DNA from: Bacteroidota bacterium
Lineage (GTDB): Bacteria; Bacteroidota; Bacteroidia; Flavobacteriales_D; Crocinitomicaceae
DNA length: 64,000 nucleotides
Direction of reading: 5' to 3'
Assembly: GCA_024280295.1 (NCBI GenBank)
Contig: JAJRQK010000047.1
Location: 1-64,000 of the forward strand
This document shows, one piece after another, positions 1 to 64,000 of this stretch. The position numbers were made by a program, and so were the translations under genes. The first letter of the stretch is position 1. Every line of letters starts with the position of its first letter. The notes under the pieces are model-generated. The model searched no databases, was not told the origin of the DNA, and was given only the letters and a program-made list of their open reading frames with translations.

Positions 1-144
1 AGTCGATTGTTTGGCTCTCACATTCGGAGTAAATCCTGTACATAAAAGCATCTTGTTTTAGTTGAATTATTCTTGGTGCAATATCATAAACACTCCGAAA
101 AGCAACACGACGGTTCTCCACACAGCTGCATGACTGCCAACATA

Positions 145-759
145 CTAATATATTCCAATACTTTCTATTTCCAAAGTTTCAAGAGAACATAATTCGTCAC
201 GAATTAATTCAGCACTATCCATCGGCAGATTCGTTTTTAGCTTGCAACTCAGTTCAAATACTTTCTCAACCATTTCTAGTCGATACTTCTTCAAGATATT
301 CATTACTCTAACCATTACGTTATATTCGAATTCAATTATTATCCACTCGAATACTTCTCGCTCTAAAATTTCAGAAGTATTTAATGCCTCCTTTGCTGCC
401 GTTCTATATGCACTAATCAACCCGCCAACTCCTAATTTCGTTCCGCCATAATACCTAACAACCACAACCAGAACATTCGTCACTTCAAAAGACTGTAATT
501 GTCCAAGAATAGGTGCACCAGCAGAATTAGAAGGTTCTCCATCATCATTTGCTCTGTAAACATCACCTTTCAAGCCAAAACGGTAAGCATAGCACCAATG
601 CCTAGCTTGATGATGTTCTCTTTCAATTTGTGATAGAAGTTTTTTAGCTAACTCAGGAGATGTACATGGTAAAGCTATTCCAATAAACTTAGACCCCTTC
701 TCCTTATATTGCCCTTCAGACCGACCAGAAATTGTTAAATATGAATATTTCCCCTTCAA
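145..759 (-). CDS. YigZ/IMPACT family protein
   Basis: ORF with IMPACT signature ...HWCYAYRFG...NDDGEPSNSAGAPIL...VVVVRYYGGTKLGVGGLISAYR. Confidence 0.93.
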   Translation of the reverse strand: MKGKYSYLTISGRSEGQYKEKGSKFIGIALPCTSPELAKKLLSQIEREHHQARHWCYAYRFGLKGDVYRANDDGEPSNSAGAPILGQLQSFEVTNVLVVVVRYYGGTKLGVGGLISAYRTAAKEALNTSEILEREVFEWIIIEFEYNVMVRVMNILKKYRLEMVEKVFELSCKLKTNLPMDSAELIRDELCSLETLEIESIGIY

Positions 760-789
760 TTTGATTACTTTGCTACAAATAGAATAATA

Positions 790-1311
790 ATGCGCATCCT
801 ATATTTACTCATTGCAATGTTAACCATTTTTTCCTCGTGTAAGAAGAAAGAAGAAATTGTAGATCTTTGTACAAATGGATTTCTTGACCCAGGCGAGACC
901 ACTCCAGACTGCGGAGGGAATTGTCCACCATGCACTGCAACCCAGTCTGAGGTATTTTCTGTGATTTTGAATGGCGTGCAAACTGCCATGAATTATCGGT
1001 CATTGTTCTATGATGGATCAGCGTGGAGCTTACAAATGGCTAACGATTCAATCTCAATGCAGGTTAGCCTCGGAACGAGTGGTGTAGTCCAAACTGCAAA
1101 CATTCCTACTGTTGGAACTTATTGCTATTTGAACGGCACAGAATTCCCAATTCAACAAAATGGGACCTATTCAATTAGTGAACACAGTGTTTCCCAGCAA
1201 ACGATGAGTGGTTTCTTCGCCATTGACTTTGTTGTGCAATTACCAACCGTCCCAATAACATACGATACACTTTCATTTATAGGTGGGCAATTCGCATTCT
1301 TCAGTTATTGA
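790..1311 (+). CDS. putative lipoprotein, Cys-rich N-terminus
   Basis: Signal peptide with lipobox-like ...LTIFSSCKKKE; DPGETTPDCGGNCPPC motif. Confidence 0.7.
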   Translation: MRILYLLIAMLTIFSSCKKKEEIVDLCTNGFLDPGETTPDCGGNCPPCTATQSEVFSVILNGVQTAMNYRSLFYDGSAWSLQMANDSISMQVSLGTSGVVQTANIPTVGTYCYLNGTEFPIQQNGTYSISEHSVSQQTMSGFFAIDFVVQLPTVPITYDTLSFIGGQFAFFSY

Positions 1312-1538
1312 ACTTGAATTTCTTCAAAGCCATCTTGAAAAACTGCTCTAATGGACTCAGAATGGCGGGCAGACTTAGGATCATGACATATTTCTAAGGA
1401 CTTGGAAAAGAATGGGTCACCCTTGTTTTTTTTATGTTTTACGAATAAAGTGAGGTTACGATCGAAGACCATATTACCACAGTGACGCCCCACAGGAGGA
1501 ACGGATTTTTTAATTGTCAATTCAAAACGCATTTTCAA
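1305..1538 (-). CDS. small hypothetical protein
   Basis: 77-aa ORF in an otherwise empty gap between convergent genes; no family recognised. Confidence 0.45.
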   Translation of the reverse strand: MKMRFELTIKKSVPPVGRHCGNMVFDRNLTLFVKHKKNKGDPFFSKSLEICHDPKSARHSESIRAVFQDGFEEIQVQ

Positions 1539-1603
1539 TATTTCAAAATACTAAACTCTATAGTACATCCAGATGAATTACTGACTCAATTTAATAATAT
1601 AGA

Positions 1604-2311
1604 TTAGAGTTCTCTATCGTGAAACTCTTTTGTCAACTCAATGTACTCTTGGGTATAACTTCCATTCGCAGTACGAATTGTAAAGCTTTCTTTGATTGGC
1701 TTAGGTTTCTGTCTTGAGAAACAATAAATCACGCGTTTAACAGCATCATTCTCTTTACCATATATTTCAATGAATCGAATCATTGACAAGTTGAATTTGC
1801 TACATGCACATATCCACTTCTCACTATTTTCACTTGGTACAATGATCCAGAAGTTCCCATTTAAGGAGAGCAATTCATTTACTTTTGCAACAAGTTCGTT
1901 TAATGGCAAGAAAGCTTCGTGTCTTGTAGTTGCTTTTCGAAGATTCACATTTCGTAACGAATCTTGATAAAAAGGAGGATTTGAGAAAATCAAGTCATAA
2001 TTTTTGCCGTTATGAAATGACAAAACATCTTGCTGATAAGCATTTAAACGTTCTGACCAGGAAGAGTTATTGAAATTTTGCTTTGCTTCAACTACTGATT
2101 CAGAATCGATATCAAGCGCATCGATGATCAACTCTAAATTTCGCTGTGCTAGCATGAGTGATAAAACACCCGTGCCTGTTCCGATGTCAAGTCCACGCAA
2201 TTTACCATCGCCTTCAATAAACGCTCCAAGTAGCATCGCATCCGTTCCGACTTTCATCGTTGCTCTATCTTGTTCTGCAATAAAATGTTTGAATTTAAAG
2301 GCTGGCATCAA
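1604..2311 (-). CDS. trmN6: tRNA1(Val) (adenine(37)-N6)-methyltransferase, TrmN6/YfiC-like
   Basis: SAM-binding LDIGTGTGVLSLMLAQR and NPPFY catalytic motif; 4-nt overlap with rimM. Confidence 0.85.
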   Translation of the reverse strand: MMPAFKFKHFIAEQDRATMKVGTDAMLLGAFIEGDGKLRGLDIGTGTGVLSLMLAQRNLELIIDALDIDSESVVEAKQNFNNSSWSERLNAYQQDVLSFHNGKNYDLIFSNPPFYQDSLRNVNLRKATTRHEAFLPLNELVAKVNELLSLNGNFWIIVPSENSEKWICACSKFNLSMIRFIEIYGKENDAVKRVIYCFSRQKPKPIKESFTIRTANGSYTQEYIELTKEFHDREL

Positions 2312-2841
2312 CCTAAACCTAAGTATAACTCGATCAATCCATCTGGAGTAATGATGTGCAACTCCTTTTTAGCTCGATCTACTTTTTGAACAACACCTTC
2401 AATAAGAGGTACTAGAATTTCCTTATCTCCTTTTTGAATTTGAAGTAGCGGATTTGCCTTTAAATCAATCACAGCATCAAGAATTCCAACATCACCGTGA
2501 ACGGAGTCGATAACCTTGAAGCCAACTACCTCATGATCATAGAAATTATTCCCCTTTAATTCTGGAAGAATCTCAGCAGGAAGGTAAACGGGCTTACGAA
2601 GAAGTTTCTTTGCGTAGTTTTCATCAGTAACGCCTTCAAATGTAACCACTGCAAATCCTTTCGTGGACATCCGAATAGATTCAATAAAGAATGGTGTCAA
2701 GTTATTATCTATGTCAATAAAAACGGCATCCAAATTCGAGTAATCAAATGGATTAGTAACGTCCAAAAACAGCGAAACCCCACCTTTATATCCGTGGAGT
2801 TTCGCAATATGACCTAAATGAAAGCAATCTGCTTTGTTCAT
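2308..2841 (-). CDS. rimM: ribosome maturation factor RimM
   Basis: LGHIAKLHGYKGGVSL N-terminus and PRC-barrel-like C-terminus; directly downstream of rpsP. Confidence 0.93.
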   Translation of the reverse strand: MNKADCFHLGHIAKLHGYKGGVSLFLDVTNPFDYSNLDAVFIDIDNNLTPFFIESIRMSTKGFAVVTFEGVTDENYAKKLLRKPVYLPAEILPELKGNNFYDHEVVGFKVIDSVHGDVGILDAVIDLKANPLLQIQKGDKEILVPLIEGVVQKVDRAKKELHIITPDGLIELYLGLG

Positions 2842-2851
2842 TTATTCAATG

Positions 2852-3538
2852 TTATTTAGCCTCTGATTTTGATTCTTCTTCAGCTTTTGGCTCTTCTTTA
2901 GCAGGAGTTTCTTCTTTTACTTCTTCAGCTGCTGGAGTTTCCTCAGCTACTGCCTCTACTGGAGCTTCTTCTTTCGTTTCTTCAACAACTGGAGTTTCCT
3001 CAGTAGTAGCTTCTGTTGTTCCCTCATTAGAAGTAACCTCTGCCTCAACTGTTTCTGTTACAGGTGCAACTTCTTCAACTGGAGCATTTTTCTCAGCAAT
3101 TACCTTAGCACGTGCATCTTTAATTGCTGTTTCAGCTTTCATTCGATCTGCTTTTGCTTTGTCAGCTGCAGATGATAAAGTATCAACTTTACCTTGAACT
3201 TTTGTTTCTTTCTCTTCTAGCCATTTCGCAAATTTCTCTTCTGCTTGTTCTGCTGTTAGAGCACCTTTTTCCACTCCTTTAAGTAAATGATTCTTGTGAA
3301 GGATTCCTTTGTAAGAAAGAAGTGCACGTGCCGTATCTGACATTTCAGCTCCAGCTTGTACCCAATGCAACGTACGCTCGAAATTCAATTCGATTGTTGC
3401 TGGATTTGTGTTTGGGTTGTACGTCCCTAATTTCTCGATGAATCGCCCATCTCTCTTTGCACGGCTATCCGCTGCTACCATGTGGTAGAATGGTTTTCCT
3501 TTCTTTCCGTGTCTCTGTAATCTAATTTTAGTTGCCAT
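2852..3538 (-). CDS. rpsP: 30S ribosomal protein S16 with long acidic C-terminal extension
   Basis: [42 protein letters not shown] is canonical S16; tail rich in E/A/P/T/K. Confidence 0.97.
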
Positions 3539-3710
3539 AGTTGCTTTTTATTGTTCTGGGTTCGAAACCCTTGTTAATAAATGAATTATTTGGAGCGCAA
3601 AGATAGTAGTAATATTCAAAATATCGCTTGATCTGCTGTTATTTCTTAATAAATAAAAAGAAATTAAATTCACTCAAGTTCAAGTCTTTTTAAATTTAGT
3701 AATTTCAAGT

Positions 3711-4724
3711 ATGCAAAAAGACCATCAAGCCGTCATATTTGAGATTATCAAACGGAAAATCAACAAGACGGAATCTCTTGGAGATGCGGTTGGAGAAGTA
3801 CTTTCACTCAGTCAGGATGCCGTTTACCGAAGATATCGTGGTGAAACACTTCTCACTATTTATGAACTTGAAAAATTATGTGCGCACTACTCTATCTCCA
3901 TGGATGCACTCTTTGAGTCCAATGATTGTAAAGTTATTTTCGACTTTCAACCCTTAGGAAACTTCGATTATACCTTAGAGGGTTATATGGAAACCATGGC
4001 GGCAGGATTTAAGCAGATCAAGGCACAGAAAGGTTCTAAACTAATGCTCTCTATCAATAACACACACTTTTTGCAGCTTTTGAATTTCCCTCATTTGGTT
4101 CGATTCAAACTTTATTTTTGGGCTCGCACTTATTTAAACGTGAAAGAATATCAAGGCAAGCAATTTGCACATCAAAAAATAACAGAAGCAACCATTACTC
4201 CTGGTTGGGAAATTTTACGCGCTTATATTAGCATACCGTCAAAAGAATTGTTTGATCCAGATTTTTTTCGTGGATTCACACGAGAGATACTCTATTATTT
4301 CAATGCACGGCTCTTCGAAGATCCATCCTATGCCGTATTCTTACTTGGCCATCTACTACAATGTGTTAGTCATATTAAAGAACAAGCATCAATAGGAAGA
4401 AAATTCATAGTGAAGACAGCACCTCCTGCCAATGGAAATGAATATGAGGTCTATTTGAATGACACTCTAAATGGAAGCGCCTCTACTTATTACAAAACTG
4501 GCGAGCATGAGGGTTTCTATATGGCACACAATATTATGAACACTATTCATACCACGGACAAAAACTATGTTTCTGATAGTTTGAATGTACTTGAGCGTCA
4601 ATTTGCAAATTCAAGTATGATTAGCGGAGTCAATGAAAAGGAACGAAATAATTTTTTCCACAAACTTGAAATCAGTATTAAGAAAGCAATAGCACAGGTG
4701 GAATTGGAACTGATGGAAGAGTGA
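3711..4724 (+). CDS. N-terminal HTH transcriptional regulator-like protein with a large C-terminal domain of unknown function
   Basis: LGDAVGEVLSLSQDAVYRRYRGETLLTIYELEKLCAHYSISMDALF resembles a Cro/BetR-type HTH. Confidence 0.7.
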   Translation: MQKDHQAVIFEIIKRKINKTESLGDAVGEVLSLSQDAVYRRYRGETLLTIYELEKLCAHYSISMDALFESNDCKVIFDFQPLGNFDYTLEGYMETMAAGFKQIKAQKGSKLMLSINNTHFLQLLNFPHLVRFKLYFWARTYLNVKEYQGKQFAHQKITEATITPGWEILRAYISIPSKELFDPDFFRGFTREILYYFNARLFEDPSYAVFLLGHLLQCVSHIKEQASIGRKFIVKTAPPANGNEYEVYLNDTLNGSASTYYKTGEHEGFYMAHNIMNTIHTTDKNYVSDSLNVLERQFANSSMISGVNEKERNNFFHKLEISIKKAIAQVELELMEE

Positions 4725-4814
4725 ATTAGAAATTTAGGCCACACGGTTTTTAGACATAAAATTGACAAATTTGCGATTTCGATCGCTAAGAAGTAATCCT
4801 TTTCTTTGGATGCT

Positions 4815-4905
4815 TTAACGGGCTATCCGCTATATCTTTTTACTTATGAGCTTCAAGAATATCAGCTCGAAATTAAAAAGGATGCCGTTCCTATTCACTA
4901 GCACG
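4815..4905 (+). repeat. candidate degenerate structured repeat or ncRNA element (GGGCTATCCGCTATATCTTTTT ... AAAAAGGATGCCG)
   Basis: ATCTTTTTA pairs with TAAAAAGGAT around an inner hairpin GAGCT/AGCTC (4848-4852/4864-4868); motif resembles a dispersed Bacteroidota repeat from memory. Confidence 0.4.
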
Positions 4906-5131
4906 AAATTCGTTTCAGTACTACTACCTCATCTATTTCAATTCAGTTGCTATCATTATATGCGCTATTGACTAATAAATAGATCAGTAACTCCAAGTTA
5001 GTTATCTGAAAGCCAACTTATCATCCATTTTCACCACTTGTGAAATTCGCAAGTATATAATTTTCACACGTGCAATTCAGTAGTCATAGCCAAAGGAGTG
5101 CCCCTACATTTGTTCTATAAAAACAAACGTT

Positions 5132-6355
5132 ATGAAAAATAGAATTAAAGCAAAATTAGCACTTGCAATTATCAGCATGTTAGGTTCAAACACTTATGCA
5201 CAAAACAACCTTCCCACAATTGCTGTGGCAAGCCCACAAGTTAGCGGGTTGAAAATCGAACAAATAACTGCCGAAAAAATATTAAGAATCGAAACTGCAA
5301 AACTCGGTAAATACAATGTCTACGATCAGTTTGATATGGCTGATGCATATATAAAAGATTCTAACTATCGATTTAACTGTCAAAGTAAGACATGTCTAAT
5401 TTCCTTAGGCAAGGAGCTTGATGTAGATTACATCATATCAGGGAGTTATGACCGATTAGGACAAAAAATCGTCATCAACCTTAAACTTATCGATGTTAGA
5501 ACAGAAAAGGTTGCGGAAACAAGCATGATTGAATTCGATGACCAAGTAGTTGAATTACAAAGAATGACAGAAACTGTTCTCAAGAAAATGCACGACATGG
5601 AAATGCCAAAAGCAGTTACCGATCGATTAAACTTTCAGAATGAGCCAATCACAACGGATAATGTTGGTAAAATAAGTAACGCAGGTCCCAGAGTTGGGTA
5701 TGCTGTAATGACTGGGTCCGCAAGAGATTTTGCCATGCGTGACTCAAGAAGAGGAGGACTTGACATATTCCCAGGGATGAGCATGATTGGTTACCAGTTC
5801 GAGGGACAATATGTAGGAACAGAAAACTTTTCAGCACTGATTGAAGTATTTGCTAACGTATGGGGAATGGAACAAGGTAAATTTATTCCTTCGCTCAACT
5901 TAATGAATGGATTACGATTTGGAGATGCAGGATGGGAAATTGCCTTTGGTCCTGGAATTGGCATCAAGAAAACATCTTTTGGATTTTTCGATGATAAAGG
6001 TTTATTTGGCGAATCAGGACAGTATTTTTCTGATAAAGATTGGAGAACTTACGCAGATGCGACCTATGGACATGATCCAACTTATCAAGATGAATTTGGA
6101 ATTTTTCACCGCCCTACTCCAACGAACGTAGAATCATCATACAATCTTGATGAGCGTCATGTAGATACAAGAGGAAGTTACCAAATAAGTACACACTTTG
6201 TAGTTGGAGCAGGACGAACATTTCGCTCAGGAGCATTAAGTATTCCCGTAAACTTCTTCTACTCATTCCAGAAGAAAGGTGGATTAGCTGGCTTTAGTAT
6301 TGGAATCAATATCGTTAAGGCAAAATCTCAAATCAAAACACGAACAGATATCTAG
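5132..6355 (+). CDS. exported protein with N-terminal LpoB/CsgG/TolB-N-like domain and C-terminal beta-barrel-like region
   Basis: Signal peptide; ...NCQSKTCLISLGKELDVDYIISGSYDRLGQKIVINLKLIDVRTEKV...; C-terminal alternating Gly/aromatic strands. Confidence 0.7.
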   Translation: MKNRIKAKLALAIISMLGSNTYAQNNLPTIAVASPQVSGLKIEQITAEKILRIETAKLGKYNVYDQFDMADAYIKDSNYRFNCQSKTCLISLGKELDVDYIISGSYDRLGQKIVINLKLIDVRTEKVAETSMIEFDDQVVELQRMTETVLKKMHDMEMPKAVTDRLNFQNEPITTDNVGKISNAGPRVGYAVMTGSARDFAMRDSRRGGLDIFPGMSMIGYQFEGQYVGTENFSALIEVFANVWGMEQGKFIPSLNLMNGLRFGDAGWEIAFGPGIGIKKTSFGFFDDKGLFGESGQYFSDKDWRTYADATYGHDPTYQDEFGIFHRPTPTNVESSYNLDERHVDTRGSYQISTHFVVGAGRTFRSGALSIPVNFFYSFQKKGGLAGFSIGINIVKAKSQIKTRTDI

Positions 6356-6384
6356 CCTAACACTAATTGAATTGTTTTTCATAG

Positions 6385-6420
6385 CTGATCTTCTGGTAAA
6401 ACAGGAGGTCAGTTATTTTT
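6385..6420 (+). terminator. Rho-independent terminator
   Basis: CTGATCTTCTG-gtaaaa-CAGGAGGTCAG stem (G-T wobbles) followed by TTATTTTT. Confidence 0.65.
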
Positions 6421-6431
6421 GTATGATACTA

Positions 6432-6818
6432 TCACAAGCCTAAATCTAAGGCTTCAGAGACTAAAAACTTTAATGCTTTTTTATTAATCTCATTGAGATT
6501 TACAATTTTATAGGTTCTAGCTTTTACTCCATCCCCTTTCAACAATCCATCAGAATTTTTCAAGGACGCACCTTCCATAAAAAGCAGCGTAATATGAGCC
6601 TTGGCAACTCTAAATCCACAAATATTTTTTTTATTAAAAAAAGCAATGCTCCCCCATTTAATGTCTTCTTGCATTCTTTCGTCAGTGTTAAGAACAACTT
6701 CTCGAATTGCTAAGACAATTTCTTTTTGAAAATCTGTTAACCCATTGACATAATCTTTAATCTCTTTATTTTTTATTTTCTTCATCTCCATTATTTCTAA
6801 AATTAAATATAACTGCAA
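6432..6818 (-). CDS. DUF1801 domain-containing protein
   Basis: ...EIVLAIREVVLNTDERMQEDIKWGSIAFFNKKNICGFRVAKAHITLLFMEGASL... Confidence 0.78.
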   Translation of the reverse strand: MQLYLILEIMEMKKIKNKEIKDYVNGLTDFQKEIVLAIREVVLNTDERMQEDIKWGSIAFFNKKNICGFRVAKAHITLLFMEGASLKNSDGLLKGDGVKARTYKIVNLNEINKKALKFLVSEALDLGL

Positions 6819-7188
6819 GAATTAACCCCATGATTCCACCTATAATCAGATGCGCCATACTATTCAAAATAAAGATAGAATTAAAGTCAACTAGCCAAAT
6901 ACTTCTTACTACAATACCCGTAGGAATAAACATAATACTTGATAGTATCACACCAAAAACAAATGCTCTCACAAATGATTTGTGCTGTCTAAAATAATAA
7001 GGGAATAGATATACAAAGCCCAATGCAAAAATAAAATGGTTAAGCATTAACCCCATATAGTTCATTCCCTCTCTTCTAAAACTAACCATGTTAGCGTTAT
7101 CTGAGATCATATACCAAATGGTTGTTAAAAGATTACTGACTAAAAATAAGAGAAGAACAGCTAAAACCACTTTTTTCAAACCCATCAT
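6766..7188 (-). CDS. small integral membrane protein (about 4 TM)
   Basis: Four hydrophobic segments; overlaps the DUF1801 gene start. Confidence 0.65.
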   Translation of the reverse strand: MMGLKKVVLAVLLLFLVSNLLTTIWYMISDNANMVSFRREGMNYMGLMLNHFIFALGFVYLFPYYFRQHKSFVRAFVFGVILSSIMFIPTGIVVRSIWLVDFNSIFILNSMAHLIIGGIMGLILAVIFNFRNNGDEENKK

Positions 7189-7260
7189 TGAATATTATTT
7201 AGTCCAAAATTAGTGCAACCACTTTTTCTTTAATTGACATTTTGTGCCATCTTTGTGGAT

Positions 7261-8265
7261 ATGTATTTTTCAAAGACTATTCTACACGACCTAGTTGACT
7301 TTGCAGTTTCTAAAGGAGCTAACAAGGAGTTTGTTCAGCAAAAATTATTAGAAACTGCTCTTGATGAAAAACACATAGACTATGAGGTAATGGTCAAATC
7401 TTTGAACTTTATCGCGCAAGAATTAAAGGATGAAAATTTAGGATTGCATATTGGTGAGCAAGTTTCGTTAAAAGTTACTGCCTACGTAGATAGTTTAATG
7501 CAGTATAGCCCAACATTAGAAAAAGCCTTTGAAAATGCTATAAAGTACAGCAAGCTAATTAGTGATGCTTTAGAATGTGATCTTTCTAAGTCAGAAAAAC
7601 AATATACCGTTCGGTTTGAAGAAAATCCTAATTGGAAGACACATCAAAAAAATGCAAGGATTCAGGTACTGAATTTAACTGTGATCTCAACTTTAAAATC
7701 ATTAATTGCCTATACAAATAGAAAATACATTCCGATTGCTATCCATTTTGGATATGAAAAACCTAAGAGTTTATCGGAATATTATAGGATGTTTAACTGC
7801 TCAATAAAATTTAATCAACCTACTACTGAGATCATATTTAAAAAATATATTTTTGAAAATTCACACAAGAAAACAAATGCTGGATTGCTTGAAAATTTGA
7901 AGGGGAAAGTAGAAAAGGAAATCCAGGAATTAATAATTGAAGATGATACTATCTATCAATTAAAAAAGTCTATCCTAAACAATAAACCCGATAGAATTAA
8001 GATCGAAGATGCTGTTGTAGCATTAAATATATCTAAGCGTACATTGCAACGAAAATTAAACTCATTGAATACCAATTTCAAAAAAATAGAACACCAAATA
8101 CAATTAAGATTACTGAAAACTTATCTTGAAGAAAACACCAAAACAATAGATGAAATAAGTTACCTACTAGGATTTTCAGAAAGTAGTTCGCTCATTCGGT
8201 TTTTTAAAGAGCAAACTGGATTGACCCCAATAAAATATAGAAAATCGTTTTGTAACGAAGTATAA
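7261..8265 (+). CDS. AraC family transcriptional regulator with arabinose-binding-like N-terminal domain
   Basis: C-terminal IEDAVVALNISKRTLQRKLN...IDEISYLLGFSESSSLIRFFKEQTGLTPIKYRKSF; start set to internal ATG at 7261. Confidence 0.88.
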   Translation: MYFSKTILHDLVDFAVSKGANKEFVQQKLLETALDEKHIDYEVMVKSLNFIAQELKDENLGLHIGEQVSLKVTAYVDSLMQYSPTLEKAFENAIKYSKLISDALECDLSKSEKQYTVRFEENPNWKTHQKNARIQVLNLTVISTLKSLIAYTNRKYIPIAIHFGYEKPKSLSEYYRMFNCSIKFNQPTTEIIFKKYIFENSHKKTNAGLLENLKGKVEKEIQELIIEDDTIYQLKKSILNNKPDRIKIEDAVVALNISKRTLQRKLNSLNTNFKKIEHQIQLRLLKTYLEENTKTIDEISYLLGFSESSSLIRFFKEQTGLTPIKYRKSFCNEV

Positions 8266-8286
8266 AATAATTGTCAAAAAAACACC

Positions 8287-10635
8287 ATGAAGCATCTAAT
8301 CCCCATCCTATTTATTCTTCTTGTTCACTCTTCCTATGCTCAGTTAAGCGATAACAAGTCAGTTTTAAAATTAACTGAAATAATGAAAGGTAATTCGTTC
8401 ATTGGAAACCAACCCGAAAATGTAAGATGGTCACTTGATGGCAAACACATTCTCTTCGATTGGAATCCACACGATCAACCTGGAAATTCAACTTTCTCCT
8501 ATTCTCCAAAGGCAAAAATGACCGATTCTCTTCAATCTGATTATTTCCTCTCATCGACTAATTATTACGGAGGAGAAATATTCTCCACAGAAGTTTACTC
8601 AGAAGATGGAAATCTATACCGCTATGATCGAAAAAAGAACAAAACTGAAGTTATTTTAAAATCTTCTCAATCAATTTGGAATTTACAACGAAGAAAAGGG
8701 TTAGAACACATTTATTTCCAACAAGGAAATGGTCTTTATTCTTACAATCTTGATTCTCGATCTATTGAACAACTCGCTGAAATCAAAAAAGAAGAAACCA
8801 AGAGCGAATCTTCGTTAACTTATTTTGAAGAGCAAGAATGGGAACTTTTTCAATTTATCAAAGACAAAAAAGAATCGAAAGAATGGCGTGAAGCAAAGTC
8901 TGAAAGTTGGAATAATGACGTTCCAGTTATTACTTATCAAAGTGGATCTCACAGCTCAATTCAAATAGATGGGACAAGTAAATTCATCACATTTCGTGTA
9001 GATCACTATCCCGAAGGAGGAAAAAAAACACATGTTGATCATCATATTTCGACTTCAGGCTATACAACATCAAAACCTGCAAGAGAAAAAGTTTCGGATG
9101 AAGACCCAAATCATCAATTAGCCATTTACGACATCAATCTCGACACAACCTATTATGTAGATTTTTCCACATTATCAGATATTTGCAAGAAACCTAAATA
9201 TCTATCTGATTATGGAGATCAAGAAGTATTCTATGACGATGACCGGAATATCATTATGCATAAACTTACCTATTCTCCAGATGGAAAATCGAATATTGTA
9301 GATGTTAGAAGTTATGACAATAAAGACCGATGGATTGTTTCGATTGATCTAAAAACAGGAAAAATAACTGAACTCAATCATCAACATGACGAAGCATGGA
9401 TTGGTGGCCCAGGAATTTCAAGCTGGAATATGGTACCTGGAAATATCGGATGGATTGACAATCATACTATTTATTTCCAATCGGAAAAATCTGGCTATTC
9501 ACATTTGTATTCATTAAACCTCCACACCTCAAAGATCACTCCGCTAACAAGTGGAAACTGGGAAGTACATGAAGTAATACTCTCTGCAAACAAAGATAAA
9601 TTTTACATCACTGCGAATAAGAAGCACGCTGGGAATCGTGAATTTTATCATCTAATCATCAAAAGCAAAGAGCTTATCTCAATCTTAACACTCGATGGGA
9701 ACCATGAAGTATCTATTTCACCTGATGAAAAAACACTAGCTGTTCGCTATTCTACTAAAACTAAGCCATGGGATCTCTACATTTATGCCAACAAACGAGG
9801 CGCGGAATTAGAACAAATCACCTTTTCTACCACAGAAGGTTTCAATAATTACGATTGGTATGCTCCAGAAGTCATCTCATTCAAAGCAGAGGATGGTGTA
9901 GTTGTTCCTGCTAGAATCTACATACCAGAAACAGGTATTAGCAATGGTGCAGCCGTAATTTTCGTTCATGGCGCAGGGTATTTGCAAAACGCACACAACT
10001 ACTGGAGCGGTTATTACCGAGAATTTATGTTTCACAATTTACTCCGAGATAATGGCTATACAGTCCTTGATATTGATTATAGAGCAAGTAAAGGTTATGG
10101 AAGAGATTATAGAACAGCTATCTATCGACACATGGGAGGCAAAGATCTAAGTGATCAACTTGACGGTCGAAAAATGCTTCTCCAAGAATATGGAATCAAT
10201 CCAAATCAAGTCGGAATTTACGGTGGATCTTACGGAGGCTTCATCACGATCATGGCATTATTAACTGATCCAGGAAAGTTTAAGTGTGGTGCTGCAATTC
10301 GATCTGTTACCGACTGGTTTCACTACAACCATGAATACACAACTAACATCTTGAATTACCCCTCTTCCGACCCAAAAGCCTATAAAAAAAGTTCTCCTGT
10401 CTATTTTGCAGAGAATCTTGAAGATAGGTTGATTATGCTTCATGGTATGGTCGATGATAATGTTCAGTACCAAGATGTTGTTCGTTTATCACAACGATTT
10501 ATCGAACTAGGAAAAAAAGATTGGGATTTAGTCGGATATCCTGTTGAGGCGCATGGTTTCCAAAAGGCTTCTTCGTGGGCTGATGAATACCGCAGAATTT
10601 TTGAAATGTTTAACAAAGAATTGCTAATTCACTAG
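8287..10635 (+). CDS. S9 family peptidase (DPP IV-like prolyl oligopeptidase)
   Basis: GIYGGSYGGFITIMAL nucleophile elbow; C-terminal Asp and His regions (HGMVDDNV, EAHGF); signal peptide. Confidence 0.92.
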   Translation: MKHLIPILFILLVHSSYAQLSDNKSVLKLTEIMKGNSFIGNQPENVRWSLDGKHILFDWNPHDQPGNSTFSYSPKAKMTDSLQSDYFLSSTNYYGGEIFSTEVYSEDGNLYRYDRKKNKTEVILKSSQSIWNLQRRKGLEHIYFQQGNGLYSYNLDSRSIEQLAEIKKEETKSESSLTYFEEQEWELFQFIKDKKESKEWREAKSESWNNDVPVITYQSGSHSSIQIDGTSKFITFRVDHYPEGGKKTHVDHHISTSGYTTSKPAREKVSDEDPNHQLAIYDINLDTTYYVDFSTLSDICKKPKYLSDYGDQEVFYDDDRNIIMHKLTYSPDGKSNIVDVRSYDNKDRWIVSIDLKTGKITELNHQHDEAWIGGPGISSWNMVPGNIGWIDNHTIYFQSEKSGYSHLYSLNLHTSKITPLTSGNWEVHEVILSANKDKFYITANKKHAGNREFYHLIIKSKELISILTLDGNHEVSISPDEKTLAVRYSTKTKPWDLYIYANKRGAELEQITFSTTEGFNNYDWYAPEVISFKAEDGVVVPARIYIPETGISNGAAVIFVHGAGYLQNAHNYWSGYYREFMFHNLLRDNGYTVLDIDYRASKGYGRDYRTAIYRHMGGKDLSDQLDGRKMLLQEYGINPNQVGIYGGSYGGFITIMALLTDPGKFKCGAAIRSVTDWFHYNHEYTTNILNYPSSDPKAYKKSSPVYFAENLEDRLIMLHGMVDDNVQYQDVVRLSQRFIELGKKDWDLVGYPVEAHGFQKASSWADEYRRIFEMFNKELLIH

Positions 10636-10638
10636 AAC

Positions 10639-11076
10639 ATGGAACTAAGAGAATTGACAACCAAGGAAGAAATGCTGGATCGTTATACTGTACTTTTGGA
10701 GGTGTATCCATCCTTGACACTTGAAGAATATAGCATCGAACTTGATGAAATGCTTTCTCACAATTATGGACAAGTTGCAGTCTTTGAAGAAGAAGAATGT
10801 ATTGGGCTAACAGGCTATTGGATTGGGTCAAAATTATGGTGTGGGAAATACATGGAACTTGATAACGTCGTTATTTGTGAAAAACATCGAGGGAAAGGAA
10901 TTGGGAAGATTTTATTTAAGCACATGGAAAATAAAGCGAAACAACTCAACTGTACCATGCTAGCACTTGACTCTTATTCAGACAATTTTAAATCACATAA
11001 GTTCTTTTATGGACAAGGTTATGTTCCGAGAGGATTTCACTTTATAAACGTTCTCGACAAAATAAAAATTCGCTAG
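10639..11076 (+). CDS. GNAT family N-acetyltransferase
   Basis: VVICEKHRGKGIGKILFKHMENKAKQL acetyl-CoA binding motif. Confidence 0.88.
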   Translation: MELRELTTKEEMLDRYTVLLEVYPSLTLEEYSIELDEMLSHNYGQVAVFEEEECIGLTGYWIGSKLWCGKYMELDNVVICEKHRGKGIGKILFKHMENKAKQLNCTMLALDSYSDNFKSHKFFYGQGYVPRGFHFINVLDKIKIR

Positions 11077-11077
11077 A

Positions 11078-12001
11078 CTAAATCAAGGATAAGGTAAGGA
11101 CAATTCCATCAATCACCTTTGCCAATCGTTCAAAATCTATTGTTTCAATTGTATCAGTTGGCTGATGATAATTAGCATTACGATAAAAAGCCGTATCCGT
11201 TAACATGATGGCATCATATCCCATTCTCCAGTAATTCCTATGATCTGAAAAATCGATTCCCGGAAGTGATTTTGGTGCCGTAAACTTCTTAGCCTTAATT
11301 GTTTTGGATTGCTTGTATATTCGGGAGAATTTACGCGCGAACTTTCCCTTATTCATCTTTCGAACAACTGTAATGTAATCACCCTTTCCACCATAAAATA
11401 GTTTCAATATTCCAAGAGGATAACGTTGTGATTTCTTCTCAGTTGAAAAATAGCCAATCATCTCCAATGAGATCATGCCATGAACCTCCACTCCTCTTTT
11501 ATAAAGAGATTGAGCATGTACATAACTACCCATTTTTTCAGAGCGAAAGAATGGTGGCTCTTCCAAAGTGTATGCAACAAACTCAATGCAATAGTCCTTT
11601 GATTCGTAGTCTTTAAGTTGCTCAAGCGTTTGAAGAAGCCCAACTACTCCTGTTCCATTATCATCTGCTCCTTGCTGATTGCCGCAAACATCGTAATGAG
11701 CCCCAACAATGATTCTTGGTAAAGTTGTATCACCAACCAAAGCTATTACATTCGAATAAATTCTATCTTCAACTAAATAATTCTGAAGATAAACTGCTGG
11801 GGAGTGTTTAGAAAATTCGTCTAGTAGATAATCGCGAACTGAGTTCAACGTAAATGTATCGAGATAGGTCCTAAATCCATCTCTATTAACGATAGTGCCT
11901 AATTGATTCTTGATCACAGATGGTGAAGTTTGAGCTATCAAACAATTCATTGACAAAACAAACCCCAGTAATATTAAACTTCTATACATCAACATAACCA
12001 T
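11078..12001 (-). CDS. M28 family metallopeptidase
   Basis: GAHYDVCGNQQGADDNGTGVVGLLQ...EEPPFF...DFSDHRNYW. Confidence 0.9.
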   Translation of the reverse strand: MVMLMYRSLILLGFVLSMNCLIAQTSPSVIKNQLGTIVNRDGFRTYLDTFTLNSVRDYLLDEFSKHSPAVYLQNYLVEDRIYSNVIALVGDTTLPRIIVGAHYDVCGNQQGADDNGTGVVGLLQTLEQLKDYESKDYCIEFVAYTLEEPPFFRSEKMGSYVHAQSLYKRGVEVHGMISLEMIGYFSTEKKSQRYPLGILKLFYGGKGDYITVVRKMNKGKFARKFSRIYKQSKTIKAKKFTAPKSLPGIDFSDHRNYWRMGYDAIMLTDTAFYRNANYHQPTDTIETIDFERLAKVIDGIVLTLSLI

Positions 12002-12021
12002 TTTAATTTAACCAGCGATGA

Positions 12022-12786
12022 TCAATCCCTATTACCTGACTCGTACATCAATTTCTTATACTTCACTACCGCTTGATCACGAGAGCACGCATTAAAATGC
12101 CACCATTCACTTGGGATATTTCTAAATCCTTGAGACCTCATTACCGCCCGAAGCAATTTTCGATTTCCGTGCTGTTCTTTTGTAAGTTCACCCGAATTTA
12201 AAAACTTCCATTCCTTGCTAGGAAATGCAATGTCGCGAAAATCATCATAGCCAGCTCCCATATCCAAAGGAATTCCATTCTCATCACAAATAGTGATATC
12301 CACAGCTGCACCAAAATTATGAACACTTCCGTACCAAGGGTTCGAGACAAATTTACCTCTCTCGGCTGGAGGAATTGAATCAAGAGCATCCCACATTTGT
12401 TGTTGGACATCAACAGGTCTTACTCCATCATAAATTAATAAAGAATGATTGGGCAAGGTATCTTTAAGAAAAGACTGACAATCTGAAATTCTCACTGCAA
12501 CATCTTGTTGGAGATAGGCTGAATTAAGTGTGTCGTAGAGAATAAACCCCATAAAATTATCAGCTGTTGCATATTTCAAATCGACTAGAATTGTTGAATC
12601 AATCGTTAGGATGTCAATCAAATTATAACTTCTGAGTGATTGTTGAACAGAGGTATCTATCTCCTCAACTTTAGGAGCAATCTCAGTTATCTCATCCACT
12701 TTAGGATCATTGACAATAGGTTCTTTTACCGAACAAGAATAGGTAAATAACAATCCAAGTGCCGAGCTTATGATCTTAGCTTTCAT
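12022..12786 (-). CDS. M15 family D-Ala-D-Ala dipeptidase (VanX-like), exported
   Basis: YDGVRPVDVQQQMWD ... SVHNFGAAVDITI ... SEWWHFN. Confidence 0.9.
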   Translation of the reverse strand: MKAKIISSALGLLFTYSCSVKEPIVNDPKVDEITEIAPKVEEIDTSVQQSLRSYNLIDILTIDSTILVDLKYATADNFMGFILYDTLNSAYLQQDVAVRISDCQSFLKDTLPNHSLLIYDGVRPVDVQQQMWDALDSIPPAERGKFVSNPWYGSVHNFGAAVDITICDENGIPLDMGAGYDDFRDIAFPSKEWKFLNSGELTKEQHGNRKLLRAVMRSQGFRNIPSEWWHFNACSRDQAVVKYKKLMYESGNRD

Positions 12787-12863
12787 GGATCAAAGAAACA
12801 AAATCTATTTTAGTTGGTCATCGTAATCAAGATTCTGTGTAAATTCGACGAAATTTTTCAGCT

Positions 12864-14099
12864 ATGCCAACAATATCTAGTAAAGCTTCACAAATGCCAG
12901 AATCACCAATTCGCAAGTTGGTGCCTTATTCAGAAAAAGCGAAAGCTGCTGGAAAGGAAGTCTATCATCTAAACATCGGTCAACCCGACATCCAAACTCC
13001 ACAAGTTGCTTTAGATGCGATAAAGAATATAGATTTAAAGGTGCTTGAGTATAGTCACTCAGCAGGACTTCAGTCGTACCGAGATAACTTAGTGAAGTAT
13101 TATAAAAAAGTTGGAATTGATGTTAACTCAGAGGATATTATCATTACAACAGGAGGGTCGGAAGCGTTGACTTTTGGATTTATGAGTACATGCAACCCAG
13201 AAGATGAGGTGATTATACCTGAGCCATTTTATGCAAATTACAATGGCTTTGCAGTTGCCGCTGGACTGAATGTCGTTCCTGTAACTGCTTCAATTGAAAC
13301 TGGTTTTGCACTTCCACCAGTTGAAGAGTTCGAAAAGAAAATTACTTCAAAAACAAAAGCAATTATTATTTGCAACCCAGGAAACCCGACAGGATACCTT
13401 TACTCAAAAGAGGAGTTGGAAAAACTTAGAGATATAGTTAAGAAACATGATCTATTTCTTTTTGCAGATGAAGTTTACCGTGAATTTTGTTACGATGGAG
13501 CAAAGCCATTTTCGGTAATGAATTTAGAAGGAATTGAAAACAATGTGATTATGATTGACTCGGTATCCAAGCGTTATTCAATGTGTGGAGCAAGAATTGG
13601 AGCCATTATATCAAAAAACAAAGAAGTAATGGCTTCAGCCTTAAAATTTGGGCAAGCACGATTATCTCCCCCAACGATAGATCAAATAGCCTCAGAAGCT
13701 GCATTAAACACACCACAATCTTATTTTGATGAGGTAGTTGCAGAGTATGTTGAGCGAAGAAACATTACAGTGGATGGACTAAATGCAATCCCAGGTGTAT
13801 TCTGCCCAAAACCAGAAGGAGCATTTTATTGTGTTGCCAAATTTCCAATTGATAATGCTGAAAAATTCTGTCAATGGTTGCTCGAAGATTTCGAATATAA
13901 AGGTGCAACGGTTATGATGGCACCAGCAGCAGGGTTTTATTCATCGAATAAACTTGGTATTCAAGAAGCAAGAATAGCGTATGTTTTAAATCAAGATTCA
14001 TTAAGGAAAGCTGTTAAATGTTTGGAAGAAGCATTGAAGGTATATCCTGGAAGAGTAAAAATAGAAGACGATGAGACGATGAGACACGAAGACAAATAA
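12864..14099 (+). CDS. pyridoxal phosphate-dependent aminotransferase (class I/II)
   Basis: NPGNPTG, DEVYREF and SVSKRYSMCGARIG PLP-Lys motifs. Confidence 0.94.
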   Translation: MPTISSKASQMPESPIRKLVPYSEKAKAAGKEVYHLNIGQPDIQTPQVALDAIKNIDLKVLEYSHSAGLQSYRDNLVKYYKKVGIDVNSEDIIITTGGSEALTFGFMSTCNPEDEVIIPEPFYANYNGFAVAAGLNVVPVTASIETGFALPPVEEFEKKITSKTKAIIICNPGNPTGYLYSKEELEKLRDIVKKHDLFLFADEVYREFCYDGAKPFSVMNLEGIENNVIMIDSVSKRYSMCGARIGAIISKNKEVMASALKFGQARLSPPTIDQIASEAALNTPQSYFDEVVAEYVERRNITVDGLNAIPGVFCPKPEGAFYCVAKFPIDNAEKFCQWLLEDFEYKGATVMMAPAAGFYSSNKLGIQEARIAYVLNQDSLRKAVKCLEEALKVYPGRVKIEDDETMRHEDK

Positions 14100-14112
14100 G
14101 GCGGAAGGAGTC

Positions 14113-14862
14113 TCAATCTTTTTGGGGGTGACAACAATCCATTTTCATATTTGAATTTGCATTATTGTCGCTTATAGCTGTTACTTTTACTTGAATTTTT
14201 GGGCTAACGTATGGGATTCCGAGGTTCATTCCTCGAAGTGCTATCATTAACCCAACAACAGTTAATAAATAGGGTACGACTCGATTCAATTTTCCCCTAG
14301 CACCCTTACCCATTTTATGAATAAAAAATGGAACTGTTATCATAACTGGTAAAGTTCCAATCCCAAAGAATGTCATTGCCAGAGCACTTATTGCCAAATC
14401 ATTGACCAGAATTGCATTCATTAAAGCAACATAGACCATTCCACAGGGCAACATTCCATTTATTAACCCAAAAGTGAGCAAACGAAATGGTGATTTAGAC
14501 CTCACCATTCTATGCATTAGCCTTTGAATTCCATTTTGGAAGCCGAAGGATCCAATTCCATGAGGTAACCAACTAAGTAATTGTTTTTTCCAAGCATACA
14601 ATACAAGTGTAGCACCAGCAATGATACTAATCCATTGAAGAACACCAAAAATATCAATTGTTACGCCAATTAGACCGACTAAGATTCCGAGAAGCGTGTA
14701 GGTAATAATTCGACCTATACTATATTGAAGTGTTCCTGATAGGATCGTTAAGTTGTTTTTACGATTAAGTGGGAGCACAAGTGAAATAGGTCCACACATT
14801 CCAAGACAATGGAAATTTGAGGTCAAACCAAGTATTAATCCAGAAATCAGAACTAGCTGCAT
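14113..14862 (-). CDS. sulfite exporter TauE/SafE family protein of the cbb3 cluster (CcoS/CcoH-associated)
   Basis: GLTSNFHCLGMCGPISL...LPCGMVYVAL; terminal gene of the cco cluster. Confidence 0.85.
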   Translation of the reverse strand: MQLVLISGLILGLTSNFHCLGMCGPISLVLPLNRKNNLTILSGTLQYSIGRIITYTLLGILVGLIGVTIDIFGVLQWISIIAGATLVLYAWKKQLLSWLPHGIGSFGFQNGIQRLMHRMVRSKSPFRLLTFGLINGMLPCGMVYVALMNAILVNDLAISALAMTFFGIGTLPVMITVPFFIHKMGKGARGKLNRVVPYLLTVVGLMIALRGMNLGIPYVSPKIQVKVTAISDNNANSNMKMDCCHPQKD

Positions 14863-14864
14863 GT

Positions 14865-15314
14865 TTAGATATAAATTTGCTCTCGTTGTAAGTAACTATC
14901 TTTTCCTATTTTAAAGAAAATTTCGATATTGTAGAATCCTTCTTTTAGATTTTTCTTCATAATTCCATGGGTTTTTTCAGTCCCCAATTCGATTTCGAAA
15001 TCATCTGCATTATTGTTAGGCTTTTTGAAGATAATCAGAACATCCTTAATATTTTCATTGTTCGGTACAGAAAACGAAACGATATTTTCATCTTGAATCA
15101 ATTGAATTTTATTTTCGAGATTATTACTATTTTTAATGGCAATCATCTCCTCATTATAAGCAAGATCGCGTTGATAATATTCTTCATCAACTAAATCCAC
15201 ATCTTTCGAAATCATAATCGTTACAAGCGTCACAATGAAACCAATAAACAACACCAATACTACTGCAATTCCTTTTCCCCAGTTCATATTATAAATTTTA
15301 TAGCATAGGACCAA
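14865..15314 (-). CDS. ccoH: FixH family protein
   Basis: MNWGKGIAVVLVLFIGFIVTLVTIMISKDVDLVDEEYYQRDLAYNEEM; true start probably the internal M of MNWGKG (15287). Confidence 0.85.
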   Translation of the reverse strand: MVLCYKIYNMNWGKGIAVVLVLFIGFIVTLVTIMISKDVDLVDEEYYQRDLAYNEEMIAIKNSNNLENKIQLIQDENIVSFSVPNNENIKDVLIIFKKPNNNADDFEIELGTEKTHGIMKKNLKEGFYNIEIFFKIGKDSYLQREQIYI

Positions 15315-16716
15315 TAAATTTGGTACTCACACGCTGAATTTCATTTCCATTTCCAAGAACAACTATATCCACTTTGAGTTTTCCATTATTGATCTCACTT
15401 AGCGGTAGACGCAACACAAATCGTTCCTTCAACTCTTCTTGACCATGAAGAATCAAATTGTTGACAACTAAATCAAGATCTCCAATAGGGTAATCCAATT
15501 TCAACTCGATTTTATAGTTCTTTTTAGTTTTGTTGGTCAAATTTATTTCAAAAATATTCCGCACCATTCCGCCCTCTCCCATCTGATAAGTTGTGCCACG
15601 TTGACGAAGAATCACCGCTTGAAAATCACTCCTAGTAAATAATAAGATTACCAAAACACCCACAAGTGCAACAAGTAGGGCTGTATATGCTTTCACGCGT
15701 TTAGTCCATTCGAATTTTTTTCTAGTCTCAATTCCTTTCTCAGACACTAAGCGAATTAAGCCTTTTTCAAGACCAACACTATCCATTATGTGATCACAGG
15801 CATCCATACACGCCGTACAATTGATACATTCAAGTTGAGTACCATTTCTAATATCAATTCCAGTTGGACAGACATGAACACATTGGCCACAATCAATACA
15901 ATCTCCTTTCCCAACGGCCTTACGATCTTCATTTTTTTTAAATTTTGCTCTCCCCTCACCACGTTTATGATCATAACCGACAACCATAGAATCCTCATCT
16001 AACAGGACTCCCTGCAATCTACCATAAGGACAAATTGTAGTACACACTTGCTCTCGAAGTTGTGAAAAGACAAGGTAAAATGCTGTTGCAAAGATCAGAA
16101 TGGCAATCAATCCCCCGATGTGAGAACCAAGAGGATCAGTTTGGATGTTCCATAGTTCATCAGTTCCAATAATGTAGGCTAAAAATGTATTAGCAATAGC
16201 AAAGGAAATGATCCAAAAAATCAAATGTTTCAGTGTCTTGCGCCAAATTTTATTCCAATCCCATGGTCCTTTATTGAGTTTCTTCTGATGCGTCCAATCC
16301 CCTTCAATCTTATACTCAATTCTTCTGAAGACCATCTCCATAAAGATCGTTTGAGGGCATACCCAACCACAAAATAACCGTCCATATATAATGGTGAATA
16401 AGACGATAAAAATTACTGCAACAATGAACCCTACGGCGAAAATGAACATATCCTGTGGCCAGAATATTTTACCAAAGATGATAAACTTACGCTCCAGAAT
16501 ATTAAACAAAAATGATTGTTCGCCTCCTATCTTAATATGTGGTAATCCAAAAAGAAGAAGGAGAAAAAAATAGCTTAATATCTTTCGATAATTATAGAGT
16601 TTCCCTTTAGGTTTCTTTGCATAGACCCAAACCCTACTTCCATCTTCGTTTATCGTAGAGATACTATCTCTGTACGTTTCATCTGGATTTTCCTCAAACT
16701 CTTCAAACTCTCCCAT
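15298..16716 (-). CDS. ccoG: cytochrome c oxidase accessory protein CcoG (FixG, 4Fe-4S)
   Basis: CGWVCPQTIFMEMVFRRIEYKIEGD; GDCIDCGQCVHVCPTGIDIRNGTQLECINCTACMDACD. Confidence 0.96.
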   Translation of the reverse strand: MGEFEEFEENPDETYRDSISTINEDGSRVWVYAKKPKGKLYNYRKILSYFFLLLLFGLPHIKIGGEQSFLFNILERKFIIFGKIFWPQDMFIFAVGFIVAVIFIVLFTIIYGRLFCGWVCPQTIFMEMVFRRIEYKIEGDWTHQKKLNKGPWDWNKIWRKTLKHLIFWIISFAIANTFLAYIIGTDELWNIQTDPLGSHIGGLIAILIFATAFYLVFSQLREQVCTTICPYGRLQGVLLDEDSMVVGYDHKRGEGRAKFKKNEDRKAVGKGDCIDCGQCVHVCPTGIDIRNGTQLECINCTACMDACDHIMDSVGLEKGLIRLVSEKGIETRKKFEWTKRVKAYTALLVALVGVLVILLFTRSDFQAVILRQRGTTYQMGEGGMVRNIFEINLTNKTKKNYKIELKLDYPIGDLDLVVNNLILHGQEELKERFVLRLPLSEINNGKLKVDIVVLGNGNEIQRVSTKFIGPML

Positions 16717-16743
16717 CCTTCTAACCTACGTATTCAATAACTC

Positions 16744-18156
16744 TTACTTGATAACCTCTCCTTCGGGTTCTTTACCCACAACCTCTTTCATCGATAGAAT
16801 AAATGATGATACCTGCTGCAATTGTATTGGGTTTAGTTTTGATTTATGCTCAGGCATACCATTACTCGTACCATTTTTAATTGTACCGAATACCGTTGCG
16901 ATATCAAACCCATAAATCCAAGTGTTATCCGTTAAGTTGGGACCGATATCTCCTCCTCCTTTTTCAGCATGACAAACAATACAATTTGCTTGGAATATCC
17001 CCCCCCCCTTATCAATACTCTCTTCATCCTCCATTAAAGTAACATTACTTTCATCAACGTTCATTGCCATGCTCTCTAGGTATTCTTGTACTTCAATTTC
17101 GGATTGAGCCATCTCTTTCTCATACTCTGCAATTTGTAAATCAGCTGTGCCAAGAATGTGATAATTGAAAATATAAACAATGGCAAATACAATTGTTGCA
17201 TAGAACATCCATACCCACCAAGGAGGTAGATTGTTATCCAACTCGTGAATCCCGTCATACTCATGTTCCAATAAAATCGATTCCTCTTCTTCGATAGGAA
17301 CAGCATTAGTCATAATTTTATTCATCTTGCGTATCACCTCACCATCAACGTATTTAGGCTCTGGTTCTGGATTCACAACTTTCATTGCTTCCCTGAATAT
17401 TTTTTTAAGGTACAAGACAACCCCAACTAGCATGATGTTTACAGCAACTAATGCATAAATATCTGCCATTTCAACAATGAGCCAAGGCATATTTTCACCA
17501 GCATTTGGCTTCACAAAACTTAATGCATATATAGAAGGAGTAAAGAATCCAGACATGACAATTAAAATCATCAATGCTTTTAAACCACCCGATTTAGAAT
17601 TATCTGACTCTCGCAATTTATTTTTAAAATAATCCGACCTTAAAAGCGATTGAATCGATTTAGACATCCCATTAATAACTAACAAGAATAAAATAATTGA
17701 CGCTATCAACGCATAAAATAGGTTCAACCTCTTACCATAATTTGGAATTGTATGTACCTCAGCATCTTCCTTAGGTTTGTCTATAATTTCCTCAGACTTA
17801 GGTGCAACATAGCTATCAACAAAATCAAGAATCGCATCAACCTCTTCATTGGTAACCTCTTGAGTAGGCATTGCTGTAATACTAAATTCCGAAATTGCCA
17901 AAGCCATTTTACTTGCTCCAGTTTCCAAAAGTGCTTCAGAACCCTTCACCCAATCATAAAGCATTACTTGTTCATTTGCTGCTATCCATTTAGCTTTTAC
18001 TCCTTGAAGCATTGGTCCGATAGAGTTCTTATCAAGATTGTGGCAAGTAGCACATTTGGATTTAAATAATGCTTGACCATCTTGAGCGATTACTTTTAGT
18101 CCTCCAATACATAACCAGAGAATTCCTATCAATAGATATTTAAGGTGCTTTTTCAT
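16744..18156 (-). CDS. ccoP: cbb3-type cytochrome c oxidase subunit CcoP-like, with additional N-terminal cytochrome c domain
   Basis: N-terminal CATCH and C-terminal CIVCH heme motifs flank TM segments; LPPWWVWMFYATIVFAIVYIFNYH is the CcoP N domain. Confidence 0.92.
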   Translation of the reverse strand: MKKHLKYLLIGILWLCIGGLKVIAQDGQALFKSKCATCHNLDKNSIGPMLQGVKAKWIAANEQVMLYDWVKGSEALLETGASKMALAISEFSITAMPTQEVTNEEVDAILDFVDSYVAPKSEEIIDKPKEDAEVHTIPNYGKRLNLFYALIASIILFLLVINGMSKSIQSLLRSDYFKNKLRESDNSKSGGLKALMILIVMSGFFTPSIYALSFVKPNAGENMPWLIVEMADIYALVAVNIMLVGVVLYLKKIFREAMKVVNPEPEPKYVDGEVIRKMNKIMTNAVPIEEEESILLEHEYDGIHELDNNLPPWWVWMFYATIVFAIVYIFNYHILGTADLQIAEYEKEMAQSEIEVQEYLESMAMNVDESNVTLMEDEESIDKGGGIFQANCIVCHAEKGGGDIGPNLTDNTWIYGFDIATVFGTIKNGTSNGMPEHKSKLNPIQLQQVSSFILSMKEVVGKEPEGEVIK

Positions 18157-18160
18157 TTAT

Positions 18161-18364
18161 TCACTTTTTAAAATCTAGTGGTTGTTCAATCTCACCCCCC
18201 CCTTCCAATGGCAGGCTGCTCACTTCTTCGATATAATTCTTTTTCATACGAACAACATAGATGATCATCACTACAAAGAAGATTACAAAAATCAGTAAAG
18301 AGAAGAGAGGATAAATATCTACTCCGTCAATCCCTGTCAAGTTGTGTTTTATATATCGTAACAT
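18161..18364 (-). CDS. ccoQ: CcoQ-like small membrane subunit
   Basis: 67 aa, single TM, located between ccoNO and ccoP. Confidence 0.75.
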   Translation of the reverse strand: MLRYIKHNLTGIDGVDIYPLFSLLIFVIFFVVMIIYVVRMKKNYIEEVSSLPLEGGGEIEQPLDFKK

Positions 18365-18370
18365 ACTCTA

Positions 18371-20599
18371 TCAATTAGATTTAATGATTGTATCCTTTAC
18401 CTCTTTGGTATCGGGCATTTCAGTTTCAATTTCCTTATCTTCATTCACCTTCTTTATATCAGTTCCGAGGCGTTGTAAGTATGCAATTATAGCTACAACC
18501 TCTTTTGTTTTGAGTTTGTTAATCTCATTTTGAATATTGATACTTTTCTTAAGCTCTAGCGGGTAATTAGTAACAATATCTGTTGCAATAGCAAGTGCTT
18601 GACTTTCCATACTATCTACAGCTATCTTCTCGAACCCTTTCTCGTATGGTACACCTAGGGTTCTCATCGCGTTAATTTTAGTTTCCATTAGTGTTTTATC
18701 GAAGTCATTGTCTTTCATCCATGTATATGCAGGCATTAATGATCCTTCTGACACATCTTTTGGTCGAATCATGTGTTGATAGTGCCAGAAATTACTCCTC
18801 AACCCACCTTCTCTAGCAAGATCAGGACCTGTACGTTTCGAACCCCATTGAAACGGATGATCGTAGACAAACTCGCCTGATTTAGAATATTCGCCGTACC
18901 GTTCTGTTTCAAAGCGAAGCGGGCGCACCATCTGAGAATGACAGTTGTAGCAACCTTCTTTTATGTAAAGATCTCGTCCTTCTAGTTCAAGTGGCGTATA
19001 TGGCTTCACAGCAGAGATTGTTGGAACATTACTATCCACAATCATTGTAGGGATAATCTCAACCAGCCCTCCAATTAGAACTACAATCAAACTAACAATC
19101 AAGAATTTCACAGGACGACGCTCTATCCCTCTATGCCAATGTTCCTTACTATGTGATTTTGTTTTAACCAAGGCTGGAGCTTCAGCATCTTCATTGGCAA
19201 GCAATTTACCAGACTTAGCCGTTTTGATTAAGTTCCAGAACATTTGGCACGTACCAATGATAAATATCAGCCCCCCTAATGAGCGAAGCATGTAATATGG
19301 TGCCAAAGAGTTAACTGTTTCCAAAAATTCTGGGTGAACCAATGTACCGTCTGGATTGAAATCCTGCCACATCAGCCCTTGCATAAATCCAGCGATGTAC
19401 ATTGGGATTGCATACAGAATTATACCCAACGTAGCAATCCAAAAGTGTTGATTTGCCGCTTTTTTGGAATATAATTTTGTCCTAAATATTCTAGGGAACA
19501 ACCAGTAAAGCATACCGAAGGCAAACATTGCATTCCACCCAAGTCCGCCTACATGAACGTGCGCAATGGTCCAATCGGTAAAATGTGAAATCGTATTTAC
19601 GTTTTTAAGAGACAGAAGCGGTCCTTCAAAAGTTACCATTCCATAACAAGTCAATGCGACAACCATAAATTTAAGTGTTACATCGTCGCGAACACGATCC
19701 CATGCACCACGAAGTGTAAGAAGACCGTTTAACATTCCCCCCCAAGAAGGCGCGATCAACATAATAGAGAATACGACACCTAAACTTTGTGCCCAATCAG
19801 GTAACGAAGTGTACAAAAGGTGATGAGGTCCAGCCCATATATAAAGGAAGATTAATGCCCAAAAGTGAATGATTGAAAGCCTATATGAATATACAGGTCG
19901 ATTTGCTGCTTTTGGCACAAAATAATACATCAATCCTAGGAATGGAGTTGTTAGAAAGAACGCCACTGCATTATGACCATACCACCATTGAACCAACGCA
20001 TCCTGTACTCCCGCATACCATGAGTAACTTTTCATAAACGAAACAGGAAGTTCAAATGAGTTAAAAATATGAAGGATTGCTACCGTGACAAATGTTGCGA
20101 TGTAAAACCAGATAGCTACATATAAGTGTTTTACACGCCGCTTCATTATCGTTGCAAACATGTTCCATCCGAAAACCACCCACATAATAGTGATCAGGAT
20201 ATCAATCCACCATTCAAGTTCGGCGTATTCTTTCCCCGATGTATACCCCAGAGGTAGAGTAATAACTGCACAAAGAATAATAAATTGCCATCCCCAAAAG
20301 TTGATATAACTAAGTTTATCACTCCACATTCTAGCTTTCACCAAACGCTGAAGGGAGTAATAAATCCCCATGAAGATTGCATTTCCAACAAAAGCAAAAA
20401 TCATAGCATTGGTATGCAGCGGTCTTATTCTACCAAAAGATAGCCAACTAAATCCCAAGTAGTCGTTAAAGAATTCAGGAAAGGCCAACTGTAACGCTGC
20501 TGTTAACCCAGTTAACATTCCGATAATCCCCCAGATTATAGTAGCATACGCGAAATTTCGTACGATCTTATTGTCGTAACTAAACTTTTGTATTTCCAT
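18371..20599 (-). CDS. ccoNO: cbb3-type cytochrome c oxidase, fused CcoN-CcoO
   Basis: Heme-copper oxidase subunit I motifs (WWYGHNAVAFF, HVHVGGLGWNAMF) followed by EGCYNCHSQMVRPL of CcoO; start set to MEIQKFSYDN. Confidence 0.96.
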   Translation of the reverse strand: MEIQKFSYDNKIVRNFAYATIIWGIIGMLTGLTAALQLAFPEFFNDYLGFSWLSFGRIRPLHTNAMIFAFVGNAIFMGIYYSLQRLVKARMWSDKLSYINFWGWQFIILCAVITLPLGYTSGKEYAELEWWIDILITIMWVVFGWNMFATIMKRRVKHLYVAIWFYIATFVTVAILHIFNSFELPVSFMKSYSWYAGVQDALVQWWYGHNAVAFFLTTPFLGLMYYFVPKAANRPVYSYRLSIIHFWALIFLYIWAGPHHLLYTSLPDWAQSLGVVFSIMLIAPSWGGMLNGLLTLRGAWDRVRDDVTLKFMVVALTCYGMVTFEGPLLSLKNVNTISHFTDWTIAHVHVGGLGWNAMFAFGMLYWLFPRIFRTKLYSKKAANQHFWIATLGIILYAIPMYIAGFMQGLMWQDFNPDGTLVHPEFLETVNSLAPYYMLRSLGGLIFIIGTCQMFWNLIKTAKSGKLLANEDAEAPALVKTKSHSKEHWHRGIERRPVKFLIVSLIVVLIGGLVEIIPTMIVDSNVPTISAVKPYTPLELEGRDLYIKEGCYNCHSQMVRPLRFETERYGEYSKSGEFVYDHPFQWGSKRTGPDLAREGGLRSNFWHYQHMIRPKDVSEGSLMPAYTWMKDNDFDKTLMETKINAMRTLGVPYEKGFEKIAVDSMESQALAIATDIVTNYPLELKKSINIQNEINKLKTKEVVAIIAYLQRLGTDIKKVNEDKEIETEMPDTKEVKDTIIKSN

Positions 20600-20768
20600 C
20601 GACTTGTTTGTTGTTTTTTTTATCCGTGTTTTCATCATCAAAGAGAATTCTTACCGATGGACCGTAATCGTCATCGTACTGTCCATTTTTAGCAGCCCAA
20701 AAGAAGGATCCTAAAAAAAATAAGGCGATAATTAAACTTACAATCAGCATCAGATAAATGATTCCCAT
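20580..20768 (-). CDS. ccoS: cbb3-type oxidase assembly protein CcoS
   Basis: MGIIYLMLIVSLIIALFFLGSFFWAAKNGQYDDDYGPSVRILFDDE. Confidence 0.92.
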   Translation of the reverse strand: MGIIYLMLIVSLIIALFFLGSFFWAAKNGQYDDDYGPSVRILFDDENTDKKNNKQVDGNTKV

Positions 20769-20823
20769 AGAACAAAGTTATCGTTCACAGCTACGGAATA
20801 TATGATGAATCTTCTGTGAAGAA

Positions 20824-20837
20824 GTGATTTATATCAT
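20824..20837. promoter_or_regulatory. candidate FNR-type box GTGATTTATATCAT upstream of ccoS-ccoNO
   Basis: TGAT-N4-ATCA inverted repeat, about 55 bp upstream of the ccoS start codon. Confidence 0.6.
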
Positions 20838-20878
20838 GTTTTAGAAGGAAGTGATTGTTTTGGGTAGTTATCCCAGTA

Positions 20879-23233
20879 TCACAGCCGTTTGGACAAGACA
20901 AACAATGTGCTAATAACGACTATTGTAATAGAACTAATGGGCATTAAAATTGCAGCAATTAAGGGAGTTAACATTCCTGAAACTGCAAAAAACAAGCCAA
21001 CGAAATTGTATACAATTGAGAACCAAACACATATTTTAAGTACCGTTTTAGCATGATAACTTACCCCAAAAAATGAGTCTAGTCGATGAAGACCATTAGC
21101 TTCCAAAATTGCATCGGAACTTGGTGTAAATTGAAAAACATCATCAGAGACAGCAATTCCAACATTCGAAGCAACTAATGCCTCCACATCATTTAGTCCG
21201 TCTCCAATCATCATCACATGCCGCCCTTGGGATTGTAAGTTCTTTATATAAGCTAGTTTATCAGTTGGAGATTGATTAAAATGAAGTTCTTTCAAACTAG
21301 GTATTTCTTCGCGTAATAGATCGAGATCCTTAGTATTATCTCCAGAAAGGATATGGATCATTTTGGTTTGCATAAGGCGATTAATAAGATCTGACACTCC
21401 ATTTCTCAATTCTGATTGAAAAGAAAACTTTCCTATGGTCACACCTGCAATTTTAACATACGAAGAAATTTCTACTATCGTTTCAGAGGTAGAGTTAACA
21501 AACCCTCTAGCTCCAATCATTACAAAATCTCCATCTATTTTTGCTTGAATTCCTTTGCCAGGAACTTCACAATAATCTTCCATTTCAAATTTCTCTAATA
21601 AATTACCCTTTGCCAAATAATTCAATATCCCTCTGGACAAAGGATGGGTAGAAGACCTAGTGATTATCATTATTTGAGTTATTTGTCTACTCGTAAGTAC
21701 ATCCCCTTTATAGGACACATTTTCATAGCCTCCTTTCGTTAAAGTTCCCGTTTTATCGAAAACGATATCAGTTATGTTATTCATCCTTTGAATCACTTCA
21801 ATATTTTTCAAATAAAGTCCACTTCTTCCTAATTTCCGAAGTGTATTTCCAAATGTAAACGGCCGTGATAATGCAAGAGCACACGGACAAGCAACAATCA
21901 ATACAGATACGACAGTATGAACAATCAATGAAGGGTCGATAAATAGCCAAGCAATACCTGTTCCTAATGCTAAGACAAGTACTATAATTACAAAATAAAG
22001 TGAAATATTATCTTGATCTTGTTGACTATCACCATCCAATTCTATACTCGACGAGTCCCAAAGTTCATTTAATCGGCTTCTTTTAGGTGTATTTTTAACT
22101 CGAAACTCCGTTCGTTGACCGATAATCTTTCCTCCTGCAAAAACGAGATCTCCTTTAAAAATTTCCTTCGAAAGAGACTCTCCTGTAACGAAGCTGTAAT
22201 CAATCTGTGCAGAAGAAGATTGTAAAAATGAATCGCATGGAATAATTTCATCGTTTCGTAGGAGTATAACATCTTCTATGTTGAGTTTATCGATTTCAAC
22301 AATTTCTTCCTGCTCATCTTTTTTTCTAATTACAGCAATCGGAAAATAAGACTCACGATCTCTTTCAAATGAAAGATTCTGATACGTTTTATTCTGAAAC
22401 CACTTCCCTATTAAGAGAAAGAAAATAAATCCCGCAAAGCTATCCATATATCCAGGTCCAGACCCTGTTAAAATTGTATATGTGCTTTGAGAATAAAGAG
22501 CAAAAATTCCAAATGTAATTGGGACATCAATATTAATTGACCTATACCTTAGTGCTTTAAATGCAGACCTATAATACTCATTCGCTGAAAACAGAAAAAC
22601 TGGAATGGAGATTAGAAGTGACAAATAAGACGTAAACCTCCGTATTTCTGGATCTGTGCCTTCAATTCCCAAGTATTCAGGGAAACTCCAAAGCATAATA
22701 CTCCCGAATGCAAATCCAGCTACGCCTAACTTGTACAAGAAGAGTTTATTTATTCCACCACGTACATCCGATCGTTCTTCAAAATTTGGAGCATATCCAA
22801 TTCGATCGAGTAATATTGCCAACTCTGAAAGCATCAAAGTATTTTTATCAAAAATAATTGTTGCCTCCTTTTTCGTGAAGTTTGTATGGCAGCTATAAAT
22901 ACGCGGGTCAACCTTAGTAATATTTTCTAATAGAAAAATACAAGATGAGCAATGAATTGTAGGTAAGAAAAAGGTGACATGAATAGAGTTATCATCTTCA
23001 AAGCCAATAAATCGCTCTTGAATTTCGGGAACATCAAGAAAATCATACTTATGAAAATTACTTGTTGATGGTCGTGTACCTGCCCCAGGTTCCATTTCAT
23101 AAAATGAGTCCAGTCCATTCTCACTTAGTAATAAGTATACATTCTTACAACCATTACAGCAAAATTGCTTCGGACCAGCTTGATAGGCTTTACCAATAAT
23201 GTCATCTCCACAATGGAAGCAAGATTCTTTCAT
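20879..23233 (-). CDS. ccoI: heavy-metal translocating P-type ATPase, CcoI/FixI-like
   Basis: N-terminal CFHCGDD...FCCNGCKNVY, HCSSCIFLLEN, CPCALALSRP, DKTGTLT, GDGLNDVEAL. Confidence 0.95.
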   Translation of the reverse strand: MKESCFHCGDDIIGKAYQAGPKQFCCNGCKNVYLLLSENGLDSFYEMEPGAGTRPSTSNFHKYDFLDVPEIQERFIGFEDDNSIHVTFFLPTIHCSSCIFLLENITKVDPRIYSCHTNFTKKEATIIFDKNTLMLSELAILLDRIGYAPNFEERSDVRGGINKLFLYKLGVAGFAFGSIMLWSFPEYLGIEGTDPEIRRFTSYLSLLISIPVFLFSANEYYRSAFKALRYRSINIDVPITFGIFALYSQSTYTILTGSGPGYMDSFAGFIFFLLIGKWFQNKTYQNLSFERDRESYFPIAVIRKKDEQEEIVEIDKLNIEDVILLRNDEIIPCDSFLQSSSAQIDYSFVTGESLSKEIFKGDLVFAGGKIIGQRTEFRVKNTPKRSRLNELWDSSSIELDGDSQQDQDNISLYFVIIVLVLALGTGIAWLFIDPSLIVHTVVSVLIVACPCALALSRPFTFGNTLRKLGRSGLYLKNIEVIQRMNNITDIVFDKTGTLTKGGYENVSYKGDVLTSRQITQIMIITRSSTHPLSRGILNYLAKGNLLEKFEMEDYCEVPGKGIQAKIDGDFVMIGARGFVNSTSETIVEISSYVKIAGVTIGKFSFQSELRNGVSDLINRLMQTKMIHILSGDNTKDLDLLREEIPSLKELHFNQSPTDKLAYIKNLQSQGRHVMMIGDGLNDVEALVASNVGIAVSDDVFQFTPSSDAILEANGLHRLDSFFGVSYHAKTVLKICVWFSIVYNFVGLFFAVSGMLTPLIAAILMPISSITIVVISTLFVLSKRL

Positions 23234-24610
23234 CTATATTGTTCTAGAGAACATTTTCTTAGGCAGATTATCTGCATTCAAATTTTGATCAAATGCCATG
23301 CAGCAATTTCGAACAAATGGGATTCCACCCTTGGTTATCTTTACTGTATTTCCTTCTATCACGACCAAACCATCTGAAACCATTTCAGATAGTCTTTTCT
23401 TAATAAGAATATGCACCTCAGTATAGGGTGACTTATCTGAAAATACAGTTTCGAAATGACACATAAGTGCCAAGATATGCTTGCGAATTTCAGTGTCCAA
23501 TTCAGATAGAATGTGTCCTCTGAAAATTGGAATATCCCCATTATTAACTCGAAATAGGTAATCTTCAACATGTTTTTCATTCTGCGCAAAGCCATACCAA
23601 GAATCAGAAATTGCAGACATACCAAGTCCAATCATCATCTTTGTCTTTTGAGTTGTATATCCCATGAAATTACGATGTAAGTTCTTTTTTTGGAAAGCTA
23701 TTGCTAGATCATCAGTCTTCAACGCAAAATGATCCATACCTACTTCTAAATAATCCGCTTCTAATAGCATCTGCTTTGATACTTCATACAAGGCCCTTTT
23801 TTCATTTCCAATTGGCAAATCAGATTCATCAAAACCACGCTGCCCATTCCCTTTTATCCAAGGTACATGTGCATAGCTGTACAATGAAATTCGTTCAGGC
23901 TTTAATTCTAGAGTCCTCTCAACTGTACTAATAATATCCTTCATTTGTTGCTTAGGCAAACCAAATATCAAATCATGGCTTATTGATGTATAGCCTACTA
24001 TTCGGGCAAAATCGTGTACTTTTTTCACTTGCTCGAACGGCTGAATACGATGAATTGCCTTTTGTACTTCTGGATTATAATCTTGTACACCAAGGCTCAA
24101 TCGTCTAAATCCAAAATGATATAATTTTGTAAGATGTTCCTCACTTGTATTATTCGGATGTGCCTCAAAACTAAGTTCAACTTCATTTGGATTAACCTCT
24201 TGTTTGTTAAACAATGCTGACATTAAGCGAAATAATTCATCAGCTGAAAAGAAAGTAGGTGTGCCTCCACCAAGATGTAACTCTTTGATCTCTGTAGAAC
24301 CCTTCAATATCGTTTTATAATTCCTCCATTCTTTGATTAAAGCATCAACGTAAGGTTTTTCAACAGTATGATTTTTGGTTATCCGCTTATGGCATCCACA
24401 AAATGTGCAAAGACTCTCACAAAATGGTAGATGAATATAAACACTAATGTCTTGAGAATTTGATTCAGAAATATTCCTCTCAACGGTTGAAACCCATTTC
24501 TCATGGGGCAATGGACTGTTTTCCCAAAAGGGAACAGCTGGATAAGATGTGTATCTAGGTCCAGCAGTATCATACTTGTCAATTCGACTCGGCGTATCCA
24601 ATTTCGACAT
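23234..24610 (-). CDS. hemN: oxygen-independent coproporphyrinogen III oxidase (radical SAM)
   Basis: YIHLPFCESLCTFCGCHKRI (CX3CX2CXC) and GGGTPTF; ORF start trimmed to MSKLDTPSRIDKYDTAGPRYTSYP. Confidence 0.95.
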   Translation of the reverse strand: MSKLDTPSRIDKYDTAGPRYTSYPAVPFWENSPLPHEKWVSTVERNISESNSQDISVYIHLPFCESLCTFCGCHKRITKNHTVEKPYVDALIKEWRNYKTILKGSTEIKELHLGGGTPTFFSADELFRLMSALFNKQEVNPNEVELSFEAHPNNTSEEHLTKLYHFGFRRLSLGVQDYNPEVQKAIHRIQPFEQVKKVHDFARIVGYTSISHDLIFGLPKQQMKDIISTVERTLELKPERISLYSYAHVPWIKGNGQRGFDESDLPIGNEKRALYEVSKQMLLEADYLEVGMDHFALKTDDLAIAFQKKNLHRNFMGYTTQKTKMMIGLGMSAISDSWYGFAQNEKHVEDYLFRVNNGDIPIFRGHILSELDTEIRKHILALMCHFETVFSDKSPYTEVHILIKKRLSEMVSDGLVVIEGNTVKITKGGIPFVRNCCMAFDQNLNADNLPKKMFSRTI

Positions 24611-24644
24611 GTAACAAAAATAAGTCAAACACATCTTCAAAAAT

Positions 24645-24658
24645 ATGACCTTAGTCAT
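24645..24658. promoter_or_regulatory. candidate FNR-type palindrome ATGACCTTAGTCAT between divergent hemN and fnr
   Basis: Perfect ATGAC-N4-GTCAT inverted repeat with FNR-like spacing. Confidence 0.5.
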
Positions 24659-24708
24659 ACTACAAAGTAAACTTCTAATTGTGTATCTTTGAAGAAAGTG
24701 ATGATTAC

Positions 24709-25398
24709 ATGATAGGCAAAGCTCAAAAGCACATAACCTGTGCAACTTGTAAAGCTAGAAAGGACTCTTTATTCTGTACGTTTAAAGATGACGATTTAGA
24801 CAATTTGGATCAGGTAAAATCATGTAATTTCATAAAAAAAGGTCAATCTCTTTTCCTTGAAGGTGGAATACCTCGCGGTGTTTATTGTATCAATGAAGGA
24901 AAAATCAAGATATTCACGCGTGGTGAAGAAGGTAAAGAGCAAATTATTCATCTAGCAAAACAAGGAGAGGTTGTTGGTTTTCGGGCAATGTTCAGTGGTG
25001 ATCCATACGTTGTTTCTGCGGAAACACTTGAAGAAAGTAGTGTTTGCTTCATTGCCAAAAATGATTTTTTAGATTTAATTGATACCAATACTATTCTTCG
25101 CGATGGGATACTAAAGGAATTATCCACAGAACTAGCTGAACGCGCTTCTTTTGTCACAAATATGTCTCAAAAATCAGTTCGTGAACGTCTCGCATCTATT
25201 TTACTCATTCTTAATAATATTTACGCTGATGAGTATATCAATCTTTCTCGCGAAGATTTGGCAAATTTTGTTGGGACGGCAACAGAAACACTTATTCGAT
25301 TACTCAAAGACTTCAAGGATGATAGAGTCATTAAAACTCATGTTCGCAAAATTGAGATTCTGGACACTAATTTACTGGAATCGATTGCGGGATTATAG
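24709..25398 (+). CDS. Crp/Fnr family transcriptional regulator
   Basis: cNMP-fold GGIPRGVYCINEGKIKIF; HTH LSREDLANFVGTATETLIRLLKDF; N-terminal Cys cluster CATC...FC...SC. Confidence 0.92.
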   Translation: MIGKAQKHITCATCKARKDSLFCTFKDDDLDNLDQVKSCNFIKKGQSLFLEGGIPRGVYCINEGKIKIFTRGEEGKEQIIHLAKQGEVVGFRAMFSGDPYVVSAETLEESSVCFIAKNDFLDLIDTNTILRDGILKELSTELAERASFVTNMSQKSVRERLASILLILNNIYADEYINLSREDLANFVGTATETLIRLLKDFKDDRVIKTHVRKIEILDTNLLESIAGL

Positions 25399-25481
25399 TT
25401 CCACAAATAATCGAGCAGGAATTTTCTAACTATTAAATGAACAAATCTTATCATTTGTTGTACTGAATAAAAAACAACAAC

Positions 25482-26621
25482 ATGAAAAAGATATTCTTCA
25501 GTACACTCTTAGTCTTAGGATCAGCTATATTATTTGCGCAAGGTCCTCCTCAATCAAGTAAAAAAGTTCAAGTGGCAATACTTTTCGATACCTCCAACAG
25601 TATGGATGGATTAATCGACCAAGCCAAATCGAGGATTTGGAGCATTGTCAATGAAGTAAGCTCTTTACGCTACGGCGGAGCTGCCCCAACTATTGAATTT
25701 GCAATCTATGAATATGGCAACGACGGACTTGAATCTAGTGATAATTACATAAGACAAGTCTTAGATTTATCTACAGACCTTGATGAGATCTCTCAAAAAC
25801 TCTTCGCATTAACAACAAATGGCGGCAACGAATTCTGTGGTGCTGTAATTAAAGAAGCCTTAGACAAATTAAAATGGTCAAATGATCCGAGTGACTTAAA
25901 GATGATCTACATTGCTGGAAATGAAAGCTTCGATCAAGGTCCTATAAACTATAAGAAGTCGTGTAATTCTGCAAAAGCAAAGAACATTTACATCAATACT
26001 ATCTTCTGTGGAGACTACCAACAGGGAATCAACCTATTTTGGAAAGATGGAGCAACATGCTCAGAAGGTGATTACTTCAACATTGATTCCGACAAAGAAA
26101 TCGCCCACATTGACACACCTTATGATTCTCAAATTCAGATCTACAACGACTCGTTAAATACAACTTATTACGGCTATGGATCCTTAGGGAGAGAAAAAAA
26201 AATGCTGCAAATGTCCGAAGACGCAAATGCTAGCGGTCAAGCATCATCTGTAGCAACAGAGAGAGCAATGGCAAAATCAAAAAGTAATGTTTATCGAAAC
26301 GATTCGTGGGATCTAATTGATGCAGTTGAAGGAGGAAAAGACCTTTCAAAAATGAAAGAGGAAGAACTCCCTGATGAATTTAAAGGGAAAACACTAGAAG
26401 AAAAAGAAGCACTTCTTGTTGAGAAAAAGCAAGATCGAAATCGCTATCAAAAAAAAATTGCTTCATTGGCAGTAGAAAGAGAAAACTTCATTGCTAATGA
26501 GCGTAAACGAAGAGCTGAGTTAGGTGAAGAAATAGATGATTTTGGATCCAATGTAAACGAAAGTATCCTAAACAGAGCTACAGAAATTGGCTTTGAAAAA
26601 GAAGTTGTGACTCCAGAGTAA
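25482..26621 (+). CDS. exported von Willebrand factor A domain protein
   Basis: Signal peptide; VAILFDTSNSMDGLIDQAKSRIW (MIDAS DxSxS). Confidence 0.85.
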   Translation: MKKIFFSTLLVLGSAILFAQGPPQSSKKVQVAILFDTSNSMDGLIDQAKSRIWSIVNEVSSLRYGGAAPTIEFAIYEYGNDGLESSDNYIRQVLDLSTDLDEISQKLFALTTNGGNEFCGAVIKEALDKLKWSNDPSDLKMIYIAGNESFDQGPINYKKSCNSAKAKNIYINTIFCGDYQQGINLFWKDGATCSEGDYFNIDSDKEIAHIDTPYDSQIQIYNDSLNTTYYGYGSLGREKKMLQMSEDANASGQASSVATERAMAKSKSNVYRNDSWDLIDAVEGGKDLSKMKEEELPDEFKGKTLEEKEALLVEKKQDRNRYQKKIASLAVERENFIANERKRRAELGEEIDDFGSNVNESILNRATEIGFEKEVVTPE

Positions 26622-26646
26622 GTCATAGCAATCAAGTTTCATGTTT

Positions 26647-26676
26647 AAAAAGTCTGTCTTTGGCAGGCTTTTTTTT
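26647..26676 (+). terminator. Rho-independent terminator of the vWA gene
   Basis: AAAAAGTCTGTC-ttt-GGCAGGCTTTTTTTT hairpin with U-tract. Confidence 0.75.
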
Positions 26677-26762
26677 ATTGTTTGACATTTTCTTACGAAT
26701 GATTATGAAGAACTATTAATTTGACAAATATTGGTACTTTAGAAACACGAAACAGTTATTAT

Positions 26763-27281
26763 ATGTCAATCACATTTACTTCAAAAATTGGGCAACTAGC
26801 CAAGCTGAAAATGCATTATATTATTGTAACGAATGATATTCTTGATCAATTTTTGGAAGAAAATGATAATTCTCGCTACAATCAGCGATTCCTTGTTACA
26901 ATAAACGATCAAGTTAAATGGCAAGGCGGAACCGTATCTCTTGGTAATGATTCTGCATATATAACACTGTCGAATGCACGCATGAAAGCCCTAGACGTTC
27001 ATCTAAATGATGAAGTTAGCGTCTCACTTGAAAAGGATAAGTCGGAATATGGATTTGAAGTACCCGAAGAATTTGAAGCAGTTATTGCCCAAGATTCAGA
27101 AGGAAATAAACGGTTCCTGTCATTAAGCAAAGGTAAGCGAAGGGCTATTATTTATTTAATTGTACAGATCAAATCGAGCGAAAAGCGAATCGACAAAAGT
27201 TTGTACTTTATTGAAAACCTAAAACGAGCTCCTCTGGGAAAAGAAACCATGAGACACATATTAGGAAAGGATTTACCTTGA
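26763..27281 (+). CDS. DUF1905/YdeI (OmpD-associated) family protein
   Basis: LSKGKRRAIIYLIVQIKSSEKRIDKSLYFIENLKR C-terminus; start set to ATG 26763. Confidence 0.75.
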   Translation: MSITFTSKIGQLAKLKMHYIIVTNDILDQFLEENDNSRYNQRFLVTINDQVKWQGGTVSLGNDSAYITLSNARMKALDVHLNDEVSVSLEKDKSEYGFEVPEEFEAVIAQDSEGNKRFLSLSKGKRRAIIYLIVQIKSSEKRIDKSLYFIENLKRAPLGKETMRHILGKDLP

Positions 27282-27313
27282 TAATTGAGTATATTTGCGT
27301 CATATTTTGAGCT

Positions 27314-28453
27314 ATGAAAGTGTACCTTGATAACGCGGCAACAACGCCACTAGCACCTGAAGTATTAGAGGCGATGATACCAGTACTTCGAGATGATTTT
27401 GGAAATCCATCATCTGCACATGCATTTGGTAGAAAAACCAAGGCATTAATTGAAACATCTAGGCGCTCTATTGCCAAGCATTTAAATTGTCAATCATCAG
27501 AAATAATTTTCACTTCTGGAGGAACAGAAGCTGACAATATGGCTCTATGCTCTGCGGTAGAATTAGAAGGTGCTGAACACATTATTACTTCGCGAATTGA
27601 ACATCATGCAGTAGGACACACTGCTGAGTCAATTAAGGCAAAAAAAAACATACGCGTTTCTTACGTTGCATTAGATTCTAAAGGAAATGCTCAACTTGAT
27701 GATCTAAAACAATTACTTCAAGAAGATGGGAAAGCAATCGTATCGCTCATGCATGCAAATAATGAAATTGCAACACTACTTCCACTGAAAGAAGTCAGTA
27801 CCTTGTGCCGTAAATACAATGCTCTTTTTCACTCAGATACCGTACAGACTATGGGGCACTATCCTTTTGACATGTCAGAATTAGACATTGACTATATTAC
27901 CTGTGCAGCTCACAAATTTCACGGTCCAAAAGGTGCTGGTTTCCTATATGTCAAGAATAAAAACAAAGTAGAATCTCTAATACATGGTGGTTCTCAAGAA
28001 CGAGGATTACGGGGAGGAACAGAAAACGTTTATGGAATTGTTGGGTTAGCAAAAGCAATGGATTTGGCTTACGAAGATGTTGCATCACATCATGCTCATG
28101 TCCAAGGATTGAAAGACCAGATGATTTCAGAATTGACAAGTCATTTTGGAACGCTCGATATCCACGGTGAATCTGATCCATCAAAAGCACTTTACACTGT
28201 TTTAAATATCTGCTTCCCTCACACTGATAAAGCGGGAATGCTACTATTCACACTTGACCTTAAAGGAATTGCAGTATCAGGTGGAAGTGCGTGTTCTTCA
28301 GGAGCTTCTGTTGGATCTCATGTTTTAACTGGAATTGGAGCCGATATGACTCGCCCAAATGTGCGATTTTCATTCTCCCGTTATACAACAAAAGAAGAGG
28401 TTGATTATGCTATTGAGCAAATAAAGGTGATTTTCGAGAAGACGCTTGCCTAA
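27314..28453 (+). CDS. cysteine desulfurase, NifS/IscS family
   Basis: YLDNAATTPLAPEVLEAM; TCAAHKFHGPKGAGFLYV; SGGSACSSGA. Confidence 0.96.
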   Translation: MKVYLDNAATTPLAPEVLEAMIPVLRDDFGNPSSAHAFGRKTKALIETSRRSIAKHLNCQSSEIIFTSGGTEADNMALCSAVELEGAEHIITSRIEHHAVGHTAESIKAKKNIRVSYVALDSKGNAQLDDLKQLLQEDGKAIVSLMHANNEIATLLPLKEVSTLCRKYNALFHSDTVQTMGHYPFDMSELDIDYITCAAHKFHGPKGAGFLYVKNKNKVESLIHGGSQERGLRGGTENVYGIVGLAKAMDLAYEDVASHHAHVQGLKDQMISELTSHFGTLDIHGESDPSKALYTVLNICFPHTDKAGMLLFTLDLKGIAVSGGSACSSGASVGSHVLTGIGADMTRPNVRFSFSRYTTKEEVDYAIEQIKVIFEKTLA

Positions 28454-28474
28454 AATCGTATATTCGTAGGGAGC

Positions 28475-29605
28475 ATGACCTACAAACCAATAGACATACT
28501 TTACCTGAGTTCTTGGTATCCGAATAAATATCAACCCTTTGTTGGAAATTTTGTTCGAAGACAAGCGGTTATGCTTTCTAAAACGCACCGAGTAACTGTA
28601 ATTCATACTATTGCACACACTGAAGAAACTGGATTGAACCTTGAAAAAGTAATTGATGGGAATTTAACGGAATACTTTGTTTATCATCAACGAGGAAAAT
28701 CGATACCCGCAAAACGAAAACTGCAACGAGCAGCCTTAAATTTGGCAATGGCAGAAGTTGGAAATATTGATTTATTGATGACCCAAATTCTTCTCCCAAA
28801 AGGACTTCAATTCATTGATGCAATGAAGAACTTTGATTGCCCATGGATACATATTGAGCAAGGATCTTATTTTAGATCAGAAATCAGAGAGAAATGGTCG
28901 GTTTTCCAAAAAATAATCATTCGCAGAACAGGTAGAAACATTGATCAAATGTATGCTGTTTCAGATTTTTTGAAAAAGGACATGAAATCAGTCTTCCCAA
29001 CTAAAAGTATAGAACTAATATCAAATCACGTCGACCCGAAACATTTTACATTCAAACCAAAAAAAACGAATGCGCAAACTAAATTTCTTCACATATCAAC
29101 ATTGGATGAAGCAACAAAAAATCCAAAAGGAATGTTCGATGCTTGTAAACTATTGAAGGATCAAGGCAAAACTAATTTCTCATTCTTAGTTATTTGTGAC
29201 GGGGGAAGCGATAAATGGCAATCATATTGCAAAAACATTGGTGTTTCAGATATCGTAACATTCGAAGGAGCTAAAAACTGGAAGGATTTACCGAGCTATT
29301 ATCATAATGCCGATGCTTTTATTCTCAATTCAATTTACGAAACATTTTCGATTGTCATTGCTGAAGCATGGTCAACAGGAACTCCTGTCATCTCAACCCC
29401 TGTTGGTATAGCATACGATTTACCTGGAAATTTGGGAATTCAAACTGAAATTAACAATGTAGAAAGCGTCGCTAAGGCAATGGAAATATTTATTAATCGA
29501 AAACAAAATTTTGACTCAGCCTCCATTCAAACAGCTGCGGCAAAGTATACTGAATCAGTAGTCAACGAAGAGCTTCGTACAATTATCCAAGCACATGTTA
29601 AGTAA
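28475..29605 (+). CDS. glycosyltransferase family 4 protein
   Basis: YLSSWYPNKYQPFVGNFVRRQA; ADAFILNSIYETFSIVIAEAWSTGTPVISTPVG. Confidence 0.92.
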   Translation: MTYKPIDILYLSSWYPNKYQPFVGNFVRRQAVMLSKTHRVTVIHTIAHTEETGLNLEKVIDGNLTEYFVYHQRGKSIPAKRKLQRAALNLAMAEVGNIDLLMTQILLPKGLQFIDAMKNFDCPWIHIEQGSYFRSEIREKWSVFQKIIIRRTGRNIDQMYAVSDFLKKDMKSVFPTKSIELISNHVDPKHFTFKPKKTNAQTKFLHISTLDEATKNPKGMFDACKLLKDQGKTNFSFLVICDGGSDKWQSYCKNIGVSDIVTFEGAKNWKDLPSYYHNADAFILNSIYETFSIVIAEAWSTGTPVISTPVGIAYDLPGNLGIQTEINNVESVAKAMEIFINRKQNFDSASIQTAAAKYTESVVNEELRTIIQAHVK

Positions 29606-30044
29606 GCAAGTCGTCTATAATACACTCCGAGAGGAATTGGAGCTGCGAAAAAACAGGATTGAAGAATCCCTTGCAGATAGTTTGAATTCAATGACACGGG
29701 AAACAAAAAGTTCAGCAGGTGACAAGCATGAAACAGGTCGAGCAATGGCGCAATTGGAACAAGAAAAACTCTCTGGCCAACTAACTAAAGCAACTCAACT
29801 TACTGGAATTATAACAGGAATCGATCCAACAGAACAACATAATCACGTTCAATTTGGAAGCCTAGTTCAGTTAGATAAAGACTGGTATTTTTTTTCTGTT
29901 GGAATAGGAAAAATATTGGTTGATGATACTTTTATTTTTTGCCTCTCCGCAGCAACACCTCTAGGGAAAGTTCTATTGACAAAAATTGAAGGAGATCACA
30001 TTTCATTTAACGGAAAGAAGATGAAGGTTGTTTTTGTTGGTTAG
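29595..30044 (+). CDS. GreA/GreB C-terminal-like protein (often labelled 3-oxoacyl-ACP synthase in Bacteroidota)
   Basis: N-terminal coiled coil SSAGDKHETGRAMAQLEQEKL; C-terminal FCLSAATPLGKVLLTKIEGDHISFNGK. Confidence 0.7.
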   Translation: MLSKQVVYNTLREELELRKNRIEESLADSLNSMTRETKSSAGDKHETGRAMAQLEQEKLSGQLTKATQLTGIITGIDPTEQHNHVQFGSLVQLDKDWYFFSVGIGKILVDDTFIFCLSAATPLGKVLLTKIEGDHISFNGKKMKVVFVG

Positions 30045-30238
30045 GAATTAAGAAAGTAAGGCACTATAAATCGGCTAAATAAGTCTGCAATTTCAACCTA
30101 ATTCAGAAAGAAATATTCATTGAGAACCTACCTATGTTCATGCATACATAGTGAATATTTTTACACACTCAAATATCAAGAATTTTATTGTATGTTACAC
30201 GCGTAATCTTATAGGATTATTCATTAAAAATACCAACA

Positions 30239-30592
30239 ATGAAACCAATTCCAATCGTACTTTTTTGTATGTCGAGTTTTTTTGGCTTGACTCAAACTAA
30301 TCCAATTTCAACCTCTAAACATTACGATTTAGGGAGTGGAATAGAGACTCCTACAAATCTTACAAGGTATACTAACGATTACGAGCTAAAAGATTATGTT
30401 TTCACTGGTGACAGTTCGATTCTTTACACCCTAAATATTGATGCAATTGAGCAAGTAAGACTTCAAGATCTTGATATTGAGATTTTCGATTACGAAAATA
30501 ATGTAACAATAGTCTTATACTCAAGAGAAAGAGTTACAGCCATAAAGAAATCTGCTAAAGATCATGGAGTTCAACAAACATTAGATCAATGA
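30239..30592 (+). CDS. small exported hypothetical protein
   Basis: Signal peptide; overlaps the next ORF by 4 nt (ATGA). Confidence 0.6.
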   Translation: MKPIPIVLFCMSSFFGLTQTNPISTSKHYDLGSGIETPTNLTRYTNDYELKDYVFTGDSSILYTLNIDAIEQVRLQDLDIEIFDYENNVTIVLYSRERVTAIKKSAKDHGVQQTLDQ

Positions 30593-32541
30593 AACAATTT
30601 TTTATACTTATCATAGGATTATTGGCAACCACGTTTGCATATAGTCAAATTGACAACCCTGGGGGTACAACTTCAGTTTGCTCAGGAACTTTTCATGATA
30701 CAGGAGGTTCAGGTGGAGATTATAGTGACAACGAAAATATTACCACAACTTTATGCTCTAACGCAGGAAATTGCATTTCTGTCAACTTTACATCATTTGA
30801 TATAGAAACTAATTTTGATTTTCTGTCAATTTTTGACGGACCAAATGCAGCTTCGCCATCTCTAGGGACTTTTACAGGCGGTACATCCCCTGGGTTAGTA
30901 ACTTCAACGACTGGTTGCCTTACATTTGTGTTTACATCTGACTTTTCGGTTAATGTAGCAGGATGGGATGCTACGATAAGCTGTAGCGCATGTCCGGCTA
31001 CTGCAGACTACCTCCAACCAACCGCATTTATCAATAATGAAAAAGTTGGGGCTTGCTTAGTTACTGATTGTGGTCCATTTTCTTATGCTGATAATGGAAA
31101 TCTCTCTGGAAACTACTCCAATAATGTCCCTGGAATTTATAGTCCTCAAAATGCTATCTATAGAGTATTCTGTCCTGATTTGGCAGGAAACTGTATGCAA
31201 GTAACTTTTAACTCATTTAATACTGAAGCAAACTTCGATTATCTATGGGTTCGAAATGGCCCAACCGAATACAGTCCAAATTTTACTGCTGCACCTATGT
31301 CAACGACAGTATGGCCTTCACCACCTGGAATTGCAGCTTATGATAATGCACTTCACGGCGACCTATCAGGTTCAGTCCCTTTCTCATTTCAATCAACTGA
31401 CGCGAGTGGTTGTATTTCCTTCGCCTTTTTATCCGATGGTTCAGTTAATGGTCCAGGTTGGGATGCTACAGTTCAATGTATACCTTGTGCAGGTGGCCCG
31501 AACGGAACTGATAATAACGATTGCGTACGCTTGACACCTCTATGCTCTGGAACAGCAGTTCCGAGTAATGCATCAGGCCCTGGCATTGTAGCAGAAGGCT
31601 GTACAGGAACTGCATGCCCAGCAGGCGGTGAAAATCACTCAAACTGGTTTACTTTTCAAGCGTTTACAACTGGAACTGTTAACGTAACAATGACACCAGC
31701 AACTATAACCGATGATTACGATTTCGCAATTTACGGTCCAAATGTAACATGTACGACTTTAGGTTCGCCAATTAGATGTACGGACTCAGGTGTTCAAGGT
31801 ACTACAGGTTTAACAGGTGCAGCTGGAGATAACACCGAAGATGTAAATGGAGATAGCTTTCTTCAAACAATGAATGTAATCGCAGGTGAAACATATATAC
31901 TTGTTGTAGACGAATGGAGTGCAAACGCAGGTTCAGGCTATACACTAAGTTTTGGAGGGACAGCATCCCTAGATTGCACTATCCTGCCAATAGAATTAGT
32001 TGATTTTGGTGCTGAATATGTTCCAAATGAAGATGTGGTTGACCTATTTTGGACGACTGCAACTGAAAGAAATAATGATTATTTTCTAGTAGAACGCTCT
32101 ACAAACGGCATTGATTTCGCACCATTAACAAGTGTTGATGGCGTTGGAAATACAGAATATGAAACAAAATATTATACGGCCGACAATGACCCCGAAATAG
32201 GTGTTAACTATTACCGATTGAAACAATATGACATTGATGGTGAATGGGAATACTCAGATGTAATTTCGGTTAATATTTTGGCCGATTACTACGACGTTAT
32301 TTCTGTTTCTCCAAATCCTACAACAGGATCAACACAAATAGTTTTTAATTGCTATGATAAGAGCCAAAGTATCCTAAAGGTATTTGATGGCGCAGGAAAC
32401 ATATTGGAACAAAAAACAATTGACTGTCAACCAGGTTCTAATCATGCAGAACTAGATTTGAGCTCATTGTCGGATGGAGTATATATGATTACACTTAACA
32501 CTAACTACAAATCGTATAGCCATAAAATTGTTAAACACTAG
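30589..32541 (+). CDS. T9SS type A sorting domain protein with two CUB-like repeats
   Basis: Two repeats with FDFLSIFDGPN / FDYLWVRNGPT and WDATISC / WDATVQC; C-terminal VSPNPTTGSTQIVF...LSSLSDGVYMITLNTNYKSYSHKIVKH. Confidence 0.88.
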   Translation: MKQFFILIIGLLATTFAYSQIDNPGGTTSVCSGTFHDTGGSGGDYSDNENITTTLCSNAGNCISVNFTSFDIETNFDFLSIFDGPNAASPSLGTFTGGTSPGLVTSTTGCLTFVFTSDFSVNVAGWDATISCSACPATADYLQPTAFINNEKVGACLVTDCGPFSYADNGNLSGNYSNNVPGIYSPQNAIYRVFCPDLAGNCMQVTFNSFNTEANFDYLWVRNGPTEYSPNFTAAPMSTTVWPSPPGIAAYDNALHGDLSGSVPFSFQSTDASGCISFAFLSDGSVNGPGWDATVQCIPCAGGPNGTDNNDCVRLTPLCSGTAVPSNASGPGIVAEGCTGTACPAGGENHSNWFTFQAFTTGTVNVTMTPATITDDYDFAIYGPNVTCTTLGSPIRCTDSGVQGTTGLTGAAGDNTEDVNGDSFLQTMNVIAGETYILVVDEWSANAGSGYTLSFGGTASLDCTILPIELVDFGAEYVPNEDVVDLFWTTATERNNDYFLVERSTNGIDFAPLTSVDGVGNTEYETKYYTADNDPEIGVNYYRLKQYDIDGEWEYSDVISVNILADYYDVISVSPNPTTGSTQIVFNCYDKSQSILKVFDGAGNILEQKTIDCQPGSNHAELDLSSLSDGVYMITLNTNYKSYSHKIVKH

Positions 32542-32573
32542 TTGATTACTGAGGCATTAATAAACTTCAAGTT

Positions 32574-32615
32574 ATAAATGAAACCGCACAGTTAGTTCTG
32601 TGCGGTTTCATTTAT
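32574..32615. terminator. bidirectional Rho-independent terminator
   Basis: 18-bp perfect inverted repeat ATAAATGAAACCGCACAG-ttagtt-CTGTGCGGTTTCATTTAT. Confidence 0.88.
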
Positions 32616-32715
32616 AAACAGAATACATTATCAATATAATCTATTCATAAATAGTAAAAATCAATTAAAACTATACTTAACAGTAGTGATATTTGTAGTG
32701 TAACAAAAAAATAGG

Positions 32716-33135
32716 ATGAAAAATCAAAAAATATATTTAGAACACGCAAACATCACGGTAAGCAATTTGACTAACAGTACGAAATTCTTTAAAGCGGCAT
32801 TCCCAGATTTTGAAGTTAGGGGCGGAGGAACATCTGACGGTCGCAAATGGATTCATTTAGGAAATAAGTTTACTTATGTTGCCTTAAATGAAAAATCAAT
32901 TGAAGAAAAACATGAAAAGAATTATTTGAAAAATGGTTTTAATCATCTTGGGTTTGTGGTTTCTAACGTAGAAATAGTTGCAAATAGTTTACTCGAAGCT
33001 GGTTTCAAAAGGGATTACCCCAAACAAATTGAACAGTTCAGAATTCGTGATTACTTTATTGATGATGATGGTAATGAGTTTGAATTCGTTCAATATTTAA
33101 GCGACAAAATTGAAGAGAAAAATTTCTATGATTAG
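32716..33135 (+). CDS. VOC (glyoxalase/bleomycin resistance) family protein
   Basis: LEHANITVSNLTNSTKFFKAAFP...NHLGFVVSNVE...IRDYFIDDDGNEFEFVQYL. Confidence 0.87.
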   Translation: MKNQKIYLEHANITVSNLTNSTKFFKAAFPDFEVRGGGTSDGRKWIHLGNKFTYVALNEKSIEEKHEKNYLKNGFNHLGFVVSNVEIVANSLLEAGFKRDYPKQIEQFRIRDYFIDDDGNEFEFVQYLSDKIEEKNFYD

Positions 33136-33255
33136 ATTGCAAAATTCTAAGCGGTACAATTGTTGTTTGCAATAAGTAAGCAACAATTACCGTTTTTAAG
33201 AAAACGAAAGTGGAAATGGAAAGAAAGTTTACTCAACAATTAAACCAGAAGAAGT

Positions 33256-33849
33256 ATGAAAAAATTCGTTTTAACACTAGCAATATCGCTCATGGTGAGT
33301 GTTACATTTGGACAATGCGAAAATAGAAGTAAACGCTTTACGAAAGGCATTGATATTGGAGTCAATCATGCTCAAGCACTACTTGAAAATAACTCAGTGG
33401 CCACAATTCAAAATGGCCGAGGTTTTAGGGTAGGAATCATATCTAGCTTAATGCTGACACAACGATTCTACATTGAGCCAAAGGCAGAATTATCATTTAA
33501 CACCAGCACATTAACAAATGTTAACGGAGATCGATTTAAGGTGAACCCTATTGATTTAGAACTCATTGGTCATATACGTTTTAAATTAAGAAAAGGAGGT
33601 TTAAGTCCATACGTAATTGCAGGACCCAACGTTAGAATACCACTTGGAACTGGAAATTTCACACTACCAACCCGACAAGACATTGCGATAGACATTGGAG
33701 TAGGACTAGATGTTCCTCTTTTCAAATGGAGAATAGCCCCTGAGTTTCGATATTCTTATGGGATAAAGAATATTACTGAGAGTAATGCTATAAGTGATAT
33801 TCGGTTTCACAACATCTCACTCATTCTCAACTTGGCAGGTAGACATTAA
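33256..33849 (+). CDS. outer-membrane beta-barrel protein
   Basis: Signal peptide; RFYIEPKAELSFN...PYVIAGPNVRIPL...ISLILNLAGRH. Confidence 0.75.
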   Translation: MKKFVLTLAISLMVSVTFGQCENRSKRFTKGIDIGVNHAQALLENNSVATIQNGRGFRVGIISSLMLTQRFYIEPKAELSFNTSTLTNVNGDRFKVNPIDLELIGHIRFKLRKGGLSPYVIAGPNVRIPLGTGNFTLPTRQDIAIDIGVGLDVPLFKWRIAPEFRYSYGIKNITESNAISDIRFHNISLILNLAGRH

Positions 33850-33883
33850 TTGATTTTTTTAGCAAACGTTTTCAATGAATTAA

Positions 33884-33908
33884 GTCCCGTCTATAATCTA
33901 GACGGGAC
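33884..33908. terminator. terminator-like hairpin
   Basis: GTCCCGTCTA-taatc-TAGACGGGAC, 10-bp perfect stem, no strong U-tract. Confidence 0.55.
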
Positions 33909-33953
33909 CTCATTCAATCGACTCCATGGATTAAATTCATACTATTTATTGTT

Positions 33954-34170
33954 TCAACGGAATGAATAATACACTAACAAATCGCCCCATTTGATGTCTT
34001 CAAAATAAGTATCCAAAACAATATTTTCAGAGCATTCAAATGACAGGTTTTCTGATGGTATAAATCCATTCACAAAAACACATCAATTTGGAGTCCATTT
34101 ACCTTCAAGAGATTTCAGTATTTTCGATAAACTCATTAAGACCGTAATTGTGTGCAGAAAATAAATCTCA
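33954..34170 (-). pseudogene. relic of a small gene
   Basis: Minus-strand reading FSAHNYGLNEFIENTEIS* then a frame change to SLEGKWTPN*CVFVNGFIPSENLSFECSENIVLDTYFEDIKWGDLLVYYSFR*. Confidence 0.5.
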
Positions 34171-34273
34171 GCGAATATCGTTTAGATAACGAAACATACT
34201 CACACCTAAATTGGATCGTATGAAAATTCTCATTTCAAATGATACAAAAAGAGTTGACCTCATGCTCACAAAA

Positions 34274-35908
34274 TTACTTGTTGATATTTTCTTCTCGCGC
34301 CTCGTATGAATTTCCACTTCCATACACTTTCATTGCACCAAAAGTACCATTAACAGCATCTGATTTACATCTCACTTTCTGGATGTAACACTTTCCGTCA
34401 GCCTTCATAAATGCAACCTGTGCATAAAAATCACGATAAAGAGTCACTCCTAATGAATTTTTTTTGACAAACCATGGCTTTGAAGTGATTACAACTTTGA
34501 GAACACTTTTTACTTGTCCATTACTATTGGAAATAAATCCAGATGAAATTTTCTTTTCCATTGCAGGATTCGAGACATCAGGTTTCTCCATACGCATAGC
34601 ATCAATCGCAAATTTCTCCATTTTAGGCTTCATTCCTTTCAAGAAATCAATACCTTCTTGAGTAGCTTCGATAGTAATCGTTGCTTTCAATTGATTATCA
34701 CAGCTATAAAAAGTGAAATCTTGCGGGACTCCTGGAACTAATGACTGAGCAAGAATTTTTTGGGTTCCGCAATCATAAAACATTGATTTCCGATACGCTT
34801 CACTGACATCTGCAAAGTCAGGAGATGGTACAAAGATCATTTTTTTATATCCCAGTTCCTTTTCATCATCGTCAAGAGGAAGCATTTTACCCGCATCATA
34901 AACATATTTATTTTGATTAGGATTTTTACCTCCATCAACCAAATCGAGTTGAACGAACGATGAATACTCACCTAAGTTTAGGTCAGACAACACAAAAATA
35001 TGGACAGGTGTTTTTCCATCAATTATAATTTTTGTTTTCACGTCCGATGCGGTCAACGATTTTGCGGTTACTCCGTTCTTTTGGACAAAATAAATTCCAC
35101 TTCCCTCAGATCTATGAAATTCTCCCGCTCGATATTTATCAAAACGCATATTTAATGTCTCCATCATTGAAGAATAGTGAAATTCAACCTTTTTGACACT
35201 AGTTAACAGTGCATCATTATTACCTACAAAAGCATTGAAAAGCGTTACACTATTGTAAAACTCCACAACTCTATTCTGATAGCCTTTAGCTGAAGAGCCT
35301 GATTGTTCGGTTGCATACATAACATAAGTTGGGATATCATCCAATTCAGACTCAAATGCCTTTAATGAATAATCCGTTTCTCCTGCACCTTCAAGCGCAT
35401 CCAAAATCCCTGGAATTATGTATTTTTTGATCTCAGCTCTCGAACGGAAACCTCCCTTACCTGCAATGAAATCAATTTCACTTTGATTGGATAACATCAT
35501 TTGGATGGAGTTAAGTGTCACTCCATTGTCCTCAAGAAACTTTAATCCTTTATAGAAACTCGTAACATCATTAGAAGACGAATGAGTTAGAAATGTTTTA
35601 ACTCTTCGCAAATCGTCTATTAAATTATTATATCGCTCATTAATTTCATTTTCCATTGCGTTATCTTCAGTATCCCCTCTACCTCGGTCATGGCGAGATT
35701 TTGATGTGTTATCAGTTGTAGATTCAGAGGATGACCCAGAAGAATTTTCTGATGACTCTAATGACTTACCAGCTTTACGAATTCCTTCACGAATCCCTCT
35801 TCCGCCTTGCGCAAATGATTCTTGAGAGTTTATGAAGATTAAACTTAAAAAAGTCACTAAAATTAGACTCCCTAAATGAATTACTCTTGATTGATTTTTA
35901 TTTTTCAT
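34274..35908 (-). CDS. exported hypothetical protein
   Basis: Signal peptide ...LILVTFLSLIFINSQESFAQG; Ser-rich linker; start set to MKNKNQSRV. Confidence 0.7.
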   Translation of the reverse strand: MKNKNQSRVIHLGSLILVTFLSLIFINSQESFAQGGRGIREGIRKAGKSLESSENSSGSSSESTTDNTSKSRHDRGRGDTEDNAMENEINERYNNLIDDLRRVKTFLTHSSSNDVTSFYKGLKFLEDNGVTLNSIQMMLSNQSEIDFIAGKGGFRSRAEIKKYIIPGILDALEGAGETDYSLKAFESELDDIPTYVMYATEQSGSSAKGYQNRVVEFYNSVTLFNAFVGNNDALLTSVKKVEFHYSSMMETLNMRFDKYRAGEFHRSEGSGIYFVQKNGVTAKSLTASDVKTKIIIDGKTPVHIFVLSDLNLGEYSSFVQLDLVDGGKNPNQNKYVYDAGKMLPLDDDEKELGYKKMIFVPSPDFADVSEAYRKSMFYDCGTQKILAQSLVPGVPQDFTFYSCDNQLKATITIEATQEGIDFLKGMKPKMEKFAIDAMRMEKPDVSNPAMEKKISSGFISNSNGQVKSVLKVVITSKPWFVKKNSLGVTLYRDFYAQVAFMKADGKCYIQKVRCKSDAVNGTFGAMKVYGSGNSYEAREENINK

Positions 35909-36026
35909 GCTAAATTTCTTAAAAATATTGTTTTGGATTATCAATGCAACAAATCTAAGCGCAACAGATCAATAAGTTCTTAATTGAAAGGTGATTTGGG
36001 ACGTATTCAATAGAAATAGGGAAGTA

Positions 36027-38618
36027 TTAATCAATCATTTTAAGGGAAGTCAAGCGTTCTTTAGTCAGTTGAACATAATTAATTCCTATTGGTACTTTCG
36101 AATCACCAAGCTTTAGGAACTCTCCATGGAATGCAGAAATTTTCTTTGTATTAACAATAAATGAACGATGACATCGCATAAATGAATCATCTTGCTCATT
36201 AATCGTCTCACCAATTGACTTGAGAGATGCGCGTATCATTAACTTATCCTCTTTGAGAAAAAGAGTAACATAATTTCTCGAGGATTCAAGGTAAATCAAT
36301 TCATTTAAAATCACCTTGGATTTGCTTCCATCTTTAACATTTTTGACAAGAATAAATTTTTCCTTTTTCAAATAATTGAGAAGAATTGTCATTATTTCCC
36401 TCACTATATCTCGATTATAAGTCAAGATTCTAACCTTAAAAAACCAATAAATCAACAACACAAAGGCAAAAAGAGTCGATATCCGAAACCACCAAGTTGA
36501 CCACCAAGGAACGTTAATAGTGAACGACCGTTTAACGATATCAGATTCATTTCCGTTACAAACGACTTTCATTTCGACCGAATATTCACCAGGAGCCATC
36601 TTACTAAATTGGAGTTGCCCTTCAAATAAACGCCACGAATCATCATTCAGTCTATAAAACCGATCAGCCTTCTCGTTTGAAAATGAAAAATAATTTAGAT
36701 CAAACCTCAAATTATTTTGATTATAGGAAAGATTCAAATGAGCATTTGTCATTGTCTTATCTTCAACAAAAACGCGATTCACTTGAAGTGGAATTTGAAA
36801 TTTAGGGTTTCCATAGGTAAACTTATTTACACCGTAAAGCCCAGTACTTGTAGCGATGTAAATTTTATCGCCAATAACTGAGAAATCATTGATTAATTTA
36901 GATTGAAATAGTTTTGTCACCCTCCAAATTGACGAAAACTCACTTTTACGGAGAATATTTACACCTCGGCTCGTTCCTGCGATAAAATAATCATCAAACA
37001 ACTCTACGGTTGAGCAGTAATTAGAGCTTAGTCCAGACTTAATATCGAAATGTGTAACCTTACCATTCTTAATATGAAAAAGTCCATTTTCCGCACTTGC
37101 TAGAGCTATTTCTTCATCCTTCGTATCAATATCGACAATTCGGCACTTAATGTTTTCTGTATACTGCTTCTTTAATTCCCCATTATTATTTAAAAGATAC
37201 AAACCATTATCTGTACCAATCAGCAAGCCTATACTCGACTCTTTAAAGCAATTAACTCGTACATTTAATAAATGCTCTCCAATATCTCTAAGCAAAAGGT
37301 CATTTCCTGGTACTTCTCGCAAACTATCAAAAGCAACCAATGATTTTAATCGGTAGACCCCTTGTCTATTCCCTACATAAAGTGCATCGCTGTAAAAGAT
37401 AATATGCGCCGAACTAGTCCTATAATAGCTAATCTGATTATTCACTAAAGAAGCGATTCCGCCATCCGTTTCATACCAAATTCTACCTCCAAAACTTACA
37501 ATACCATTCAAATCTTGTTGAGAATACTTATTCTTCGAGCCTAAATTGACATACGAAATACCCGAAATTTCATTATAATGCCCGATTGTCAAGCCTTGTA
37601 CTCCAAATAATAACTGTGCGTTTTCTTGTTGTAAGATGCAATTCACCTCTCGACTTTCTGTCAATAAGTGAAGGTTCATATTAGAGATTTTTACAACTCC
37701 CGACATCAAAGTTGATGCCCAATAATTCCCCTCATGATCTTTTAGAACACTTGTCACTTGATTTTGTTCTAATAATGAACGCTCAATAACTATTTCATTG
37801 TTCTTTATTTTGAAAAAATGTAAGCCTGAATACGAAGATGCGATCATTTGTCCATCTACCGATTGAATTTTGTTGATTGTTAAATCTGTAAGAACCGATC
37901 CATTTCCAAGTTCTATAAACTCTCCACTCATTGAATAATTAGCCATTTTTCCTTTTGCAGTCATTAAGACATCACCATTTGGCAAAACGAGTGCTCTCGA
38001 AAAATGGACAGGTTCATCAAACTTGACTAATACATCAGCCTTATCGTTTACAATTTTGCCAATACCATCACTGGAAATAAAATGTAAATGACCACCCCTC
38101 TCCCAAATGAAACTCACAAAATTACTCAGCAGTCCATTCGAAGTAGTATACTCACTCAGAAGCCCATTTTTTATAATTTTAATTCCGTCACCAAATCCAG
38201 CGGCAGCAATTGAGCCGTCGCTCATTTCAATATATTCAGAAACGAAAGAAGTAAAAGTTAAATCATCTGTAGATGAAATTGACTTTGTCAACCAACTATT
38301 TGTGTAATGACTAATTTGTCCGTTTGCACCGAGAAATAACTTATTTCCGTTCTTTTTAGTCTTTATTTCAAAATTTTCATTTGCGTGAAGGCCGTTCGAT
38401 TTATCAAATGAAGTAAAAACACTTCCATCATATCGAATAATGCCTTTATCTGTGGCCATCCATAAAAAATAATCATTCGATTGGACAATGTGATAAACAG
38501 TGTTACTAGGTAAGCCGTTTGAAGTATTGAAATAGGTAATATCTTGTCCTGAAACATATCGAGTCACCACTAAAAATAGTGCACAAAAAATTAGTATGGC
38601 GCGAGAAACAACTTGCAT
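36027..38618 (-). CDS. membrane-anchored regulator: signal peptide, two-component-type propeller repeats, Y_Y_Y-like domain, TM, LytTR DNA-binding domain
   Basis: Repeated NGLPSNTVYHIVQ/NGLLSNFVSFIWE/SGLSSNYCSTVEL blades; TM RISTLFAFVLLIYWFF; LytTR ILNELIYLESSRNYVTLFL...FMRCHRSFIVN. Confidence 0.88.
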   Translation of the reverse strand: MQVVSRAILIFCALFLVVTRYVSGQDITYFNTSNGLPSNTVYHIVQSNDYFLWMATDKGIIRYDGSVFTSFDKSNGLHANENFEIKTKKNGNKLFLGANGQISHYTNSWLTKSISSTDDLTFTSFVSEYIEMSDGSIAAAGFGDGIKIIKNGLLSEYTTSNGLLSNFVSFIWERGGHLHFISSDGIGKIVNDKADVLVKFDEPVHFSRALVLPNGDVLMTAKGKMANYSMSGEFIELGNGSVLTDLTINKIQSVDGQMIASSYSGLHFFKIKNNEIVIERSLLEQNQVTSVLKDHEGNYWASTLMSGVVKISNMNLHLLTESREVNCILQQENAQLLFGVQGLTIGHYNEISGISYVNLGSKNKYSQQDLNGIVSFGGRIWYETDGGIASLVNNQISYYRTSSAHIIFYSDALYVGNRQGVYRLKSLVAFDSLREVPGNDLLLRDIGEHLLNVRVNCFKESSIGLLIGTDNGLYLLNNNGELKKQYTENIKCRIVDIDTKDEEIALASAENGLFHIKNGKVTHFDIKSGLSSNYCSTVELFDDYFIAGTSRGVNILRKSEFSSIWRVTKLFQSKLINDFSVIGDKIYIATSTGLYGVNKFTYGNPKFQIPLQVNRVFVEDKTMTNAHLNLSYNQNNLRFDLNYFSFSNEKADRFYRLNDDSWRLFEGQLQFSKMAPGEYSVEMKVVCNGNESDIVKRSFTINVPWWSTWWFRISTLFAFVLLIYWFFKVRILTYNRDIVREIMTILLNYLKKEKFILVKNVKDGSKSKVILNELIYLESSRNYVTLFLKEDKLMIRASLKSIGETINEQDDSFMRCHRSFIVNTKKISAFHGEFLKLGDSKVPIGINYVQLTKERLTSLKMID

Positions 38619-38649
38619 TCAGAGGTTAAGATACAATTAGTATTCAAAT

Positions 38650-38680
38650 AAAAAGCCATCAACTAAACTGATGGCTTTTT
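38650..38680. terminator. Rho-independent terminator at the end of dnaA
   Basis: AAAAAGCCATCA-actaaac-TGATGGCTTTTT perfect 12-bp stem with A/T flanks. Confidence 0.88.
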
Positions 38681-38683
38681 AAA

Positions 38684-40114
38684 TTATTGTATCGCTAATT
38701 TCTTTTCTAGATCTTCAAGATAGGCTCTAAACTGCTTATCTGTTTCGGATAAATTCGTGACTGTTCGACAAGCATGAAGAACAGTAGCATGATCCTTTCC
38801 TCCACAGTGAGCCCCAATATTTGCCAATGAGGATTTAGTCATCTTCTTAGAGAAGTACATTGATATTTGACGAGCTTGAACAACTTCTCTTTTACGTGTT
38901 TTAGATTTTAAAATCTCTAGTGGTAAGTCAAAATAATCACAGACTACCTTCTGAATGTATTCAATTGATACTTCACGCGCAGTATTCTTAACGAACTTGT
39001 CAACCATTTGCTTCGCTAGTTCAATAGTGATCGCTTTCTTATTAAGAGAAGCTTGAGCAAGCAGAGTATTCAGAGCACCTTCCATTTCACGTACATTAGT
39101 GTTAATTGAATACGCTAAATACTCTACAACATCCTTTGGAAGGTCAATTCCATTCCCGTACATTTTCTTTTCAAGTATCGCCATTCTAGTTTCAAGGTCT
39201 GGCGCAGAAAGGTCTGCTGACAACCCCCATTTGAAACGCGATAACAATCGCTGCTCCATTCCCTGCATCTCTACAGGTGGTTTATCACTTGTTAGAATGA
39301 TTTGTTTACCATTCTGATGTAAATGGTTAAACACATGGAAGAAAACATCTTGAGTCTTCTCCTTGCCAGAGAAAAACTGGACATCATCTATAATAAGCAC
39401 GTCTATCATCTGATAGAAATGAATAAAGTCGTTTGTAGTTTGATTTTTAATAGCATCAATAAACTGATGCGCAAATTTTTCAGACCCTACGTATAACACT
39501 GTTTTATTGGGGAATTGATCTTTTATTGAAATCCCAATAGCGTGAGCTAGATGAGTTTTACCAAGTCCTACACCACCGTATATCAATAGCGGATTAAATG
39601 CTGTTCCTCCAGGCTTATTCGCAACTGCATATCCAGATGCTCGCGCTAGTCGGTTACAATCACCCTCTACAAAGTTATCAAATGAGTAAGATGGGTTCAA
39701 ATTAGAATCAACATTCACTTTCTTGAGTCCAGGAATAATAAATGGATTACGAATTTGCTTCTCGCTAATATCTAGCGGCATAGTTATCGGAGCATTCTTT
39801 AATGCTTTTTGATTGAGCGCAGGAAGCTTAACAGTGTAAGGTGTAGAGTTTGTCATATTATTTGCCATGATAATACTGTACTCCAATCGCCCTTCAGTTC
39901 CTAATTCTTTCTTGATTACTTTTCGTAGTAGTGTTATATAGTTTTCTTCCAACCACTCATAAAAAAAATGAGATGGCACTTGAATGGTAAGAACGTCATT
40001 ATCAAGCTTCACTGGAACTATTGGGTCGAACCAAGTTTTAAACGCTTGCAGCGAAACATTATCCTTGATTACTTTGAGACACGATCCCCAGGCACTTCCG
40101 TGATTTTTACTCAT
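38684..40114 (-). CDS. dnaA: chromosomal replication initiator protein DnaA
   Basis: NPLLIYGGVGLGKTHLAHAIG; DVLIIDDVQFFSGKEKTQ; domain IV GGKDHATVLHAC. Confidence 0.98.
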   Translation of the reverse strand: MSKNHGSAWGSCLKVIKDNVSLQAFKTWFDPIVPVKLDNDVLTIQVPSHFFYEWLEENYITLLRKVIKKELGTEGRLEYSIIMANNMTNSTPYTVKLPALNQKALKNAPITMPLDISEKQIRNPFIIPGLKKVNVDSNLNPSYSFDNFVEGDCNRLARASGYAVANKPGGTAFNPLLIYGGVGLGKTHLAHAIGISIKDQFPNKTVLYVGSEKFAHQFIDAIKNQTTNDFIHFYQMIDVLIIDDVQFFSGKEKTQDVFFHVFNHLHQNGKQIILTSDKPPVEMQGMEQRLLSRFKWGLSADLSAPDLETRMAILEKKMYGNGIDLPKDVVEYLAYSINTNVREMEGALNTLLAQASLNKKAITIELAKQMVDKFVKNTAREVSIEYIQKVVCDYFDLPLEILKSKTRKREVVQARQISMYFSKKMTKSSLANIGAHCGGKDHATVLHACRTVTNLSETDKQFRAYLEDLEKKLAIQ

Positions 40115-40395
40115 CCTTTTATGACTTAAAATTGTTCTTAGTTAGTATTGCATACTTCAGTGAAAACGATCTTGTTAAGAGAATCAAGAGATATGTTTTC
40201 GTAGAGGACAAATATTCACATTAAAAAGTGAAAAAAAAAGTGTATTAGGTGTTGATTATTAAAAAAGTTTTACATCTAAAAATTTTAACATTGAAGAGAT
40301 GATTTGAACAATCACACCATTGACAAGGGCTCAAACTGCTATTTCACAAATACATACCTAACCTAAGGTACAACAAAGATTTAAAGAAATAGTAA

Positions 40396-40404
40396 TTATT
40401 CACA
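40396..40404 (+). promoter_or_regulatory. candidate DnaA box TTATTCACA
   Basis: Exact match to TTATNCACA, inside hairpin 40391-40416; one-mismatch copies at 40212-40220 and 40453-40461. Confidence 0.5.
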
Positions 40405-40461
40405 ATAATAATTACTTTTCCCCATTGAGACAAAACTTAATTCGAATTCTAGTTATTAACA

Positions 40462-40884
40462 ATGAAAACAAATTTTACGTACGAAATTTCACTCCGCGTT
40501 CGCTACGGAGAAACTGATCAAATGGGGTATTGCTATTACGGGAATTACGCCCAATATTTTGAAGTTGGCAGGGTTGAGGCCTTACGCGAACTAGGAATGA
40601 CCTACAAATCACTAGAAGAACAAGATGTAATGCTCCCTGTATCAGAGTTTAAAGTACAGTATAAATCCCCAGCAAAATATGACGACCTATTAAGAATTAG
40701 AACTACAATTTCTCAACTCAATGGAACGAGAGTTTCTTTTGATTATACCATCATTGGTGAAGATGAGCAGTTAATATCTACCGGAATGACAACCTTGGTT
40801 TTTATTTCAAAAAAAACAATGAAGCCAATTCGGCCTCCTTCAAACTTCGTGGATCTGCTCTCACACTACGAGGTTTCAGAATAA
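40462..40884 (+). CDS. acyl-CoA thioesterase (4HBT family)
   Basis: LRVRYGETDQMGYCYYGNYAQYFEVGRVEALRELG. Confidence 0.92.
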   Translation: MKTNFTYEISLRVRYGETDQMGYCYYGNYAQYFEVGRVEALRELGMTYKSLEEQDVMLPVSEFKVQYKSPAKYDDLLRIRTTISQLNGTRVSFDYTIIGEDEQLISTGMTTLVFISKKTMKPIRPPSNFVDLLSHYEVSE

Positions 40885-41017
40885 AGGCAAAGAAGTATGG
40901 AGATTACCACTAAAACAAACTTCAAACTAACAAAGACTTCACTTTATGACTGATTAGTAAATAAACCTAAAGTTCACTTTCGTTTAAACGTAATATTTCG
41001 TTATATTATATCAACAG

Positions 41018-43252
41018 ATGACAATAAGCAATCACAAATGGACAATACTGAGCTTTCTTCGGGGATTCTTCCCGTTACAACTACTCATAGCACATGTGAA
41101 GTATAATCTTTTCGCGCTACTATTTTGGGCGATATTATTTATGATCACCAACGACAGTCTTGGATACGCATTTGGAATACCTTTACTCTTTCTTTCCCCA
41201 GAATATGCTGGAAGCGTGTCACCTGTATCTTTTTTCTTTTTAGGTATTGCTTTTGGTGGTTTCACAATGGCATTCAATACATATAGCTATATAAAACTAG
41301 GGCCGCATTTTCCTTTTATGACAACCTTGAGCAGGCCATTTTTTAAGTTTTGCGTGAATAATGGTGTTCTTCCAATAAGTTTCATCATTTTTTTTATGAT
41401 CCAGTCTTCAACATTCCAGGTAAATGAGGAGTTAGCAACAGGATACCAAGTTCTCAGCTACAACGTCACTCTTCTTTCTGGAATCTTATCTTTTTTTATT
41501 TTATCATTCCTCTATTTCTTTCCCATCGCACGAAGACGAGAACGCATAAAAGGAATGCAAAAAACGGAACCAATTACCTCCTTCACCCATCGAGAAGAAG
41601 AATGGTTTGAGCAATACTCAAAAGAAAAAGATCGTCGTTACATTTATTTTGGGCGCGGACTTAGAATACAAGTCAGTCGAAGCATATCTCATTTAAAGCG
41701 ATCGGCAATCCAAGAAACTTTTGCAAAAAACAGGATCAATGCATCCGTCTTCGAAATTATGACAATCAGTGGGTTCTTTTTAATTGGATTTCTGAACAAC
41801 TATGACTTCATGGAAATGCCAGCAGCCATGAGTCTTGTCTTACTAATGACGATTATCCTCATGTTATTTAGTGCATTGAAATCTTGGTTTAGAAATTGGG
41901 CATATCCTGTATTGATTATTGTTATCATAAGTATGGATTTCGTAAGTTCAAAGGTTGATATATTCAACTACAAGAACTATGCTTATGGCCTAAGTTATGA
42001 AGAATCCGATTTTTCTGAATATTCTTATGATCACCTCGAAGAAATATCACGAAACGACTCATTAACAAAATCATCTTATGAAAGTTATATATCAACACTT
42101 GAGAATTGGAAGGCTAAAACAGGGGAGGAAAAGCCAAAATTAGTGATCGTAAATTCATCTGGCGGAGGATCTCGCAGTGCATTATGGACGCTGTCAGTTC
42201 TACAACAATGCGACATGCATCTTGACGGTAAATTGAGTAAGCACATACAATTAATAACAGGAGCTTCTGGTGGAATGGTTGGCGCAGCATATTACAGGGA
42301 ACTTCTACTTAGCTATCAGAAAGGTGAAATTGATGCGCCATACGGACAAGAATATTGTGATAAAATTAGCTTAGACCTTCTAAATAAACTTGCTTTTACT
42401 GCAACAACAAGTGATATTTTTATTCGATTTCAAACCTGTGAATACAACGGGCAAACTTATCCTAGTGATCGTGGATATGCATTTGAGCAGCAGCTACATG
42501 AGAACACTGACGGAATAATGGATCACGATCTTGGTTACTATCGGAAACACGAACAAAATGGCGACGTTCCAACACTCATATTTTCTCCAACAATCATTAA
42601 TGACGGGCGCAGAATGCTTATTTCATCTCAACACCTAAATTTTCTCACTGAAAACCATGGAGGGCCATCCAAAATGACGCGTTCGAACGAAAATATTGAT
42701 TTTTTAAGTTTTTTTGACAAGCAAGATGCGAGCAAAATTAGATTTTCCACTGTACTCAGATCAAGCGCGTCATTCCCCTTTGTAATGCCAATGGTTAATT
42801 TACCCACAAAACCACAAATTCAATTAATGGATGCTGGAATTCGGGATAATTTCGGAACTAAAACACTCGTAGAATTTTTACATGTTATGGGAGAATGGAT
42901 CTCAGAAAACACTAGTGGAGTAGTTATTCTACAAATCCGCGACACAAAAAAAATGTTGGCTGATCAATCCTTTATTGAGCCAAGTTTTTTAGATCGGCTC
43001 TCCTTGCCACTAGGAAACGTCTATAAAAACTTGCTTCGTGTTCAAGATTTCAACCAAGAAGAATTGATGAAAATAAGCGTACAAGGAATGAAATTTCCGG
43101 TTGACCTTGTTTCTTTCAACCTAAGAGAACATTGGAACGATCGCATTTCACTATCATGGCATTTAACCAAGCAAGAGAAAATTAAAATTAGAAATGCTTT
43201 TACAAGCGAAGCAAATAATCATTCATTCACACAATTGAAAAGATTGCTTTAG
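41018..43252 (+). CDS. membrane-bound patatin-like phospholipase
   Basis: N-terminal TM segments; SSGGGSRSALWTL, ITGASGGMVGAAYYREL, LMDAGIRDNFG. Confidence 0.85.
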   Translation: MTISNHKWTILSFLRGFFPLQLLIAHVKYNLFALLFWAILFMITNDSLGYAFGIPLLFLSPEYAGSVSPVSFFFLGIAFGGFTMAFNTYSYIKLGPHFPFMTTLSRPFFKFCVNNGVLPISFIIFFMIQSSTFQVNEELATGYQVLSYNVTLLSGILSFFILSFLYFFPIARRRERIKGMQKTEPITSFTHREEEWFEQYSKEKDRRYIYFGRGLRIQVSRSISHLKRSAIQETFAKNRINASVFEIMTISGFFLIGFLNNYDFMEMPAAMSLVLLMTIILMLFSALKSWFRNWAYPVLIIVIISMDFVSSKVDIFNYKNYAYGLSYEESDFSEYSYDHLEEISRNDSLTKSSYESYISTLENWKAKTGEEKPKLVIVNSSGGGSRSALWTLSVLQQCDMHLDGKLSKHIQLITGASGGMVGAAYYRELLLSYQKGEIDAPYGQEYCDKISLDLLNKLAFTATTSDIFIRFQTCEYNGQTYPSDRGYAFEQQLHENTDGIMDHDLGYYRKHEQNGDVPTLIFSPTIINDGRRMLISSQHLNFLTENHGGPSKMTRSNENIDFLSFFDKQDASKIRFSTVLRSSASFPFVMPMVNLPTKPQIQLMDAGIRDNFGTKTLVEFLHVMGEWISENTSGVVILQIRDTKKMLADQSFIEPSFLDRLSLPLGNVYKNLLRVQDFNQEELMKISVQGMKFPVDLVSFNLREHWNDRISLSWHLTKQEKIKIRNAFTSEANNHSFTQLKRLL

Positions 43253-43331
43253 CAGCATAGGTGTTTTCAAACGAAAAAAGTGCTTCAACAAACGAAATCA
43301 TAGATATCATTTGGAAAAGCACTATATGTAA

Positions 43332-43351
43332 AGAGAGCAATATTGCTCTCT
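43332..43351. terminator. palindromic hairpin between convergent genes
   Basis: AGAGAGCAATATTGCTCTCT, 20-nt perfect palindrome. Confidence 0.5.
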
Positions 43352-43356
43352 GATAG

Positions 43357-43755
43357 TCATTTTTCAGGCATTATAATTATATCTTCTAAAATTACAGCCT
43401 TATGGGCTTTCACTCCTTCAGGAATATGTGCCCTAGAATCTCTCATACTGAATTGAAGGACTCTACCGTCAATTTGCGATTCCTTTGGTAAATTCACTGC
43501 ATAAACACTACTATGTTTGACCTCATCTTGAAGAATAATTAGTGCATGTCCATTAACAATTCTAACAATTCCTGTAAATAGAGGTTCTATTTGATTTACT
43601 CTTGTATTTTTAACAAATTCATGCTTATGCACTCGTTTCATCTCCATATTTCTTCCTGTAACAGGCTTAATATCATTCAAACTCACAACGGGTACTTCTT
43701 GTGCATAAACTGCTGAAGTCGCTACTAACATCATTCCGAGTACTAAATTTTTCAT
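43357..43755 (-). CDS. exported hypothetical protein
   Basis: Signal peptide MKNLVLGMMLVATSAVYAQE; no family recognised. Confidence 0.65.
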   Translation of the reverse strand: MKNLVLGMMLVATSAVYAQEVPVVSLNDIKPVTGRNMEMKRVHKHEFVKNTRVNQIEPLFTGIVRIVNGHALIILQDEVKHSSVYAVNLPKESQIDGRVLQFSMRDSRAHIPEGVKAHKAVILEDIIIMPEK

Positions 43756-43842
43756 ATCATTTAATTTAGGGGTTCTATTAGATTAAAACGAATACCGTGC
43801 CAGACTTTAAGTTCACCAAGCTAGCCATTTGCTTAAAATCAA

Positions 43843-43872
43843 AAAGGAGCACTGATTACTCAGCACTCCTTT
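43843..43872. terminator. terminator-like hairpin
   Basis: AAAGGAG-ca-CTGA-ttac-TCAG-ca-CTCCTTT, two-part stem. Confidence 0.5.
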
Positions 43873-44040
43873 CCTTCTTAACCTGTAATTGTTAATAATT
43901 GATCCGTGATGATATAAACGATAATCATACCAAAAGGTTTCAATTTATTTTCATCCAAATAATGGAAATTAACAATTCACCATGAAAAAGTATCTCCAAG
44001 CCCTTCAATTTCAAGACTAAAACAACTTAAATTTGATTCC

Positions 44041-44925
44041 GTGAGAAATGAAAAATCTATAGAAGCATTAGTCAGATTGATTGAGGATCCCGACGAAAAA
44101 GTATTCGAGCATGTACGCGACGAAATTATTAACTGTGGAAGCGCAGCCATTCCATTTCTGGAATCTTCATGGGAAACTGATGATTTTGGTTTAACTTTCC
44201 AGGCAAGAATCGAAAACTTAATTCACGAAATTCAATTTTCGGAAATTCAAACAGATTTAGAAAATTGGATCAGCTCTTCAGAGAGAGATTTACTTAATGG
44301 AATCCTAATTATAAGCCGTTATCAATACCCTAATCTTGATGAGAATTGGATTCATGAGAGAATTCAAGAGATACGTAAAGACATTTGGCTAGAGTTAAAC
44401 GATGACCAGACTGCATACGAAAAAGTGGGGGTATTTAATAAAGTGTTTTATGGCAAATACAACTTCAGAGGTAACTCAAAAGACTATCACTCACCCCTAA
44501 ATTCTTGTATTAACACAGTTCTTGAGTCGAAGAAAGGTAATCCACTAAGTCTATGCGTTATTTATTCAGTGATAGCGCAATCTTTGGACATGCCCATTTA
44601 TGGCATCAATCTTCCGAATCATTTTGTTTTAACTTATTTGGATGAAAACAATGTCAATGCCCATGTTGATCCAGATAATAAAACGGGGACATTATTCTAT
44701 ATCAATGCCTTTTCCAAAGGAGGGATATTTAATGATCAAGAGATAAAAGATTTTCTAAAGGGTTTAAATAAGGATCAAGATCGTGCTTATTTCGAACCAT
44801 GCTCAAATTCGGCGATACTTTCGCGAATGCTTACGAACCTGATCAATTCATTTCAACAAGTAGGAAATGCTGAAAAGGTAAGTGAGTTAATTGAACTCCG
44901 CGATTTATTTAATTTGAACATCTAG
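44041..44925 (+). CDS. SirB1/transglutaminase-like family protein (GTG start)
   Basis: NSCINTVLESKKGNPLSLCVIYSVIAQSLDMPIYGINLPNHFVL. Confidence 0.82.
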   Translation: MRNEKSIEALVRLIEDPDEKVFEHVRDEIINCGSAAIPFLESSWETDDFGLTFQARIENLIHEIQFSEIQTDLENWISSSERDLLNGILIISRYQYPNLDENWIHERIQEIRKDIWLELNDDQTAYEKVGVFNKVFYGKYNFRGNSKDYHSPLNSCINTVLESKKGNPLSLCVIYSVIAQSLDMPIYGINLPNHFVLTYLDENNVNAHVDPDNKTGTLFYINAFSKGGIFNDQEIKDFLKGLNKDQDRAYFEPCSNSAILSRMLTNLINSFQQVGNAEKVSELIELRDLFNLNI

Positions 44926-47900
44926 TTCGAAGTTTTCCAATTCTTTAAATAATTCGGTAGTTAAGTCGACCTTTACAGATTTCGAAGGCAAACTCACCTC
45001 TACGTTATCTAACGGATCAAAAACAATAAATCGAACCGGAATCGACCCTGTATTATCATCAAACAGCTTCGTGAGGTCAGTGATCATAATTTGATCTAAC
45101 GCTTTTGTAGAGACCTTTAAGTGAAGACTATTCGCACGTGATTCTTTCAAGCTTGAGAGTAAATCTATAGAGTGAATTGAAAATTCAAGTTCAGATCTTC
45201 GAGGCGGAATTTCAATTCTCCCTTTGATTGAGACAAAAGTTCCTGGATTCAAGAAATGTTTGTACTTCAAGTAATTCTCTCTCCAAAGGAAAATCTTGTA
45301 TGAATCATTGTAATCTTCAATCGTAATTGTTCCAAACGGGTCTCCTTTTCTAGTGAAACGATGTTCTGCATCTGTAATAATCGAAGCAATCAATAAATCT
45401 TTCCCTTGATTAGCGGGCATATTATTGAGCAACCCAACTTCACCAGAACAGAATGAACTAATCTCCATCTTGAAATCATCCAACGGGTGTCCTGAAATAA
45501 AAATCCCAATGGCTTCCTTCTCCTTATTAAGTGCATAGATATTACCCCATTCTTCTGAAGGTGGAATTAGCGGTTCTGGTAGCTTTTCACTAGAACCATC
45601 ACCAAACATGTTCGTTTGGGATGAATTCTCGCTATCTTGAAATCCAGATCCAAACCGGACTAGATTTTCTAAAAATGTTCTTCCATTGGTATCTTCCTTG
45701 AAATACTGTGCACGATGTACATTACTGAAAGAATCAAAACCTCCTCCATAAACGAGGCTTTCAAAGGCTTTTTTAGTGCACACTCGCAAATTAATTCTCT
45801 TAGCAAGATCGAAAATGGAAATAAACGGGCCTTTCTCTACCCGTTCTTCCATGATTGCCTGCACAGGAGATGCTCCCAAGCCTTTTATCGCACCAAGCCC
45901 AAATCGAATTGCGCCTTCTTTATTAACCGTAAAATGATAGTTCGATTCATTAATATCTGGACCAAGCACTGGAGTACCCATGCGCCGACATTCCTCCATA
46001 AAGAAAGAAACTTGCTTAATGTCGTTCATGTTATTACTCAGAACAGAAGCCATGTATTGCGCTGGATAATTCGCTTTTAGATACGCTGTTTGATAGGCAA
46101 TCCAAGCATAGCAAGTTGAGTGTGATTTGTTAAATGCGTACGATGCAAATGCCTCCCAATCCTTCCAGATTTTTTCAAGAGGTTCAACAGCATGTCCATT
46201 TTCACCTCCGCGCTCAATAAAGGCAGGTTTCATCTTATCCAAGATGTACTTCTGCTTTTTCCCCATCGCTTTACGCAATGTATCCGCTTCACCTTTTGTG
46301 AACCCAGCTAGTTTCTGCGACAGAAGCATTACCTGCTCTTGATAAACAGTAATTCCGTATGTTTCACCTAGGTATTCCTCACAAGCATCGAGATCATATA
46401 CAATATCTTCTTCTCCGTGTTTTCTACGAATAAAAGACGGAATATATTCCAACGGTCCTGGACGATACAATGCATTCATTGCAATTAAATCAGCAAAAAC
46501 AGTTGGTTTAAGTTCACGCATGTACTTTTGCATTCCTGCAGATTCATACTGGAATATTCCAACCGTTTCTCCTCGTTGGAAAAGCTCATACGTCTTCTCA
46601 TCATCGATAGGGAATTCATCAGGATTTAAAATATCACCTGTAGTTTCCTTTACATTTCTAACCGCATGCTTGATAAGTGTCAGCGTTTTCAACCCCAAAA
46701 AATCCATCTTGAGCAGTCCTGCTTCTTCTGCCACAGAATTATCATACTGCGTACAGTACATATCAGAATCTTTAGCCAAGGCAACAGGAACATAATTTGT
46801 AATATCATCCGGAGTAATAATCACACCACATGCGTGAATACCTGTATTTCTGACAGATCCCTCTAATTCTCGCGCACGGTTAATGACACTTGCAGAGAGA
46901 TCTGAGCCTTGTGAAATAGCTTTCAACTCTTTTGCTCGATTGATATCTTCAGTGTTATTTTTGAGTTTATCACGAAGATCGCTATCAGAGAGTCCAAACA
47001 ACTTTCCAAGTGAAATATCAGGAATTAGTTTTGCAATTCGATCTGCTTCGCCAAGTGGCAAGTCCATCACTCTTGCTGCATCTCTCACGGATGATTTAGC
47101 TGCCATCGTTCCATAGGTGATAATCTGAGCAACTTGACTAGCTCCATACTTATCGATCACCCATTGAATTACTCTTCCACGCCCCTCATCATCAAAATCA
47201 ATATCAATATCGGGCATTGAAATACGATCAGGATTCAAAAAACGCTCAAATAATAAATCATACGCAATAGGATCGACATTTGTCACCCCAGTACAATAGG
47301 CAACTGCAGATCCTGCCGCAGAACCACGCCCCGGACCAACAGAAACACCCATGTCTCGTGCAGCATGACAAAAATCCTGTACAATTAAAAAGTACCCAGG
47401 GTAGCCTGTTCTTTCAATTGTTGCTAATTCAAAATCTAATCGCTCCTTAATCTCTTCAGTAACTTCACCATAACGCCCTTTTGCTCCTTCATAAGTAAGA
47501 TGTCGTAAGTATGAGTTTTCACCTCTCTTTCCACCATCTTTTTGGTCTTCTTCCGAAACGAATTCTTTTGGAATATCGTAAGCAGGGAGTAAAACATCCC
47601 GTGCTAATCCATAATGTTCACATTTATCTATTATTCCGTCAATTGATTCAATCGCTTCTGGAATATCAATAAACAATTCCTTCATCACTTCTTGTGACTT
47701 GAAATAATACTCCTCATTATCGAGTCCATATCGAAACCCTCTTCCTCTCCCCTTTGGAGTTGAAACAAGTTCGTTGTCCTTTACGCAGAGAAGTACATCA
47801 TGGGCACTTGCATCTTTTTGATCGATGTAGAAGGTATTATTTGTTGCAACAAGTTTTACATCGTGTTGCTTTGCAAGCTTAATTAATGTTTCGTTTACTC

Positions 47901-49272
47901 GATCCTCATTCTCTTGATTATGACGCATTAACTCAACATAAAGATCATCACCAAAAAGATTTTTCCACCAAATTAGTGCTTCTTCGGCTTGCTTTTCACC
48001 AACATTCAGTACAAGACTTGGAACTTCACCGTAAAGGTTTCCTGTCAGAACAATGATATCACTGCGATATTCTTCAATTGCTTTTTTATCAATTCGCGGA
48101 ACGTAATACATTCCGTCAGTGAAAGCCATTGAGGCAAGTTTAATCAAGTTGTGATAGCCCACTTTATTCTTGGCAAGTAAAACGACCTGATAGCCATTGT
48201 CTTTTTGAGTTTTATCGTGTAAATCTCGACAGACATTGAACTCACAACCAATGATTGGCATTAACTCCAATTCATCGAAACCTTCTCCGCTTTCTTCTGC
48301 TTCTTTTTTTCGGTCTCTTACTCCAGCATTATGACTAGCAACTGCTTTCTCAAAATGAAAAGCCGCCATCATATTCCCCGTATCTGTAATAGCAACTGCG
48401 CGCATTTTATCTTTAGCAGCTGCTGAAACTAGTGATTTAACCTGAGATGTAGATTGAAGAATTGTGAACTGGGAATGATTATGTAAATGTGAAAACGAAC
48501 AATCTTTGAGTCGTAGAAAAGCCTCAGACCTATCAACACTTGGGACAACTGGGTCAGTCGATGTTTCTTCGGCTTTAATTCGAGTGCTTTCCTCCTTAAG
48601 GTTTAAATGATCAAGACCAATAACACCAATTGGAGAAAGATTAAAGGCTTTGAAATTCTCAATATATCTATCCTCTTGTTGTAATTCAGCAGGCAAGAAT
48701 ACTCCACGACGAATTAGCTCAAGGAAACATCGCGTTGTAGCCTCAACATCGGCAGTTGCGTTATGTGCTTCTCCAAATCCCTCTCCGAATAAGTGTCGAT
48801 GTAATTCAGTTAGTGTTGGCAATTTAAACTTACCCCCACGTCCCCCAGGGATTTCACACAATTTAGCAGTTGTCTCTGTACAGGTATCGAGTACAGGAGC
48901 ATTTGCCATGATATTATCCAATCCAGCACGGTGATATTCACATCCCCATACATTCAAATCAAACTTTACATTTTGACCAACTACGAACTTCGCTTTCCCT
49001 AAAGCTTCATTAAATTCTAAAAGAACATCTTTAAGCGGAACACCTTGTTGATGAGCTAATGCTGTAGATATACCGTGGATTTTTTCCGCATCGAAGGGGA
49101 TATCAAAATCTTGCGGTTGAATGAGATAATCCTTATTATCGATAAGTTCACCCATGTCATTATGCACCTGCCATGCGATCTGAATGACACGGGGCCAGTT
49201 ATCAGTATCAGTTATTGGCGCATTCCAATTACGCGGTAAACCAGTAGTTTCAGTATCGAATATAATGTACAT
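44905..49272 (-). CDS. dnaE: DNA polymerase III alpha subunit with N-terminal DEDDh exonuclease domain
   Basis: N-terminal FDTETTGLP...HNATADVEAT; PHP-like HLHNHS; polymerase PDIDIDFDDEGRGRV; tail with OB-fold-like region. Confidence 0.95.
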   Translation of the reverse strand: MYIIFDTETTGLPRNWNAPITDTDNWPRVIQIAWQVHNDMGELIDNKDYLIQPQDFDIPFDAEKIHGISTALAHQQGVPLKDVLLEFNEALGKAKFVVGQNVKFDLNVWGCEYHRAGLDNIMANAPVLDTCTETTAKLCEIPGGRGGKFKLPTLTELHRHLFGEGFGEAHNATADVEATTRCFLELIRRGVFLPAELQQEDRYIENFKAFNLSPIGVIGLDHLNLKEESTRIKAEETSTDPVVPSVDRSEAFLRLKDCSFSHLHNHSQFTILQSTSQVKSLVSAAAKDKMRAVAITDTGNMMAAFHFEKAVASHNAGVRDRKKEAEESGEGFDELELMPIIGCEFNVCRDLHDKTQKDNGYQVVLLAKNKVGYHNLIKLASMAFTDGMYYVPRIDKKAIEEYRSDIIVLTGNLYGEVPSLVLNVGEKQAEEALIWWKNLFGDDLYVELMRHNQENEDRVNETLIKLAKQHDVKLVATNNTFYIDQKDASAHDVLLCVKDNELVSTPKGRGRGFRYGLDNEEYYFKSQEVMKELFIDIPEAIESIDGIIDKCEHYGLARDVLLPAYDIPKEFVSEEDQKDGGKRGENSYLRHLTYEGAKGRYGEVTEEIKERLDFELATIERTGYPGYFLIVQDFCHAARDMGVSVGPGRGSAAGSAVAYCTGVTNVDPIAYDLLFERFLNPDRISMPDIDIDFDDEGRGRVIQWVIDKYGASQVAQIITYGTMAAKSSVRDAARVMDLPLGEADRIAKLIPDISLGKLFGLSDSDLRDKLKNNTEDINRAKELKAISQGSDLSASVINRARELEGSVRNTGIHACGVIITPDDITNYVPVALAKDSDMYCTQYDNSVAEEAGLLKMDFLGLKTLTLIKHAVRNVKETTGDILNPDEFPIDDEKTYELFQRGETVGIFQYESAGMQKYMRELKPTVFADLIAMNALYRPGPLEYIPSFIRRKHGEEDIVYDLDACEEYLGETYGITVYQEQVMLLSQKLAGFTKGEADTLRKAMGKKQKYILDKMKPAFIERGGENGHAVEPLEKIWKDWEAFASYAFNKSHSTCYAWIAYQTAYLKANYPAQYMASVLSNNMNDIKQVSFFMEECRRMGTPVLGPDINESNYHFTVNKEGAIRFGLGAIKGLGASPVQAIMEERVEKGPFISIFDLAKRINLRVCTKKAFESLVYGGGFDSFSNVHRAQYFKEDTNGRTFLENLVRFGSGFQDSENSSQTNMFGDGSSEKLPEPLIPPSEEWGNIYALNKEKEAIGIFISGHPLDDFKMEISSFCSGEVGLLNNMPANQGKDLLIASIITDAEHRFTRKGDPFGTITIEDYNDSYKIFLWRENYLKYKHFLNPGTFVSIKGRIEIPPRRSELEFSIHSIDLLSSLKESRANSLHLKVSTKALDQIMITDLTKLFDDNTGSIPVRFIVFDPLDNVEVSLPSKSVKVDLTTELFKELENFELDVQIK

Positions 49273-49545
49273 GAGTCATCAAAAATTGAAGAATAAAGAT
49301 AGTACATTAATCAGTTACATTTGAGAGTTAGTGTAGTGACATATCAACAAGATATTAAGACTTAATAAACGATAAAATCACAATACAGAGAGCCTTTAAA
49401 ACAAAGATATTTCAAGGTGGAAGCCTAATTACTGGTTGCCAAATTGATTACATGCTACATTTTGAATTCCTAAACGGGTTAATTGAGTATACCAGGTCAA
49501 TAAAAAAATAATTGATCCAGAAAAACGTGTTAAACAGTAAGGTTA

Positions 49546-50262
49546 CTACTTCAGATCGAAAAAGCTCTCTACCCCGATCAAACGATCTACGGTAAAGCCT
49601 TCTCCGTATTTTGCTCCAATTGGGCGACCAAACTCGTTCATTCGGGCTTTAACAAAATCAGTGAATCCTTCTCCGGATATTGGTGTTTCTGGTTCCGTGG
49701 AATTAGGATCGAAAAATTGTGATTTAAACGCAAAGATTGCTTCCATTTTGCGGTCAACATAATCTGTAACATCAACAACGAAGTCTGGCTTGATATAATA
49801 ATCTTGAATATAATGATAAACAGCATTTGGGCGGAATTCGGATTGTTCTATTACATTCCAACTAGTTTTAACCTTACGAAGTCCCGATAAGAAGCAAGCT
49901 TCAGAAACAAGTTGACTTCCTCTTCCGTGATCTGGGTGGCGATCATTGACAGCGTTTGCTAGGACAATCTCTGGCTGAAAACGACGAATTTGTTCAATGA
50001 TCAATCGTTTGTTTGACTCATTGATTTCGAAGAATCCATCCTTCATCTTCAAGTTAACTCGCGCATGAATCCCCATTATCTTGGTAGATGCTGCTGCTTC
50101 ATTGTATCGGATTTCAATAGATCCTCTAGAACCCATTTCACCTTGAGTTAGGTCAACAATCCCCACTTTTCTCCCTGCTGCAATATGCTTCATTAAAGTA
50201 CCTGAAGCAGCTAATTCAATATCATCAGGGTGTGCTGCAAATGCTAGAATATCAAGTTTCAT
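49546..50262 (-). CDS. bshB1: bacillithiol biosynthesis deacetylase BshB1
   Basis: DILAFAAHPDDIELAASGTL...NDRHPDHGRGSQLVSEACFLSGLRK. Confidence 0.9.
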   Translation of the reverse strand: MKLDILAFAAHPDDIELAASGTLMKHIAAGRKVGIVDLTQGEMGSRGSIEIRYNEAAASTKIMGIHARVNLKMKDGFFEINESNKRLIIEQIRRFQPEIVLANAVNDRHPDHGRGSQLVSEACFLSGLRKVKTSWNVIEQSEFRPNAVYHYIQDYYIKPDFVVDVTDYVDRKMEAIFAFKSQFFDPNSTEPETPISGEGFTDFVKARMNEFGRPIGAKYGEGFTVDRLIGVESFFDLK

Positions 50263-50265
50263 CAG

Positions 50266-53200
50266 TTAATTCATTTGGTGTTTATTCTGACTCCTATTCG
50301 TCGCTAAAAATGCATAGAGGAACATAACCAAATTCACAAGTACTAATGTTGTAATCACGATTGCACCGTTTTTAGTTGCCGTATCTATCTTTGCAAGACC
50401 AAACATATATGCCCAGAATGATATAAATATCGTCAATCCTAAGAAGACAAACAACTTGTTTCGTAATGTCCGCATTGAAATCATCTTCCCCTTTAAGACA
50501 AACAATTGATTTCGCACCCATGCCCATTCCGTAAAGATGTAGAATATAAGAATCACCCATTTTAACCAATCTGGAACTTCTCCCGCTTCTCCTTGAGCAT
50601 ACGAATGAAGTCCACTCAAGTAAAAATTCACACCGAAGAATGTAAAAAGAATCGATGCATATCCCCACATCCCAAAGACGTTAAAAGTAAACTTACTTTT
50701 CAGAGCTGGAATAAATCTAAAGTGAAGGATGATTGCATAGACAAGAACTGCTGCCAACGCCCAGGTTTCTTTTGAATCCCATCCCCAGTAGCGTCCCCAT
50801 GATTCATTTGCCCATATCCCACCTAAGAAAGTACCAATTGTGAGCATAAACAATCCGATCATCATAACCATCTCAGAAATAAACGTCAATTCATTGATCT
50901 CCATTGAGATTATTTTCGCATTCTTCTTTCCTCTCACTATGTACAAAATCAGTGTTAAAAAGCCAAGAATACCTGACAAACCAAGGGGCGCATAACTTCC
51001 TGTAATTATAGCGACATGAATCATCAACCAGTATGATTTAAGAACGGGAGCCATCGGTGAAATTTCAGGATCCATCAAATTCATTTCAGTTACAAAAATC
51101 ATTAAAAATGCCATAATTGCTGCTGCCGCGACAATTACAATGTGTTTCCTAGAAAAGATAAAGCCAACAAGCATCGTTACCCAACTGATGAAAACAACAG
51201 CTTCATAGCCGTTACTCCATGGAGCATATCCTGTGATATAAGATCTCATTAAAATTCCAGTGCCATGGTAGAGAAATGTAACAAATAGAAGTAGCCATAC
51301 TACTTGGACTAGACGCTTGAATACTTTTTTAGCACGTTTTGTTGGACGAACAAAAATTCGAATAAAGAAGATGATTAATAATAAAAAGCCGAAAGAGAAA
51401 TAGCTATAAGCTGAGTTTCCAAAGATCGTCATCTTGTTGTACATCACCTCCACATTCACTGCTGATCTACTTGGAACAAAATCTCCTCCTTCGCTATATT
51501 GATGATTTTTCAATTCGAGCAATAGTTTGTCGGCAATTTTGTAATCACCATCTGAAGCTGCCTCAACAAGTGCATTGAAATAATTAAACCCTTTCTTACC
51601 CCAGATTGAATCAAGTGGCATCACCTCTTGAGATAATGGTACATACCACTCATTGTTTGGAGCATTCTTGACAGGTAGAATTTTCATATCCTGCCACATT
51701 AAAAGACCGAGCATCATCTGATAATGATCTGCAAGTTTCAAGACCTGCTTATCATATTCATTTCGATTTCCCTCCATCTTTCGATGCGACTTTTCATAGG
51801 CACCTGCTAAAATAAATTGCCCCACAGAATCTGTCAGCTCAATAAAAGTTGCGTACTTCCCTCCATTTTTCAATTTGAGTTTATCTCTAAGCCCACCTTT
51901 GTTAGAGACGTACAATAGTGGTTCTTCCGCCCAATAATTAGGAAACATGTGGAGACTGATAATCGTTTGAACTGCGTTTAGATCGTTATGAGTATTTGAT
52001 CGACTAATTTTACGCAGAAACTGATCGCAATGTGTATGCAGAGGAATTATTCGCCCTTTGTAATCTTGAATTAGCAGCGTTGCAAGACTATCTGAATGCT
52101 CTTTTGTCATTACAACAAGCTTTCTTTCAAGCTTTGGTCTTGAAGGTGCTTCAACATTTTCTTGAGATGGCGCAGCAATAATTTCGTGATTATGTCCATC
52201 ATGCTCGCTGTGCTCAACTTGTGCAAAAGTTGCAGGAGTGAAGGCTAAAAGAAATGCTACTACTCCCATAAGTTCAGCTCGCCGCTCACTCGATTTCTTC
52301 AATTTACGATTGAGTTCCCTAAAACGCCCTGTCTTCGAAATTAGTGTTAGAATCATTCCTAAAGCCATAAATAGGTAGCCAAGATAAGTAATGTTTGTAC
52401 CCCACCAATCGTGATTAACACTTAATATTGTTCCTGATTCGTCTTGAAAGTAACTTGATTGAAAGAAGCGATATCCACCAAAATCCATGACATGATTCAT
52501 CAGAATTGTTTGGTTATGCAACTCAATTCCGGTTGAATCGAGAACAGTAAGATCGCTTTCATAAGTTGATGCCGTTGGTGATCCAGGGTATCGATCTAAT
52601 CTAAAATCATCACAACGAAGGGAGAATGGTAACTTGATCACCTTTACCCCATACTTCATCTCATAAGTTAAATCATTCATACTGAACATAACAGGAGTTG
52701 GTCTTACACCATACCCCCCCTCTAAATCAACTAGTTTCACATGATTACCATCAGAAACTTTAACCGTTAAAATGTCAATACCTTCGTCCTTTAAAGTTGA
52801 TGGCATTTTCATTAGTTTAGTATTGCGTTTCAAATCGCGGTAAACGAACTGGACCCCACCAATAGAATATAATGTTGCTTTTTCAAGAGCAACCAAGGTA
52901 TCTATAGGAATCTTGTTGTAAAGCGAATCAGCAATATTCGGGTTTTCGCGATCAGACATTCTTAGTACGGACATAGGAAGGCCAGTTCCACCTGGAACCA
53001 TCACTTTCATTCGAAGCTTATTCTTCTCCCGAAAAATTTCAATTCCTGGCATTGCATTCTGAACCTCATACGAAACTGCAACTTCTCCCCATTTCAGAAA
53101 TCGTCCTTCAGATAAGTATACCGCTCGACCTTCAATCATAAAATCAATTGTCGTCTCCTCAAATGCTGTATCAGTAACTAGTGAATCGACCATGTTTTTT

Positions 53201-53712
53201 TTGAAGTCGTGGTATTCTACTGTAATAGGTGTGTTGTGTTTGGGAAGACTTGCATCATAAGAGAAGTAGTTCCATGAGTCCATTTCAGACAGCAACATTT
53301 TCTGGCTATTCACATTTTGCATTTCCTTATCATCAACCTTATACCAGAGATAAGGATCAGAGGAATAAATGAAATTAGCCGATTCACCTTCCGCAATAAG
53401 CATTTGTCCCTCAAAACTGGCAAATCGAGTAACCGCAGCACCTATCAGAATAATAATAAAAGACAGGTGAAATGACAGTGCCGCAACCTTCTCTTTCCGA
53501 AACATTTTATATCGTAATACATTAGCCACAAGGTTAAACCCAAGATAGACAAGCAAAAGGTCAAACCAGATTGCATTGTAAATAAAAATCTTGGCAGTCT
53601 GTGTATCATATACAGACTCAACCATAGTGGCTGTGGCAATTGCGATAAAGAAGGTAAACATGGCTACTGCCATCATACGCATCGAAAAAAAACTTTGGGC
53701 AAATTTATCCAT
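50266..53712 (-). CDS. fused cytochrome c biogenesis protein CcsBA (ResB/ResC-like)
   Basis: N-terminal ResB-like TM region; C-terminal WGRYWGWDSKETWALAAVLVYAIILHFRF tryptophan-rich heme-handling motif; start set to MDKFAQ. Confidence 0.92.
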   Translation of the reverse strand: MDKFAQSFFSMRMMAVAMFTFFIAIATATMVESVYDTQTAKIFIYNAIWFDLLLVYLGFNLVANVLRYKMFRKEKVAALSFHLSFIIILIGAAVTRFASFEGQMLIAEGESANFIYSSDPYLWYKVDDKEMQNVNSQKMLLSEMDSWNYFSYDASLPKHNTPITVEYHDFKKNMVDSLVTDTAFEETTIDFMIEGRAVYLSEGRFLKWGEVAVSYEVQNAMPGIEIFREKNKLRMKVMVPGGTGLPMSVLRMSDRENPNIADSLYNKIPIDTLVALEKATLYSIGGVQFVYRDLKRNTKLMKMPSTLKDEGIDILTVKVSDGNHVKLVDLEGGYGVRPTPVMFSMNDLTYEMKYGVKVIKLPFSLRCDDFRLDRYPGSPTASTYESDLTVLDSTGIELHNQTILMNHVMDFGGYRFFQSSYFQDESGTILSVNHDWWGTNITYLGYLFMALGMILTLISKTGRFRELNRKLKKSSERRAELMGVVAFLLAFTPATFAQVEHSEHDGHNHEIIAAPSQENVEAPSRPKLERKLVVMTKEHSDSLATLLIQDYKGRIIPLHTHCDQFLRKISRSNTHNDLNAVQTIISLHMFPNYWAEEPLLYVSNKGGLRDKLKLKNGGKYATFIELTDSVGQFILAGAYEKSHRKMEGNRNEYDKQVLKLADHYQMMLGLLMWQDMKILPVKNAPNNEWYVPLSQEVMPLDSIWGKKGFNYFNALVEAASDGDYKIADKLLLELKNHQYSEGGDFVPSRSAVNVEVMYNKMTIFGNSAYSYFSFGFLLLIIFFIRIFVRPTKRAKKVFKRLVQVVWLLLFVTFLYHGTGILMRSYITGYAPWSNGYEAVVFISWVTMLVGFIFSRKHIVIVAAAAIMAFLMIFVTEMNLMDPEISPMAPVLKSYWLMIHVAIITGSYAPLGLSGILGFLTLILYIVRGKKNAKIISMEINELTFISEMVMMIGLFMLTIGTFLGGIWANESWGRYWGWDSKETWALAAVLVYAIILHFRFIPALKSKFTFNVFGMWGYASILFTFFGVNFYLSGLHSYAQGEAGEVPDWLKWVILIFYIFTEWAWVRNQLFVLKGKMISMRTLRNKLFVFLGLTIFISFWAYMFGLAKIDTATKNGAIVITTLVLVNLVMFLYAFLATNRSQNKHQMN

Positions 53713-53854
53713 TGATTGTGTACTAAAACTGAGGACAAATATAGTCATTTGATGTGGCTTGCGAACTACTTATTGTAAACCTAAAAGCACTAATTAAGAA
53801 TTAACAACTCCCACCAAGTTACTCTCCCTAATTCCGTGTATTTTCTTAGGAAAA

Positions 53855-53894
53855 AGCTGTTTTTGTCTAAAACAGAGCTGTTTTTGTCCAAAAT
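53855..53894. repeat. two tandem direct repeats, 21-bp period
   Basis: AGCTGTTTTTGTCTAAAAC (53855-53873) and AGCTGTTTTTGTCCAAAAT (53876-53894), 17/19 identical. Confidence 0.8.
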
Positions 53895-53961
53895 AAGACC
53901 TCCAAACAAGTATATTGTGCTGAACTTTGATCTATTGAATAACCATGAAATATGATTCATT

Positions 53962-55239
53962 ATGAAAAAAATTAGCTCACTTAAAAAATTGAAAAAATCG
54001 CTATTACTTTTCACCCTGATTTACTCTTCTTCGATCTACTCTCAAGAGATCACAACATGGGTAGAGTCAAACACAAATGCCTCTCTACAACTAAGTACAG
54101 ATGGTTATTTCCAATATTCGGGGAATGACGGGCAGTTTCAAGGAGTCTATGGTATTCAAGGAAACACCATGTCCTTACAAGATGTAAATGGCAATATTTT
54201 ACAATACACCATTCAAAGTTATTCAGAATCCGAAATGGTATTAATGGATCAATTTGGAGCAATCTACAATTTCATTTCCACAGTTATATCTGCGCATCCA
54301 CTCCCTTGGGAACAAGATAAGTTCAACAAAGTTATTGAAACAAATAAGGATGACCAATGGCTTGAATCATACACACAAATTTATGTCAACTTCGTACAAC
54401 TTCTAATAGGACAACCACTTAGCATAACAGAGATTAATGATATACGAACAAGTAATCTAGTTGATTTCAAAAACAATCCTCAGTCAACATATACAGACGT
54501 TTCTCAGACTGAAGCTGCACTGAAACAACTTTATTCATTAAACAATGCCGAAGCGATTGCCTTATTTAGGGAAGAACTTTTTGCTAGTTTAATTGAATCT
54601 GCGGAACAAAATCCAGCAATAAATGAAACTATATTAATGAAAATCTATTCGACTCATGTTTCAATCCTACACTATGATCCGCAAACACGATTAAGTTTGA
54701 GTAACCAAGATGTTGAAGCCTACATCAATTACCTTCAATTTCAAAACATGCTAATGGGGCAAGCAGTTACATTAACAAACAAAGAAGGGCAAATGATTCA
54801 AATGCAACTTGTGAATGGTTTTGGTAAAATGAATTTACAACAGCAACAATCTGTCGCATTCGCAAATTATATTTGGTCTAGCGTTGAGCAGCAATGGAGT
54901 AACTTAAATCCAGAAGAACAAAATCAATACATTGCACAAATTCAAGAACAAATGAACATTGAGAACATGAATGTTTCTTCTCAAGAAGTTAGCACCTCTA
55001 TGAATCAAAATTACAGTTACGGAGATGACATTCCTTCCGTTGCTGATCAATACAGACTTGAAGCTGCTCAAAAAGGAATGACAATTGACGATTATATCGC
55101 TTTGAGGAAAAGAGAAATGCAGGCGGATAGTAATATGTTCACAATCATGCAGAATAACATGATGGAAGATAATGCCATGATGTTAAACATCATTAATAAT
55201 ATGGGCGATGGAGATACTTACTACACCGTTGAATATTAA
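53962..55239 (+). CDS. exported hypothetical protein, Gln/Asn/Met-rich
   Basis: Signal peptide; no family recognised; low-complexity Q/N/M C-terminus. Confidence 0.65.
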   Translation: MKKISSLKKLKKSLLLFTLIYSSSIYSQEITTWVESNTNASLQLSTDGYFQYSGNDGQFQGVYGIQGNTMSLQDVNGNILQYTIQSYSESEMVLMDQFGAIYNFISTVISAHPLPWEQDKFNKVIETNKDDQWLESYTQIYVNFVQLLIGQPLSITEINDIRTSNLVDFKNNPQSTYTDVSQTEAALKQLYSLNNAEAIALFREELFASLIESAEQNPAINETILMKIYSTHVSILHYDPQTRLSLSNQDVEAYINYLQFQNMLMGQAVTLTNKEGQMIQMQLVNGFGKMNLQQQQSVAFANYIWSSVEQQWSNLNPEEQNQYIAQIQEQMNIENMNVSSQEVSTSMNQNYSYGDDIPSVADQYRLEAAQKGMTIDDYIALRKREMQADSNMFTIMQNNMMEDNAMMLNIINNMGDGDTYYTVEY

Positions 55240-55525
55240 GCTGGTTATAGGCAGCAAACAAATATCTTGTAAGAAAACGGAATTATTTTCTACAAATGCA
55301 TTGAACATTAGATCATACAAGCATGAAGATCACTCTACTCATCACTCTGAATTTGTCACTAATAGATTCTAATGATGCATTATTACTCCTATTGACGCTC
55401 AAGTATTAGAGAGTCAATAAGCTAAACAAAAAATATGTGTTAAACATCTTGGTATTTTGTGAGATTTGACCAGTTAGCCCATTGAATTACTATTACTATC
55501 ACCATCTAATCAAATGTAAACTCTT

Positions 55526-57360
55526 CTAATGCTTTGTGAATCTTAGAACTTGTATTCCACTTCTCAATGTGATTTCAATCAGATAAGTTCCTGAAGAAAG
55601 AGATTCGATCGAAATAGGACTCGAATTATAATTAATATCCTGTACTACACCAAAAAGATCGAAAATTCGAATGGAATTCAGCTGTGAAAGAAATAAAATC
55701 AACAGGCAGAGGAGTTAGGCAACTTACAATTTCTGAGAGTGACGCAAGTGAAACATCATCCACATAATAATAGATTTGCTGACCATTTTTAACCTTTGCA
55801 ACAGAATTATCTAAATAATTACCAATCATAAGCCACTCCTCCCCTCCAGCTGCAATAAAAGCACCTCCAATAGGATACCAATCTACTCGGTCAAGGATAA
55901 TATTAGTGTCTATAATTTGAGGAGTCAATGGGAGAATTCCTGAATGCGGAGGAATAAACTTTGTAGCTCCGAGATAAATTCCAAGGCCGTTTCTCGCTCC
56001 ATCCGATCCCAAATCCCCCACACTAACAAACATATTAACTGCGTATTCTACACCTACCAAAAGCGGGGTTAAAAGTTGAATTTGTAAATACTCTGAATTA
56101 GCATCCCACCAATACCCTATACCTGCATAAGCATTACCCGTTCGAGCAAGCTGTGAACCAGAAACATTGATTGGAACACCAACAGAATTGGTTGCATCAC
56201 ATGCATTAAAATAATCTGAGGTTCCGTTTATCATGCCACCAAGTCCATAAGTTGGAGACTCCCAACCGAGAACACCATGATCAGTAAAACTACTTGTTAA
56301 ACCAAACCCAGTAGTCGGACAAATCGTATATGTTTCGAAGCTAGGATTTGGCATCCTATTCAATCCGCTCAAAAGACTGAAATCGTAATTAATAAGTCGG
56401 TTTCCAATAGTCGAATTAGCTGGAAAAATGGTCGTGTCATTGATAGTTGCATCAATAATTGCCGACGAATTGAAGATCATACGTCTGAAAAAAAATAATT
56501 ATCGCCTTTTGAAAGTGTAAAATTGGTAAGAAAAGAAGTTGTACCAATTGGATTTATTTGACTACTAATTAAAATATCATAATTGGAATGAAAAAAATTT
56601 TCTGTCCCAGTGCTGTATAATTTCACTTGTTGGATTGATGCCATATTTATTGTTCCAGATTGACTCAAATTAAATTGAGTTGCAATTGGGAATACTCCTG
56701 TCGATCCAGATACTTTAACATTAAATGAAACAACTTCTTGCTCTAGTTTTCCAATTTGAGCATTAGAGAAATTTACTTTTTGCTCTGAAATACTTTCTAC
56801 AAAATAAGGACGAGAAGTAATGTTGAACATAGGCACTCCATTGTGATGATAATAATTATAGCCAACATTACCACTACCTGTATAAGTACTATTTGGAAGA
56901 CCAAGATACACCATTGAATTACAAGGCGCAGCACTGAAGTAAGTGTTTGATACAGCTCCGCACGCTGCATTGAGTGGTGGATTACGAATTGAATTTAACA
57001 CTATTGTAAAGCCAGTTTGAGCAGACATATTCATCGGAATATCGAACAAGATGGAGTTAACTTCTACTGAAGGTGTATATACTACTACTGGATAGGTTGT
57101 TGCTCCAATTATCATTGAAATTCCAGTACATGACCTAACGTCTGTTCCAATTGGAAAGACAATCACTCCTTGGCTTCCAAATCAAACCACCGAATTTCCA
57201 GATCCACCGTCTATTACTCCATTCGTTACTATGGTATATTACTTAACTTACTTTCTCCATCATTTGTCAAAGAAACAGAACTAACAGAACCGAGATAGTC
57301 AACTTGAGAAAAGCTGTTCATCGAAAAAAAACAAATACATAAAAGGATCAATAACCGCAT
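55526..57360 (-). pseudogene. decayed T9SS-sorted surface protein (BNR_assoc_N-like region and NPSFE...CP-like region)
   Basis: Signal peptide MRLLILLCICFFSMNSFSQ at 57360, in-frame stops near 57200, frameshift at 56477-56485, and a frame-displaced T9SS tail NSIRIFDLFGVVQD...LSSGTYLIEITLRSGIQVLRFTKH* ending at 55526. Confidence 0.85.
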
Positions 57361-57541
57361 AAACACTCGAATTTACAACAAGATAAATCAATTCTAACGA
57401 TGAAAATAATACCACAAGATAACTGACTAGGTTCATCTATTAATTGATAGTATTGACTTATTATCTGTTGTCTTTACATATTAAAATGAATCATTTTCGA
57501 AAGATTTAAGCATATAACTCTTCATTATGAAGTCAATAAAA

Positions 57542-57563
57542 AAAGGAGGTCTCCACCTCCTTT
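57542..57563. terminator. terminator hairpin
   Basis: AAAGGAGGT-ctcc-ACCTCCTTT with A-tract on one side. Confidence 0.7.
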
Positions 57564-57794
57564 CTCGATCTTAACCTCCTTACAAGTCAAGATCCTTATG
57601 AACTAAATAAAACTAATTGATACAATGTAGTATGCATTAGAATAAATTTAAATCAAACATGATCAATATACCTCTGGATTAGATCAATCTGACTTCGTGC
57701 TATCCTCCCGATAAATCAATCAATGCTACTAACTAAACAGATTTCGGTACAATAGACACTAAAGAAATTCTCCCGAAAAACACAGATCAAAAAA

Positions 57795-57818
57795 GGGCGT
57801 TCTATTACTAGAACGCCC
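57795..57818 (-). terminator. dnaK terminator
   Basis: GGGCGTTCTA-ttac-TAGAACGCCC, U-tract on minus strand (TTTTTTG). Confidence 0.85.
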
Positions 57819-57842
57819 CATCTTATCTATGAAAAGATACTA

Positions 57843-59741
57843 CTACTTCTCTTCTACTTCTTCAAAGTCGACATCTGTAACTTCATCTTCAGTGTTCGTG
57901 TTGTCTTCAGACGCACCGTCTGTAGTTTCACCACCTTCACTAGATGCTTTGTACATATCTTCAGATGCCGCTTGGAACACTTCATTCAACTTGTCCATTG
58001 CTGGTTCAAGGTTATCCATGTTTTTCGCCTCAAACTCCTTTTTCAATTCAGCCAACGCATCTTCGATAGGTTGTTTTTTGTCTTCTGGAATTTTATCTCC
58101 GTATTCTTTCAACTGACGTTCAGTTTGGAAAATTAATGAATCTGCTTTATTCACAACTTCAACAGCTGCTCTTGCTTTTTCATCTGCCTCAGCATTTGCC
58201 TCCGCTTCCGCTTTCATTTTCTCGATTTCCTCATCAGATAATCCTGAAGATGATTCGATTTTAATTGATTGCTCTTTTCCTGTCCCTTTATCCTTTGCCG
58301 AAATATTCATAATTCCGTTCGCATCGATATCGAAGATTACTTCAATTTGAGGAACTCCTCTTGGTGCTGGTGGAATGTCCGTCAATTGGAATCTTCCAAG
58401 AGACTTGTTGTCATTAGCCATAGAACGTTCTCCTTGTAATACATGAATATCAACTGATGGTTGATTTTCTGATGCTGTCGAGAATGTCTCAGACTTCTTC
58501 GTTGGAATTGTTGTATTTGCATCGATCAATTTGGTGAATACTCCACCCATTGTTTCAATACCAAGTGATAATGGAATCACATCCAAAAGAAGTACATCTT
58601 TCACTTCTCCCGTCAATACTCCACCTTGAATTGCAGCTCCTACAGCAACAACCTCATCTGGATTCACTCCTTTAGAAGCTTCTTTTCCGAAGAATTTCTT
58701 TACTGCATCTTGAATAATCGGAATACGTGTCGACCCCCCAACTAGGATAATTTCGTCGATATCACTGTTTGATAATCCTGCATTTTTCATTGCAGAACGA
58801 CAAGGCGCGATTGTACGCTCAACAATACTAGAAATTAATTGCTCAAATTTTGAACGTTGCAATGATCTTACAAGGTGCTTTGGTACACCATCAACTGGCA
58901 TGATGTAAGGCAAGTTAATCTCCGTTGAAGTCGTAGATGATAATTCAATTTTTGCTTTCTCAGCTGCTTCTTTCAAACGTTGAAGCGCCATTGGATCTTT
59001 TCTAAGATCTAATCCTTCATCACTTTTAAACTCTTCAGCCAACCAATTAATGATTGCATCATCAACATCATCCCCTCCTAAGTGAGTATCTCCATCTGTA
59101 GAAAGAACTTCGAATACTCCATCTCCCAATTCAAGGATTGAAACATCATGTGTACCTCCACCGAAATCAAAGACAACGATTTTTTGATCAATGCCTTTCT
59201 TGTCCATTCCGTAGGCAAGTGCAGCTGCCGTAGGTTCGTTGATGATACGCTTGATCGTTAAACCTGCAATCTCTCCAGCTTCTTTCGTGGCTTGACGTTG
59301 TGAATCGTTAAAGTATGCAGGAACAGTTACTACTGCTTCAGTTACTTCATGTCCAAGGTAATCCTCAGCTGTTTTCTTCATTTTTTGAAGAATCATTGCT
59401 GAAATTTCTTGTGGTGAATATTTACGGTCATCAATTAATACTCTTGGTGTATTGTTATCACCTTTTACTACTTTATAAGGAACGCGAGCGATCTCTTTCG
59501 CTACGTTGTCAAATGTTGTCCCCATGAATCGTTTGATCGAATAGATCGTTTTCTCTGGATTCGTGATGGCTTGACGTTTCGCTGGATCTCCAATTTTACG
59601 TTCTCCTCCTTCGACAAAAGCTACGATAGAAGGCGTAGTTCTTTTTCCTTCCGAGTTCGCAATCACTACTGGCTCACTTCCTTCCATTACAGAAACGCAT
59701 GAGTTCGTAGTTCCTAAGTCGATTCCAATTATTTTTCCCAT
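57843..59741 (-). CDS. dnaK: molecular chaperone DnaK (Hsp70)
   Basis: [46 protein letters not shown]. Confidence 0.98.
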
Positions 59742-60007
59742 GATTATTTTGTTTTCTAATTATCTTCTCTCTCCCTAAGTCAATCATTATGCCATTGAGT
59801 TTTTCTGACATTATTCTGACATTATTGACATTTTGAGTGTCAATAAGGGTTACAGCGCGCCTATTTGACAGACATTTTGGCAGACTGTTGGAGAAGAAAA
59901 CTATCAGATACGAAGACATAAGACCGACAGACTGTGTTTGTAAGGAATGTTTTGATGTTAGTTGTTAGAGAAGAATACCGCCGAAATCATCTTGTATGAA
60001 CCTACTT

Positions 60008-60979
60008 CTAATCCAACGCTTTATGTGAATTCTCGCTTGCCTTCAATAACTCTTCATACTGGGCAGGTGTAAGATCGTTGTGATAATAGCTAATCGGGTT
60101 AACCTTAGCCCCATTCTTTTCAACTTCGTAGTGAAGATGTGGTCCAGTTGATCGCCCAGTAGAGCCAACAAGTCCTATTAATTGTCCACGAGTAATTTTA
60201 TCGCCTTTTTTGACTTTGAATCCACTTAGGTGAGCGTAACGTGTTTTGTAGCCATAACCATGATTAATAATGATGCTTTTACCATATCCCCAACGTTTAT
60301 TCTCAATTTCTTCAACATAGCCATCTCCAGTTGCATAAACATCCGTTCCACGTTTCGCGGTGAAATCCATACCTGTATGCATGTGCCTTGTCTTATAGAT
60401 TGGATCAATTCTCCATCCAAATCCAGAAATTGCACGCTTCAAATCAGAGTTTCGAATTGGTTGAATAGATGGTATGCAGGTAATCATCTTTTCCTTATTC
60501 TTGACAAGTTTCAATAATTCTCTGAACGACATACTTTGTGCATCTAACCGCTTTTCAAGTTTGTCCATGCTAGATGACGTAGCTCGAAGAAGTTCATCAT
60601 TCGTCACACCTTTTAAATGCTCGTATTTATCACTTCCCCCTGTACCCATTCTACGAAGTTCTTCTGGGAATTTATCAGCGTAAAGTACATTGCGATACAA
60701 ATCTTCGTCGCGCCCTTCAATTACGTCGAGAACATCGTTGCATAAATCCATGTTCTCTTGTAGCCGTTCTAATTCAACTTTATTTAGATTTAAGTCAGAC
60801 AAAAGACGTTTCTCAGATGGTGAATCTATTTGTCGCGTAAAAAAAAGAGACAAAAGCAGTCCGACAATTAAACTTGGTGCAATAAAAAGTAATGTTTTCA
60901 GTATTCGTCTTCCAAGACTAACATTAACCTCTTCATAAGAAAGGTTATCAGGATTATATTTATACTTCTGTTTAGACAC
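60008..60979 (-). CDS. M23 family metallopeptidase
   Basis: HTGMDFTAKRGTDVYATGDGYV...YGYKTRYAHLS...GSTGRSTGPHLHYEV. Confidence 0.94.
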   Translation of the reverse strand: MSKQKYKYNPDNLSYEEVNVSLGRRILKTLLFIAPSLIVGLLLSLFFTRQIDSPSEKRLLSDLNLNKVELERLQENMDLCNDVLDVIEGRDEDLYRNVLYADKFPEELRRMGTGGSDKYEHLKGVTNDELLRATSSSMDKLEKRLDAQSMSFRELLKLVKNKEKMITCIPSIQPIRNSDLKRAISGFGWRIDPIYKTRHMHTGMDFTAKRGTDVYATGDGYVEEIENKRWGYGKSIIINHGYGYKTRYAHLSGFKVKKGDKITRGQLIGLVGSTGRSTGPHLHYEVEKNGAKVNPISYYHNDLTPAQYEELLKASENSHKALD

Positions 60980-61109
60980 GAGTACAAAATTACAAAGAAT
61001 TAGAGGAAGGGTTTGTTAAAAAAGGATAAGGAGATTGAATTCACTAGCTGGCATTCTGTATAAATTGACCTAAAGAAATCAGTATCTTTGCGTCAACTAT
61101 TTTTTTTCT

Positions 61110-62090
61110 ATGAAAGATTTAATTCAATCATCCCTATTAATTATCTTCCTAGCAGGAATTTCCATAACAGGTTCAGCACAGTTCGAAGGTCCAGCGGGAA
61201 CTTTAGGAACAAGTGCAATGCACAAAGATAGCAGTGACTTTATTGATTGGGCTATTGGCTGCACCCTTGAGTTAGGATACAAAGACATTTCCGATCAAGC
61301 ATTAGGGTTTGTTACATTTGGAACGCCAATTTCTGCAACAGGTTATCCAGATGGACAAGTTGTAAGTCTTGGAGATAGTGGAGTTGCAACAATCACTTTT
61401 ACAGTGCCAATAACGAACGGTCCAGGGAATGATTTTGCCATTTTTGAGAACAGTTTTAGTGCTACCTTTCTTGAACTCGCATTTGTAGAGGTGAGTAGCG
61501 ATGGGGTTAACTACTATAGATTTCCAGCGACATCAAATATCCCAATATCTCCACAAATTGGTCCATTTGATGCAACAAGTGATGCAACACTATTGAATAA
61601 CCTAGCAGGGAAATATGCCGCAAACTACGGAACTCCTTTTGATTTAGAAGAATTGAACGGGATCTTTGGTCTTGATTTACAAAACATCACACATCTGAGA
61701 ATTATTGATGTGGTTGGTTCAGTTTCAAGTTCTTTTAGTACTCAAGATCAATTTGGCAACTATATAAATGACCCTTTCCCAACTCCATTCGCATCCGGTG
61801 GGTTTGATTTGGATGGTGTTGGCGTAATCAATCAACAACCAGCTGGGTCTATTTCCATCGAAGATCAAACTCAGATAATAATATTTCCGAATCCAGTTGG
61901 TCATGGACAAGCGGTTCTAGTGCAATCAAGCGAAGAATTCACACAAGGAGTTCTTTATTCAATGAGCGGGAAGCAAATAGCATCATGGACTACATCATCA
62001 CATGTATTCCAATCGCTAGCTTCTGGAGTATACTTGATCTCGTTGATTTCCGAATCAACCAAAGTAACCCAAAAATTAATTGTGCGCTAG
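61110..62090 (+). CDS. T9SS type A sorting domain secreted protein
   Basis: Signal peptide; C-terminal IIFPNPVGHGQAVLVQSS...LASGVYLISLISESTKVTQKLIVR. Confidence 0.85.
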   Translation: MKDLIQSSLLIIFLAGISITGSAQFEGPAGTLGTSAMHKDSSDFIDWAIGCTLELGYKDISDQALGFVTFGTPISATGYPDGQVVSLGDSGVATITFTVPITNGPGNDFAIFENSFSATFLELAFVEVSSDGVNYYRFPATSNIPISPQIGPFDATSDATLLNNLAGKYAANYGTPFDLEELNGIFGLDLQNITHLRIIDVVGSVSSSFSTQDQFGNYINDPFPTPFASGGFDLDGVGVINQQPAGSISIEDQTQIIIFPNPVGHGQAVLVQSSEEFTQGVLYSMSGKQIASWTTSSHVFQSLASGVYLISLISESTKVTQKLIVR

Positions 62091-62187
62091 CATTCTCATT
62101 TTAGAGCCAAAAATAGAACAAAACCGAATCCATTTTCTTTATTTTATAATCAAGTCAATTTGACGAATAAAAAACTACAAACGGAAG

Positions 62188-62214
62188 GCACTGAAATTAT
62201 TAGTGCGTTTTTTT
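62188..62214 (+). terminator. Rho-independent terminator
   Basis: GCACT-gaaattatt-AGTGC followed by GTTTTTTTT. Confidence 0.7.
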
Positions 62215-62244
62215 CAATTGTTGATCATCTTATTTATCGATTCA

Positions 62245-64000
62245 TCATCTGATTATATTTATGTGACCAACCTTCTCTCGAACATCCGTCATTTCTACAT
62301 CAAAGGAATTTTTATATCGCATTTTCCAAATATACGCTCCATCTTGAACGTGAACACCTAATCCGTTCGTTCCATCCCATATAAATGTATCATCGTAAGC
62401 CTCAAATATTTTTTGCCCCCATCTATTGTAAATAACAAACTCAAATTCATCAAAGATGCACTCATGAGAAATTCTGAATCCATTATTATGTTCATCAGCA
62501 TTTGGCGTGAATGTATTTGGGACATAAATTGGGCAATCACAATCAATCACGAAGAACAATACTGTATCTCCTACATCTCCACATCCATAAGCCATTCCTG
62601 CTATTTGTATTGTATCTTCTAAATGATATAATTCTGTATATGTAAAGATATTCCCTTCAGTTCCATCGTACCAATGTAAGGAATCCAAATTGTTTATTTC
62701 AGGCGCAATAAAAATGATTTCTCCATCACAAATTTGTTTATCTGGCCCTAGCGTAAAGTCTACCCTACCAACTATCACATCAATAGAAGCGTATGCTGCA
62801 CATACTGCAAAGGCCTCAACAGTGTACGTACCTTCCCCAACAATAATAGACGCTGTTGTATCACCTGTATTCCACAAATAGGAAGCATTATCCATGGATG
62901 CTGTGATTTCAACCAAAGCTGTATCACACAGTAAAATCTGATCGATCAAATCAACAGTTGGAGTTGGCACCATCTGAATATCAAGTGTATCATACCCAGT
63001 ACAGTTATTGTTTCCAATTACCTGCACCCAAACTTGATTTTGAGAGTCAAATACATTCATCGATGTTGAATCACTTCCATCTGACCACAAGTAACTATTA
63101 TAAACTTGTCCTAGAGTATATGTGACAGTATCTTCATCGCAATATTTAGAAGGCCCAACAATAGAAGGCGTTGGAGCTAATATTTCAGTAATTTCTATTG
63201 TGTCTGATGATAGACAGCCAAAAACATCAACTACGTCAACATAATATATTCCCCCATCATTGATATCCACAGAAGAATTTGTCTCTAAAGTATTCCAAAG
63301 ATAAGTTACTCCTAAAGGGATTGCTGCATCAATCGTAATTGTTTCATACTCACAAATAATTTGATCCAAGCCTAAATTGATGTTTGATATTGCATGATAC
63401 CCAACGGTAATTGTATCCCTAGCAATGCAACCGTTCGTATCCATTACTTGCGCCCAAACAGTTGAGGAAGAGGAGATCAAATAGGTTGGCAAGATAGATC
63501 CGTCAGACCAAAGAACACTTCCTCCAAGAGGAATTGTTGGCACTAAAGCTAATGTGAATCCATCGCAAAGCATTGTATCATTACCTAAGTTATTTGAGAA
63601 ATTCAAGAAATCACTAACAATCAAGGAGTCTGTGGATGTTCCACATCCAGTTGTGATTGTTAACCAATAAACCCCTTGGTTGGTTACTGTAATATTTGGA
63701 ATATTATCTCCTGTGCTCCACAAATAAGATGGGTTAGAGACATTCACTGTTGACTGCATAGTTACAGGTGAACCAAAGCATACAGAAGTATCATTTCCTA
63801 AATTTACAACAGGTAATTGCGTTACATACACTTGCATTGAATCGTCAATCCAACAACCTTCAGGTGTCATGTAATTCACATAGTAATTTTGATCTAATGA
63901 AGGGTTAAAAACAGGTGTCGTTGACGTTGGATTTAATATCCCAGTTGTTGGTGTCCACGTAATATTAGATGAATTACCTAGATCAAGAGTGATTGTTTGA
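62245..64000 (-). CDS. large repeat surface adhesin with gliding-motility-associated C-terminal (CHU_C) domain, N-terminus outside window
   Basis: YVPNTFTPNADEHNNGFRI...FEFVIYNRWGQKIFEAYDDTFIWDGTNGLGVHVQDGAYIWKMRYK; repeated YLWNTGDTTASI-type units; frame open to the window edge. Confidence 0.88.
   Translation of the reverse strand, partial: QTITLDLGNSSNITWTPTTGILNPTSTTPVFNPSLDQNYYVNYMTPEGCWIDDSMQVYVTQLPVVNLGNDTSVCFGSPVTMQSTVNVSNPSYLWSTGDNIPNITVTNQGVYWLTITTGCGTSTDSLIVSDFLNFSNNLGNDTMLCDGFTLALVPTIPLGGSVLWSDGSILPTYLISSSSTVWAQVMDTNGCIARDTITVGYHAISNINLGLDQIICEYETITIDAAIPLGVTYLWNTLETNSSVDINDGGIYYVDVVDVFGCLSSDTIEITEILAPTPSIVGPSKYCDEDTVTYTLGQVYNSYLWSDGSDSTSMNVFDSQNQVWVQVIGNNNCTGYDTLDIQMVPTPTVDLIDQILLCDTALVEITASMDNASYLWNTGDTTASIIVGEGTYTVEAFAVCAAYASIDVIVGRVDFTLGPDKQICDGEIIFIAPEINNLDSLHWYDGTEGNIFTYTELYHLEDTIQIAGMAYGCGDVGDTVLFFVIDCDCPIYVPNTFTPNADEHNNGFRISHECIFDEFEFVIYNRWGQKIFEAYDDTFIWDGTNGLGVHVQDGAYIWKMRYKNSFDVEMTDVREKVGHINIIR

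Follow-up and report, generated by a model that had tools for sequence, protein, structure and literature searches.

The run of ten guanines inside ccoP, the gene for subunit III of a cbb3-type oxidase, is probably an incidental, lineage-specific homopolymer and mutational hotspot rather than a selected on/off switch. The run lies in a window of 64,000 nucleotides, the whole stretch of DNA analysed, from a 3.46-Mb genome (74 contigs, 98.8% complete) whose nearest named records at the level of ccoP are Crocinitomicaceae MAGs (Flavobacteriales). The minus strand of the window carries a cbb3 oxidase cluster of the typical Bacteroidetes type (Table 1). The ccoP frame matches PF14715 and PF13442 above their gathering scores, and the neighbouring ccoNO and ccoG are likewise above their cut-offs. 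Against the NCBIfam equivalog TIGR00782, ccoP reaches 120.5 bits, under the cut-off of 179.95; this branch of CcoP has a family-specific N-terminal heme domain and a single C-terminal heme. Judged from its sequence, the product is an ordinary Bacteroidetes cbb3 oxidase subunit CcoP.

Table 1. Features of the cbb3 oxidase cluster and its guanine runs (positions in the window).
Feature	Position	Strand	Basis or remark
ccoH-like frame	14865-15314	-	named by position and by eye
ccoG	15298..16716	-	TIGR02745, 404 bits, above cut-off
ccoP, cbb3 oxidase subunit III, 470 aa, intact	16744..18156	-	FixP_N, 76 bits, and two cytochrome c matches
C-terminal heme motif CIVCH, residues 392-396	16969..16983	-	lost on any slip that is not a multiple of 3
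G10 homopolymer (C10 on the plus strand), ccoP codons 383-386	16999..17008	-	sequence
N-terminal heme motif CATCH, residues 35-39	18040..18054	-	upstream of the tract, kept on a slip
ccoQ-like frame, 67 aa	18161..18364	-	PF05545 FixQ, E 2.7e-4, 21.2 bits, under gathering score 29
G8, second run of the operon, near the 3' end of the ccoQ-like frame	18195-18202	-	run count in the window
fused ccoNO, 756 aa, with G7 at 19737-19743	18371..20641	-	NF011053, 1236 bits, above cut-off
small ccoS-like frame	20580-20768	-	named by position and by eye
P-type ATPase, ccoI-like	20879-23233	-	named by position and by eye

On the ccoP strand the tract reads ATT GAT AAG GGG GGG GGG ATA TTC, with G10 at nucleotides 1149-1158 of the coding sequence (the last base of the Lys383 codon plus all three Gly codons, 384-386), 81% of the way along the gene. 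The first-pass annotation had proposed this run as a candidate phase-variable switch, and its description of the tract holds: G10 is present and in frame within an intact ccoP. Computed translation gives for G9 a product of 407 aa ending in DKGGGYSKQIVLFVMLKKEEEISVPT and for G11 one of 397 aa ending in DKGGGDIPSKLYCLSC, letter for letter the tails that had been translated by hand. Either slip drops the C-terminal heme and spares the N-terminal one, also as described, and G13 brings back the ccoP frame with one more Gly. Changes of +1 or -1 break ccoP, as phase-variable contingency loci require, and G10 is a plausible slippage substrate. The same annotation listed neither the G8 of the ccoQ-like frame nor the G7 of ccoN; slips in the former would only alter or shorten the tail by at most about 10 residues.

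The CcoP proteins of the genus and of its nearest relatives carry two hemes (N-terminal CxxCH at about residue 35-60, C-terminal at about 380-425), and in distant Flavobacteriales relatives (L043-L048) the frame holds the C-terminal heme alone. No relative with a readable CcoP frame lacks this heme, the one-heme forms included; by this comparison it forms the subunit's core, to which the N-terminal domain is an addition. Because the C-terminal heme is kept in all readable frames, a slip should inactivate CcoP and not yield a variant: truncation should abolish electron transfer through CcoP and leave no working short form. In Neisseria meningitidis, too, a small DNA change costs CcoP a C-terminal heme domain: one nucleotide differs, as a fixed change, and the protein is truncated. 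There, however, it is the extra third heme that is gone and the di-heme CcoP works (PMC2924362), whereas the heme at risk here is the conserved one and the ccoP seen is full length. One relative (L035, minus strand, genome G029) encodes a CcoP of 590 aa with three CxxCH motifs, its C-terminal heme domain being duplicated in tandem, which recalls the tri-heme CcoP of Neisseria yet is separate from it. A second heme-copper oxidase of the COX1 type is encoded on contig C74, and no recognisable bd oxidase was found in the genome, so that a cbb3-null cell could probably respire at higher oxygen.

Comparison with relatives speaks against a selected switch. Among 54 ccoP relatives from two sets (about five are in both, leaving about 49 distinct; the best is 56% identical), none has a G run longer than 5 at the aligned site, and the maximum within the genus is 4. 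The first-pass annotation had named a tract fixed at ten, or replaced by synonymous GGA/GGT codons, in all reads and relatives as evidence against switching; between species, the tract is indeed replaced in all relatives compared. The aligned site mostly reads [K/A]-G-K-x-[L/I]-F, with G-K in nearly all relatives. The stretch differs in length only in the two most distant relatives, hence there was no net repeat insertion. Within a comparison set of at most 56% identity, the alignment places the tract as private to the species or to a narrow clade. The genome with the closest of the aligned MutL sequences (G016, 84%) yields nothing better for ccoP than weak cytochrome c hits, which leaves distant relatives for the ccoP comparison. 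Closer relatives were also sought at the DNA level in 34 genus genomes; ccoNOQP matched nowhere above about 77% except in very short pieces, and the ccoP part gave matches of 65-73% only. No duplicate or variant ccoP copy, as a possible second tract length, was found in the assembly itself. Frameshifted ccoP genes in relatives were considered as a sign of switching and set aside, none being broken at a G run. In genome G030 (L038 and L053) a shift of one base next to a short A run splits the gene near residue 80, far from the G10 site, perhaps through an error in the sequencing of that genome; in L036 the stops belong to a short out-of-frame patch close to the 3' end, and L039 is cut by a contig end.

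The tract most likely arose by substitutions in the Gly/Lys stretch whose length is the same in relatives, and it may have grown by slippage. It encodes Gly-Gly-Gly five residues ahead of the C-terminal heme motif. Occasional +1 or -1 slips would then give a truncated CcoP and an inactive cbb3 oxidase in single cells, which would be purged or tolerated by chance; such cells would be tolerable because the second heme-copper oxidase is encoded elsewhere.

The frequency of long G runs in the genome fits this account in part. In the window, 4 overlapping G8 words (two runs) are seen against 0.17 expected from dinucleotide shuffles. The whole genome holds 21 maximal runs of G8 or longer, 6 of G9 or longer and 4 of G10 or longer. 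Of these, 15, 4 and 3, respectively, are genic, against 14.9, 2.3 and 0.28 under a protein-preserving codon shuffle, a better null than the dinucleotide shuffle (synonymous codons were resampled with usage from the window alone, and the result was scaled to the genome assuming 90% coding). Gly and Pro codons together with codon usage thus account fully for the genic G8+ count. Genic runs of G10 or longer are about ten times the shuffle expectation, and this counts against an incidental origin; the mild excess probably stems from neutral slippage growth of runs that were already long. The ccoP G10 is uncommon but not isolated in its genome. A G7, a G8 and a G10 share 2.8 kb of the cco operon; this clustering, though striking at first sight, is not compelling, with about 0.15 pairs expected by a hand estimate for two of the 21 G8+ runs falling within 1.2 kb.

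If poly-G runs served as contingency devices, one would expect to find them chiefly in surface and modification genes. Such a concentration is weak at most. Each of the 15 genic runs lies inside a long intact frame, and profile searches identify core genes among the hosts, namely those for IF-2 (infB), LysS, LeuS, SucB and PGK. Further hosts are a PBP1A-family protein, a C-terminal processing peptidase, an S66 LD-carboxypeptidase, an NCS1 permease, a HisF2/WbuZ-type enzyme and a family-2 glycosidase (G10). Two hosts are large and of surface type, one with a sub-threshold SprB repeat and the other with an Ig-like CHU_C-associated domain. The longest G run of the genome is the G12 of the NCS1-type permease (L002:2973-2984, contig C15:39372-39383), which is read in frame as Pro codons in a Pro-rich stretch within an insertion. 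Other members of the genus have comparable numbers of G9+ runs, with none in the ccoP genes read.

The mismatch repair genes bear on how stable these runs are. An in-frame TAG interrupts the variable linker of mutL at codon 358, out of about 615 (minus strand, contig C40 at about 194015-194017; L116, L086). The ATPase part is spared, the C-terminal domain is cut off, and the 257 codons behind the stop are still open and conserved. None of the other 33 genus genomes shows any stop in mutL (two of the mutL genes are partial). Relatives carry CAA (in G016) or CAG (in another) at this codon, so one or two substitutions suffice for TAG. The mutS gene has no internal stop and runs across two contigs, whose ends (C52:9032-9349 and C23:36590-36907; L117, L118) overlap by 318 bp and differ there at two positions, both protein-changing; this suggests that the assembly mixes strains or has errors at its contig ends. 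The mutL stop may mark a natural mutator or be an assembly error. In other bacteria, loss of mutL raises homopolymer slippage.

It is accordingly conceivable, if unlikely, that mutL is truly inactive and that all long runs, G10 included, slip fast, ccoP variation then being collateral and short-lived. The stop is unique among the 34 genus genomes; the open and conserved frame behind it would make it recent, and both the codons found in relatives and the excess of G10+ runs point the same way. The stop also speaks against a purely incidental tract in that it would make the run unstable in this lineage. However, the TAG is a single base in a draft assembly in which the mutS contig ends disagree, and may therefore be an error or a minority allele. 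Moreover, all 15 genic G8+ runs are in frame; had the lineage been a mutator for long, some consensus runs should be out of frame. Even a real stop would affect every G run of the genome equally, and is in itself no sign that the ccoP tract is selected.

A contingency locus proper, with the tract under selection as a reversible cbb3 switch that is on at G10 and G13, off at G9 and G11, and maintains subpopulations along oxygen gradients, is very unlikely. The tract does resemble the poly-G and poly-C tracts of translational phase variation (contingency loci, e.g., in Neisseria) in being a coding run of at least 8 G in which +1 and -1 slips break the frame. Both slips cut CcoP before the last heme, genic G10+ runs are in excess, and off-phase cells could live on the second oxidase. 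Unlike contingency loci, though, it sits in a respiratory oxidase subunit, near the 3' end, is not kept in relatives, and belongs to a genome with such runs in core genes (IF-2, LysS, LeuS and PGK among them). Simple-repeat switches are known chiefly from surface structures and modification genes, and a selected terminal-oxidase switch would for that reason be unusual. A search of a limited body of literature for a terminal-oxidase gene with a poly-G switch found none, which is weak evidence of absence. Neisseria examples of simple-repeat switches are given in PMC5320596, where most translational switches sit in the 5' part of the gene, at odds with a tract this far downstream. The fixP/ccoP gene of Neisseria gonorrhoeae, of the same gene family, was a phase-variation candidate by an (AT)5 repeat, and that repeat is invariant in all strains compared (PMC5320596). 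Neither this repeat nor the meningococcal change is a poly-G switch. The first-pass annotation was therefore right about the consequence of a slip, but the switch itself is not borne out: the tract is private to this genome, being absent from all 54 relatives, and long runs are often in core genes. The G8+ count at expectation opposes it further, as does the loss of a conserved heme, which makes the off state a simple loss of function.

The two ideas can be combined in a lineage that has lost mismatch repair by a recent mutL nonsense mutation and in which the ccoP G10 therefore flips the cbb3 oxidase on and off very often, so that microaerobically competent and incompetent cells persist side by side, maybe selected along oxygen gradients; the chance of this is small. 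That the true tract has another length or is interrupted, G10 being a consensus of assembly or sequencing, is hardly credible: some platforms are prone to errors in homopolymers longer than eight bases (PMC5320596), but a wrong length would usually break the frame, and G10, like the other genic runs, gives an intact one, here with the expected heme domain.

An incidental homopolymer thus remains the probable reading of the ccoP tract. As found, it calls for caution, since a long genic G run without length variation or conservation is not the same as a contingency locus. The mutL stop is a more interesting by-product than the tract. If real, it would mark a mutator lineage in which G10 is unusually unstable as a by-product. 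The genome would then be that of a natural mutator from an environmental group of Bacteroidetes, with three ready-made slippage reporters: the G10 runs of ccoP and of the glycosidase and the G12 run of the permease.
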